From Morchella semilibera (lineage: Eukaryota > Ascomycota > Pezizomycetes > Pezizales > Morchellaceae): 64,000 nucleotides of DNA. A program made the translations under genes and the position numbers. Location: the NCBI GenBank assembly GCA_009192285.1, contig CM018607.1, forward strand, positions 1,673,736-1,737,735, given 5' to 3'. The notes below the pieces were generated by a model. The model ran no database searches, had not been told where the DNA came from, and saw nothing but the letters and a program-made list of their open reading frames with translations. Each line of letters begins with the position of its first letter. Position 1 is the stretch's first letter. Below are positions 1 to 64,000 of this stretch, piece by piece.

Positions 1-272
1 CTACACAACCATCTATCTTATATTTAAACACGCACATTTCATTATTTTAAATCCTACCAACCTAAATTCCCACTACCTACATGTAAGTTCCCACATAATT
101 TGAACCAGGCCGCTCGGGCATTAAACCATCCGTACACGAGTGAGCACCCATGACCGACATCACGTGCCCACACCACCTTACCCGGCCCATTCCCCGCACG
201 ACCCGTAGCTGCCTCCCCCCCCCCCCACATTGCGACGCCCAATACCTAGGCCTGCTTCAAGTAATCCACAAG

Positions 273-989
273 ATGCTAGTCCTTACCCTGACTGCAGACC
301 TCTCCGGGTAGCTACCTCTCCCTGCCGGAAAAATTGTTACTGACGAGCATATTGGTAGAGTCACAAACCTTCGTCCAGATGATACGGAGGAGGACCCATT
401 CTACTACATGCTGAAGGTGCAATGTACGTCGTGCCGCGAGACCCATCAAAAGGTGGTCGGAATTAGTAGATTTGTAAGTTATGGGCTTGAGATAACGTGG
501 GGAGTGGGAGCGCTGGCTGATATGTTGTCGGAAATATAGGAGGAAAGGGAGATGTCCAACGGCCGCGGCGAGTCCAACTTTGTCTGGAAGTGTAAGAATT
601 GCACTGTAAGCTCCTAATCTCCCACCTACTCACTAGAATGCGGATAAATTTTAACACTACTTACAGCGCGAGTCTTCTGCCAGTAAGCTAGCCTAGCTCG
701 CCCCTCTCCTATGTGTGGGATACTAACTACGCTATGCATAGTGATCCGCGGAGCCCCTAAACCATACACACAGTGCTCTCCACCAAAGAAGCAGAACATC
801 CTCGAGTTCGAGTGCCGCGGCTGCGAGTTTGTTGCATTCAGCGCGGAGGGGAATTGGTTGGCAGAGGGGATCGAGTCGGGCACGAAGTTTGAGGATATCC
901 AAATCACCGATGAGTGGTATGAATATGATGAGAAGGCCGGTGAGGAGGTCACAATTAAGGATATTAAGTGGGAGATTAGACGCGCTTAG
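273..989 (+). CDS. CXXC-motif zinc-binding protein (DUF866 / C1orf123-like)
   Basis: Five exons: 273-307, 359-473, 540-605, 667-682 and 742-989. Joined they give 159 aa, matching the 160-aa human CXXC-motif zinc-binding protein (C1orf123) and yeast YCR090C. Visible signatures are the N-terminal strand ending in VTNLRP, a first CxxC (CTSC), a second CxxC (CKNC) that would complete a four-cysteine zinc site, and the conserved ILEFECRG and EGIESGTKF blocks near the C-terminus. All introns are GT-AG (51, 66, 61 and 59 nt); the last carries a TACTAAC branch site. Exon 4 is only 16 nt. The start is the ATG in frame with LTLTADLSG. The family is conserved in eukaryotes but its molecular role is poorly known. 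Identity is firm; function is not. Confidence 0.9.
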
Positions 990-1911
990 ATCACTAGACC
1001 CCGTCTATTTTCTTTCTTACTTACTTTTTAGTTTACACTTTTATTTGGCGTTTAAATGGATGGGTGATATGCTGCACTGGCTTTGAGGAGTAATGACAAG
1101 GAGGTACCAGGAATTGCTTTACGGACGGGTAGAAGTTCGAACTTTGAGTCATACGGTTCGATTGAACAGTATAGTAGGGGATGAGTGGTCATCAGATGGT
1201 ATTGCTACATGGTCTGTATGGCTGTTTAGACAAGTGGAAATAACTCTTCGGTTGGTAGCGCTGCTGCTAACAATACCATCTCTACACGAACCTGTTGGCT
1301 CCCCGGCTCCACCAATCCCCTTTTTGTTCGTCGTAGCACACCGGACGAGTGACAGCATGTGATGCCCCTTAGCAATGATACAAGCAATTGAGGGCAGACC
1401 AGAGGACTAGGGGAGAAGTATGAATGTGTGCAAGGAGATCGATTTACTCAGTTGTTTGAGTTAGGGGATCATTGTGCATCTAGTGGAGACGGATAGCCCA
1501 CGGAAATACCTTCTTGCCGCCCTTCTCTTTCTCAACAGTAGAACATCATAATATATCACTCGATCCATCCAGTTCTAGAAAGAATAATTCTCTTTTAGGT
1601 ATATCTACCGCAACATATACAAAGCAGCCAACCAGCTACTCTGATCAACTAACATACATGCGTCGCTACAATATCTACAGTTAACCACCGAAATATCGGG
1701 AGCGAGAACCTTTAGCGACTAAAAAAAACGGGAAATATACCCACTAGCCCTAAATACCGCAGACATAAAACAAGGCAATGAAAAAAAAAGGTGATAATTA
1801 TTAGAAGATATTTACCCTAACCCAACCCACATGCAAAACCCAAACGCACATGACTGCAAATGGGCTCCCATTCGTATTAAGAAAAAAGAGAGAAGGGTAA
1901 TAATTCCACAC
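990..1911. other. Convergent intergenic spacer
   Basis: This spacer lies between the 3' ends of the DUF866 gene and the minus-strand nuclear-type protein. The short open frames at 1093-1362 have no coding character. I see no repeats or RNA genes. Confidence 0.5.
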
Positions 1912-4329
1912 TTACTTCCTTATAATCTTTAGCAACGGCTCAATATGGGCCCTCCTGCTCAATCCCACTCTAAACTTAACAGGTACCTTATTAATTGGGC
2001 TATGCAAAGTCTTGGATTTCCCTTTCTCAACCATATTACTCGGCGTTTGAGGCTGAGGCCCTGATTTAGGGGCGGGGGAGGTGGAGTAGCCTTCTCACTT
2101 TCCTTTTCGCCGGCAATTTCCTCTGCCTCCGCTTCTATTTTCTCCCTTCCTCCCTTTGCCTTAGCTGCAACCTTAGAGAGCTTAGGTTCTTTCTTTGCGG
2201 ACTCTTTCTTTGCGGGCACCTTCTTTATGGGCTCCACAAGAGTAAGGCCCTCATCGCCCTCCTCCTCATCAGAGTCCTTCACCATCTGGTTCGACAATTG
2301 TACCTTCCCCTCTGCAGCAGCTTTCTTCGTCATGCGCGTGGCCTTGGCCTTGGCCCCATCTTTCTGCCTCTTGGGCTCGACACCGCCGTCCCAGTCTTCT
2401 TCGTCTGAGTCTGCCTTCCTACTCTTGCGTCTTTGCGCGGGAGCTTGCTTTGGCCCTGGATCCCCTTTGGATCCGATGACTGTAGGAGTAGGAGTAGGAG
2501 GGGGGATTGGAGGGGCAAGAGGGGCATCATCCATGTTCATGATTGAGATGAAAGGCGGAGCTCCACATCCTTCACCGCCTGTGGTGGAATTCTTCTTGAG
2601 CATTTGCCATTTATGTACTTTTTTGGGTTTGGGCGTAGGTTGATCCTCACCGGGGTCAACCGATGGGAGACTATTAATTACTGCAATTGAGCCCAAGGGC
2701 TCGTTTCCAGGGTTTATCGTGGTGTTCATCTTGGTGTCTACCTCAACCCCTGCCCTATCCATGGAACTGGTACAAGAAACCTGAACTGTGGCTGACCGTC
2801 TCACGGCGGGAGAACCAACTAACTCGTCCTCTGAATCGGAGATTGTCATAGTCTCGACTGGTTTGCTTTTACTTCTCTTCGCTTTGTGCTTCTGTACCTC
2901 TACGCCTCTATCCTCTTCTGCTACTGCAGACTTCCGCTTCTTCGCTACAGGCTTCTTCTTCTTTGTGTTTTTTACCTCGCCGGCCCAGGTGACGTCATCA
3001 TCCGATTCAGCATTAAGATCATTCATTGTCTTGCGTCTGGGGGTAGCTTGTGACATCCCTTGTCGTGCTTTACCCTTTGCTGCGCGCCACTCAGAAGCAA
3101 TTGGGAATACGCCGGGGTCATTGTCAGTTATAAATTCAAGATTCTGGTCTGTAACAGCGCGTTTCCTGTCTTTTCCTGCTTTCTTTGCTGGTAGTTTCTT
3201 ATGGGAACTGCTATGGGGAGGTGACAGTGCGCTGTTAGGGTGAACTGTTGTAGCTGCTAGCGGAGCTCCACCAGGAGGATTTGATTGCTCAAGCCCAATT
3301 TGGGATGGTAGCAGTGAGGGATCATATGGGGGATCTGGAATCGTGCTGAGTAGGTCTGACGAGTCATGGACACCGCTGTTACCAGGTGAATCCTCTGGTA
3401 GCTCAGTGGGCGACTGCCCTAATGGGACTGGATCATACTCTGCACGAATCTCCTCGGGGAGGACTAGGTGATCCTTACTAAGATCCACCATGAAGTTATG
3501 TGGTGTTGGTGGAACGGACTCTCCTGTCCCAGTGACATGTCTCTCAGTGCTCCGGTTGAAGTTGAGCGTGAGATTCCCATCGAAGCTCTGATCCGTGGTA
3601 ACAGCGGTAGCTACTTTGGGGGATTCCTTAGGCTTCCTTTTCGGCTTCGGCAAGGGCGGCAGTAAATCCCCTTCATGCGTATTATTCCTTGTAGATTTCC
3701 TCCCCGAAGTTGGGGTTTTGGCCGTGCTGAGCCGCAAGTCAAAATCCTCATCCGAGTCGTTGAGGAGATCTATAATCGACATTTCACCAGTAGACTTTGC
3801 CCGCTTCGCCGGTTTCTTCTTACTACTGCCTGGTTTTTTCTTCTTCTTCCCGTCATTGTGGTCACTGCTGTAGGCCTCGTAGTCATCTCGACTGAACGCC
3901 GTCTTACTCTTCTGTTCTTCCAGTGACAGCCGCTTCCGTTTACTTGGACGAATGCCTTCATCCTCCTCTGACTCACTAAAAGCATATACATCCTTCTCTA
4001 ACCTTCCACCCGTAGTCTGTGACCGCCTTGCCTTTGACCTTTCTGATGGGGGGTCGGCGGGGGTAGGGGAAGCTACCGTCCCAGTCGAGAGAAGCGCTGC
4101 GTGTGCTTCATCAATCTCTTTCCGGCGGATTTCTAGAGAGAGGGTGTCAGGACTTTGACTTTTTTAGGGGTGGATCGAGGGGCAAGTTAATACCAGCGGT
4201 GCTCGCAGGGTTGGTAGACTCGGACAGGATGGGGGCGGGCTGCAGCTGCTGGTCTTCAAGTGGCTCGTCTAGAGCTCCAGTATCGGATTCGTCTTCGGAA
4301 TCGTGAATGATGAAGTTGGGGTTTGACAT
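1912..4329 (-). CDS. Charged low-complexity nuclear-type protein
   Basis: Long disordered protein of about 760 aa, rich in Lys, Glu, Ser and Pro, with many basic clusters (KPKRKPK, KKKKPVAKKRK) and acidic DSDEDE tracts, as in chromatin or DNA-repair scaffolds. It starts MSNPNFIIHDSEDESD and, in my model, ends with a conserved-looking motif RVGLSRRAHIEPLLKIIRK. Proposed exons on the minus strand: 4329-4194, 4133-4077, 4042-2099 and 2060-1912. The first intron (60 nt) has a CTGAC branch and pyrimidine tract and is credible. The second (34 nt) and third (38 nt) are very short; single-base indels in GGGG and CCCCC runs would explain the same frame changes. The long central frame (3782-1959) is certain, and the end in the alternative frame is strongly suggested by the C-terminal motif. 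I do not recognise an enzymatic domain. An alternative start is the in-frame ATG at 4112. Confidence 0.7.
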
Positions 4330-7300
4330 TTCTTGCTGGTGGGGGGACGCGTTGGGAGGGCTTGGAGGGGAGACGCGTTGAAGTGGTGAGTGAGGGGCGC
4401 TAGTGGGAATTAGGGATGATAGTTTCAACCATGCATGGGTGCACAAGTATGACCGCACAATCTTTACTCGATCGAAGTCATATAGGGTTTTTATGAAGTT
4501 TGATTTCTAGTTTCCCTACTAGCTACATACGTGTAGCGAGTAATGTTCTAATTATGAGTGCGTTAAATTGTATGGCCTTGAAAGCCTTCTGTCTTTGCAG
4601 GATCATGTCTCGGCCAGCGCTGCAGCTTAGACTGGCATAAGTTGGGTAGGACTAATTTATGAAGCGGCAAGATTGGGAGTACCTACTAACATCAGAGGCT
4701 GTCGAGTGAGAAGCTGTGAACCTAACTAGAATTATTTGTAATTAGGTTTCCCCCTTTTTAATTAGGATTTTGCACTCTATATCTAGACCCATTCTCATTC
4801 AAACTTAATTCCGTCTAGAGCCTCTTCTAGCTTTCTATGTTCGTTACTGCTCTCGAATTGATCATGAATAGTAACTCGCCCAATCTTTGAAATATAAGAT
4901 GTAGTTTTCTCTACAGTACTCGCCCTAAAATAGCTAATTATAGAGATTTAAAGGTACACCACCACGTCGTGGGTGTTGATCTAATAAATGCTCATTTAGG
5001 GCGTTTGGAGATATAATAAGCATAGTTTTGAATATTTATAGTAGAACAAGTCCATGCCTTGGTTTTAGGCGAATGCAGAATGTCCTAAATCTCCTTGATA
5101 TTCCGGTCTTCAGTCGGAATCAGTCGGAATCACGTAGAATACCGAACCCGCTGTGCCCGTGCCCAACTTTTTTAGTTAAACCCACAAGTCTAATCACTCC
5201 ATGTAATACAATTAACGGATTAAACAGAAAAAAAGAAAATCCGTCCATGTAGTTAAATCGAAAAAAATGATATCAACCAGTTCGAAATTCTTCGTATTGA
5301 AGGGGAAAATGTCTAGGTGCCACACGTTATTTATATATTAGCTTTGGTTTTGACCCTTTGATTTTACTGCGTTTTATGTGCAGCCAGTATAGCAAAAGTG
5401 TTCGTGATACAGGGAAACGCCCTGCCCCGAAATGGGAATCACAAATACTTCCGTAAGGCAGCCGTATGTTACGTCTAGATTTTATGTTAGGACAAGGAGG
5501 TATAACGGCCTAATTGTGAAGAGGCAATTTTCTGTATAAGAGACCAGGTGCTATGAGATATACTTTGGCTCTCATAAAACCTGATATGACGGTTGAAGAG
5601 TGAAAATATTTGATATCGGACCGTCATTAGGACATCCGAAATTTCAGATCGTAAAAAAATTGTACTATCATAACCAGCTATATATATATATATATATCCA
5701 TCTTGAAGGAGTACCCTATTATACGTACGAGACGGCCGCGGATGTCTTCCTATGTCGAGTAACTAGAGTATCCTGTCGTAGCAAAACCCATCATACTCCC
5801 TAAAACTCAACTCAAATCTTGTGTAGTTGGAATTTTACGTACGTCCCGGAACTCAGGTACCCCAATTAAAAGTTAATTTTAGCTTTCCGGCGTTGAGGAG
5901 AACCCGAAACTTAATGGGGTGTACTTTGGGGGTACGTGTCACAGGTCGTATTGGGACCTATTATAGTAGGTACATACATGTACTCTCCCAATCACATCCT
6001 CTCCTTAGCTCCCCATTACACCCCTCAGCCATCCAAGGTCCAAGTCCACTCCATAGACCCAAAGACATCGGCAGTCCCAGCCCAACACCTGCTCTGGCCT
6101 ACAGTTAGTGACTCCAGGACTCGATGAAACACGAAAGGTATGATTCTATCCCGATACGCAGTCAGATCAGAGATGCAGAGATGAGTCTTACCTTCTAATT
6201 TTTGCAGTAAGCTACATGAGTTGTTCTTCAAGCTTAATGACGAACTTGCGAAATATTGATAGGTATGCTCCAATCGAATGCCAACTCATCCCGATCTGAA
6301 GAGCGATGCTAGTGTGAACGATGCTAGGGCTGATGGAGCTCAGAGCTGAGGGGGTAGACATCCACGTGCAAGAATATAAAATCAGAAAACAGATGAGATC
6401 TCATGAGCCATCACTCCATCTATAGATATCTGCCGGTCTGGGCTTTGCTAACTGAGTCCGCGTATTATTATCACATGGAAATGCGTCACAATCATCCCTT
6501 TCAAAGATGCATATTGAAATCTTCTTTCCTTGATTTCAAGATCTTTACGAGATAGCCTCCGGGAAGCAACAGCTCACCAACTCCGTTTAAATGCGATGCG
6601 ACCCGCATCCCAGGGTTAGGGTTGTTAATATACTCGCTGTGCCAAGGATAAAATCGCAGAGCACCAAACGTTGAACCTAAGCCAGCACATACACCCCCTC
6701 CGCGCACCCGCGCACGCATCATAATTCGTAGTGATCGAAATATATGTATTTTTTTATAGCATATACAGAACCTGAGGAGCATGTCGGAGAAAAATTCTTC
6801 CTCCAGAACACCATCACAACGGTCCGGTCCGGGGGTCCGGATAAAGATGCAAAGTCCTTTAACCACTCAATTATTTCAGGCTATAACATCAACTCTTGTT
6901 GATTATCATCATACACGTATGTTTGTTGTCTTGACGCGCTGGCCATGCGGCTTGTTTAGTGCTATGGGGGAAACAAATGTGCGAGTGATTATCTGTGATC
7001 AAGAGATCGCACTAAGCTGCCACGTCGATGAGGGGGAAAGTGTCTTGTGTAAAAAAAAGGGGGGGGGGAAACAACGAACAAAGTCTTTACTAAGTAATAG
7101 CTGCAGGCCACTTTATTCTTATGCGTTCCTGATCTAACCCCACGATCCACCTTTCTTTAGCCGTGGAAACGCTTGAATCCTACATCTCGATAACTACTGA
7201 ACCTAATGGTATCTCGAGTGACTTCCTGTGATGTTTGTCCCGGCCGGGCCGGGTTTGTTGTTTACAATCTGGTACAAAGCTGCATATTCCTTTTCCCACT

Positions 7301-8057
7301 AAATAGCCCTTCGGCTCAATGAGTCCAGCACCGGATACATGTCCGTGTGGACGGGCGACTTATTTTTGTTCGGGATTTTTTTTTTCAAGTACGAAGAACC
7401 TTGTTTTGTTTTGTTCTCATAGGAGAGCTAACGATATGTATCTAATGGGATATCGTTTCAAAATTTCCATTCTAGGTTAGGGCGCCTATCAGTTCCTATC
7501 GAACCCGGAATGTACGTAATATTCCGAGGTTATGGATACACTTAATCTTATAAATTACCTTATTTTGACTTCAAATACCGTCAAAAGATTAGGAGATCCC
7601 AGGAACTTGTGGGGGCGAGTTCAGTAACCATAACGGGTCATGACACATCACTCGCAACATGTATCAGAGCTACACCGGGATCCATCCCGGCTCAAGATCG
7701 ATCAACTTTCAGGACTTTTTTGACACTTGAAACAACTCTAGTTAAAATATATTTAGCAGAAATAGTTTCATGCAAATTTTATGGAATTCACCAATGATAC
7801 CCCGCACTTCAGTTAGTACCCCGCATATATGCGCAGGGACAACACCACCACATGGGGCCACCGCCAATCCTGCAGGAAGTTTTTGTTTCGGTGCCATGCG
7901 TTGTTTAAGGCTGTATAATGTTATAGACACAAATATACTACTCCCGTCCGGCGGTAAAAGTTCTTTTTATTTAGAGTGAGCCCCGCCTCAAAAAGTCCAT
8001 CCGTAAAACATCTATCCACACTCTGTATTCCACACAAAAAGTCACAAAACCACAGAA
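4330..8057. other. Divergent spacer of 3.7 kb
   Basis: This is the space between the divergently transcribed nuclear-type protein and the NmrA-like gene. It is AT-rich, with a (TA)n run at 5679-5697 and one TACATGTA palindrome at 5975. Frames such as 6501-6866 (minus) and 6781-7137 (plus) look random. No gene or transposon was recognised. Confidence 0.5.
5679..5697. repeat. (TA)n microsatellite
   Basis: Uninterrupted alternating TA, about 9.5 units. Confidence 0.9.
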
Positions 8058-9021
8058 ATGAGTATCGTTGTCACCGGCGCAACCGGCGCTCTAGGCAGTT
8101 CCATCATCAAGCACCTACATGCTTTCAACCAAGAGCTCGAGAATCCAAAGCAGATCATTGGCACATCACGCGACCTAAGGAAAATCTCGGATGGGCTCAA
8201 AAACTTGAAAGGAGTGGAGTTCCGCTATGCCGACTTCGATGATGATTCAGCCATCCTAGAGGAAGCTTTTGCAGGTGCTGAAAAGGTGTTGCTCATATCG
8301 ACAGATGTCTTTGATAACGAGAAGAGAATTGTGCAACACAAGAACGCCATCGATGCAGTGAAGAGAGCAGGTGTGGGGATCGTTTACTACACGAGCTCTT
8401 ATTATGGAGGATACGAAAACAAGAGCGTATCAGAGGTACAGCAATTGCATTTGGAGACCGAGGAGTACATTAAAAGGTTAGAGTTCTAAATCGGTGTTAA
8501 GAGATATCTACTAATTGATGAGTTTAAAACTTGATAGATCAGGGATCAACTATGTGATCCTGCGTGAAGGCATCTACGCTGATAGTTTCCCTGTAATGCT
8601 TAACTGGACTCCTGACACCACCCGCATCGTTGTCCCTGCCGACGGCCCCCTATCCTGGATCTCACGAGAAGAACTCGCAGAAGCCAACGCACGGATACTC
8701 CTCAGCAACAGCAAAGAGTACCGGAATACTACTGCTCTTTTGACCGGTTCCTCTACTCTCACTCTCCGTCAGATTGCCGAACTCATCACCGAGGTCACTG
8801 GAAAACCATTGTCGTTCGAGGTGTCAGAGGAGGCGTATGTGCTAGCGGCACTGAAAGCCGGACAGAATGAGAAGATTGTCAGGACTTTTGTGACTATCTA
8901 TAAAGCGCTTGCAGCGGGCGAGGGCGATATAGTCGACCCGCTATCAGAGATCCTATTGGAGAGGAAACCGATAGCTCCGAGGGAGAAGATAAGAGAGATA
9001 CTCGAGAAAGGAAGAAAATAA
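8058..9021 (+). CDS. NmrA-like / quinone oxidoreductase-2-type NAD(P)-binding protein
   Basis: Two exons, 8058-8476 and 8538-9021, give 300 aa. The 61-nt intron (GTTAGA...GATAG) restores the frame exactly between EEYIKR and SGINYVIL. Residues 1-15 carry the glycine-rich nucleotide-binding loop VTGATGALG of atypical SDR/NmrA proteins. Later blocks YYTSSYYGGY and ILREGIYADSFP are typical of the NmrA/QOR2 branch, which binds NAD(P) and acts as a redox sensor or quinone reductase. The length fits the family. It stands alone with no co-oriented partner close by. Its substrate cannot be read from sequence. Confidence 0.9.
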
Positions 9022-9756
9022 ATTCATAACTTTTCTTTTCTCTAAATTTTCTCCCAACAATACTCTATTTGCTATAATTTCCAGCTTGATATCCTGTTTC
9101 CGGAACGCTATGCATGTAATCGATAAGTTTTGTAGTTCTTTATCCTGTAATCTCTTTCATTTAGCACCTCGTCTAAGCAGCCATTGCTATCAAGAAAAGC
9201 AGGTGTATAATAACTATTCCTTTATTTATTTTCCTGGGGGGTTATATATGAGCCTGGATATTACCTACTTTACAACTACATCTTGCATTATGAGGTGATA
9301 ATACATGTAGAGTACGTACCTGTACTTGATGTAGTTTATGCTTGTGATATGAGTAGTCAGTGATTGGTGACTGGATTGGTTTCTCTCTCCATAATATCCT
9401 GAATTCTGAAGTTCAAAAAATTGCTTCTTCCTTCACTGTGAAGTGAATACCCGCGGCACCTGCCAAGAGGAGGGGAATCCGTTCACCCCACCTGACTCAG
9501 CAACAGAGGAAAGTTCCCCTGCCAAAAAAAAAAAAAACCGCTGATACAACATCGGATGATCATCTATGGAACATCCCACTACTAACCAACGCCCTCAATT
9601 GGTCATGAATTGACCGCCCCCCCGTCTTCCGCCCGCCTGTCACACACGCACATACCCATCTACCTACTTCTCCCCGCTGCCAATCTCCGGTATTACCCCA
9701 GACACCCTCACAAACTTTTGTCTGCATCACCAAATGGCGCTGGAGGAGAAGAAGAT
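9022..9756. other. Spacer and 5' leader of PPR-type gene
   Basis: Contains a run of As at about 9523-9536 and one TACATGTA (9302). The frame of the next gene is open upstream to 9610 but has no ATG before 9757. Confidence 0.5.
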
Positions 9757-11856
9757 ATGCAACCTTTCCTTTTCAGAGCCTCTTCTTCTCTTACTCGACC
9801 ATCCTGCGGCGGTTTCTCATCATCAATTGCAATCTCCTATTCCTGCAGGACATTATCTAGCGGGGCAGACAGAGCCGAGTGCTTGCTGAAGAGCAAGTTT
9901 GGCGAGTTCTATAAAAGATTCTACTCTGCTGTTAGTAAGGATACAAGGTTGACAAAGAAGGGCGCTGGCAGCGGTGACGGAACCGGGGCAATGGAGTCTG
10001 GGGGAGTCAGAGTGACACGTTCGAAGACTCGGAGAAGGAGGAGGCAGAGGTTGGCTTTGATTTACGAAAATGGACTTCAGGGCGCAAGGACGAAAGGTCA
10101 ATTTTCGCCATCACAAACATCGACGCTGCCCCAAAGTAGCAGGGTACCTGAGTACCAGATAACACCCACACGCCATCCACCGAATAAGCTCAAATCAGCT
10201 CGCAAGCCGGACTTAATCTCAAAGGAGGCCGTTCTTAAGATCGAAAGCTCTACTACAAGGTTGACGTCTCGGTTCATCGAGCATGTTCGTCTGAGCCGAG
10301 AGCTGCGGGCAAAAATTAAGCAGCTATCCAAGCAACGACGCCAGATAAATAAGAATGAGGGTGAAGTTATCGAAAGAAATCCCGAATCAGAGCAAGAAAT
10401 CGAAGATATCAAGAAGTCCTTAGACGACGAAATGGCCTTGTTGGACAAGACCCTCGTGTACATCTCTACCCACTATTATGATTTACCTGAGTCGGAACCC
10501 GAACCTATTTCTTCAGCAGATATCAATCTAGAGCCTTCCCAAAACCAAAACCCTGTTTTGATGCCCTACATGTCCCCCTTCCCAAACTATTCCACAAGTC
10601 CTCATAGTATTTCTCTCAATCAATCCCTTTTGCGCTTACTAGGCATGCGCCCTCCTCCTCCGGCGCTCGTTGCAAGGATCTGCTACAACCTACTCAATTC
10701 TCCACACCCACCGAACGTACAGACTTACAACATTCTCATTGAAGGGTTTACACGTATTCGCAGCGGATCTCTTGCACACATCGTATTCCGAAATATGCTT
10801 CAAGGAGATCTCGGACGTAGTGCAAAACCCAACGAGGACACGATGGTCCGCATGATCAATCTCTGTGTCAAGACCGCCGATTGGGAAGGGTACAAACGTA
10901 TCGCCAAAATAACGAATGAGCGAAATATGGCTCGGTGGTGGGGTTTTGGAAGAAATCGAACTCTTAAGACTAGGGAGCAGAAGTGGAGGGGAAAGCTGAC
11001 TCTCGAAGCGTTGACTCATGGCGCTGCTCGCTTCGGTAAGGCACAACAGGTGATGGTTTACCTACGTGCCATGTCGAGGGAATGCCCAGATGATCCGAAG
11101 CCGAGTATCCCATTGTACACATCAATCATGCGCATGTGGCGGGAAATGAAAGGGTGGGACCAAGGGCTCAATTGTTGGAGGGATATCATGAAGCGAGATA
11201 AGGAGTGGAATTGCGATAAAGTAGGTATGCCTGCTGACCTCAGGGCATTCCGCGAAATGTTGAGGTTGTGTCGAGACTGTAAGAAGGCGGCGATGCATAA
11301 AAAGATACTTCACTTGGCTTTTAATAGAGGATTTGAGGAATCAGAGTTATTGGACCGCATTGACAAGACCAAAGGGTTGTGGGTTAGAAGCACCAACAAA
11401 ACGCCACATATTAGGGGTATGAGAAGGATAGTCAAGAGGGACGATGTCGGAATTCTTGGCTCGTTGGAGGAAGGATGGGGGGATATGGAGGACTTGGAAT
11501 CGGCGGGAAATTTTGATGCCTGCAGTACTAGTTCGCGCTCGGCGGATCGTGTGAACTCTCGTGTCTGGCACGATATCCTATTCCGACGCATGCGTGAGAT
11601 TCAGTATGATAGTTTTGTTGGAAAAAATCTCAAAGACCAACTTAGGGAACACCACCGAAAACGAGAGGAACGAGAGGAACGAGAGGAAAGGCAAAGGGCA
11701 CTGAAAGAGAGGTCTGTTGATAATAAACGCAGAAATTCGAGGGGAGGTATTCTGAAGGGGCAAGTTGAACGCGATCCTTCAATTGAGGATGGGGCCCGAA
11801 GATGCGGCAAACGATGTGCAAGAGCTCCGAGAAGAATTAGCAAAAAAGTTAACTAG
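9757..11856 (+). CDS. Mitochondrial PPR-type protein
   Basis: Single exon of 699 aa from the first in-frame ATG. The N-terminus (MQPFLFRASSSLTRP...) is rich in Arg, Ser and hydrophobic residues with few acids, as expected of a mitochondrial targeting peptide. The mid region has PPR-like helices: PNVQTYNILIEGFTRI, then AKPNEDTMVRMINLCVKT, then a block around PSIPLYTSIMRMWREM. Pentatricopeptide proteins bind organellar RNA and act in maturation or translation. A Lys/Arg-rich C-terminal tail carries an imperfect EERE repeat. The exact fungal subfamily is not recognised, so the target RNA is unknown. Confidence 0.75.
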   Translation: MQPFLFRASSSLTRPSCGGFSSSIAISYSCRTLSSGADRAECLLKSKFGEFYKRFYSAVSKDTRLTKKGAGSGDGTGAMESGGVRVTRSKTRRRRRQRLALIYENGLQGARTKGQFSPSQTSTLPQSSRVPEYQITPTRHPPNKLKSARKPDLISKEAVLKIESSTTRLTSRFIEHVRLSRELRAKIKQLSKQRRQINKNEGEVIERNPESEQEIEDIKKSLDDEMALLDKTLVYISTHYYDLPESEPEPISSADINLEPSQNQNPVLMPYMSPFPNYSTSPHSISLNQSLLRLLGMRPPPPALVARICYNLLNSPHPPNVQTYNILIEGFTRIRSGSLAHIVFRNMLQGDLGRSAKPNEDTMVRMINLCVKTADWEGYKRIAKITNERNMARWWGFGRNRTLKTREQKWRGKLTLEALTHGAARFGKAQQVMVYLRAMSRECPDDPKPSIPLYTSIMRMWREMKGWDQGLNCWRDIMKRDKEWNCDKVGMPADLRAFREMLRLCRDCKKAAMHKKILHLAFNRGFEESELLDRIDKTKGLWVRSTNKTPHIRGMRRIVKRDDVGILGSLEEGWGDMEDLESAGNFDACSTSSRSADRVNSRVWHDILFRRMREIQYDSFVGKNLKDQLREHHRKREEREEREERQRALKERSVDNKRRNSRGGILKGQVERDPSIEDGARRCGKRCARAPRRISKKVN

Positions 11857-12682
11857 CGACTAAGCCTAAAAGAGAAGTTAGGTTTTGGGGAGGAGCCACT
11901 CAAGTGTGAGGAGGTAATCTCTAACGTCGAGAGTGGGAATGCATATTCCTACTGGACCTTGGGAAAAGACAAATGTAAGTAGATTTTCTAAAAAGGTGGG
12001 TGCATGGATGTATATATGGCGGTGTTTGTTAGAGGTCAATTGCATTGGGGACTGGTGGGGGTGTTATTGTTATAAAGCATTTTTAGAAGATGGCTTTTCC
12101 TTCTGGTTCCTATTTTTTTGTTTCACTTTTTAATAATTGTATGGCCGATTTTCTTCAGCTAGGGCCAAGCAGGTGGGCAGGAGCTGTTGTTTGAAATGAA
12201 GTTATATCCTTATGTATAATTAGCGCGCGTTGGTCTTGAGCATTTGTCGCCGCAGGGAGGAAGGAGCAAAACCGTATGTTGCTCCAGATCAGTGTGTACT
12301 TGCACTGGATATATGGAAGTAATGCAGGGGGGATACGGGTGTAGGTAGCACGAGAAATCGTGCAGTGTGGTCAATGAGGATGTGCATCCTTCTTGGCTAT
12401 ATGAAGTTCAGTCACGAAGTCTAAACTACATGTAGTTAATTCAGGAAAGGAGATATAGACCGGAATCGGCCAGTTTAGTCAGGAGTTTTCAGTTCACTTG
12501 CGAAGTCAGCGGTTATAGGTCGAAGTTGGTTTTGACAGATCTGTAGCTGATCCCAATGGCAGCACAGGAGTACGAAAAGAATACATAGAGCTTATATACC
12601 TAGGGTTAGTGTCGATGTACCTTATATATCATACAAATCTATACAGTACGTTATATTGATCGTTAAACTCAATACGGTGAGC

Positions 12683-12715
12683 TATGTTCCTATATTGAGG
12701 GGTTGTAGGAACATA
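12683..12715. repeat. Short perfect inverted repeat (hairpin)
   Basis: TATGTTCCTA at 12683-12692 pairs with TAGGAACATA at 12706-12715 across a 13-nt loop. No gene is adjacent. Confidence 0.6.
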
Positions 12716-15700
12716 TCAATGTCGAACTCTGTGTATCATTATATCTATAGCTCTTCTATAGTGTCAATGTTTTATTAATCTTAGGAAAATATCTACCCTT
12801 AATAGCAGGCACCTCTTTATTAACCCGGTTCGGTCACAAAACTTTGTAAATGAGTCAGAACTACGCATTTATTATACCAAATCTGCTTATTGGTGGAAAT
12901 AACCGGAATTGAAAAAAAATTGGGCCATTTAAAATGTATACCTGTGAGTTAATTCACCCCATTTATTACTGCCGTTGTGGGATCTCGAGGCATCTTGAGG
13001 ACACAAGTTAACGAGGACAAGGCGCTTCGAAGACGCCCCCAAACCTCGCCTGGAGCGTCCTTGTGAATCATGCTACCTGAGGCTGAGGCTTAGACTGAGC
13101 CTAGCAGTGGTAGTGAGTCCGAGTTAAAGGTAGCCAGACATTTTTATCCAGGACTATTCTCGTGCCGATACCCTCCCTAAGAGCAGCTTCTCGCAATAGC
13201 TAGCAAGAGCCAGGAGGGTCGAGATGGAACCGGACATGGCTTGGTTACTCAAAGGCTTTAATCTCTCACAGAAATGTGGACCAATAGAGGCGAGAAGGCG
13301 GAATTTCAGCTGTGGGGCTGCCATGTGATATAAAGCTCATAAACACTTGTGAGTGGATGTTGAACGGCTCCTCTGTGTTTTCCGCGTAGTGTCCTGAACA
13401 TGTGTCCTCAACGGTGTCCACTATCGTGTAGTTTTCCACCATATACTTGACTGGAGTTGTCTCGGGGTGTCCCGGAGTTAACATGTAGTTATGTGAAACC
13501 CCTAGATACACCTCGGTACATTTCAGCGAGGGCCTGCAATGGAAACCGAAGAAAAGTAGGAGTCGCAAACCCAAAAAACTAAGGAGTTACACCCGACAAC
13601 ACTATGGCAGATCGTGGTAATTATATAAGTAAGCCTAGATTGTGCTCTGACTTATATAATCACGATTTCAAGCTAAGTCGTTGGTGTGATGCTGGTTTTA
13701 TCTCCACTACCAGGGTTGGTGCGTCGTAAAGGTGACCACACCCTGCACGGGGGGGAGTTACCACTGGCTGTGAACTCAGCACTTGTAAATTGATTTTGGG
13801 AGTGGATCATGAAAAAATCAGGAAATGGGTCATGGACTTAATCGATGGCAGAGGTGTCTTCCGAACCAAATGGGTTGAAACATACGCCAGCTGCAGTACC
13901 ACCAGACTTTAATCATTGTTATACTAAGCTTTGGCTTCTGATAGATTTGATGCTATTAGCTACTGATGATCTAAATATTTAGCCATATTAGCGTCAAAAG
14001 GTTCGGTGGGGGCCGTCGGTGATGCCCTATGAAAGGCATCATGGAAAATCATCCCAGGGAGGGCACCAAGTAAGTGGGGGAGGGGGAGTCAAAACGATTC
14101 TCTCCAATGATTCCTTACTAGAAAGGTATCACTTTGATGTCTTTCTAGATCTATCGAAATGATGAATTCCCCGATGCACCCCTCCTGTGGTAGAGTCTGC
14201 GCATATACTACTAATCCAAACTAAATACCCGCCACTGAATTTGCTGTTGGTGATTTTAGGTTGAATGTGCCTCGGGTCCGCGGATGGTTCCGTGTAGTGG
14301 TAGCTGACCGTGCTATGGTAGTATCTCCAAAAGAAAGGGCAGAGGCGATAAATGGACTTAACTAGCTAAAGTATCTTGGGGTAACGTTGGTTATGTAGAG
14401 GTCGTGGATAGATGGGAAGATTTAATGCTAATTTCTTTTGAGCTGTAGGCTTACATGTATTTTACAAAGCCACATATACCGGTAAATGGTAGTCTCGTTC
14501 CCAGACCCGATCGGTATTTCTTTATGTGGTGTGCTCAATAACCCTAACTAATACATAAAAAATACTACATCTCCAACCACACCAAAATAGGGGATGGGCA
14601 CGAGACTAGGTAAATGGTTACATAATGTATCCATTTTCTGTTCAAGTGCAAGAATCATGACGCATGACGTATTGCCGCAACATATGGCTCGAGAAGCTAT
14701 GGAGAGTAGGTGTGTAAACTTCGGCGTTTGCAGCCAATCAGTCTACAGAATTTTGTCTGAAGTTGACACACCCACCCCTATGCCTTCTCGCGCCATACAA
14801 GTACATAATTAATAGTATGGTAAGAGCCTTCAGCACAGTACCACAGATTTTGTAGGTCCATTAGTAGCCTTTCTGATATTTGTAGTACTTCCCTGACCCC
14901 TTTTCTACTTGTAGCTCTTATGTACAAGTATATATAGCTGTCTGTGTACATTGTAATACTAGGCCTAGCCGAGCGTCCTAACATATAGTGCAATTTTTAA
15001 CAAATATAGAGCATGAATAACGGCTGAAACCACTACGTTATATACATGCAGTACTACAGATTTTGGTGAGGGATACCAAGTTAAACCGCCATGGTAGAAA
15101 GAATACGGTGTACTGATATATACCGTACTCTTGCTGCCTTGCTATAGCTAGCGCATTGACGGGAATATCGTAGCGAATCCACACCCTTTTTGATACTGTA
15201 GGCTACTTGCCTCTCCTAGTAATTCTTATAGCTTCACTAGGCAATCCTACCGAAACCTTAAGATACCCGCATGAAGGGATATCTCGAGTTCTCTAATGGA
15301 GATGTAACTTTGCTTAACTTTGCAAGAATGTTTCTAGAAAAGCCGTATCGAGTCGTCTGCCTGCTTACGCGGTGCACTCATAAAATACATGTACAACTAG
15401 TATGTCGTTTACCCCAGACTCAGGCGCGGCTTCGGCTATATCGCTATTCTTAGATTTCTGGAACAAAATTTTAGTCATGAATATTTATATAATTATAAGC
15501 CTTGGTTCAACGACATGTACGACTATCAGGGCAACATACATGCATGTTTGTCTAAGCCATTATATAGATTATATGCCAGAATGGTAGCAATAAAGGAAAT
15601 AATCTCATCAACTAAGGGGGCGTTTTAAAAAAATCAGTAACCCAAACGTTCGCTAGTAAGAATCATGATCTATCACTCAGCATCACCGCACGGACCCAGC

Positions 15701-16964
15701 CTTGAGCCGCGAGTGATGGGGTGTGTTCGTGGCTGGGGAAACCGGGACGCGGGAGTAGCGTTGCCCCTATTCCTGGGGGCGAGGCTACCTACGACCATGA
15801 GAGGGGCTACAGTGTCAAATGGGCGTTTAGGATGGTATTTTCATAAAGGGAGGATAGTGTTTCAACATACCTTAGCTCCCGCGTCCTTCATTATCTCCAC
15901 CTTAATTCAGTCCAGTCGATCCAGTGCACCGCCGCTGCACCCTCTAGATTGTAATTTGAAGCCTTTCCTTAACTAAGTATATGTAGGTATCCTTCCCGTC
16001 TAGAGAGATGACACATGACACATGAGTGATCACGCATGACTGTCATAGAGAAAGAAAAAAACTTGGCTACTTATGTCAATAACAACCGATCGCGGGCCCA
16101 TGGGGGAGGAGGAGCAGAAGTCTGTGCGTGCGTACGTGAAACCGTGGGTGACATCGAGATGACCAACTATTCCTGGTGCCGAGACATCCGAGTGAGGGGG
16201 AGGAGAGGAGGATCCGGACAAGACATAGGATCCTGTAATTGTGTGGTTTTTGGTGTTTGTTCATTAAGTGCTAAAAGATTAAAGTCGAGACACCATTGAA
16301 TTTCTGCAATCATACATCATACATGGGGTTTTTAGGTAATGGATTGGTGGGGTTTTATTTATTTATTCGAGATGATCCTGCGTGGGGAATTAATTGCACT
16401 TATCACCCTCAGCCTTGGTTGATCGGCAGGTGTGGCTTTTGCTAGGTAGTCGAGGTGGGTTGGGGGCCTAAAGATAGAAGGAGCGGGAAGTGAGAACTGT
16501 GGCATATCATATGGATATGTATCTTTTTTACTCCCTTGCTCACTCGATATTACCATTTGTTTGATAATTTCAGGGTTGGTTGATCTTATGGGGCGTTGTG
16601 GCTTAAGTTAAGAAGATCTAACCGTATGTATTTAATAATTAATGTTCCAATCCGGGAAATTTATTATAATAACCAAAACCAAGTTATGGAAACAGCAAAA
16701 GTCACTTTGAATCCTTAAAGAATCCCTAAAAGAATTCCGATCCTACAAGTTTGTGTTGCGGTAAGCGCGGTTCAAGAATATCAGCTAGGGCTGGCGGCGA
16801 CCTTTCACCCTTTCAATGCGCATGTACCACATAGGAAGCAGCGAGTGAGCACCGTGTTGAGGCTGGGGGGGCTGCTTTCTGCCGAGAACAAGTGTGTGAA
16901 TGAATGAATGAGTGAGTGAGTGACCGGGAATGACGCGTGGCTCGTTCCAAAAACAACATTTTAC

Positions 16965-17520
16965 TTCTCGTTTTTTTTTTTTTTTTCCACCTTCCACCAT
17001 CCCCACTTACATAAGCCTCTTTTTTCGCTCTCTCCCCGGTGCGCTTCTCTTTCTCTTCCCTTCCAACCCCCCCCCCCTCCCTCCCCCCCCACAGATTCCC
17101 TCGCCTAGCCTGAAGGGGTTTCTAGTCAGCCCATCCATACAATACACGTCCACACACACCCTCGCACTCGGCATTTCAGGGTTTCGCTCGCTCTCTCTCA
17201 CTCGAAGCATCATCTCTCACTCTTCTTTCTTCCCTCCCTCTTCTTCACCCTCCCTCACTCACCTTCTTTGCGCATTCTAAAAATTCAAAATTCTATGCTC
17301 TCCACCCCCCCAACCGAACTAACCCATCTTACTATATTTTATTTTAACCTCCATCCCCTCCTCTCCCCGTTACCATTATCACTCTCTTTTATCTAGACCA
17401 TACCTAAATACTTCCCCTCCACTCATCCCCCTCCCCCATCTCATCCACACCCCCCCCCCCTCCCCACTTCTTCTTCACCAACCCTCACTCACCCTCCAAC
17501 CACCCGCCCCAACCACAAAC
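16965..17520 (+). promoter_or_regulatory. CT-rich promoter / 5' leader
   Basis: About 550 nt of strongly pyrimidine-rich plus strand (T and C runs, TCTCTC blocks) end just before the ATG at 17533. Such tracts are common upstream of strongly expressed fungal genes. The transcription start cannot be placed from sequence. Confidence 0.4.
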
Positions 17521-17532
17521 CAGTTAGGCACC

Positions 17533-18568
17533 ATGGACTTGGACGACCCAACTCCAAACACCACAACTGCTGCAACCACAACTGCACCCACCATGGACAA
17601 CACTACCACTGCCATGGATATTGATGTCAAGCCTCAACAAGAACCAACTCTTCCTCTTCCTCAGAATGTTCCTGTTCCTGTCCCCGTTCCTATCTCTCCT
17701 CCTCAACCTATGACGGACTCAAATAATCCTGCTCCTCAAGCCCCCTTGCTTGTTACCGCCGCCGAAGAGTCTGCTCCGGCTCCCGTAGCGCCGTTTGCCG
17801 TCACTATCTCGACCCTCAACACCGAGTGGTGATCCTGCGGCAGACCCTGCGGACACCGCTTATCACTCGCCCACCGCGTCTGAATATGAGCCCGACGAAA
17901 ACTCACCCCCTCCCCGTCCTCTTATTAGGTCCAAGACCACACCGAAGACCCCGAAGACTCCCAAGAATAAAATTAACCGTGTCGCGACTGGGCGTGTCGA
18001 AAAGTCTTCCTCTCCCGGCGGTAGCTCCTCGGTTGGTACCACCACCCTCAAGTGTCCTGTTAGAGGATGTGGCCAAACCTTCACTGGGAGAAACCCCCGC
18101 CAGAGTCTGTGGCACCACCTCAAGTACTACGCGACGCGTGGTCTGCCCGACAAGGAGGAATTCGAGAAGGCTCACGGAGAAGCTCACTCTCAGATGAAAG
18201 AGGAAGCTGGTTAGTTGCCCCTACATCATTGATCATTTTCCCTAGCTCATATACTGATGTCATCTATAGAACCAAAGGGAACTCCTGTCGAGCGTAACCG
18301 AATCTCTAGTTCTGATTACCGCAAGAAGAATCCCGAGCGGGCCAAAACCTCTGCAAGGCTCTCAAACTTCCGCGCCCGCGCCAGGAAAAAGGGACTCACC
18401 AGTGAGAAAGAGATTGAAGAGAAGGTCAATATGTGGGAGAAGGAGTGGCAAGAAAAGCAGGCCAAGGAAGCCAGCGAGGTATATTTCAATTCACAGTTCT
18501 CCATCATCTATTTACTCACTGACAAAATATAGTATTTCTCTGGAATCCTTCTCTCTGCCTTCGAGTAA
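17533..18568 (+). CDS. Zinc-finger-like low-complexity protein (putative regulator)
   Basis: Proposed exons 17533-17751, 17789-18209, 18270-18478 and 18533-18568, 294 aa. The N-terminal third is a Thr/Pro-rich disordered region starting MDLDDPTPNTTT. The centre has a C2H2-like finger: CPVRGCGQTF followed by WHHLKYYATRG. After it comes a basic segment (RKKNPERAK, ARLSNFRARARKKG) and a Lys/Glu helix. The introns of 60 and 54 nt at the 3' side are clean and keep frame. The first junction is weak: the 5' frame runs into TGA at 17830-17832, and a 37-nt GTTACC...CCGTAG segment is the only nearby GT-AG removal I found that joins the frames cleanly. A one-base indel is the alternative. Whether it binds DNA is inferred from the finger only. 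Confidence 0.65.
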
Positions 18569-20545
18569 CCCGCTAAACTGCAAGCAAAAAAAAAAAAAAA
18601 GAAACCTCCGATGAAAGAATGAGTCATCGAAGAATCAGTAATAATCTCCTTCAAGGCTTCGTTTCACATCGGCAGGGACTGGTTGTAAATACTTTGGAGT
18701 ACTGTGTTTTTTTCTGTTCTCTTTTTGTCATTATTTCTTTTTTTTTCTCCCCCTTTTTCTTTCTTTTTGCTCGTGCGTTCCTCCAACGCAATTTTACACT
18801 ACATACGTGTATCTGATCATCATCGCAATAACGATCTCTGTCTCTCGTTTTATTCCTCTTCTACGTTCTTGTCTTCTTTTATCTTTTTTCTATTCTCATT
18901 CTTTTTCTATTGTTCGAGTTCTACGTATACAGTGGCCAGCACACAGTACTACCGCACTCTCATTTTAGACAAACTTCTCGGAGGTAAATTTTGGAAAGAT
19001 ATTGAGACTTGATTCTATGTTTTCATCTGTCCTTTCCACTTCCTCTTTCCACTTAACCATTTTTATGAGAGGGGGCGGAGGGGCGGAGGATTTGGAGGAG
19101 TAACGGGGTAGGGTATCTCCAGCCTTCCCTCTAGTTTTGCTATGGGTTTTTGTCTTTATTTTTCCTTGGAGAAGAGATTTTGATTGGAGGTCGTTGGGGG
19201 TCGGGGGTTGTTTCCGGAGTGGCGGCGGGGTCGGGGTGAGAGGGGGGTTATTTAGGTGGTGGCGGTGGAGAAACGACATTGATATATCATGAATTCTAAT
19301 GGAGAATTATGAAGAATGAAGACCATTAGAATTTATGCAAACATCATGAAAAACAAGGGGATGATGGGTGACTTGACTATGCAGTTTCGTTTGCCTAGTC
19401 CGAGTATGAAACCATGACGCGAGTATGGAGCTGTGATCCGGGTGGACATGGAAAATCACTCGAGTGGGTGATCGCGTATGAAGCAGCCGAGTGATAGGGA
19501 TTGAAAATGGTTTTTTACGCACTTCGGAAGGGAGAAGGGATTAGGTGGTGGGTGAGTAGGATATGTGGTTACTCCCTTTTCTTTGTTCGTGTCTTTGTCC
19601 GCTGGGTGCAGGTGAATGTGGTTTCTGTTTTTTATTTTTCTGTTTTTTCTTTTGCTGCGTGGTGGTTGAGCCGCATTACTGCTAGCCCAATGTTTCATCT
19701 GACAAAGATGTGTACTTGCACGAGTAAACGAACTTGTTATCAAAAGAAAGTTAAGTAGGTTGTGTTATCTTCTATCGTGATGTTGTTATTATTAGCCGAG
19801 CTGTCGATGTGACTAGTACGACTAGTACTGTGAAAGGAGACAGTAGTGAGATAATTTATACATTTATACTCATATGGTTTGACTTTACGGTGCGTGTGGT
19901 GTCCTTCGTCCTAGATCTGACTCTGTGCGGATTTAGCAGTGGAAAGAAAGAAAATAGGGGACGCTGGAGAGCAGTCACCCGTAGTCGAGTGATGACGTAT
20001 GATGACTCTAGTTTTAGGGGAAGTGTTGGTGGATTTATAAGCGGGGGGGCGAAGAGGGGTAGAGGTGTCGAGCACATACATATATGTTGGCCAATATAAA
20101 AGGAACGCGTTATGGGATTCAATGAAGAATGGGTCGTAGACAGATGGGAAATACATGGGTATTTCTTAGAAGAATGCAGGTTGAATAACTACTTAGGATC
20201 CTAACGCACGATATCGAGATTCAGTTTAGAGGCTCGATTCTAGTAGCTCAAGAGTGCTTGGAGTCTTAGAATTTCTATTCTAAACAAGTTTCTCAATTAG
20301 ATATAAATACTCTGTGAATGTTTCTAATGCTTCGAGCTTCTGGGTAGCTGCCCAACGGGTTTTTAGCCATGGATATCACAATTACTGACTAGATCTTATT
20401 ACTCTCAATAATCAGCTCCCAAGTAGCTTTCGTAAACAAACTCACCACAACTCCCCCGCCACATCCGAGTGACCTTCTATGCGCCAAGCCACATGACCTC
20501 ACCTTGCACCCCCACCACCTCACTTCAAGACCTCCAACACCAACC
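18569..20545. other. Spacer between zinc-finger-like gene and BET2-like gene
   Basis: Begins with an A-run and a T-rich stretch (about 18700-18920), probably the 3' UTR and terminator of the zinc-finger-like gene. The rest holds no recognised feature. Confidence 0.45.
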
Positions 20546-21502
20546 ATGGCCGCCCCAATCCTACAGACTGCTGCGCACGTCAAGTACATCCAAACACTCG
20601 ATACGCACTCGGATCGCCTCGACTACCACCTCACCACACACCTCCGTCTCTCCGGCGTCTACTGGGGCCTCACAGCCCTCCATCTCCTCAACCACCCCAC
20701 AGCTCTCCCCCGCGATGCAACTATCTCCTTCGTCCTCTCCTGCCAGAACACTTCTGGCGGCTTTGGTGCCTCTCCGAACCATGACCCTCACATTCTATAC
20801 ACCCTCTCTGCTGTGCAGATCCTCGCAACTATCGACGCCCTAGACGCCATCGATGTCTCGAAAACTGTAGCTTACATCGCTGGCCTCCAGACCCCCGACG
20901 GCTGTTTTACAGGCGATGAGTGGGGTGAGAAGGATACACGCTTTATATACTGCGCGCTGAACGCGCTCAGCCTGCTCAAACGTCTTGACGCCGTCGACGT
21001 TGAAGCCGCCCTCCAGTACATCATGCGATGCCGCAATCCCGACGGCGGCTTCGGGATGGCGCCGCAAGCTGAGTCCCATTCTGGCCAGATCTTCACGTGC
21101 CTCGGCGCACTGAGGATTGGGGGTGCTCTGTCACGGCTGATGAGCGAGGACGACATCAACGTTCTTGGGGACTGGCTTTGCGAGCGGCAGCTCCCGAACG
21201 GGGGGTTGAACGGGCGGCCAGAGAAGCTGGAGGATGTGTGCTATTCGTGGTGGGTTGTGAGTAGTTTGGCGATGATTGGGAGGGTTGGGTGGATTGATGG
21301 GGGCGCGTTGGTGAAGTTTATATTGGGGTGCCAGGATGTGGAGGGAGGTGGGTTTGCGGATAGGAGTGGGGATGTGGCGGATGTGTTCCATACAGTGTTT
21401 GGAGTCGCTGGACTGAGTCTTCTGGGGTATGAAGGGTTGAAAGAAGTCGACCCGGTTTACTGTATGCCAAGGGAGGTGACGAGGAAAATCCTGGGGGAGT
21501 AG
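20546..21502 (+). CDS. BET2: Rab geranylgeranyltransferase (GGTase II) beta subunit
   Basis: Single exon of 318 aa, the usual length. The chosen start (context CAACCATGG) gives [21 protein letters not shown]; the frame is open 42 nt further upstream. Repeated prenyltransferase alpha-alpha motifs are visible: [57 protein letters not shown] and [12 protein letters not shown]. The catalytic zinc ligands are present: Asp230 and Cys232 in LEDVCYSWW and His282 in DVFHTVFG. The enzyme attaches geranylgeranyl to C-terminal cysteines of Rab/Ypt GTPases, together with the alpha subunit and the Rab escort protein, in the cytosol. Confidence 0.95.
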
Positions 21503-24500
21503 ATGGCCTTATGTAGCTAGTATCAATAAATCCACTCGTTAGCATTAGCCCGCCCTTCACACATGAACTCACACACACACATAACCAGCGGTTCTTGCAA
21601 CAACCCAACCGCAAGTCACCCCAAATCCAAACCCAAATCCAAACCTAAATCCAATCTGTTAGGCCCTTCAGACATCTACTATTATCCAAACACACTTACA
21701 ATAACCCATCAAGACTTATCGCTATAAAAACACCTCCTCCACAATACGCCTATTCGTGGTTCACCGTGTTATAGCTATAACTATAGCCACTCAAGTCGCA
21801 CACGATGCCATCGGTCTCTATCGGTCTCCAAGATCTATGATTCCCAACGCATCAGCCTCCCATCCATGCTATTCGCCGAAATGCGGTTACGAATATAGAA
21901 ACTGGCGACCTCAGAGCCTGGTATGGTGTGCATCCACGGATCCTGGTTTCACAACTCCTTTACTAACTGGGGTGCAGCATTGATGTAGGGGAAAACCTAA
22001 CCCTATATGGGCCTTTTATGTTACTAGATGAGCTATTAGTTGGCGGCTGCTGAGGCTGCATATGTAGTAGGTGTAGAGGTGTGTCTACGAGGAAGGTGTG
22101 GAGAATGTGTGCAGTGTAGCGTGTGGTTTGGGTAGCGTGTATTATTATATCATGCCTCCTCAAGCTCGGGGCTTTGGTTGATAGAAAGTTCCCGTTGAAG
22201 TCTGTGATCACTGGAATGATCGCTGAACTTAATTGAAGAAGAAGCTCCGTAGGAGAAATAAAACAATAGGCTTCGTTACATCACCTATAGGGCCAGTCTT
22301 GATTGCCAAAGACCTCCAGTATATTGCATTGTTCTGCAACTTCCCGTGGTAAAGATATGTTATGTAACCACGTCAATGACCGTAATTACAACTTTTCTAG
22401 AAAACCGGGTAGTGTAGTCGAAAAAAAAAAGGTCTGCTGGTGGTTTTTCAGGAAAGGGATAGCTGGAAAGTTTATTTTGAGCACTAACCAGATACGTAAA
22501 TCTACTAATTGGCGGTGCCGGGGTTACAATTTGACGGAAGGGTTTTATTAGATAAGTTATCTAAGTATGTTGCTAATTGTTGGTTGTTCAAGGGTTAGGG
22601 CTCCGTCGTCTTGCGGGTGGGCGGGTTGCTGGGCGGGCGGCGGTCTTGTGTCGCTTGCGGTCATAGAGCTATCAAAATCGTACCCATATAAATGTCGGGG
22701 AAGACTTTTTTCAGTAATAGAAACTCCCCAGCCCTCTGCCTAAAAGTACAACATCCGCTCTCTTTATTTATCGGTAAGAGAAACCCAGGCTTAAGCTGAA
22801 CGTTAAAAAAAGACGAAAAGGTGTACTAGAACTCTAAAGTCTGGCACTCACATGGGCGTATATTTGGGACAATCTCGAGGAGGAGAGTTTTATGCTCCCT
22901 GGGCCATGCCTTGCAGCTAGCTACATGTTGATTATTTCCTTTGGTAAATCAATTAATTCATAAAGCTCACACTAAAGCCCTTCCCGGCTACACAATCAGT
23001 GCAAAGGGCTGGAATTGGGGCTGTTGTGTCAGGAGATCCGTCATAGTAGTGAGAGAGTTCGGGGCTGCATGTATCTCGAGCCTTATGTTGTGCTAGATGG
23101 TTCCCTATTCATAATAGGCCAGTATTTAGATCTTAAAGTTTCCTCTTGGATATAGAGTTCCTGGGAAGTATGGTGGTCTCTAGTCGCTGATCGGGCCTGC
23201 CAAGAGACAAACCTTGGGTTAAAGGTTGGAAACAGAGGTCTATGATAAGCTAAATTCATAGGGTGGTTGTAGTAGGTCGATTCATAGCGGAGTGGGAGCA
23301 TCGTATTTTAAGCAAACTGAGTTGATACGATTTACATGCACCATGAGTGGAGCTGTGCAGAAAAAGCGCAATTCTTGCTTCCAAGTCCGGTGAGATACCC
23401 TTGCAGACAGCTTGTCCCTCCCTTCTACTTGTCTACTTGTAGTACTAAACCTCTGGTGTTGTAGCCGCCGTGCTAATAAATCCCCTAACTAAGTAGATGT
23501 CGCCTTCTGTACCAGCCGGTCGCGGCAAGGATGAAATGTGAGTGAAGGGATACCCGGTGGGAATAATGGCAGGATAGTCGTCAGTGTTGGTGGTGGCTAG
23601 CGGAAAGATATAGTGGAGAGTGGTAGTGGGTGGATTAGTGGTTGGTGAAGTGGCTTGGTTGGGAGGGGTGAATGTCAGTGGGGGAGAGCGGTATAGCAAA
23701 TTAAAGCTGCATACACATAATCAAGTTATCAATCAATCAACGCTGCCGGTTTGGCTCATTACATGTCACTCGAGTGAAATAGCTCTTGCCGCCATGTTTC
23801 AGTTACATCGCCTAAGCAACTGCGAATCTACAAGTTGAGAACAAGTGGCGAGCAGAGTTCGTGCAGAGCTCGCCTAATAGAGGTCTTTTGGTCCTCTGGT
23901 GGTGTGGCAATCCATGCTTGGGTAGGATGTGGTTGGTAGATGGTCCTAGTGTGTGCAAGGTATGGTGTGCCTTTTTTATGTTAAGACGTAGTTTAGGAGA
24001 GGGTGTCGTTGGTAATACTTTAGAGATCGGTTGGCTGCCTGGCGCGAGTGAGTATCCATGATCCACATGTAGTTGTTACTGGTGCGGCCGAAATATAACC
24101 GAGATCAATTAACACATACTACTTGGTAGTAGATCTGCATATGTCTTAGTGTTTATTTAGTTTTGTAAGAGAAAGCTGTTGTATGTAATCTTTGATATCT
24201 CTTGGAAGAGGGGACGGCGGGCAGACCTTAGAAAGAATGGAGGGTGGAATTGGCGAGATAACTATTAAAATAATTAGGGTGGTCCCTGTCTACGTGGTTA
24301 TAAAGGCACCCTGTATCTCTTCCGCTGGTGATTAGATAAATACTGCCAACTTTTGAGGGGCCACCTCCGCTACCGTGATATTATAACCAGAACCAGTTCC
24401 CAGAGGGAATTTTGGGTGCACGGTGCACTCTGCGGCCCCCTTAATGTTGGCAGCTTCACCAGCAAAAGGGATAGAGGGCTTTCCCAGGTAATAAATCTTT

Positions 24501-24979
24501 TATACTAATCTAGAGGGCATCTGTTACCAGGTTATTAAAGATTTTTAGTGAGTGTAAATGCCCTGTTAACCATCAGTTTTTGACTTACCTTTAGGTTTTA
24601 AAACATAACTTGTATACACCCCCCTCCTCTGTGGTTAATGATGCTACAGGCCGGTATCTCAGGCGCCGAGACTTTCAAGGCGTATTACTCTCTACGCATT
24701 TCTGTATAGTTCTGATAATATCAGATCCTCCCGAAACATCTTGGGATTTCAAATAAGTTGCTTCAAGTATTCAAGTCTGATGACTCAAATAACCCATGAG
24801 CATTTGTCGTATCAAGATGAAGTGCTGTACAGTGCTGGACCTTTCAAACCACCAAGAGAGATGCGATATATAGCTCACTCATATCAGCAAGCCTTACCAA
24901 TAATCAACCCGATCGGTAATCCCAACACGCCTAAGATATAAAATTCAGTGCCTTCCACGCACCTCTCAAACCCTCCACT
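21503..24979. other. Gene-poor spacer of 3.5 kb
   Basis: Only short frames without coding character (for example 21756-21983, 23445-23699). Includes a short GC-rich patch near 22615-22660. No repeat or RNA gene recognised. Confidence 0.45.
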
Positions 24980-26314
24980 ATGCTCAATAAGCTCTGTGGC
25001 CTTTACCACAAACTAAAACCTACCACCTCTGCCCTTGTCCAGGAGCTTCTAGAAAAAGTCGACACAAATCGACTACTCTACCAAGAGAACCAACATCTAC
25101 TCCTTGCTCTACTAAACACCCACCGCCGCGAGATCCTGGAAAAATTTGAAGATCTCAAAACCAACTTCATGGAGGCAGCTTCTCCTCCACATGCGGCGGG
25201 GGGAGCAGACCTATCAGATCAGATTTCGGATTTTATACCCGTCCTCAAAAAGCTACAGACAATCGCAGATTCCCAGGAAACGGTATCCTTCCTGTATCCT
25301 CATATTCAACAAAATTACCTCGGTGAAATCTCGAAGCTTGTTTCAGGCTTTACCAACAGCGCCGAGAAGCTACATAGGCGCTGCAAGAACGAGCATGATT
25401 CACTGGCCCCCGCATGCATAGAGTGGTATACTGAGAAGGCTGGCAATGTTTGCGCTGAAACGCTGCGCCCACGAGAGCTGACTTTCCGACTACACGGGCT
25501 CCCACGGGTACTGAATGATATATGTCGCTTATCTCGGTGTTTGAGCGAGAGATGCATGCATATAATCGTCCAAAATGAGAACCAGGAGATGATTTCCGTG
25601 GCGGTTGTGCATCCCGAGGGTAGCTGGGATGATTTGAGGAGGTATATGTTTGCGGCAATCAAGTTGGTGACCTTAATTGATGGTGAAATATTTGGTTTGA
25701 TTACCACGGCAGTGGTAAGGGAGAAGTGGACTGATAGGATCATCGATGAAGAATCATGGAAAAAGGAGTGGATGGATGTGTCTGAGGTGGATGTGATTTG
25801 GTCGGTTGTTGAAGACAATTATGACGAGTATTCTCCGATTTCTGACAGCTCCACGAGGAGGAGCGTCCCAACCACGGACCAAGGTAGTACTAATAGCAGG
25901 GACATGTGGGGTATCCCCTATGAAACCTCCCCTGAGAGCGAGAATCAGTCTACTACACAGGTCATCAGTAGTATACGTACCAGGACTGGGCCCTCTCCTC
26001 CTTCATCTTATGCTTCGAATAGCCCCTCCGAGACTATCCCTGGTATACTCAAGTCTAGAGGTTCGAAAACCAGCAAGAGCAACAGCAGCGGTACCACTGT
26101 TCGATTCTCCGGCACAACACCTCCATCTGAGAATACCCAAGAACGAGGTAGTCATAATCACCTCCGCCGGCGTATTGGTACCTCATCCCTGCGAGGTCCC
26201 AGCTTTATTTCCCCAATGAAAGATGACATGAAGTCTCAGACGGCCATAGTAACTCATCCGTTCCTTAAGCGTGGGGCTGGTGCGAATAGGAAGTCGATGC
26301 CGGCACTTAGATGA
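24980..26314 (+). CDS. Hypothetical coiled-coil protein
   Basis: Single exon of 444 aa with no recognised domain. Residues 1-170 are predicted helical with heptad-like Leu spacing (QELLEKVDTNRLLYQENQHL). A compact middle part (about 170-280) has mixed hydrophobic and aromatic residues, including EGSWDDLRRYMFAAIKL and IDEESWKKEWMDVSEVDVIW. The C-terminal third is Ser/Thr/Pro/Arg-rich and disordered. There is no signal peptide or membrane segment. The ATG lies directly after a CCCTCCACT context. The layout (helical N-terminus, small globular core, disordered tail) resembles fungal signalling-type hypothetical proteins, but no function can be given. Confidence 0.75.
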   Translation: MLNKLCGLYHKLKPTTSALVQELLEKVDTNRLLYQENQHLLLALLNTHRREILEKFEDLKTNFMEAASPPHAAGGADLSDQISDFIPVLKKLQTIADSQETVSFLYPHIQQNYLGEISKLVSGFTNSAEKLHRRCKNEHDSLAPACIEWYTEKAGNVCAETLRPRELTFRLHGLPRVLNDICRLSRCLSERCMHIIVQNENQEMISVAVVHPEGSWDDLRRYMFAAIKLVTLIDGEIFGLITTAVVREKWTDRIIDEESWKKEWMDVSEVDVIWSVVEDNYDEYSPISDSSTRRSVPTTDQGSTNSRDMWGIPYETSPESENQSTTQVISSIRTRTGPSPPSSYASNSPSETIPGILKSRGSKTSKSNSSGTTVRFSGTTPPSENTQERGSHNHLRRRIGTSSLRGPSFISPMKDDMKSQTAIVTHPFLKRGAGANRKSMPALR

Positions 26315-28793
26315 AAGGGAGCAGTTGATTATATATGACAGAAGAAAATTTCCTTGAAAAGTAAACAGGCGAAACCTGTTTAGTCTTATCGTTAGCAATA
26401 TTATAACATTCGTATTAATACTTTCCAAGTGCTAGTATCTGAAACCCCTGTGAAATCACTCATGATCATTGACCCCTCCTCGAGCTCCGCCACCTGTGGC
26501 ATGCCCCCCTGCTCGTTCCAACGGCGCCTAAAAGCAGCGATGAGTGTTCCCCTCTCCTCTCATGATTGACTTTTCGTTATTCGGATCACGAGGTCCCATC
26601 CCCGAAATTTACTATCAAGCTCTCATGAAATCACCTCCGCTCCCCCCCCCCCCCGCGCGCCCCACCTCCAGGGAAGTTCCCATTATTCTGCAAGCACCTT
26701 TTGTTCACAAGTACCAAAGTACCCCTCTTCTCTTCCCCCCCTCCTCCACTGTGATGTCACTGTCTCATTCTCCCACCTTCTTTGGTGATGCTTGATCCAG
26801 GTGAAAATCCTTCAGGTGAGGTTGCGCCATGGGCGGTGATCACACACACACAGAGGTTGTCTCGGGAAAAGAATCCCGCACGTGCTCATAGGATGAATGG
26901 TCCAGGTGACACGTGCTGACGCCCATACGAAAATCCCTGGAGGGGCTGTCCCTGCCTGTTGTCAGATAAGGCGGGTCTCGCTCTACCGGGTATAGATAGA
27001 ATCAAAGATCAAAGGGCGGTTTTCAAATGTCTTGAAACATGGGGAATCTCCTTGTATGGGCGGTTCCATCAAGGGCTTGAATTAGGTTGATCAGGCCCCC
27101 ACTGTCTAGATGGAGATGTTGATAACGCGCATAAGTCGAAACTGAAATAACATATGGGAATCGAGACTCCACTTTCGCAACAAAAAAAGAACGAAGCACC
27201 AGCCAGCCAGTAGTGCCCGCTGCTTCCGCCACGACTTTTCCCTGATGAAGTAAAGGAGATCAGGAGTGCCTTACATGCCATACCAAACAGAGGAGGACTT
27301 ATGTTGGATGTGACGGATCATCACAAGGGTCTCTTCTAAAAGCAGAGTTGTTGATGCTGGATAGTGCTGAAAAAGAAAAAATAGTGATCAAAAAAAAAAG
27401 AAAATAAACATGCCCTCCAAGGTAAGGTTACCTGCATGAATGTTAGGAAAAAGTCGGGATGAACTCCTCAAGAAATTAAGATTGTTTGCTCTTTATCGCA
27501 AATCTTCTACAACATACCTTTAGAATCGTATCTTATAAGGGAGGGTTTGTCGTCGCGAGAATGGGCTAACACAAAAATAATTTCTCAATACCCCCCCCCC
27601 AAAAAAAAAAAAAAAAAGCCAACACCCGTAACTATGACGTCGGTCCCGTTTTCCCGGCCCCGTTCTCATGGTTTGATCCAACGTTTCCAAGACTAAATGC
27701 GGTTTGGTTGTCAACAAAGGATTGCCTGGTATCCGGATAGGAAAGCTACAGACTTAGCTTACCCAGATTGAATAGACGGTTCGTTGCAGTCCCGATAATT
27801 TTCCTCCCACGCACACCCCGAATATGGTTGTAGTAGTTAAATATTAAATCTATGGGTATCTACAAAACTAGAAAAAAAGCATCCACGAGTGACGCCCCAT
27901 GAACCACAACACTGCGTGCAAGCGAACATATCAAAAATCCTAAAGTTTTTTCTCTATTCCTAACCATGCATACGCTAGAGAGGAGTAAAAGAATTCGACC
28001 AAAGGAAGTAATAAAGACGCAAAAAAAAACGCTTAAACAAACAATCAGACAATAGACAATACAAACTTGAAATGACCCGCCCCCCAATACATAAGAAAAA
28101 GCGGATATACATGAATAGAGGTAGTTAACTTGATATGATTGCAACAAAAACAGAAGGAAAATAAAATCCAATATGACAACACAACACCGAGTCCAGTCCA
28201 ATACATAATGGTGACAGCAAAAGTAAAAAGTAGAGTATGTGTATATCAGCAAAAACCCCATAATAACCCCCGTACAAGACAGATAAAATATGAGGATATG
28301 TACACCAAAACCCCAAACAAAAGTAAGCAGGTACTCCATGATTCTCCCTTTCCCAAGCATGAAATATGTAAAGATAAGGAAAAATAAAGACAACACTAGC
28401 TAGTTAGGAGCGATGATAACCCCCAAACTAAACTACACACTATCAATGCACACCTACATGGCTCAACACAGAAAAAAGATGAGCCCTATTTTTTCCTTCT
28501 AAAAGGAAAGCGCAGAAAGAGCAGAACAGCCACCGATGAAAGGAAGGAAGGAAAGCATGCCCAGACCCGACCAAAAAACAAAAACAAAGGGAATATGAAA
28601 AAGGATAGTGTGATATCAAAAGAGTGTGGTATGAATACAGTAGAAGAATGAGAGGTACTAAAGAAAAGCCCGAAAGGAAAGTAGAAAAATTGAAGCAACG
28701 CCTTACGTCCAAGAAAGGAGAGTATTGATACAACCCTAGGGTGTCACCGCCCAATACCGTGCCAACTTATATCACCAGAGTCTCGCCCCACTC
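26315..28793. other. Convergent spacer of 2.5 kb
   Basis: Separates the coiled-coil gene from the minus-strand membrane protein. The part at 27860-28790 is A-rich on plus (T-rich as transcript of the minus gene) and likely includes its 3' UTR. Homopolymer runs at 26642-26655 (C) and 27592-27617 (C then A). Confidence 0.5.
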
Positions 28794-31435
28794 CTAAGTT
28801 GCCATAGTCCCGGTTCCTTCAACTAGGATATCGTCCTTCCTCGCCCGCTCCTCGCCATCGTGTATCTTCTTTAGCCAGTTCCCCTCCTTCTCCCTACGTT
28901 GTGCCCGCTTACGTACTAACCGCTCTACCGCCGTCTCGATCGCGTCTAAATGCACGCTTAGTGGGATGCTTGCAATGTCGTCGTCACGACCTCTCTTTCC
29001 CTTCCCGTTGCCACCACTGGATATTAATAGTGGCTCCGCGACTCTTCGTCGTAGGTTCTCGAGATCGGCAGTCATACGATCAAGCTCCAGTACAGTGCTC
29101 TCGACGTATCCTCGCGCCTGCTCCTCATAACTGCCAATTAATGCCAGCAACTCTGCATTTTCGCGGAAGTTTTTCCGCTGGGCAGCGTTGCCGCCAACTT
29201 TAGTCCAGAGCGATGAGAGAACAACGGCCTCCTCCTTCTTAATATCGACGACCTCACGGACAATCTCGTCATAGATAGGTTTGTGCTGCTCGGTGAGCTG
29301 AGTGAGGGACGTGAAGATTGTTTCGCCGTCAGCGACGAGGAGGCGAAGGTTTGACTCGAGGACTTCGGCGGCCTTGTTGAAGGTTTCGGCGACGCGGGCG
29401 CGGGTGCGGGGATCGTCAGGCTCATCAGAGTAGTAGTGAGAGGTGGAGCGGAAGAACGATGTGGGTGTTAGAAGACGGTATAGGAATGGACGGTGTTGGG
29501 ATTCGCGCTTAATCATTGATAGCTCACGGAGAGCGTATTGATTTATAGATAGCAACCTAATGGGTTTTACTCAATGTCAACTTTCTGTCTCCATTTTGGT
29601 CTTTTTTTTTTTTTTGCCTTTCTTTATTATGGCATTTCTTCTAAAATTCAAAGGAAGAGACCCGTACTGATCTAGAACTCCACCGACTTTGCTCCCAAAT
29701 CCTTGTAGTGCCCGGACATTTCCTTTGGCATCCCGGGCAAATACGTCTAGCCGCTCGGCTAGTGTTTCTTTACATTTCAATTCGGAATAGCGCACTACGG
29801 TTGACAAGTCGCTCACAGCCATTTCGCTTTGTTTCATGACGCGCGCCAGAGCACTCCCTCCGGCGGCGGAGTCGACAATCTTCTCGAACGAGGACTCTAT
29901 ATTCATCAGTGTTGGGAAGTCGGCGTAGCTTGCGCGAGTGCCCGGTCCCCCAGAGTAAGTAATATTCCAAGTATTTTCACCCCATGTTTCGGCAGACGAG
30001 GAAGAGAAGTTATTGACTAATGTTGAAAGCATGAGGCCAAAAAACCCGAGTATCATTATCGCCACAAAGGGGCGTTTCGCATAGCGCAGCAGTGAGTCTA
30101 TCTGGGAGGCGAATTCATTGACGTAGACGGAAGCTATGGACTCTTCTTTGCGAGGGGTTGAGAAGTTGGAAGAAGGGGGAGGTGGGGGTGAATGGTGGGA
30201 AGATTCTGCTGTATGAATTGGATCTGTAAGTTCGGGGATCACCATGTTAATGTCCCGAACAAGGGAAACAGGAAGGGGCAATATTGCAACGTGGGGAATA
30301 GTCCACACCAAGAACATCACTGGTGGGAGAAGTAGAAAGGGAGGAAATTTGACATTTCAAGCAGGACACAGTGCACGTTTTTTTTTTTTGAATCATTCAA
30401 TGAGTATGGAAATTTCTTACCAAACCTCCAGCCTCTCCCTCTCCCCTCAAACTCCCTCGCAAAGCTTGGGATCCCGCTACACGAACTTCCACCTACGGAA
30501 ACCTCACTAGAAGAACTTCTATAATGTGGATTTAGTCCATTTAGTACAGCACTTCCACTTGGTCTTTGCGGTGGCGGCAGACTGCCGTGGTTAGAAAAGC
30601 GACTGTCATACATCATGCCCTGTTGCTGCTGCTGTCCTGCATGCGATCTATGTATTTGATTCTGTTGAATCGGCTGCTCTTGATAATGCCCAACCTCACT
30701 ATAACGCCGTCCAGGAAGATTATTAACAAAATCCTCCTTCAGCGGAGTTCTCTGGTGCTGTTGGGGTGATGACGGGTGACCAGGGTAAGGATAGTACTGC
30801 AGAAGCTGTGGCGTGATTGGGAACGGCAAATCAGCGTTCGGCCGAAATCCACCGCCACCGTTCTGTAAATTCCCCCCATTATTGTAGATTTCCCTCCTCT
30901 GCTCGCGCTGCCACTGTCGGTGTCTGTCAGCAGGCGAGACCGGATCATACCCCGACAACATCTCAAACGACTGCTCCGATGTCCCCGCTGTGGAAGTGGC
31001 ACGAGTTGAGGACGCAAATGAGGATGGAGGTAATGTTGGCGGCGGTGTATTGGAATCTGTGGTTGGGGCTGGTGTGTGCGATGGCTCTGATCGTGGTTCA
31101 GGGGACATCGAGTCGCGCGCTGGTGAGACGTGTCGTGAGGGCGAAAGTCGGGGTACGGATGGCTGGAGCTCACGTTCGGGCGAAAGCCTGTCTTCGAATA
31201 TGGAGTTGCGCTCGGGTGAAAGGCGCGATAGTCTTGAAGCGTCGGACATGATATGGTCGCTTATGTTCTCAGATGTGATGCGCATTTGAGGGTTGTTGTT
31301 GCCGTTGTGGTTTTGGTTTTGGGTTTGGTTGAGTTGTTGCTGGTAGGCGATGTGGTCTTCCAGTGAGACACGATCTGGATCCTCGCGCAAAGGTTGTATG
31401 TTGGCGATGGGTAGTCCGTCGCCGTCGCCGTTCAT
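28794..31435 (-). CDS. Two-membrane-segment protein of unknown function
   Basis: Three exons on the minus strand: 31435-30421, 30319-29668 and 29556-28794, giving 809 aa. Introns are 101 nt (GTAAGA...CCACCAG) and 111 nt (GTACGG...CATTAG); both restore frame exactly. Residues 1-335 are disordered, with repeated RLSPER / LSPSRHVSPARD motifs and Gln/Asn tracts. Two hydrophobic segments follow, about 339-360 (VMFLVWTIPHVAILPLPVSL) and 422-442 (PFVAIMILGFFGLMLSTLV), separated by a Pro-rich loop. The remaining 370 residues are soluble, with long helices (coiled-coil-like) and a Lys/Arg-rich C-terminal part. The topology suggests an integral membrane protein with a cytosolic disordered tail and a helical second domain. 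I do not recognise the family. Confidence 0.75.
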
Positions 31436-31624
31436 TGCGCTTTTCTAACTACACTGTGAGAGATTCCTTTTCTTTTTTCCTTCCTTGTCTTCCTGGTACC
31501 TTGACGCCGCAAAGCTTAAGTTTATCGAGCGACAGAGAGACGATGTTCCTTGCAGAGACGATGATGCTGATGTCGATGTTGGGGCGATGATAAGATACCG
31601 GAGGGAAAGGGTGTTAGTAGTGGG

Positions 31625-31680
31625 TTGGTGGTAGTGGTGGTGGTGGTGGGGGGGGGGAGTGAGAAGGGGGGGGGGTGTGG
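31625..31680 (+). repeat. G-rich tract, possible quadruplex
   Basis: GGT repeats run into a G run, then GAGTGAGAA and a second G run. It lies about 200 nt upstream of the membrane-protein start codon, on the non-coding strand. Confidence 0.45.
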
Positions 31681-33206
31681 TTTCGAATGTATGTAAGTAA
31701 CTCTAGCTGGTATCCATCATCCTCCTATGGCAAAGGTACCCCGCCCTTCTCTGAAGTCTGGATGAGCTGTCCACTTATTGGCTGGGGTGGGGAACGTCGG
31801 TGCGGTATCTGTGTACCGTTTTGGGAACAATTACTGGTGTGCTTGTTCCAGATGAGTTGTGCGCATCGATGTGAGCTCACATTCCGAACATTTCTAACCA
31901 ATAGGAATCAGGCGCACGAACCACTCGTTGGTCTGATTATCGCGGCCAGCCGATTATTGGCATGTATGGATGGTATGGGGATTTCTTTGAAAGAGCTCCT
32001 TGCTGGCCCAGGACAGCTTCTCTCCCATACCTACCAGAATAGCGATTGCAACCTTTTGGCCTTCTGGGAGGAGGGAAAAAAAAAAAAAAAGATAAGGTTA
32101 ATATTATAGCTGCACCATGGGCCAGAGATGGTGAAAGAAAAGAAACAAAAAAAAGCAAGTGCAAACCTTGAACATACTCAAGATGAGAGCGTCATACAGC
32201 GGAGGAGCAGGGTAAAATTATCTGCCTACTTATCTACATACCTTCTATACCGTAAACTTCTTTCCCAACGGCGATGCTATTATTGACTGCAGCCGATAGG
32301 CGAACACTATCGGACTGTTATCGATCTACACAGCTCTGCAAAGGGTTGGTCGTGGAAACCTCCCATAAATAAGGTGAGCCGCGATACTTACATACCTTAC
32401 GTCCGGGGAGTAAAGCGGAGAAGGTAGGTCGAACTCATGCCACTCTTCGCCTATCGGTAAAGCGGCAACTCGTATGGAAGTAGAGCGACGGGTACATGCC
32501 GCATAGTAGAGTAGCTACCCCCCTCCCCCAGAATCTACAAAAAAAGCACCCGCTCGCGAGCCTGCAACGAGCGCCTCAAAACCTTACTGGAATCCTAAAA
32601 CACCAGTCAACCCAAAGATTAGCGATGTTAAAGTTGCTGCTGTAGGTACGTGTCGTTTCAACAGTGCAGCATCCGCCCCGCCACACCGTTACTGGTTCGC
32701 AGAACTGTGTGGATGCCGTCTTTTCTCTGGGTGCAGCTTTCATTGGGGCAGAAAGCGCTCACGTAAAGGTAATCGGTCATGTGGTCCATAATTTTGTGCT
32801 TTATCGTAGCTGTTAGGCAGAAAAACGATTTCCCCTCCCCCCCAGAATAAAATGATTATCCGCTGCTTCCCGAGTGAGGTATTGTGATTTCTGGTGAATA
32901 AGACCCAGCGGGGACTGATGTGAGACACCATGGCACTGTAAGTGCGTATGTATGTGGAGTCATAACGGGTTCATTAAAGGCAACTGCTGAATAGTCATCA
33001 AGGTAGTAAACGGCCAGCCTTGCTTGATCCTCAATGACTTTCTGTAGATAATAAGTCAGCCTAGCCACTGCCTCTGAGGAGGTGCATCATACGTACTGAG
33101 GATCCCCAATAAGCTATGGGACCGCAAGGGATCTCAATTAGCGATTGAGTGCACGGAGGTCCTGGGGTGACTGTCTAGTACGGGTAGTTATGATAAAGGG
33201 ACGGGC

Positions 33207-33286
33207 TACATGTAGTATGATGAACATACCATACATGTACGTACATGTATGGGCTTATCTCCCCATTAAAACCCTAGCTACATGTA
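33207..33286. repeat. Cluster of TACATGTA palindromes with a 24-bp perfect palindrome
   Basis: TACATGTA occurs at 33207, 33232, 33242 and 33279. The two middle copies form a perfect 24-bp palindrome at 33229-33252 (half-site CCATACATGTAC). Confidence 0.85.
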
Positions 33287-34472
33287 CGTATACTCCATGT
33301 ATACATTAATAGCGTACTCTATTCTAGCTCGGGGCGACGCAGTTTATGGGACGTGCAGCCTTAAAGAAACGTACTCGCATTCTCTTAACCGATATATACA
33401 TGTAGTCGGCTTTGAATTTAAGCCTTTAATTATTAATGATACATGTGGTGATCAGCTTGGGACTGAAAAAGAGCAGAAGCATATGTAATTATGTAAGGGG
33501 CGTCGGCCAAAATTACTACATATGTGTACAACAGATGGAGCTGCACGAATAAGAAAATTGGAAAGTAACTGATCAACAACTCGGTTTGCTGCCATACTGG
33601 CCTATTTTGTGGGCGCTATTACTTTGTATTCGTCGTCAGTCAATTCGTCACCTGTACGCTCTATCCTAGGGTGGAGCACTGGTTTAATAAGGTAGGTGGT
33701 AGATTCCAAACACAAATGGTTCGTTTAATATCACTACTGAGAAAAACGTAATCCCTCCTCGTAATGATCAATCACTGGGGCTATCGCGGGTAGAGAGGGG
33801 TGGAGTAACAACCCCAATCCTGTAGTTGGCAATGATAAAAATAAAGAATTTTGTACTGGATATACTCTAATTATCTAAATTCAAGCTATCCACAGAATCT
33901 GCATGTACCTACCAGTTGTGCCGTTTAGGGGGTAAATAATATCGTTTTTCGATCTGTAGGTAGGTCCAATTGTAAACCACCTGTTATTAGTTTTCTAATC
34001 ATGAAATCTCACTCACTCAAAATCTTAGCGCCTCGAGTAAATTGATTAATTTATTACTAATGTAATGACCTATTTTCAACCTCAACTATAGTCGTCGCGT
34101 TACTCACAATATTGACGTGACGTGAAGTGAGTGAAATCAAGTAATGGTCCCCACCGCTAGTCAAGCTTAGCTGTTTCTGGTAGGACCACAACTATGTATG
34201 TTTGTTTGAACGTATTTAGCACAACTTGGAGGCATGTATTAGGCTACCACCGCGGTGCGGGCTATTCGTGGCTCAGCCTAGAATTAACTTCAAGGGCTGT
34301 TTATAACATTTTATCATCCCAGGCACAAAGGCTCATATTATGTAGGGTGCAGAGTAGTGGAATCAGGAATGGATATGTGAGTTCAAATAAATATCTCTCA
34401 ACTCTTGGCCGCCATTGCTAAGTAATACTGCAGTTTAGTCTATGTACTAAAATCTACTCCACAATGCTCAAC

Positions 34473-37045
34473 CTAAAGCTCGTGCTCATTATGCTCCAAA
34501 ATATCATCATCTTTACGGTTCCTATGACCCTCATTCTCATCATCCTCGTGGAACTCAAAATGACCATTAAAGTTCATCTCCTCCTCACTAAACACAATCT
34601 CACTCGGCTGCTCCTCTCCACCATGCTTCTCCCACCTCCCGAGTGCCAGGATAGCCGTCGCATGCCACACAGCCTTCGCGGTCTTATCTACAAACTCCTT
34701 TGCTGTGGCCTTGTCGCCAATCATGAGAGCCTCCGTGATACCAGGGAATGTGACCGCTGCGTAGCCGGTGTCGAGTCCAGGAGCGTAGATTACTTATCAC
34801 CGATGTGAGTGAATATTCTATCTAAACGGGGGCTTGGAGTGCTTACAGTGCTTATAAAACTCCCTCCCAGGTAGTCCGCCCTGACTCACAAAGCCTCTTT
34901 CAAACAACTTAAGACGGTTATTGACCGCCCTTATCTTCCAATAAGAATTACGACCCTTTATATGGCGTGCCAATCGCGTGAGCCTCTTTGCAACCTTCGC
35001 GAAGCCCACTAGTGAATGGTGCAGCGGACCCAGATCCAGATCAATATCGGATTTTGCGACATGCTCCTTCAGAACCTTGTAGTATTCCCACAGAGACTTT
35101 GAATATGTTGCCGCATTTAACGGGAGCAGTGGCTGCTCCACAAGGTTCAGGGCAAGGAGCCCAAGAAACTGCCCAGAGGCGACATGGTGACTGAAGGTGG
35201 GATCGCCGTAAGTGCTCATCCAGTGAAAGGAATCATAGTTAGAGTGGTAGTGGTAGACAGGATCGTGCACGGACGATGAGAAACCATAATCAATCTAGGT
35301 AACAGTCGTCAGCTTAGATTTCGGCTTCCCTCTCAGTTCCAGGGGTCTTACAGATGCGATACCCGAATGGACGAATGCGGTGTAGTCGCTTCCACTTCCC
35401 AAAACATCTATATGCTGGTTTTTGGCGGCCCAGTCGTGGTAAATTGATTTATGTTTGTGCATTGGGGAAGGTACTTTCTTCATGACTTCGAGGACGATGT
35501 CGTGAAGCTCGGGGACTGCAGCGACTGCCCAATTGGGTCCCGAGACGCCAATATCGACATTGAGATATGCCACCATGTTGGGAACCGCCCATGTAGAGAA
35601 TTCCTCAAACCACTCAGTGGAGCCGATAAGACCTGAAAAGTATTAGCAATGGATTCTGGAAGCTATAGGATGACTTTCTACCGTATTCTTCGGCATCCCA
35701 AGACGCAAACACACTAGAGGCTTGGTTAGTATACTTATCAGATTGAAAGCTAGAGGTTAATTCTTACATCGTCCTCCTAGGCTTCCAACCATGTTTAACT
35801 AATTTCCCAAAGGCTTTTACCAGCTCAATCAAGATGGCGGATCCGGCATTCGGGTCTCCAGCGCCACCGATAGTCCAAGCATCCCTATGATTCCCGATAA
35901 CGATAACTTCATCCTCAATTGTTCCGTTAATGGTCCCAATAATATTCCAGATCGGCGTAATCGTATCATTCATGACATTATCCATATATAGAACAGCATT
36001 AGGAGCCGGCCCAGTTGAGTACGATACATTTGCCAAGCCACCTTCCCAACCTGTGATATTAACGTCCTTCGCCGAAAATCCGTTTCCATTGAGCGCTTCA
36101 AGCAAGGGCTTAGCCTCCCTGAATGAGATTGGCAGGGACGGGATTTTCGGTGTCACTACAAACCTATCCTCTCGCGGAACACCGGGCTTGGACGGATACC
36201 CAGGTGTCGTGGGGTCTCCAGGAAACTTGCTCAAGAACTGGACTGATCCCCTCTGCACCGACGACGGATTCCGAGCGGGACCTTTAGGGTAAGGGGCATA
36301 CCCTTCCTCCTCACGGATTTTACCATCATCTCCGGGGTCGCTATAGATGATGGCACCGATCATGCCAAAGTCTTGGGCGTTCTTAACTTTAAGGCCGCGG
36401 TAGGAGCCACCGTACTTTGCGAGTGCAATCTTTCCGGCGAGAGGGACACCGAGGTCTACGAGCCTCTGAAAATCGGTTAGACGACCTCGCCTATTTCTCT
36501 AGTTAGATCTGACTTGATACATTGAGCAACAAGAGGGCTTACCCAACGTAGACATATTCCGCGGATGCATTTCCTGTAAACGAATACCCATGGAAAGTCG
36601 GCACGCGATTATCAAAGCCAGTAGTTTCATCTTCCTTCAAAATATCCTCCTCTAAGGTTGCATTGAAAATGGAACCATTTGGATAACAAAGTGACAGCTT
36701 GTGAGAAAGCGGATAGTTCAAGTAAACATCATATTCATCAATACGAGAAGGTATCCCGTTCTCAGTGAATTTATCGCGAGTCCACTCGGTTTGAGAGTAG
36801 TTTGTTCCGCCAAGGTGGACCCCGTTGGTATAGTAATAGGACCACTCGGCCATTGATACATTGCTAAGGGACTTCAGGATTACATGCTCCTTATCCTTCA
36901 GCGACATGTGGTGGTGGTGGGGGTGCTTTTTGGGACGCTCAATAGAGCTTGTGGGGAGAGCCTGCTGGGGAGGCCCAGCAATGCTCGACCAAACGGGCAG
37001 AGCTCCAAGGGTGAGAGCAAAGGCGTACCTCGTGAATGGCTTCAT
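34473..37045 (-). CDS. Secreted M28-family peptidase, glutamate carboxypeptidase II-like
   Basis: Six exons on the minus strand: 37045-36543, 36490-35768, 35713-35682, 35632-35352, 35294-34847 and 34792-34473, 768 aa, the usual size of the NAALADase/transferrin-receptor-like group. The N-terminus (KPFTRYAFALTLGALPVW) is a signal peptide. Next comes a protease-associated domain (LVDLGVPLAGKIALAKYGG). The M28 zinc site is complete: His369 in GNHRDAW, Asp380 in GDPNAGS, Glu417-Glu418 in ASWDAEEYG, Asp in LNVDIG and His in YHYHSNYDSFHW. The C-terminus is the helical dimerisation domain. Exon 3 is only 32 nt but encodes the catalytic Glu pair. Introns are 49-57 nt. At the first intron the 3' site AAATAG at 36491 is preferred because it restores the conserved segment GRLTDFQRLV. 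The protein should cleave C-terminal acidic residues from peptides in the secretory pathway, vacuole or outside the cell. Confidence 0.93.
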
Positions 37046-38239
37046 TTGTGGTGAAGTACGAGCTCAGAGAGTTCGTAGCTCTGAAGCTGGCTGTGACGGG
37101 TTATATATCGCTTATGACGAGGCCGGGAAAGTCACCTTCCTAAGGTCTGTAGTAAGTAGCACGGTATGAGATATTCCGTGAGTTGTGCAATTTGTACCTG
37201 TTTACCAACGCGTTGCTGTTGTCGCGTGCTCGGTTACTGTTCCACCTTAATGACGTCATCAATCATCTACGTAGCTACCTCCTCACTGAGCTGAGCAGTT
37301 TAATTACACTCGAGGGAATAACATAGAACGGGGAGTACCTTGAAAGCTCTAATCTAACTCAAGTGAATTTAACAGTACATGTAAGTACTTACCTATCCAG
37401 CTGCATGTGATGTGATGTGTGCGCAATTAACCTTCGACGTACATGATCACAGGAAATCACTCGAAGGCAATTAATCATTACCTACATCTATGATTGAATC
37501 ACTGCCCGTCGATAAACCAACTACAGTCGAATCTCCCTATAAGGGTACAAAAGTGGCGTGAAGTCGTACCCTTATAAGCCGTGTACCCTTATACACAGGG
37601 TGAATTTGTGCCTACGAAGGCGATTATAGCCCGAGAACCCATACCCTTATAGGGAGATTGGACTGTAATAGAAATATTTCCGCTACAGGTCGTTCCCAGG
37701 CTATACCACCTACCCCTATAAAAGGCTATGCGAATTTCAGTCTGGAAAATAAAGTTACATACAAGCTATCACTTTTTGTTAGAGGGCAATAGAGAAAGGC
37801 TGGCCTAAGAAGGCCTCCCAAAAAACTGACTGTTTGTCATTTGATTAGGATTATATTTGGGCGGTAATTACTTCATCAAGAACTTCAAGGCTCTTCACTC
37901 AGGTCTCTTTGGATTGTATTTGGGTGCATCTCACCAAACGATTATTTACCTGACCGATTTTAAGGTAAATCGCTCACCCATAAATTTTGTTAAATAAATA
38001 GGCCTTTATACATCTAACCGGTTGAAATAAGGAATAGTTTTCCTTGCTATGGTCCTGATTGTGGGTTTACCAGTTGCAACGGGAGAGTGTGAGGTAACTG
38101 CGTATTTCTATCGCATCCTGAATCTCTCACTAGCTGGAGCGGTAGTAGTACTAAATCTACATGTATGTAGGTGCTGTAAAGTTGGTCTCGTAGTCGAGTT
38201 AAAAATTTTATATCTTAGAATTTTTGGTATAATATCAAT
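37046..38239. other. Spacer with a MITE
   Basis: Promoter side of the M28 peptidase gene, with TACATGTA at 37376 and 38158, and the TIR element at 37524-37665. Confidence 0.5.
37524..37665. mobile_element. MITE, pogo/Fot1-like TIRs, 142 bp
   Basis: The left end CAGTCGAATCTCCCTATAAG and the right end form 24-bp terminal inverted repeats with one mismatch. TA flanks both sides (37522-37523 and 37666-37667), the target duplication of Tc1/mariner-pogo elements. CAGT termini are typical of pogo/Fot1. There is no coding capacity. Inside are further copies of TACCCTTATA, subterminal repeats that may be transposase binding sites. Confidence 0.85.
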
Positions 38240-38320
38240 GGTTTCGTGGTGTAGTTGGTTATCACACAAGTCTAACATTAGTTTCACTTGTGGTCCCCGG
38301 TTCGAGCCCGGGCGAAATCA
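38240..38320 (+). tRNA. tRNA-Val(AAC) with 7-nt intron
   Basis: The acceptor stem GGTTTCG pairs with CGAAATC, A is the discriminator, the D arm is GTGGTGTAGTTGGTTATCAC and the T arm is CCCGGTTCGAGCCCGGG. The anticodon stem is CAAGT/ACTTG with anticodon AAC at 38274-38276. The loop is 14 nt, which fits a 7-nt intron (38278-38284) after position 37. The mature length is 74 nt, as in yeast tRNA-Val. The sequence closely follows fungal tRNA-Val. It lies 155 bp beyond the stop codon of the minus-strand kinase-ankyrin gene. Confidence 0.93.
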
Positions 38321-38475
38321 TTCGAGTAGTAGAATACAGCCATTAGCATTGACTCTTCCCTTCCACCAGACGGGGCCATGTGATGTTAACTGTTTTTTTC
38401 CCTCCCTTCATGTTAGCAGGGCACATGTAGCAATACCATAATCTTTTAATCTAGAATCTATAAACTACAAACATT

Positions 38476-41400
38476 CTAACTTTGTTGTATTTCTAGGCCC
38501 AGAGACGCATCACCAAATCCCGGCTTATCTTCAGCTTTCCCGCTCGCCGTCTTCAAATGGCTCTCATCAACATTGCAACTTCCGGAGACCCCCTCGCAAT
38601 AAGCTTCGTCAACTTCAAATTCCATGTAAATCCCGCCTCCAAGGTCAACCGGCCACCGAGGCCCCCAGAGCCGAACTAATCGAGCCATAAGCTTAAATTC
38701 GTCTTCATCAGCACACAGCGTACCGGAAAGACGGTCTCTACTTCTTCGCACCCAGAATTGAGTCCATTCCTCAAGTGTTGCCACACGTGAGTACGACCCA
38801 TTGATAGTGCTTGACCCGCCAGCTGCTTTGATCATTCTGTATATCTTGTCCAGTCGCTGGTCATATGCATCGCCTCTGTAGGTGTTGTGTAGGAGGTCTT
38901 CAGGGCCGCTCCATAAACTCGTACTAAAGTCTGAATCGGCCCATGAGCTAGAACGATTAAAGCGGCCTGGGTTACAACTAATAAGGCGGTCTACATCTCC
39001 CTGCATTTCCATTCCTATGTGTCGTGCGCGTGCGCGTGGTGGAGGAGCTGTGCCACCTGGATCGGCCCTCAGAACCTCCCAGATTCGGTGTATCATGATA
39101 ATGTCAAGGACAGTGTACCCATGGTTATCCTTAATTTCTAGATCAGTGCCCGAATCAATGAGTGCCTCAACGAGGTGAACATTATGGTGAATTGCCGCGC
39201 CAAATATCGGAGTACCACCGTAGTGGCTCCGGGCATTGACAAGTTGAGGGAATCTTCTAACGACCTGGATGATATATCTGCGAATATCGCCACTTCGCTC
39301 CTCAGGCTCCACACTCCAGAAATTTTGGATACGATGAAGCACAGTGCCGCCCTCACAGGGAGGCAACACTAATAACTTTTCCTTCTCATAAAAGTTTAGG
39401 AGGAAGTCAATCTTGCTAAGCCCAGTGTGCTGACTCCCTGTGATAAGCAACCTGAGATACTCGTCCCAATTCAATCCATTAACATGTCGTCCTGTATCCC
39501 GGTATATCTGAGCAGCGGTGTCGAAACAGTCATACATAAGGGCAGTTTCAAAGGGGGTCAAGTAGATCATTCGGCGCGGGAGCTTTATACCAAGACCTGC
39601 ATCGCCATACTGCAATAAGTCTCTATCGTTCAGGAGGCACCCGCGCTTTATGAGCTCTGAAACGTAAAAAGGATTCGACACTTTGACCGATTTTGCAAAT
39701 ACAACGGCTACATCGTCGCAGGTCGTGGCTCCATAATCCATAAAGAGGGAGAAGCATTCCATATCACCCAAACGCATTGCCCACCAGAGCGGTGGGTATG
39801 TGTTGTCGGATGTCGCAAAGAGACAGTCGGTGAAAAATGGATCCAGAACTAGCTGAATGATGTCGTACCTTCGGTATACAAATAATGCTACAAACCCGCT
39901 CTGCTGTATCCTTAGGCGGTGATCAGGGCACCAGAGCCGAGTAAAGTAGTCAAGCGTTTCATAAGTGCGAATGATTGTATAGCTGTGGTCGAATCCGTTT
40001 CGTTGTATAATATCCAACGGGTCAGATCTAGTTCCTGCGACGAAGTACATAGCTTCAAGCTGGGATGGGCTGAGTTGGCCTCCTTTATCGGCACAAGTCC
40101 ACAAAAGGAGGTTGAGGATATCGCCGGCAAGAAGTTCTGCAGCGGTGTCAATGTGCGGTATTCCAATGTGCCCGCCTAGCTCCAACAAAACTCTGACGGA
40201 TTCAAAGCTGTTTCGCAATATAGCTTTCATCATAGGATCACAGGGCTTCCCATCCAGTGGAGCTGGGGTCATTATAGCGTTTGGCACCTTTCTAATAGTC
40301 TGAACCACAACATCCAAGGCATCTTGTGGCTCAAAGGAGGACAAATCTTGGAGGCAAAATCTTTCAAATATTGGTATTGTGAAGGAAGTTTCCCCCGTGT
40401 GTGAAGGCATGCGGGACAACAACAGAAGAGCAGTATTACGATGCCCGTTCTTAAAAGCAAGACACAGAGGTGTCAGTCCGGTCTTGTTTTTGACTCGGTG
40501 TTCGCAGAGATTGTTGTCGATAAGGCCTCGCACAACCTCCTCCATACCAGTTGCTGCTGCAAAATGTATGATACGGTTTCCAGTAATTACCCCAAGGTCT
40601 TGATCAATATCTCTTATCAGGCCTTCCGACTCAGGGTCATAGTGATCAAGAAGAGATTTGACGAAAGCAAGTGCCCCCTCTGCGGATTCGGTATAGTCGC
40701 ACGTGTCGTGATTTCCACCTGGAAATATGCAGCCGTCACATGATTTTATCTTGTTGTGCGCTTTTCTTTTGATCCGTTCATAAGCTTCAGGGTCGATGGA
40801 TTTCAGCGTTTTAGAAGCCCCCGGGTCATTTTTTTGGACGTGTTCTTCCAGCCACTCAGCCACTGGAAGGTCTGGAGGGCACTCAGTGCTATGGGCCTGA
40901 TGAAATTGAACTACTATTCCTCGCGCTTCAGTGTGGCCAACTTTGCAGGCCTGAATCAACGTGGACATGGCGATTTTATAATCTCTCGGCGTCCCAAAAC
41001 CGTGGTAATAGCATAGAAAGAGCTGCCATAAAATAGATCCAGGAGTGGTTTCTTCAACCGCGTTATGGCTTGAATGGGCAATGTCTTTGATGCTGTTAAA
41101 GATTTTCTCACGTAATCGGTCATCGATAGTTGCCTTTCGCAAAAATGTCTATGGGAATATGCAGTCAGTAAGTGGAGCTTTTAATATATGGATAGTAGAA
41201 CACACTCTGATATCCACTAATTTTATCGGCCCCAGAAACCCTGGCTCAGGTGCTTTGGGTGGACAAGTTTTTAGATCCCTACCTTTTGTTAGAAACTGCA
41301 TTAGGTTCCTGCGGATTGGCCTTACCTGTCAAATGGAAGAGCTTGGCTGTATTCTTCGAATAAAGGAACCAGGTGCCGGGCTCGAGTCTCGTTGGGGCCC

Positions 41401-42428
41401 AAGGTAGCATTGAATATCTTCGTGGCGAACATCATCCCAAACTCTGATAGCGATAACTCCGATAAAGACTCCAGAGAAAGTGGGAGGAAGCAGCCGTCTC
41501 CCTTTAAATTCGAAACATCCTCATACGTCAGGGATGTGGTATCGCACCAGGATGCGAGCCATTTGAAGGGCGCATGGCCATCAGTAAGGACATACCATAC
41601 CACCAAACCAAACGAGTAAATGTCAGTTTTATATAATTCTTCGTGGCTCAGCCGTTCCTCTGCTTCAGGAGCACTCCAAGCCTTCGTCCCTCCTAATAGG
41701 AAGCCATGGGTATCTTCCTGCTTGAGGATCATGGAGCACCCGAAATCGGCAAGCTTCGCAATATATTTGCGCTGAGGATCAGGAAATATGAATATATTGT
41801 CGGGCTTGATGTCTGAATGAACAACGCCATGCTGATGAAGACGATCAAGGCCTTTAGCTATGTCGAGAAGAAGGCCCACCTTTTCCAAGATTGTTAGTCC
41901 CGGGTTTCCACGTATCAATCCGGATAGAGTTCCTTCGGCAGTTTCGAATTCCGGAGTAGGCCACATGTAGTTCCAGTTCTTCTCAATTGTTGGATGCGGT
42001 CCCGGAAACCACTGTATATCCTCCAGATTTGTGATGTTTGGATGATTCCGTATGGGTTCCCAGAGACAAATTCGTAATTCCGTGATAAGGCTACGGTAGA
42101 ATATCCTTTCGTTGAATTGATCGTCCCCCGGGAGTATCCGTGGGACTTTTGCTACCCCTTTATCTGAGAATTGTACGGCATTCGAAAAACCACCCGAGCC
42201 AAACATCTTCTTAGCTGCGCCTCCGTGTGAGTGTTCAAAATTGCTTTCTGGATCTTCTGGGACTGTTTTCCAAAAACCGTCATACAATCCAATGACGGTA
42301 AGGAAGTCATCATCGCAACGACTTAAAGATGTGGGCTTGATTTCCCCTGCAGTACTATCTCTGGGATGATCATGATAGTAGGAAGTCACGAAAGAGGGGG
42401 AGGAGGTATTAATAAAAGAAGAGCTCAT
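38476..42428 (-). CDS. Protein kinase / Sel1-like / ankyrin-repeat fusion
   Basis: Three exons on the minus strand: 42428-41326, 41278-41206 and 41148-38476, giving 1282 aa. The 47-nt intron (with CTAAC) and the 57-nt intron (with CTGAC) restore frame. Residues about 70-365 are a Ser/Thr-type kinase: glycine loop GSGGFS (77-82), Lys94 in VAKVPRI, catalytic HSDIKPDN (His204, Asp206, Asn211; Ser replaces the usual Arg), LADFGCS (Asp228), SAPE and DIYSFGLVVW. A single Sel1-like helical pair follows at about 430-472 (LFLCYYHGFGTPRDYKIAMS). Ankyrin repeats lie near 575-635 (TGNRIIHFAAATGMEEVV) and 1030-1085 (YGGTPIFGAAIHHN), with weak repeats between. All key catalytic residues are present. Such kinase-ankyrin fusions expand in filamentous fungi; a signalling or self/non-self role is inference. 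Confidence 0.88.
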
Positions 42429-44781
42429 TTCGGCCGCTAGTGTGTTTGCTTTGATAGAAACATAAGCACCTGGCGGGAACTTTGGACTTTTAATTTATAT
42501 AACCAGCCCCCCATAGAGATATCGGAGCTACAAACACATGCATAGTCATGAAAACGCCCAACAGGGGCTCAAGATACAGCTACTCTGCAAGTCCTCAAGC
42601 CAGGAGAATATTGGCTGGTCACTATACTGATTAGGTCCCGATGTTAACGAAATATCGCCCCCACACTCAGCCTACGAAGACACGCTACTGGAGGGATTTA
42701 CAAACGTAGATCAGTAAGCTACTCCCTAGCTACAATACCGTGTTGTACATATAAGCCCTAACGTTTCTTTTTGTAGATGTAGGTACTATGTGGCAATTAA
42801 GGGCTGAGGGGGGGCTTGTCGATAGCGAAACGATCTTGAGTTGAAATATGTGGACCATTTAGATCTCACCTGCCCGCATATGTGGGTTAAGCTTTGTTCA
42901 ACCACACATGTCAAAAGCCTACCCCTCATTCGCCCATCAAGCGAACGGCAAAAAAAAATGAGTCAGAACCTTCCATCTGCCTAAATTTTGCAGCCACACC
43001 CCCCCGCACGACCCCGAGTTCAAGAGATTTGATATGGTACCTAGGTAATCCATAGCCACATCGGCATCTGCACCATTCACCGGGAAAATGATGGCCAATG
43101 GGGTTGGAGGGGCCCAGCCCCAAGTTGACCGGAAATGATTCTGGAAGAGAACTACTGGCCTCCGATATCATTGGCTGTGGATTATATTATATGTGATGGG
43201 GCTGAGTGATATATGGTGATTAAACGAACGTTTTGTCTCGGGTTGGGGCCCTGACGTTCGAAATGGGGGTTCAGTGGGGTATTGGCTATACAGTTGACGG
43301 TTCCCAAGGCAGACATGGTAATATACTGTGGTGTATCAAGGCCTCAGCTAGCGCTGAAGACCCCAACCAATCCGGCCTATTCACTGTTGGAGAGGGCTCC
43401 GTGGTGAAAGGGGGAAAGAAAAACAGTCACGGTGTCCCCCGCTGGTACTTTTTGGTAGGGCTTTGGTGGCCGCAACTACTCTCTCAGGATTTCCCGTTGC
43501 TAAAACCGCTCGATACATAATCCATCTCTACAATACTACCGTGAGCAGATGCTACAGATCTAGTACCCTCACTTTTCTCCCCTTCCCCGGTTCTACATTC
43601 TCCGGTCTTTGCTTTGGGGTTGAGTACGCCTTGTCACGATCCGTCTTCGGGATATAACATTGAACCCGCACATGGCACATAGCTCATTAGATACCTACTT
43701 TCCGTATCTAAGGTCGAAAGCCTCGAAGGTGTTCCGACTATGGTTATATTGCCCATCTTTGAACTCCGTCTGGGGTGTACTATGGTAATATTGCACCCGT
43801 CTTTGAACTCCGTCTGGAGTGGACTATGGTCATATTGCACCCGTCTTTGAACTCCGTCTGGAGTGGACTATGGTTATATTGCACCCGTCTTTGAACTCCG
43901 TCTGGGGTGTACTGTGGTGCATGTATTTCTGAGCCTCGGTGTGCAATACAGTACAGCTCCCACCCTTATCAAATCGTCTATACGTCCCCCGAAAGGTCCC
44001 TACTGGTATAACTCGGGGGAACCGTGGTGCCACTTTGGGCTGTAGGCCAGGTGTAGTAACGGCTTTAGAGCCACCTGTCGTCGCAGGGACCCCATCTGGT
44101 ACCATGGCCAGCTTTATCTGTGTTTCTTAGTAGCTGTTAGTTGTACCATTAATCCGCCCGTACTGAAAGTCTGTCGTGAGAGGGTACATGTTCCGATCCG
44201 GGACACTGAAAAAAGCCACTAAGACGCATTTAACCATAAGCTTTTCGCGGCGCTAGGCTTTCTGTAATTAAGTATGTCTTTACATGTAGGGCGTCGGAAG
44301 GTGATGCGCACTCGATAGACTACCTGCCACGTGAAGTTGTCGCTCCCGGGATAGTATGCGCGCCAGGGACTAGCAAGAGGGAGTTATATACTCGAAACCT
44401 CCGCCCAGCAGCAGGTATTGGTATATTTGGTTCAATCGAGTAGTCGAGGTGCGCATCACCTGCAGCCGAGTACCAGGTGCAGGTTCATTAACCCGGTAAG
44501 TTCTTTCATATCCCTGCGCGCGCGTGCACTCATATACGCTTACTTAGTAGCTCGCACTAAGGCTGAAAGCTAGGGAGTCACTGTGCTTCGACTCCAATCA
44601 CTTCCTTAAGAGGTGTTGAATCTTGAGATTTTGTGGTGGGCTGGGATATTGGTGGTCCTGTTACTATTTCTACGCTACGCTTGAGTCTTCCGCCATGCAC
44701 GCAGACAAGACGGAATAGAAGACCTGAAGGCCCACAGTACCATTGATGCACCTACAAACGCAAGACACCCAGAAAGAAAAC
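42429..44781. other. Spacer of 2.4 kb with minisatellite
   Basis: Contains a 44-bp tandem repeat (43738-43911), TACATGTA at 44281 and short frames without coding character (42926-43171 minus, 43233-43520 plus). Confidence 0.5.
43738..43911. repeat. Minisatellite, four units of about 44 bp
   Basis: Copies begin at 43738 (42 nt), 43780, 43824 and 43868 (44 nt each) and differ at only a few positions. The shared core includes TTTGAACTCCGTCTGG. It lies in the spacer between the kinase-ankyrin and superoxide dismutase genes, with no coding frame of its own. Confidence 0.95.
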
Positions 44782-45642
44782 CTACAACGACAGCTCCGCC
44801 TTTCCCAAAAACCTCTTCTCGCACTCCTCCCAATTGATGATGTTCCAGATCCCCTCGACGTAGGCCGCCTTGTTGTTGTAATACTACACCATGACCGCAC
44901 AATTAGCCACCGACAGAAGGAACTAGGAGGAAGCATATACACCTACCTGGATGTAATAAGCATGCTCCCACATATCCACCCCAAGCACCACCCTCTTCCC
45001 ACCGCCAACCGGGTCCTGATCCCTCGTGGTCTCAATCTCCAGCCTGCCATCCGCATCCGCCACCAGCCACCCCCACCCACTCCCCTGGATGCCCAACAGC
45101 AGCTTCGCAAACGCCTCCCTGAAGGCCCCCACGCCGCCGTACCGCGCGGCGATGGCGGCCACGAGCGTCGGCGCCGCGCTAGGGTCCGCGGCGGCCGACC
45201 CCGCAGGCGTAAGCGTCCGCCAGAACAGCGAGTGGTTGATGTGGCCGCCGCCGTTGAAGCGGATCGTGGCCTGCAGCGCGATGCGTGCGGAGAGCGTGGG
45301 CGGGTCCTGCGCGAGGGCGGCGTTGAGGTTGGTGACGTAGGCTTGGTGGTGCTTGGTGTGGTGGAGCGTCATGATTGTGGCGGAGATGTAGGGCTCGAGT
45401 GCCTGTGGTGTTTGTTAGCGGGGTGTGGAAGGAGGGGAGGGGGGCGGGGAACGGACGTCGTAGGCGTAGGGGAGCGGGGGGAGAGTGTAGTGGCCTGTGT
45501 GCATCGTGGGGGGTGGCATTGTTGCGTCTGCGAGAGATGTGCTAGTGCTGGATATGGAGGAAGTGGTGGTGGTAGAGGATGGGCTCGTGAGGTTGAGCAC
45601 AAACTGTGGGAGCTGGGTCAATATAAATGGGAGGATCTGCAT
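44782..45642 (-). CDS. Fe/Mn superoxide dismutase
   Basis: Three exons on the minus strand: 45642-45457, 45402-44947 and 44883-44782, up to 247 aa. The family is unmistakable: LPPLPYAYDALEP, LHHTKHHQAYV, FNGGGHINHSLFW, IQGSGWGWL, DMWEHAYYIQ and NNKAAYVEGIWNIINW. The metal ligands are His76, His119, Asp205 and His209, and the active-site Gln is Gln168, in the Mn-type position. It converts superoxide to peroxide and oxygen. The first 46 residues (MQILPFILTQLPQF..., Ser/Thr-rich) contain no Arg or Lys and do not look like a mitochondrial presequence. An internal start at MPPPTMHTGHYTLP would give a cytosolic enzyme of about 206 aa. The first intron (54 nt) uses the weak donor GTCCGT; the second is 63 nt. 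Confidence 0.92.
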
Positions 45643-47170
45643 GGCTGTTTGTATCCCTCTTTCCTCTTCTGTAGGTATTCTAGATCCAGAGTTAGCTAGC
45701 TGGTATATCTGAGGGGGAGGCGCTGGATCTTTGGAATTGGGAACCTTAATGGGGAGGTATGGGGAACCTTGGTGGGTTATTGAATTGTGCTCGTTGACTG
45801 GTATAGTATAGTGTGAATATGAAGAGCTTGCTAGTACATGTAGCTATAGGGTAAGTAGTAGGATGGATGGGTCGTGAGAGAGTTAGATATCGCTCGAATG
45901 AGGGTGATTGCGTCGGTTTATAATCCAGCATGTAGTTGGCTGGCACATGTAAAAGTATAGCATGGACTATTAAACAATTGCATGTAACTATTATATGTAA
46001 TATTAGTATCCTCTTGAGTGGACAGGAAGACTCGGCACCCACCATCCCCATCATCTTCCATCATCATCCATCCATTATGCATCATCCATCATCCATCATC
46101 CATCGTATCGTATCGTATCTGACAGCTGCCGAAGAGGAATGGGAATGGGAATGGTGTTGCAGCAGCAGCAGGGTTAGGGTACATACGTACGGGGATGAGG
46201 GCTGCATGTCGCGAGGTGAAACTGGGGCTAATGTAGGGGGGGGTAAGCTACATATCCGTCTGAATGGTACTCGGCCCGGCACCGACGCCGAAGAAGAGAC
46301 TCCGAGGCACTGGTCAGAGTCTTGTCTCAACCCAATTTTGAGCCTCGAGAGTACATGTGAGTCAGTCTGTAGAGTAGATACCTGGGTCTTGCTATTATAC
46401 ATACGTCTTGCTATAGGTACATACATCATAACATCTACTGATTGGCATCATCGTCGCTCTAGAGCAGAATGGGGGGGGGGGCTCGACTCGCTTTCTCTCT
46501 CTCGGCCGACGTCGTGTCACCGATCGTGTTCGGATTATATTATCCTGGTTTTCAGGTCTACTCTACTGAGTCTACTCTACTGGCTCTTCACCCCTACATA
46601 TGGTAAGGACATGTGGTGCATGATGTCGATTTAAGCTGTTTGCATGCTGGTCTCTTCTACATGGAGTAGTGAGGCTTCTTACACTTTCTCTCTCTGGCCA
46701 GGCAGGAGGAGGAGGAGTTGGATGTGGGGAGTTTGAAAGCTACATATTACATGTAGGTATGTGGGTAGGAATTAGTGCTGGAGGCGCTTTCTTGTTTCAG
46801 TGCTTCCAGAGAAGAAGAAGAAGAAGGAGAAGGAGAGTAAATGTATGTATGTTCATGAGTTCCCGCACTGATCCACGGGCATGTCACCGATCGCCTCGAC
46901 ACACACTGCACTATATACTTCTGAAAATAGTACATGCAGTACTTTACTCTTCATCTTTCCACTCCACTACTCTACACTTGTACTTACATGCAAGTACAAG
47001 TACAAGTACCTACATACATACATACACGATAGATAGATATTTCATATCCCTCCAATTAACCCTAACCCCTGCACAAAACATCTCCCATCCGCCCTTCCCC
47101 CCCCCCCTCCCATTCAAAAATAACTCGTCCGACACAAGGTAAAAACTAATCAGCTAGCTAGACTAACCTG

Positions 47171-47220
47171 GAGAGGGAGAGAGAGTGAGAGTGAGGGTGA
47201 GAGTGAGAGTGAGAGTGAGA
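47171..47220 (+). repeat. GA/GAGAGT microsatellite
   Basis: Purine-rich GAGAGAGTGAGAGT-type repeats, about 50 nt. Confidence 0.85.
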
Positions 47221-47277
47221 ATATCAACGCGACCTTGTCCTCCTCCTCCTCCTCTTCTTCTTCTTCTACCATCTCTC

Positions 47278-47330
47278 ACTACCACCACCACCACCACCAC
47301 CACCACCACCACCACTCCTACTACTACTAC
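47278..47330 (+). repeat. (CAC)n microsatellite
   Basis: Uninterrupted CAC triplets followed by CTACTACTA, directly upstream of the F-box start codon. The F-box frame is open through both repeats. Confidence 0.85.
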
Positions 47331-47346
47331 CACAACTAATCAAGCG

Positions 47347-49298
47347 ATGAACGGCTTTCACACCCTTCCACACGAGCTCCAGATCCAGATCCTGCTACAT
47401 CTACCCCCAACGGCCGTGTTCGCGCTCCGTTCCGTATGCACAACGTGGAACGAGATCCTATCCTCCCCGCAGATCGAGCACGCCATCAACCTATCGCTTC
47501 TCTTCCCGACCACCGCGCCCGATCTGCGCTCGCGGCTGTTGCGGCGGACGAGGCTGCTCCGCGGTGATCCCGTGCAGATCCGGGACGAGGATGAGGGAGA
47601 GGAGAGCATGACGCTGTATTCGGAGGGCTATGTGGTGACGGCACACAGCAGGCCGGGGGGCCCCGGACGGCTGGAAATTTGGGACTGCAAGAGACCCAAG
47701 GGGACGGAGGGACGTGTCATGGGGGGGATCAAGCTGCTGGAATTCGTAAAGGAGCTGTATTCCGAGCTGTGGGAGGAGCGGGATCTGTTGGAGGTGACGG
47801 ACACTGACGGTGGCGGTGGGCTGCAGCAGCATTCGGGAGGAGACCGCAGGTCGGAGATCCCTTTTAGATTGGTGATCCATTACTTGTGGGCCGAGAATGG
47901 ATGTGTCCTGCTGGTTCTGGGCGAGCCAGGGAATCCGCGAAAGCCAAAACACCCAAAGTATGTAGCTCATATTGCATTGTATTATCTATACAGTATCATC
48001 ATCCCATCAGTATTCATCCCCAAAGTTGTATTTGGTCGACCTACTAACCCCTTCCCGTGCGCAGAATATTCCTGTTGTTTTCCCTATCCACAGGAGATCT
48101 TATTAGGAGCTGGAAGGTCTCCTTTGCTGGCCGCGTTATATCTGCGCATTTTACCTCGACGATATTGCTTGTCGTCACCTCTCTACCGCAGTCACTCGAT
48201 GCTTGCGATGATCTCCTACACCACATCACCACATATTCAGTCAGCACTGGCGCGCAGCTACACACCCAGCCCATACCATCAATTGAGCTCCCCGCGCCGC
48301 CTTCATACCCACCAGGATCCGCATGGTGCCATCGTCCCACGGCCTCCTACTACCACACCCACATCACCCTTGACGATGCGGACACCTTCTACCTGCCAGA
48401 GATCCAAACAAACACCCCCAACGGCCCGCGCTACCACATCTACGAAGCGCGTTCCGCCCACACCGGTGACCTCACAGCCACGGTGGTCCTCTCCCCGGTC
48501 AATGAAGCCGTCGCAGCCTCCAACCACTGGCGTTACGACTCCACAATCTTCACCTGCCCCTCATCCCGCATCCACCACTTCAGCACATACAAGCCGCACC
48601 CGGAAACACTCGCCGACATCTCCCTCACCGCCGGCGAGGAGCGCGACATCTACAGCACAGTCTACACAAACTGGAACTCGACCTCTCTCTCCCGCCGCTC
48701 CTCCATCCACCTCCCGCCGCTCGACGGCTACAACATTATCGGCACGGACGCAGCGAAGATGACGTCGTACCTTTCCGCGGTGCGTTGGGGCGTCGCCGTG
48801 GGCGACTACTACCACTTTGGCAAGCGCTGCTGGGTCTACAACGTCTCGGGCTCCAACGAGGAGGTGGTCACCGGCGCCACAATCCCCGACGCGAAGGAGG
48901 GCCTGCGGCGCTGCGCACCACTGGCCTGCTACCTCCCCAGCACACCGCTCGACCAGCACCTGCACTCGCCGACGGGCTCGTCGCCAAAGTCGTGGCGCCG
49001 CTTCAAGATGCTGCTGAAGGCGTTTGGGGTGCGGCCGCCGGCGGCAGTCGGCGAGGGGATCGTGCTGGGGGGCGACGAGGAGCCATTGTGCAGGACCCAG
49101 TCGCCGACGCTGCCGGAGGGCGTCGTGTGTAGGTGGTTGCCGGAGGTGCTGAGGGATGCGACGGTGGTGGGAGGGGACGATGGGGTGTGGGAGGTGGCGG
49201 TCTCGAGCGATGATGGCGGCAGGAGGTTGAAGAGGCGGGTGTGGATCTCGTGGGATGAGGGGTTGAGACTGCCCGGGAAGGGGTGGACTAAGTGGTAG
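47347..49298 (+). CDS. F-box protein
   Basis: Two exons, 47347-47957 and 48065-49298, 614 aa, joined by a 107-nt intron (GTATGT...GCGCAG) that restores frame at HPK/IFLLFS. The F-box is at the very N-terminus: FHTLPHELQIQILLHLPPTA, then VFALRSVCTTWNEIL. The remainder has beta-rich blocks (GRLEIWDCKRP, TGDLIRSWKVSFAG, AHTGDLTATVVL) suggesting a propeller-like recognition domain, but clear WD repeats are not seen. F-box proteins present substrates to SCF ubiquitin ligase through Skp1. The open frame upstream to 47185 encodes only repeat-derived RV and Thr runs, so the ATG before the F-box is preferred. The substrate is unknown. Confidence 0.88.
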
Positions 49299-49988
49299 CA
49301 ATTGGGGTGGTGGTGGTGGCTGCGGGTCGGTCGATCTTTGTATATAGAACTTTTAGTAACTAGCCAATCGTTAGGATTCATGACCCCCTTATCCAGAGGC
49401 GAGAGTGAGATTGCAGTACATATATACCTGTGCCGGATCTACCATGTCAACAACCACCACCACCGGGGGTGTCTGTCTGCGCTGTGTTGATTGCGGCGAA
49501 CCCGGTAACGATGATGACCGGAAATTACACATTGATTACTGCTGGGACATGCATGCATGCAGATCACCCCCAGATAAGCGAGATTAAGCCCAATACCCTG
49601 GGGAAGGGGCGGTGGGGCGGGAGGGGGTGGGGGGGCGAGTGATGGTTTGTGGTGCGGCGCAGAGGTTTCTGTTTCTGTACTGGAGAGCTAGGGGACTACT
49701 ACGTATAGCTATATATAGCTACTTCATATACGGAGCTGGGTCAATTCCAGCAGATGCAGCTCTTTGTACAGTATATGCCGGTGGTTCTAGCTAGCTGTGG
49801 ACATAAGAACCTGGCTTGAGGGGGAGATATGTGGCGGGGTTGGGAATATCTCTTCTCTTCTCTTCTCTCTCTCTCTCTCTGGCTGTGATAGTGTCAGTCA
49901 TGCCCATGTCCCGTTTATCTACAGAACGACTGTGAAAGACTAATCCACCCTCCCAGAAACCTACAAAAAAAAGCGGCCCAAACAATCA
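49299..49988. other. Convergent spacer
   Basis: Between the F-box gene and the DUF5672 gene, both ending here. Contains a TCTC microsatellite (about 49850-49880). No gene seen. Confidence 0.5.
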
Positions 49989-51060
49989 TTACCCCCGCCC
50001 CCCGCCCACGCCCTCAAGCTCCATACCCATGATCATCTTAATCTCCGGACACCATCGCCACACCTCCTCCCTGCGGTCCCTGCGCGCCCACACCTGCGGC
50101 GCCACGACCCGCCCCGACCCGCCGAGATGGTACCCCATCGGCTCGCGCGCCCACAGCGCCTCGACGCTGAACGCGCTCTCCACGCTCGCGTTGGGCATCC
50201 GCGCGCCCGGAAGCGTCCCCAGGCGCCGCACAAACCACCGGTCCTCTAGCTCCCAGGAGTCGGCGCGGCGGCGCTGCGTGCGCAGGACGCGCAGGAGCCG
50301 CGATACACGCCGCAGAGAGAGGCCCCCGTTGCCGCCGTATGTGTCGGTCGGTTTCCTACCGGGTGTTAGTGCCAGAGGCGGGGAGAGAGAGGGGGGGGGG
50401 GTACCATGGCGCGCCGACCCAGTCGTAGTGCAGCCAGTCGTCCAGCGACACGGCGCTGTTGGCGCACAGGATGCTGTCGCTCTGGAACAGGAGCACCCAC
50501 TCGAGCTGGGGGCGGCCGGTGGGGAGCCACGGGTCCTCCCACCGCCAGTGCTCGGCGCCGCCCAGCCAGGTCCAGAACCATTTACTCGTCAGGGCGCGGG
50601 ACAGGGACTCCTGCCCGGCGACGGCGCCCATGGCCGGGGGGATGCGGGCGAGGGCGAGCCTGCCGGAGGCGACGGGGTGGGCGAGGGCTTGCGAGCGCCG
50701 CAGGAGGCGCAGCGACGACGCAGAGCCGAGGAACAGGAAGGGCCAGGTGGGGGGCACAACGCTCATCATGTGTAGGAGGAGGGGGGCCAGGTGCGCTATG
50801 GGCCGGTCTTCGATGAGGAGGGCTAGCTTGGAGGCGTTGTAGGACGCGGAGGGGGGCGGGGGTGCGGGCGTGGGCGGGGGGATGGGGGGGCTGGTGGGGG
50901 CGGGGCTGGGCAGCGGGGGGAGAAGGACGAAGAGGGTGCTGGATAGTGGGTGAGTAGGTATGTACATATAGATATAGGTATGGAGTAGGACTTACATGGT
51001 GAGTAGGAGCCCGGCATTGATGGCCAGTATCCGCTGCAGTTTCGGCCGGAGTATCGTCAT
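49989..51060 (-). CDS. DUF5672 type II membrane protein
   Basis: Three exons on the minus strand: 51060-50996, 50938-50405 and 50355-49989, 321 aa. The 57-nt and 49-nt introns restore frame; the second has a CACTAAC branch site. The N-terminus (LRPKLQRILAINAGLLLTITLFVLL) is a signal anchor, followed by a Pro-rich stem. The luminal part carries the DUF5672 signature: ALLIEDRPIAHLAPLLLHMM, LFQSDSILCANSAVSLDDWL, HYDWVGAPW and, after the second intron, YGGNGGLSLRR. The family resembles glycosyltransferases in layout, with the QSDS motif in the place of a DxD, and probably acts in the Golgi; the enzyme activity has not been shown to my knowledge. The coding sequence is very GC-rich compared with its flanks. 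Confidence 0.87.
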
Positions 51061-53225
51061 CGCAGTATGTACCTCCTGGGGGGGGATTCAGAAAATATAA
51101 AAAGAGAGAACGTATAGCCAGATACGTATTTACTGTGCTGCTTTGTGGGCTGTGGGAGACAATACTAACAGCAAGAACAATGATAAGCCGTGCGGACAAA
51201 GGAATACCAACCCCCCCCCCCACCTCTACTCCAGATTATGTAGCTGCATGTAGTAGATATGTAATTGGACTTTGGGGCGGTGAGTGAGGGTTTGCCTGCA
51301 GTGGGGAGGGGGGTTTGCAGTTGGGTTGGATCATGGGGTATCACTCGAGGCTTTGGCTGAGGGTATTGATTGATTGATGCTTCATGCGTGCATCTGAGGG
51401 GAGTGCTCTGCTCTAGTGACATCAGGCCTATGTGTAGTTGGTCGTGCGCGGGGTCTAGTCTATGTAGCAGTAACTGGAGCCCTGATGCATGCGTCCCCAG
51501 CTGTGTTGGTAGGTAGTCTAACTCTGGTGTCTTCCCCATTAATGCGCACTGCGGGATATGTATTCTAGTTCTCTCTCTATAGAACGTAACATAAACCGTG
51601 GCTTAAAATACTAGCCCCCCTTCTGTAGAGTATCTATCAACTGTACTGTCTGTAGCAGCGGAACAAACTCTTGTCGTATGCAGATCGAGGGGGTTTAGTA
51701 CCGTTATAGCACAATCCGTGGAAAAAGAGTAGTTAGTAGGGCCAGGATACACCGCGCACACAACCCGGCCCTGGCTCTGGGATTATATCTGTCCCGGCCA
51801 TGCCCCCTTTACCCACCCCTGTTCCGCATCGAGCGTGTTGGTTCCGTGCCCGCACACTGCAGTGCTGTCGGAGGAGAGAACCTGACGACATGCAAGCCTG
51901 ATGTTGTGCTGTGGGAGCCGCGGCTACGATCGGTCCGTGTTCCCGGCGATGCACACACACGCTTGGTGCCGTTCGGCGCTCGCTCGTGCATGGGACGGCT
52001 GTTTCCGCACTACATGCGCAGGCCCCCCGGGTCGGGGTTAATCTAGCACTAAGCTATAACTCCCGAGCTCATCAGCTGTTGGATGCAGCTGATTGACTGC
52101 CCGATATCCTCATCGACTGACCCCTGGGTAATCCTACTCATTGAAGCAGACCCTTGATCGTGGACCCTCCATGCAGTCGCTTTGGATTGCGTTGGGGGGG
52201 TGTGGTCTAGCTGGGAATACATGTATATATATACCCATAGCTATGGTAGCCCGCTGAAGGGTGTCCGAGGCCGGGAGGGAAATACAGCCATTATTCGTCA
52301 GTGCCGGAGGGACTATTGCTGTCCGTGGCGTGACGTGACTACATGTATGTATACATACTATGTTTCTTATTATATAGGTTATATACTTGATATATGCAGC
52401 AACCGCCTCACAAAGATTCTCAGGGCTGTGAGGAGCCTTCGTTTTGTTGTGGCTTCAAGTCAATCAACCAAGTCTCATGCTAGTGGCTATTCATAGAATA
52501 TAATCAGAGGATTGCTTACGATATTTGGTAGTCGCGCTGGTCCTGGAGTGGGCTATAGTATGAAACTACTACGGAATTTAGGAATTAAACCAGCATTATA
52601 ATTAGATATAGAGTACTGTACCAATGCCGTATTTGTAGTGATCCCATCCCTCCGTATAAGCTATATATATTGGAAGTGCAATATACAATACCCTTCAAGG
52701 AGACAACCCCGTGCAGTGCACACATTTGACAGCAAGTACATATAATATATATAGTTAAAGCTACTTATTACACGGTATTATTCTATCCAGAGTGCAATCT
52801 TCTATATTTTCCGTCCGTCGGGTTCTTTTGGGGTGTCAGGAGCTGTGAGCAAGGTCTAGCAGAGTCTTACTATAATTCTACTTTGCAGTTACTGCTGTTA
52901 TGTCCTCGTGTAATGCTAGAGGGGAGACCCGAATTGGTAGGGCGACCCATATATAGTAAATAATGCTATTGTAAACCGTGTCACTCCAGTTAATATGGTC
53001 GAAACAGTGTGTTCTGAATGTGCTGTTTGGTACGTAATATGTATACAAAGAGAGCACTCTACGGACAAATACTTGGGAACTCACTCACTCCCACTTTTAA
53101 AGCCCGGAGCACAATCTTTGTGCCTTTGTCTAACGATACCTTGCCTCTTGTCTCATGAAGCGGCAAGCTTGGAAAAATACAAAAGGGACATTCAAATCCG
53201 AGGAACGCGCCTGTTACTATCAGTT
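51061..53225. other. Spacer of 2.2 kb
   Basis: Promoter of the DUF5672 gene at the left, 3' flank of the histidine kinase at the right. A GC-rich patch lies around 51740-52060. TACATGTA at 52218 and 52340. No gene recognised. Confidence 0.45.
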
Positions 53226-56200
53226 CTAACCATGGATGTCTAGACGAGGTAGAAATGATATTACGGAGACATCATCATGGAAATTTTTCGCCGCCTCCTT
53301 TTCAAGAAATCTCTCAATGATTTCTCTTAAGGTGTCGTTGTTTAGTGGCTTTAGCGTGAAGTCATTCATCCCAGCCTCTCTTGCACGATCACGGTCACCG
53401 GCCATTTCTGTTGCAGTAACGGCGACAATTGGAAGATCCTTATAGGCGACTAAGCCAGGGTCTTCGGCCTTGCGGATTATCGCAGTAGTCTCGTAGCCAT
53501 CCTATTTATATTTTATAATAATTAGAAATGTGCGAATCATGCATGCGCTAAAATAGGGACAAACCAGTAACGGCATTTGAAGATCCATAAAGATAATATC
53601 CAAAGCCTTGAGCTCCCCTTTCTTCATTCTAGAGATTGCATTCTGTCCGTTAACTGCGACTTGTACTTTGCAGCCCATTCTCTCCATTCTCTTCGCAGTC
53701 ACAACCTGGTGTGACCAGTTATCTTCAACAATCAAGACATTAGTTCCCTCAATCGGGATCTTTACTTTCTTACTATGGTCATGTCTGATTGCAGAGTGTA
53801 AGTCACCGATCCGGAGAGCAACGCCCATGTCATGAGAGAGGCTGTCCTCCCTTCGTGGAATTGTTACTGGCGAGTTCTTTGGAGGCCGGAGACAAGGTAC
53901 TGAAAACCAGAAGATGGAGCCTTGGTCAACAATGGATTGACACCCAATATTCCCTCGAAGAATTGTAGCAAACTACCAATATTAGTAAGATTTTCCCATG
54001 GACATGCACGGAAGATATATACACACGCTTTTTGCGATAGCTAAGCCAAATCCTGTGCCATAGTGACCAGTTGAGATATCGGCAGCTGCAATTTCTTCAA
54101 AAGGAAGAAACAATTTCTTCGCATGATCTTCGGGGATTCCAATGCCAGTGTCCTATGACTGTTAGTTATATTGGCGTGACATCAGACAATGCAAGCACTA
54201 CCTTGACCTCAAATCTTAGCTCCAAAGACCCTTTTTGAACCTTCTTCGTCATAACCTTGAGACTAACGGTCCCCTTTGAAGTAAACTTGTATGCCTACCA
54301 AAAGGTTAGAATAAATATATGCAAAAGCACATAGTAGACCTGACAAACATTCGATAGTAGATTAATAATAACCCTCCGAATCTTGGCATCGTCGCCCTTG
54401 AGTAGTAGTTGTGTGCCATCGCCAAAGGCGCTATATATGACCTCTGTATCGTCAACCGTAAACTCGACACCTTCTTTTTTCATGCTATTCCTGAATAGTG
54501 TTTCCACATCTTGCACAAGGTGTTGCAAAACAAAAACATTTTGGTCAACTTTAAGGTCATTCGATTCGATTCTGTTGAAATCGATCAGGTCGTTGATAAA
54601 AAGGACTAAATCATTAGAATTTGTTTCCCTGATACTGAGAGGCGTAAGAGCTTACGAAGGGAGTTAACACCACTAAATATCTGGCGGACCAAAGATCTTT
54701 GCTCTTTGCCAGTCTGAATCTCATACAAGAGCTCTATAAAAGAGATAATACCTGCAACTGGCCTATTTAGAGGTAGGAACCATAATTAGTAATATGGAGC
54801 TAAGAAAAGTATGTTCTCTGGGGTTAATTGAGAGGTATGAAGTTTTTGACTTACGTTTTCAGGCCCCTGGATAAATTCATCAAAAATACCTTCCGTATGT
54901 CTGCGCTCCTAGAGATCTCCTGTTCTCTATTCGCACGTTCTGTCTGCTCTACAATCACGGTGAGACCTGCCAGTAGATTTTCTTTCGTTTCCGCGTCTTC
55001 CCATAAAGGAGTAGCCTTGAGGTCGAATATGCGTTGTTCACCGTCTACGAGCAGGCCCATTGTACCCCTTTGTGGAAGTTTTGTAATAAAAAGCTTGTTC
55101 GTACACCACTCATCATATGGCATTCTCTCAGAAAAGTCGGGACGCCAGATGTCCAGGCGGGCGATCCAATCGTGTCCATTATTTCTGGTTGATTCGATCG
55201 GACTATTAGATTTATCTAAATCCAGAGTTTAATAAAGAGATTACAAACCCAACAAGTGACGCTATGTCTTTTCCCAGCACTTTCCGGCACGCTTTGTTCG
55301 TAATGCAAATTTCCCCATCTGGGGTGATACATGCAAATGAATACTCCATTTCATCAAGGATCATTTCTTTTAGCTTGGACACTCTTTCGACAACATCAGC
55401 CCCAGTAGTTCCGGCAGCGACGCTTTGCTTTGCCGATGGTTTACGGTTTGCTCCTCTCAGGGGCGGATTGAATTCTGCGTCAACATCATCTGAGTTTGGG
55501 ACAATGGACAGCGCTATGAATCCTTCAGGATTCTTGGAGCTACTATTGCCCTTGAGTATAGACATATACAGTTCACCTCCAAGCAACTCCCCATCCTGTT
55601 TGGTAATGATTATCGGGATCTTTTCCTTGCGAGAATACTCATCAATTCTTTTAACATCTTCGGTATCATTAACCTCAGTGTCTCCGGAGTAATCATCATC
55701 CCTTTTGCCTGTATCGTAGAATTCAGAGTAAGCACTAGTATCGTAGCCATATGTGTCTAGCTCTTTCTGCTTCTGGATCTTCGCCTTCACAGTCTTGAGT
55801 ACTTGGGCAAGAGAAATCCATTTCCTCATATCGATTCGTGCCAGATCCATTGGCAAATCCTCCAGATGGAATCCCTCAATCCCTTCATCATGCTCAAGTA
55901 TCCCCTGCGAGCCTGTTGATGAATATGAACCCTTCCCACCGGTTAAACGACTAGTAGAAATGATAGGTGGAGGTTGGGACGTGGGGTCGCCTAAATCGAT
56001 TAGAGAAGCACGCCCCAGTAGGCGTGTCGCTGATCTATTTGCATATACCACCACGTTACTGTCGGAGATCAAAATTTGAGGAGTCGGTGAATTATCCAGA
56101 AGTATGGAAGGATTAAGCCCTGTTGGTAATGAAATAGAGGTAGGTCTTTTCATATTTATAGAAGACCGTTTTGCGATAGCAGCTGCGGTTGGGGAGTTTT

Positions 56201-56426
56201 TCCCTTGGTAACCACAGTTAGGGCAGATCGCGATAATAGTCCTATTCAAGGGGACATCTCCCTCATCATTTTCAAGTCGCATCTTCTCATGTTTTTTCCC
56301 GAGAAATCCCTGCTCTTGCGCAGATTCACAGTTTTTGTCAGGAGGCACGCTGTGAGAACGGTCTAGGGAATGGAAGAAAGGACTCGAGGAAGAATCAACT
56401 ACCTTGATCAGCATATTGGAACACAT
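53226..56426 (-). CDS. Hybrid histidine kinase lacking the phospho-accepting His
   Basis: Eight exons on the minus strand: 56426-55249, 55202-54855, 54762-54656, 54605-54349, 54294-54202, 54152-54027, 53972-53565 and 53501-53226, giving 930 aa. Introns are 46-92 nt. PAS-like regions lie near 115-140 (QILISDSNVVVYANRSA) and 360-440 (CITPDGEICITNKACRKVLG). The H box reads NLSRGLKTP instead of the usual NMSHEIRTP, so Arg505 replaces the histidine. The ATPase boxes look intact: NLLSN (Asn630) followed by AYKFT, DTGIGIPEDH (662-671) and GTGFGLAIAK (693-702). The C-terminal receiver has VLIVEDN, the phospho-acceptor Asp833 in FMDLQMP, AVTATEMAGD and the LKPL lysine. It would normally feed the HOG/Ypd1 phosphorelay; without the His it may act as a regulatory pseudokinase or phosphate sink (inference). 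Confidence 0.9.
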
Positions 56427-57434
56427 TCTTCACCGATACAAAAGAATGGTCGGTGAACGAGGTCTAGGTAGATAATTCCAGAGGCGTAGTAGACAAGAAG
56501 GGCCGACCGAACGATGTCTCTCGAGCCAGCGAGAGTATCAAATTCGGGAGGAAAAAGCTTTCCCTTTCTCACTTTCCCGAGGTGTATGGGTTAATATTGG
56601 GCTAAAGCTTGAGCAGAATTGGATTGAATCCAGGACAAAGGCGTGATTGCTGTTATACAATTAGACTTGTGAATGGTAAGTTGGTGAAAATGCCACCTGT
56701 CTGAAAATACGTGTCGTGCCATGTAACAAGCAGGAACTTGACAAAGATACAAGTACATGTGTGTATATGTCTTGTCGCTTTGTATCTGACTGGAGAGGGG
56801 ACTGGACAGTACGGGACTTAGTTGATTGACTGACCACAGAACAAGAGAGCTGTCTTTCCATATAAGACAGTCACATATATATTATATGTGCGTATCGGAC
56901 AAATAGTCCTAGGCACTAAACGAGTGATACATCATGCATGCGCCATGCAAGATTATATAAGCAGAGAAACACAAGGGTGAGTGATACTTCATGTCACAGC
57001 ATCTCATGCCCTCTCTCCGTATTTGTAACCTGAAGTTACATATATAAAATATTTGCTGGAATATTCTTTGAGATTATAAAGACAAATTTCATAGATTACT
57101 TATATAATTATGTGCATGCATAGATGCACAATCCCTCTCGGCCGAGATACATACGTAGGCTTAGTGATCGTGGTGATAAAAGAAGCTAGCTAGAGGAGCC
57201 TCATCTAAGATGTTAATTGCGTCATTGTGAATTTCAAATCAACAAACCGCCGGCCCTTTTCTGTAATATTCTACAATATTGAAGCTATTGGTGCAATCCA
57301 AGCCTTACAAAATATAAACAATAAATTGTTATTTATACCTCGCATTCCCACCAAGTTTACTCTCAGTAGCATACACATCCTATATAATTCTCGTCCTGCG
57401 TTCAATTGATCAAGTACTACATCAGTCTTCAACA
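56427..57434. other. Divergent promoter region
   Basis: One-kilobase AT-rich spacer between the divergently transcribed histidine kinase and the short-chain dehydrogenase. Nothing else recognised. Confidence 0.5.
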
Positions 57435-58274
57435 ATGGCCGCCATTAAACCTCTCGCTATCATAGCCGGTGTAGGTCCAGGAACCGGAGCCTCTATCGCT
57501 CTAAAATTCGCCCGCGAATACACTGTGGTCCTTCTATCACGCACTGCTGCCTCCTTTGATTCAGTTGTCTCCGAGATCCAATCAAACGGTGGACAAGCCT
57601 ACGGAATCCCGACCGACATATCTAGCGAAAAAAGCGTGAAGGATGCATTCGCACAAATTAAGTCAAAACATACGGATACACCTGTAGCTGCTGCAATCTT
57701 CAATGCCGCTGGTGGATTTGTCAAAAAGCCATTTTTAGAAGTTACAGTGGAGGAATGGGATGGGACTTGGGCCGTTAATGGGTTTGTATTCATGATCTTA
57801 TTAACAGAGATGACTGCTAATACCTATGACAGTCATGGAGCTTTCCTTTTCTCTCAGTCAACTCTTCCTCTTCTATCAGCAAGCACTCATCTTCCTCACC
57901 CGCCAACATTGATCTTTACCGGTGCAACCGCATCTGTCAAGTCTTCAGCACTTTTTACAACATTTGCCACGGGGAAATTTGCACTAAGAGCACTCAGTCA
58001 GTCTCTTGCTAGAGAATTTGGACCCAAAGGAGTCCATGTTTCTCATGCAATAATTGACGGAGTGATTGATATTCCGAGGACCAAGGGGTGGTTAACTGAG
58101 GTCCCTGATGCCAAGATTGGCTCTGATGCGGTAGGTCCCCTCTCAAAGTAAATTAAGAGTGTAGGGACGAGCTGACAGTACCAGATTGCGGATGCATACT
58201 GGCATTTGCATACGCAGCCTAGGACAGCGTTTACTTGGGAAATTGATATCAGGCCGTATGTCGAAAAATGGTAG
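57435..58274 (+). CDS. Short-chain dehydrogenase/reductase with Phe in place of catalytic Tyr
   Basis: Three exons, 57435-57781, 57833-58130 and 58185-58274, 244 aa. The NAD(P) loop GVGPGTGASIALKF and the NAAG motif place it in the classical SDR fold. The Ser-containing strand is IFTGATASVKSSA. The usual YxxxK is FATGK, so the catalytic Tyr is Phe; this is seen in one SDR branch whose members keep the FAxGKFALR block. The C-terminus AYWHLHTQPRTAFTWEIDIRP and the ending EKW are typical of that fungal branch. The first intron (51 nt) is a multiple of three without a stop codon, so an unspliced transcript would still be open. The substrate is unknown. Confidence 0.9.
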
Positions 58275-59708
58275 TTTCAAGAAGATCAAATTCGTGTAAT
58301 TACGCATAGCTATATGTAATCCACGTAGAGAGAGGGCTCATAGATTTACTCCGTTTTCCTAGTTATGTATCGCTAGCTATGACCAGAGTTTCAATCGAAC
58401 CAAACTGTGTATTTTCCAAGCGAATCTTTCATGTTTTGGAATATGGCGTTCACTTAAGTACTTGCATAGCTCAACGCCATATACAATTTACAGTCCCGAA
58501 TGAAACATGTTATAACAGAGCACAAACATAGACTATTCATTCTGGCAAGAACTGCTACTGATTTCTCGCCAACAGTAGTTAATTTCTAAATATGCGGCAT
58601 CGAGCCTTGTTATACCAAGCCCCTCGAAAAGAACACTGTGTTTATTGTTTTCGTTACATTGAGTGTACCCTGGGTACATCTACATGTATTTACGGGGTCA
58701 TGTAATTATTCAAATCGCGCCACTAGGTCAAGTATGTCTTAATCTAATTGATATGAAGATACATGTAGTCAAGATACAAGACATCCGGATCCAGTGATTC
58801 CCAGCTACCCCGGTCGACAGAAAATGCGAAAGTTGATTTCGCGGTGGTCATGCGTGGGGATACTCGGGAAATTTCCGTTTTGAATTGAGGGTAATATTCA
58901 AACTGTTTCTCATGCAACCATCCTGGGCAGGCGTCCTTTTAGAGAAGCATAATATTTGGGGCCTTAAAAGTGCTTAAAGGGGCTGCTTAGTATACATCTC
59001 TCAAGGGTTATCTGGAGCCCACTCTAGCTATAAATGTTTAAGGCGAGGCCCTGATCATGAACCAACAAGTACATGTATGTTCTGCTTATCTTTCTACTAG
59101 ATAAAAGTAATACATGTATGCATTTAGTCTGAGCGTATCTATGGCGAGCGCATGCGATGTTCATTTAACCAGTAGAGTACCGGGATCCAAAAAGTTACGT
59201 AACATCCGTCCTGCCTTTTTTGGTTTTCATTACGAGATCTACTATGCTGTCCAACCCCTTCGGTAGATCTGATCGAAGGAGCGAGATGCAGGTAAGTATT
59301 ATTATGGGTGACCGATTAGTAGGTACCTACATTGTCGACTGGCCATGCGTGGATATTAGGGTGTCCACCTATCGATATATATCGGAAGGAACCCCGCAGC
59401 CAACGTACTCTTTCAGGATTAAAGTACTAGTGTACCGTCAGTTTTGAGATGTTCAGAGTTTTAGGGTTTGTTGGGCTCACGTTAAAAATCCGCGTCGATC
59501 ACCCAGGAAATTTAAAGTTTTACCTTGCTCAACATCACTCACTAAAAACCAACTTAACTGACAGAACTATATTCACAACTACCAAACAAATTCACCACGC
59601 CAAAACTAATCGACAAATGAAACCAAGATACGCCCCCCCAAAAAAAAAGAAATGGAAATATGCTGTTGTCAGTATCACCACAAAGCCTCGACTGTACGGA
59701 CCCAAGTA
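58275..59708. other. Convergent spacer of 1.4 kb
   Basis: Between the SDR gene and the MFS gene. Holds four TACATGTA palindromes (58681, 58760, 59070, 59111) within 440 bp. No gene recognised. Confidence 0.5.
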
Positions 59709-61722
59709 TTACCACTTGGGCTCGCCCCTCGCTGCTCTCCACTGTGATCCATATCGCTGGAGCATCACTGTAACCGGTACCATTACTCCAAAAGTCAACA
59801 GTCCCTGCGCCGAGAAAGTCCATGTAAACCCAATACTATCACACCATGGCGCAATAAAAAACGGATTAACAAAGGCACTCAAGTTAAGGAGTACGCTATA
59901 AAAGATTATCACGGGCATTGCGTGGGACGGATAACAGTCAACTATATAGGCTGAAATGGCGGTGTTGCCGATTTGGATTCCTGCCGCGACTGCCACAGTG
60001 TTAATATCTATGTGTAGAGAAGTTATGGGAATACTTACAGAGGAAGAGCGCAACCTGACCAACCATCCAGTGATAGCCTTTATCGACACTGATACCCCAC
60101 AGAACCAAGCCGACTATTCATATGGAATTAGCATATGAGCGAGAAGGTCTTTGACGAAGTTCATACCAGCAGTTATGGTTGCTGCAGGATATACTAGCCA
60201 CAGCCTCATTTCTGCAACACGAATATCATTGTTCTTCTTGGCTAGTAATGAGACAATTCGGTCGCTCAATGTGCCAGAGAAAAATATCTCGCATATTAAT
60301 GTCCCTAGGATCAACCCAAGAAAGAGAAGTCCTTGAATACTCGCGGAGTACTGTGGATACGCAACTGGGAGGTAAGTGATGACGGACAACACCCACCAAT
60401 ACCTTTAAGAATATTGTCAGCTTCAACTCTTTGGGAACATAACAGGGGAAACAAACCAAGCAAAGCAATAAAAAAAGACCGAAACAGCTACATTTGGGAA
60501 GGCCCAGAGCTTGCAGAATTGTGTAAAAGCAGCCCAGGGCTTAGGATGCTCAACACCAGCAATCTTCGCAAAGTTGATGAAAGGAAGATTCTTTGTCCGC
60601 CTGATATCTTCTAACGGTGCCCCCATAATTTTCTTTTCGGGATCATGTCCTGAACCAACATCCGCTGCGGTTGTTGGAAGGCGCGACATTATGAACTTAC
60701 GGGGATATAAAGTTTCTGGCAAAAATAGTACTTCAGCAACCAAAAGAATACCGAACAGAATCCCTGTGAGCCAGGCCACCCAGTACTGATCAACCAAGGA
60801 TATAAAGCCGCCAACTTTCCGATCGCAGTTAGTAACTAGGCAATCGCAGTTCTGCGTGAGGATTTAGCTATACATACTCAATGGTCCAACCAATAGCCCC
60901 ATATCCAGCGCTAGCACCCACAGGCCTAGCTTTTGACCTCTCTCGTGCTCAAAAAACAAATCATTCACAATGGCCAGCCCGACGGTAGCCGCAGGACTAA
61001 CGCCCAGACCCTGAAAGAATCTTGCAGCCATATACCCACCATAAGTTGGCGCTACGGCAGATCCTATAGTAGCGATAAACGCTACTATCGTCCCCGCTAT
61101 AAAAACTACACGCCGGCCATATATATCTGCCAGGGAGGACCATAAGAGTGGACCCACCGAGAGCCCAAGCGCTGGTATGGCAACGGTCCAGTTGACCTGG
61201 GAGTACGATATGGAGTACTGCTCTTGGAGGAGGGGGAAGGATGGGACAGTCGTTGTTGTGATGTATGTGAAGAGAAAATACCTGGTTTAGGAATTTAGCA
61301 ACAACCGCCGTTCCATCGGCCTTGTTATTTTACCACTCCTCAGCCCCTAGGTACCCTGCGGAAAGAAGGCCTACTCACATCCACATCACAATCCCTAAGA
61401 TCACCCATTTCTCCATTCTTGAAAAGTTCAGTGGATCAAGGGGGTCCTCTGTTGGTTTAGGACACAATTCGACTCCCCCTATTGCTGGCGTAAACTCCCT
61501 GACATACCCAGCAACCGCCTCGCTAGCATTGTTTATTTCTCCAGGGGATACTTTCTTTCTATCCAACTTCTCAGATATTGATGGAAAGGCGCCATGGGGA
61601 GTCCTGTCGCTAGTGCTGCCTCCGCTAGTGCTTGCCATTCTGTGCGCCATGTCTAATACTGAATAGACCACCCAAGGTACCCTAGGCACGCTGTTTGGAG
61701 GTAGTCGAGGATAGCTGGTCAA
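59709..61722 (-). CDS. MFS transporter (DHA1-like drug:H+ antiporter type)
   Basis: Six exons on the minus strand: 61722-61379, 61281-60878, 60814-60457, 60402-60167, 60113-60039 and 59989-59709, 565 aa. Introns are 49-97 nt. A cytosolic N-terminal tail (about 105 aa) ends in LDPLNFSRMEKW, the usual lead-in to TM1. The TM2-3 loop is ADIYGRRVVF, the motif A equivalent. TM5 shows LDMGLLVGPLIGGF, like motif C of drug:H+ antiporters. The central loop is LPETLYPRK. TM8-12 include SVITYLPVAYPQYSAS, GLVLWGISVDKGYHW and AAGIQIGNTAISAYIVDCYP. The layout fits fungal general-substrate transporters of the DHA1 family (12 TM). Transported compounds cannot be told. A downstream start at MAHRMASTSGG is possible. 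Confidence 0.9.
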
Positions 61723-64000
61723 AACGGAATAGACTACAACAGGCCGCTATTAAGATCCAAATCGAAAGGCAAAAGCGACAAATGACTCGGTGAGAACTAC
61801 CTCCTATTAACAGGTATGAGTGACGCGTTGATTAGAGGTAGCTTGCGACTTGTTGGGGAAGTCGTCCGATCTATATCTTGTTTGATAGCCAGCAATCTGC
61901 TATACATTACAGGACGCAAATCCTCACGGTCCCAACTCCTAGTTGGGGTGCCTGCGGGGGCTTGAAACGCTCGGAGATCGGGATCATGTGACTCTCGTGA
62001 TAATGATAAGTAACTTTACTTATATCCCCACCGCAACCAGTAGATCTACAGGCATTGAATACATGTGTAGTTTTCTAATTATGGTATTGCCGGAAAGTAT
62101 TCTATCAACAGATACATAGAGATAGACAATATAAATAATTAAACAAGTTAGACAAGGGGATTCACAGATTATCAGTCACCTTGTTTTGTTATGAAAGATA
62201 ACGGCTTCTTGGTCTACTTTCCAGCTCCTGCAGTGGGCTGAGAAGTGGGATACCAAGAACTGTGTTTCTTTTTCTTCTCTCTTTTTAGTAACCGATGCAT
62301 AGGCAGTTTTAAAAAGCAATCAATTGCTCGTGGTAAGATGTAGGTAGGCTGGTACTCGCTATTGCATACCATAGTAAATTTTGGACTTGGCGCGTATTTG
62401 TATGGCATGCAATAGTGGTCCCTTTTACAAACGTCAGGAATTTGCGAGTATTGGGCCGCCGTGAGAAACCTCGCTACCACCTATGTACTCGGATCGACTA
62501 TGCACTGTGTGCATCGCGTGCGGCAATGAAAACGTGGGATAAGCGAAAGCTGGGGTTTATTATCAAGTCGACTTCCTGTTATCTACACGATACATTGCTA
62601 ACACATTGTTGGAGGGAGAGCATACATTTCCTGATGGACCTCAGTCACAAACTGGAAAGCTTCACAGACTTGACCTACAAGGATACTACATATCACATTC
62701 CAATGTAATGTATCTACATGGGGTGAATTAAGCCTATTTCACACCCCTTTTGGGTTAATTACTTATTGATTTTGTACCTAGCTACCTACATACCTACTCA
62801 AGCCTAAGGCGCATCCACATATACACATATACCGAGGCCGCAAAAACTTGATATATTGGCTATCTCCGGCCAGTGATTATCTCTTTAACAATTGGTTGAA
62901 CGTTATGATCAGCCTCAGAAGTGACTATTAGTATCTTGCTTTCATTGCCAGGTATTGATGAATATCTTTAAAGTCGGAATATAGTCAAACCGGGCCGATT
63001 TGACAATTAAGCTGATTTCGAAGTTTTTAAGGAGTTTAAACGATGTGATCCCTAAAATGTACTCAAATATATATACAGTCGCACCTTGCTATGCCGGATG
63101 GCTATGATTCACCAGATGTCGTACGGATAGCAAATATTCCTAGGAATCTAGGAGAGAAAATTTGTTTTGCAGTAAGAAAACTAAAGTTCCCGAGGATTTC
63201 ATACGGGACAGCAAGGGATCTGGCGTATTGAGATCCCATATCGAGCTGCAACTGTACTGCCAATGCTCCTACTTTTGGCTTCCTTACCCACCCTAATGTA
63301 CGGCACTATTCAGAAACTAGATAGCTGAGTTTCCTACATTTAGACAATTCCTCATTTCTTCAGAGCTCCATGCGATATATGTACATGTAACTACATGTAC
63401 CCTAGTATCCTATCGATATCGTAGCCCTGGCGGAAACTTACTAGTATAGAAGTGGCCAAGCATTCCGGGTGACGGCTGCGTGTAGCTAGTTAGTCGGGGT
63501 TAGTCAGCCCATGAATCTCAAACCTCCTTATATTATGCGGTCGGCTTTTATCTTGACAAAGCGTCAAGCCATCGGAGACTTTAGAGTATGTACTTTACAG
63601 TATTCATACATGTATTTATACTCTATGAAGGTACATGTACTTAGGGATATCAACCACCACAAACATAAGGAATTTCAAGGTTTAGGATGGCCTAGTCTAC
63701 ACGCTGTTACCCTACCACTATCGACGTCCGTAACCACCCGGTGCGGATGGACCCACGAGCTCGAGGCCCCCACATATCCAAGGCATCAATTCATTTACGT
63801 AAGACCACGCCAGATAACTCTCGAGCCTGAGATTGGTTCCTTTCAACGTCTGGATTCCATATACAGTCCCTCCCGTCCCTCCTCGTCTATTGACTCCTCT
63901 AACTGGATGAAATAATACATTCCGATGACATTCTTCTTTGGGATCGTTATTGGTAGATGATATCAAACATTTGCCAGGATCACATATGGTTTAGCCTAGG
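61723..64000. other. Right-hand spacer of 2.3 kb
   Basis: Holds a decayed TIR element (63076-63254), four TACATGTA copies (63382, 63392, 63607, 63632) and the frame at 63511-63915, which has no recognisable product. Confidence 0.45.
63076..63254. mobile_element. Decayed TIR element (pogo/mariner-like MITE), 179 bp
   Basis: Begins CAGTCGCACCTTGCTATG and ends so that its reverse strand reads CAGTTGCAGCTCGATATG; 13 of 18 positions match. TA flanks both ends. It has no coding capacity. The ends share CAGT with the 37.5-kb MITE but the rest differs, so it is another family or much older. Confidence 0.55.

Follow-up and report, generated by a model that had tools for sequence, protein, structure and literature searches.

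In histidine kinases (HKs) of the HisKA type, the substrate side consists of the phospho-accepting His and the adjacent acidic residue, which share a helix, and the ATP domain is the enzyme side. Fungal hybrid histidine kinases (HHKs) are usually counted as sensors from their domain content. PAS domains are reported for HHK classes IV, V, IX and XI (PMC6001611; this and the other PMC sources are cited from excerpts). Histidine kinases without the acceptor His are already known in bacteria, archaea and plants, as far as the excerpts of four sources describe them (PMC12189002, PMC11481889, PMC11784639, PMC7402358). DivL is an inactive pseudo-HK that toggles CckA, RetS and GacS form a heterodimer of HKs (both in PMC12189002), and heterodimers of ETR1 with His-less ethylene receptors have been described (PMC7402358). 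According to the accessible text of two reviews, the H box "usually" holds the His (PMC4965123, PMC6944256), a wording which implies that exceptions are already known, so that a His-less fungal HHK may be in print. Our literature search, with most subscription journals outside its reach and the retrieved papers available in part, found no fungal HHK described as lacking this residue.

The window analyzed here, a stretch of 64,000 nucleotides from Morchella semilibera, contains an HHK-like gene on the minus strand (53226 to 56426). Read from 56426 to 53226, it has eight exons totaling 2,793 nt including the stop codon and encodes 930 amino acids with no internal stop, as expected from the sequence-only reading, in which all exon joins kept the frame. 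The gene call relies on this in-frame splice model, on Pfam matches to HisKA, HATPase_c and Response_reg, and on the finding of a single copy. All seven introns are of the GT...AG type, each with a CTAAY branch-like motif, which in intron 1 is located only 7 nt from the intron end. The domain order is PAS-like regions, HisKA, HATPase_c and receiver. In the spliced protein, HisKA (PF00512) scored 39.8 bits with a cut-off of 26.9, and HATPase_c (76.2 bits) and Response_reg (71.9 bits) were also above their cut-offs. The N-terminus showed PAS-like segments only and no further domain in Pfam or in the alignment to an HHK on contig C3 described below, with the PAS_8 and PAS models giving weak matches below cut-off.

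Exon 1 (55249 to 56426; this and the following features are on the minus strand) encodes the N-terminal region with a PAS-like segment at residues 109-148, as suggested by the weak PAS_8/PAS matches and the alignment to C3. Exon 2 (54855 to 55202) contains a second PAS-like segment, recognized from the C3 alignment and by eye, and the beginning of HisKA, which includes the altered H box. Intron 2 (54763 to 54854) splits the H-box Thr codon after its second base, and exon 3 (54656 to 54762) supplies the remainder of the box and the HisKA helices; both were placed by the splice model. From the splice model, Pfam and column scoring, exon 4 (54349 to 54605) holds the end of HisKA, the start of HATPase_c and the first part of the N box, and exon 5 (54202 to 54294) continues HATPase_c with the second part of the N box. 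The G1, F and G2 boxes lie in exon 6 (54027 to 54152; splice model and column scoring), behind which comes intron 6 (53973 to 54026; splice model). Exon 7 (53565 to 53972) contains the end of HATPase_c, the linker and the start of the receiver with its acidic pair and phospho-acceptor Asp. The remainder of the receiver with its conserved Thr and Lys, and the C-terminus, are encoded by exon 8 (53226 to 53501; splice model and column scoring). In the neighborhood, a short-chain dehydrogenase-like ORF adjoins the gene (57318 to 58151, plus strand), and a Ser/Thr-kinase-like ORF and then a long, ankyrin-repeat-like one occupy 38476 to 42494 (minus strand); both assignments were made by eye only.

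The H box of the window protein is NLSRGLKTP (residues N502 to P510). It is encoded as TCC AGG GGC CTG AAA AC|G CCA (S-R-G-L-K-T-P), with Arg505 as AGG at 54868-54866 (minus strand), which confirms the earlier observation of an Arg in place of the phospho-accepting His. The next residue, Gly506, replaces the conserved Glu, and the protein thus has neither a phosphorylatable His nor an acidic residue after the acceptor position. According to the splice model, the column scoring and the relatives, the replaced His-Glu pair corresponds to AGG GGC at 54863 to 54868 (minus strand). To place these residues, we compared the protein with the best 80 of 165 matching loci in genome contigs, all with bacterial titles, and with two loci in viral contigs. 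Of these 82 fetched relatives, 81 were used and one (L070) was left out, having no frame covering 80% of the transmitter. Among these listed matches, the acceptor column is His in 80 of 81 relatives, followed by Glu or Asp in 80 of 81, and the His-Glu pair is present in 78 of 81. Two bacterial hybrid kinases among the relatives depart at this site: one from a Desulfobacterales MAG (L100, JAGXLR010000086.1) has a Gln at the acceptor position (NMGQEIRTP), and another (L058) has His-Val instead of His-Glu. Reading by eye or by pattern showed His-Glu kept in the H box at every one of the 11 further distinct HHK loci that the searches of the same genome brought up.

No His is present between residues 404 and 572 of the window protein, hence there is no shifted acceptor within the HisKA helices. 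We also searched the three minus-strand frames from 53000 to 57500 for an alternative H box (Ser/Thr/Cys-His-acid or His-acid-x-Arg/Lys) and found none, the sole pattern match being an SHD in the linker before the receiver. Neither alternative splicing nor another frame supplying a His-Glu box was found at the gene, nor a second copy or allele with the His in the same genome, where the gene was found once.

Five of the six bases of AGG GGC differ from any pair of His-Glu codons, and a direct conversion takes five base substitutions. If an ancestral TCC CAC GAG CTG is assumed, two substitutions and two compensating indels would offer an alternative route. Five substitutions, or two with two indels, imply that several events lie behind the H-box change, unless it arose by one complex mutation. 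Under neutral substitution, the probability that the gene stays intact, counting stops and splice losses only, would be 0.30, 0.09 and 0.0025 at 0.01, 0.02 and 0.05 substitutions per site, respectively. When stops alone were simulated, the values were 0.36, 0.16 and 0.008 at the same distances, and adding indels at one tenth of the substitution rate made the probability far smaller. With the ancestral codons assumed, either route to the present H box would be hard to fit in before neutral decay broke the frame, again unless a single complex mutation was involved.

The remainder of the catalytic machinery is in place, as the sequence-only reading had stated for the TP, the N, G1 and G2 boxes and the receiver Asp. 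We observed the H-box TP, the N (NLLSNAYKFT), G1 (DTGIGI), F (LFLPF) and G2 (GTGFGL) boxes and, in the receiver, the ED pair, the Asp of MDLQMP, the Thr and the Lys (LKP), that is, the D-D-K signature. No Asn, Asp or Gly of the ATP boxes and no receiver active-site residue is lost; these comparisons show that the complete set of predicted ATP-binding and receiver residues is kept.

We called a column near-invariant when at least 90% of the 81 relatives agreed, which gave 42 in the transmitter and 22 in the receiver. The window protein departs from 10 of the 42 transmitter columns (M19L, H21R, E22G, R24K, N28A, G32S, L68I, Q130R, Q189E and L203F) and from 2 of the 22 receiver columns. With these departures, Gly506 (E22G) among them, the suggestion that the H-box His was the lone departure does not hold. 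The 11 paralogues have 0 to 12 transmitter departures each and 67 in all, as scored on unspliced frame pieces covering 34 to 42 columns, so that a few may be intron edges. None of the 67 falls on the His or the Glu (the box of the C9 paralogue was uncovered and read by eye), and N28A is common to the window protein and the C3 HHK. Ten random transmitter departures would include both the His and the Glu with a chance of 0.052. In the receiver, the paralogues depart at 1 to 6 of the 22 columns, a comparison biased by the use of the query's own receiver stretch as a search pattern, which fixes columns 55-62. We therefore rejected the low count of the window protein as a sign of special constraint. 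With these eight columns left out, the window protein still has 2 departures and the 11 paralogues have 0 to 3, which makes its receiver ordinary rather than specially conserved.

The fungal genome searched covers 56.8 Mb in 23 contigs and contains at least 11 other distinct HHK loci, with those on C9 and C10 counted once; this is a lower bound, as the genome searches score the best candidates only. C9 and C10 (L043 and L044) are of nearly equal length and identical over 2 kb at a phytochrome-type HHK (PHY, 94.4 bits), and C12 and C13 have receiver matches of equal score; both pairs correspond to redundant or haplotype contigs. Another locus, L040:4236-6881 (G000:C21), is an 882-aa open HHK frame in which Pfam placed MEDS, the methanogen/methylotroph sensory domain (76.2 bits), before PAS_3, HisKA, HATPase_c and a receiver. 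The search for Hpt (Ypd1-like) proteins gave one match, on C6 (36.3 bits). When the genome was searched exon by exon, the split HisKA of the window gene was missed, its HATPase_c piece reached 34.9 bits, when the top-scoring pieces of the other HHK loci ranged from 50.9 to 108.8, and its receiver piece scored 30.2 bits, or 61.3 with its neighbors.

The nearest relative of the window gene in this genome is probably the C3 HHK (G000:C3, about 142-147 kb; L039), judging from the N-terminal half and the gene structure. An alignment of 444 columns at 22% (E 1.6e-8) joins residues 68-481 of the window protein to the N-terminus of the C3 protein. When 13 loci were searched for this half, no locus but C3 had an E below 1, the other 12 being no better than E 2. 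The H-box intron interrupts the same Thr codon in the same phase (after the second base) in both genes, and its position is absent from the 10 other paralogues, of which those on C16, C4 and C9 have it elsewhere and the remaining seven read through the box. A second shared intron, again with the same position and phase, lies behind the G2 box (GLAIAKS|F in the window gene and GLTISKN|L in C3); nine of the 10 other paralogues read through this site, the tenth (C9) being outside the scan output. The two proteins are thus alike in their HisKA-HATPase-receiver order, N-terminal half and two intron positions. They differ in that C3 has a strong PAS_3 match (47.2 bits), which the window protein does not have, and departs at 3 of 42 near-invariant transmitter columns vs 10. 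The C3 H box is SHEIRTP, with the His kept. Together with the shared N-terminal half and the two intron positions, this suggests that the window gene is a diverged C3-like paralogue which lost its acceptor after the split. The tree of the catalytic cores, built from the 12 in-genome HHK cores and the first 25 of the 82 fetched bacterial and viral-contig loci, does not group the window protein with C3 (supports of 22 and 35), and it neither supports nor excludes the pairing. C3 is also absent from the six cores most identical to the window core, which scores 122 bits with C3 and with the C21_1873k HHK alike. The branch of the window core is the longest of the 12 HHK cores (1.83), with low tree support around it.

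The window protein is without the acceptor His and Glu, and because both are gone, it would not autophosphorylate at the H box. By sequence, it presents as a pseudo-HK, with no acceptor His and the rest of the HK fold conserved, and would best be classed as a fungal HHK paralogue that has degenerated rather than as an active HHK. The substrate half (His and Glu) appears lost and the enzyme half (the ATP domain) kept, a pattern which fits action in trans. We consider it an even proposition that the gene, a paralogue of a PAS-bearing HHK, is degenerate in catalysis yet maintained, and that its product acts in trans with a partner HHK. The HisKA helices of the window protein would provide the contact with an HHK that has the His, most plausibly C3, which is the best partner candidate from relatedness only. 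In such a mixed dimer, its ATP domain could phosphorylate the His of the partner or set the partner's kinase/phosphatase balance, under the control of its own PAS input, and the phosphate would then pass through the receivers to Ypd1. For this maintained paralogue count the open eight-exon frame, the seven spliceable introns, the Pfam scores above cut-off, the neutral-decay bound, the joint loss of His and Glu while the ATP-box and receiver active-site residues stand, the relation to C3, the one Hpt (Ypd1-like) match in the genome, and the precedents of DivL with CckA, RetS with GacS, CCNA_03265, RdmS and the His-less ethylene receptors. Against it count the longest branch, the 10 of 42 departures, the low exon-search scores and the pairing with C3 unsupported by the core tree. 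The window gene and C3 form a named pair, which makes the mixed-dimer idea directly testable. That fungi possess a conserved class of donor-only HHKs, with Arg-Gly for His-Glu, serving as the second subunit of mixed dimers and giving the Ypd1 relay an extra PAS input, is a wider and rather doubtful proposal.

It is unlikely, though worth serious consideration, that constraint relaxed once the gene had been duplicated and that its function has been lost or is being lost, the H box being an early casualty, with no signaling role left. Such relaxed constraint would also fit the branch length, the greatest among the 12 HHK cores, and the 10 changed transmitter columns, and random departures would include both His and Glu at 0.052. 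However, 930 codons are free of stops and frameshifts, all seven introns keep GT...AG, the ATP-box and receiver catalytic residues are kept, and the probability of an intact gene at d = 0.05 is 0.0025, even counting only stops and splice losses. The sequence-only reading had argued that a gene decaying at random would lose more than one site. This argument stands for the frame, the ATP boxes and the receiver, and gains from the probabilities of intactness at 0.02 and 0.05; it is weakened by the loss of the Glu, the other transmitter departures, the branch length and the chance value.

We find it less probable still that the protein is a phosphate sink, in which the intact receiver would take phosphate back from Ypd1, lower the Ypd1-P pool and favor HOG activation. 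Its receiver has the active-site residues for this and matches Sln1 receiver chains, including 2r25_B (E 3.4e-13); 2r25 is the Sln1-Ypd1 complex. Drk1 has been reported to dephosphorylate Ypd1 (cited in the excerpts of PMC11253588 and PMC10512271). However, the authors of PMC3848655 (excerpt) concluded that a CaNik1 variant with H510Q and no HAMP domains had no effect on Ssk1 phosphorylation in yeast, a result which makes a pure receiver sink less likely, and a sink alone would leave the retained ATP boxes unexplained.

There is little probability that the protein phosphorylates another residue or protein, such as Ser504, Thr509 or an external target. The ATP boxes are intact, and Ser-Thr kinase activity has been reported in ethylene receptors without the His (PMC7402358, excerpt); however, the Glu beside the acceptor is gone too, and the tyrosine autophosphorylation of RdmS was later revised by its authors as unspecific (PMC11784639, excerpt). 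Least probable of all is that the H box was misassembled or its bases miscalled. Such an error could draw on the GGGG run at this site and on a path from the assumed TCC CAC GAG CTG by two substitutions and a pair of indels (a deletion and an insertion) inside 12 nt (by eye), but frame-keeping compensating indels are unlikely as errors and the H-box stretch, over 651 bases, matches only itself in its own genome.

Among the described systems, RdmS and MsmS of Methanosarcina are not known to have a fused receiver. They resemble the window protein in lacking an H box, RdmS binding and hydrolyzing ATP without autokinase activity, and differ from it in that the H-box region is missing as a whole (PMC11784639, excerpt). 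The chains of RetS and DivL match the window protein at E 7.4e-24 and E 1.9e-10, respectively. DivL of Caulobacter has a Tyr at the acceptor site and differs in being bacterial. The likeness lies in its HK-like build, with no kinase activity of its own, and in the control it exerts over a separate HK (PMC12189002, excerpt). RetS of Pseudomonas is similarly a hybrid HK regulating another HK, GacS, through a heterodimer (same source); it differs in that its control includes its own dephosphorylating action. The Caulobacter hybrid kinase CCNA_03265 has an HK domain without the conserved His and keeps the receiver Asp, although its authors raise a displaced His on the same helix as an option (PMC11481889, excerpt), for which the window protein has no counterpart at residues 404-572. 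If the in-trans reading is true, the fungal Ypd1 relay, which controls HOG and the fungicide response, would also be shaped by mixed HHK dimers of the kind known from bacteria and plants. The plant ethylene receptors with divergent HK domains differ in being membrane ethylene sensors with more catalytic boxes degenerate than in the window protein. They resemble it in being eukaryotic and without the conserved His, and they join heterodimers (PMC7402358, excerpt), as proposed here for the window protein.
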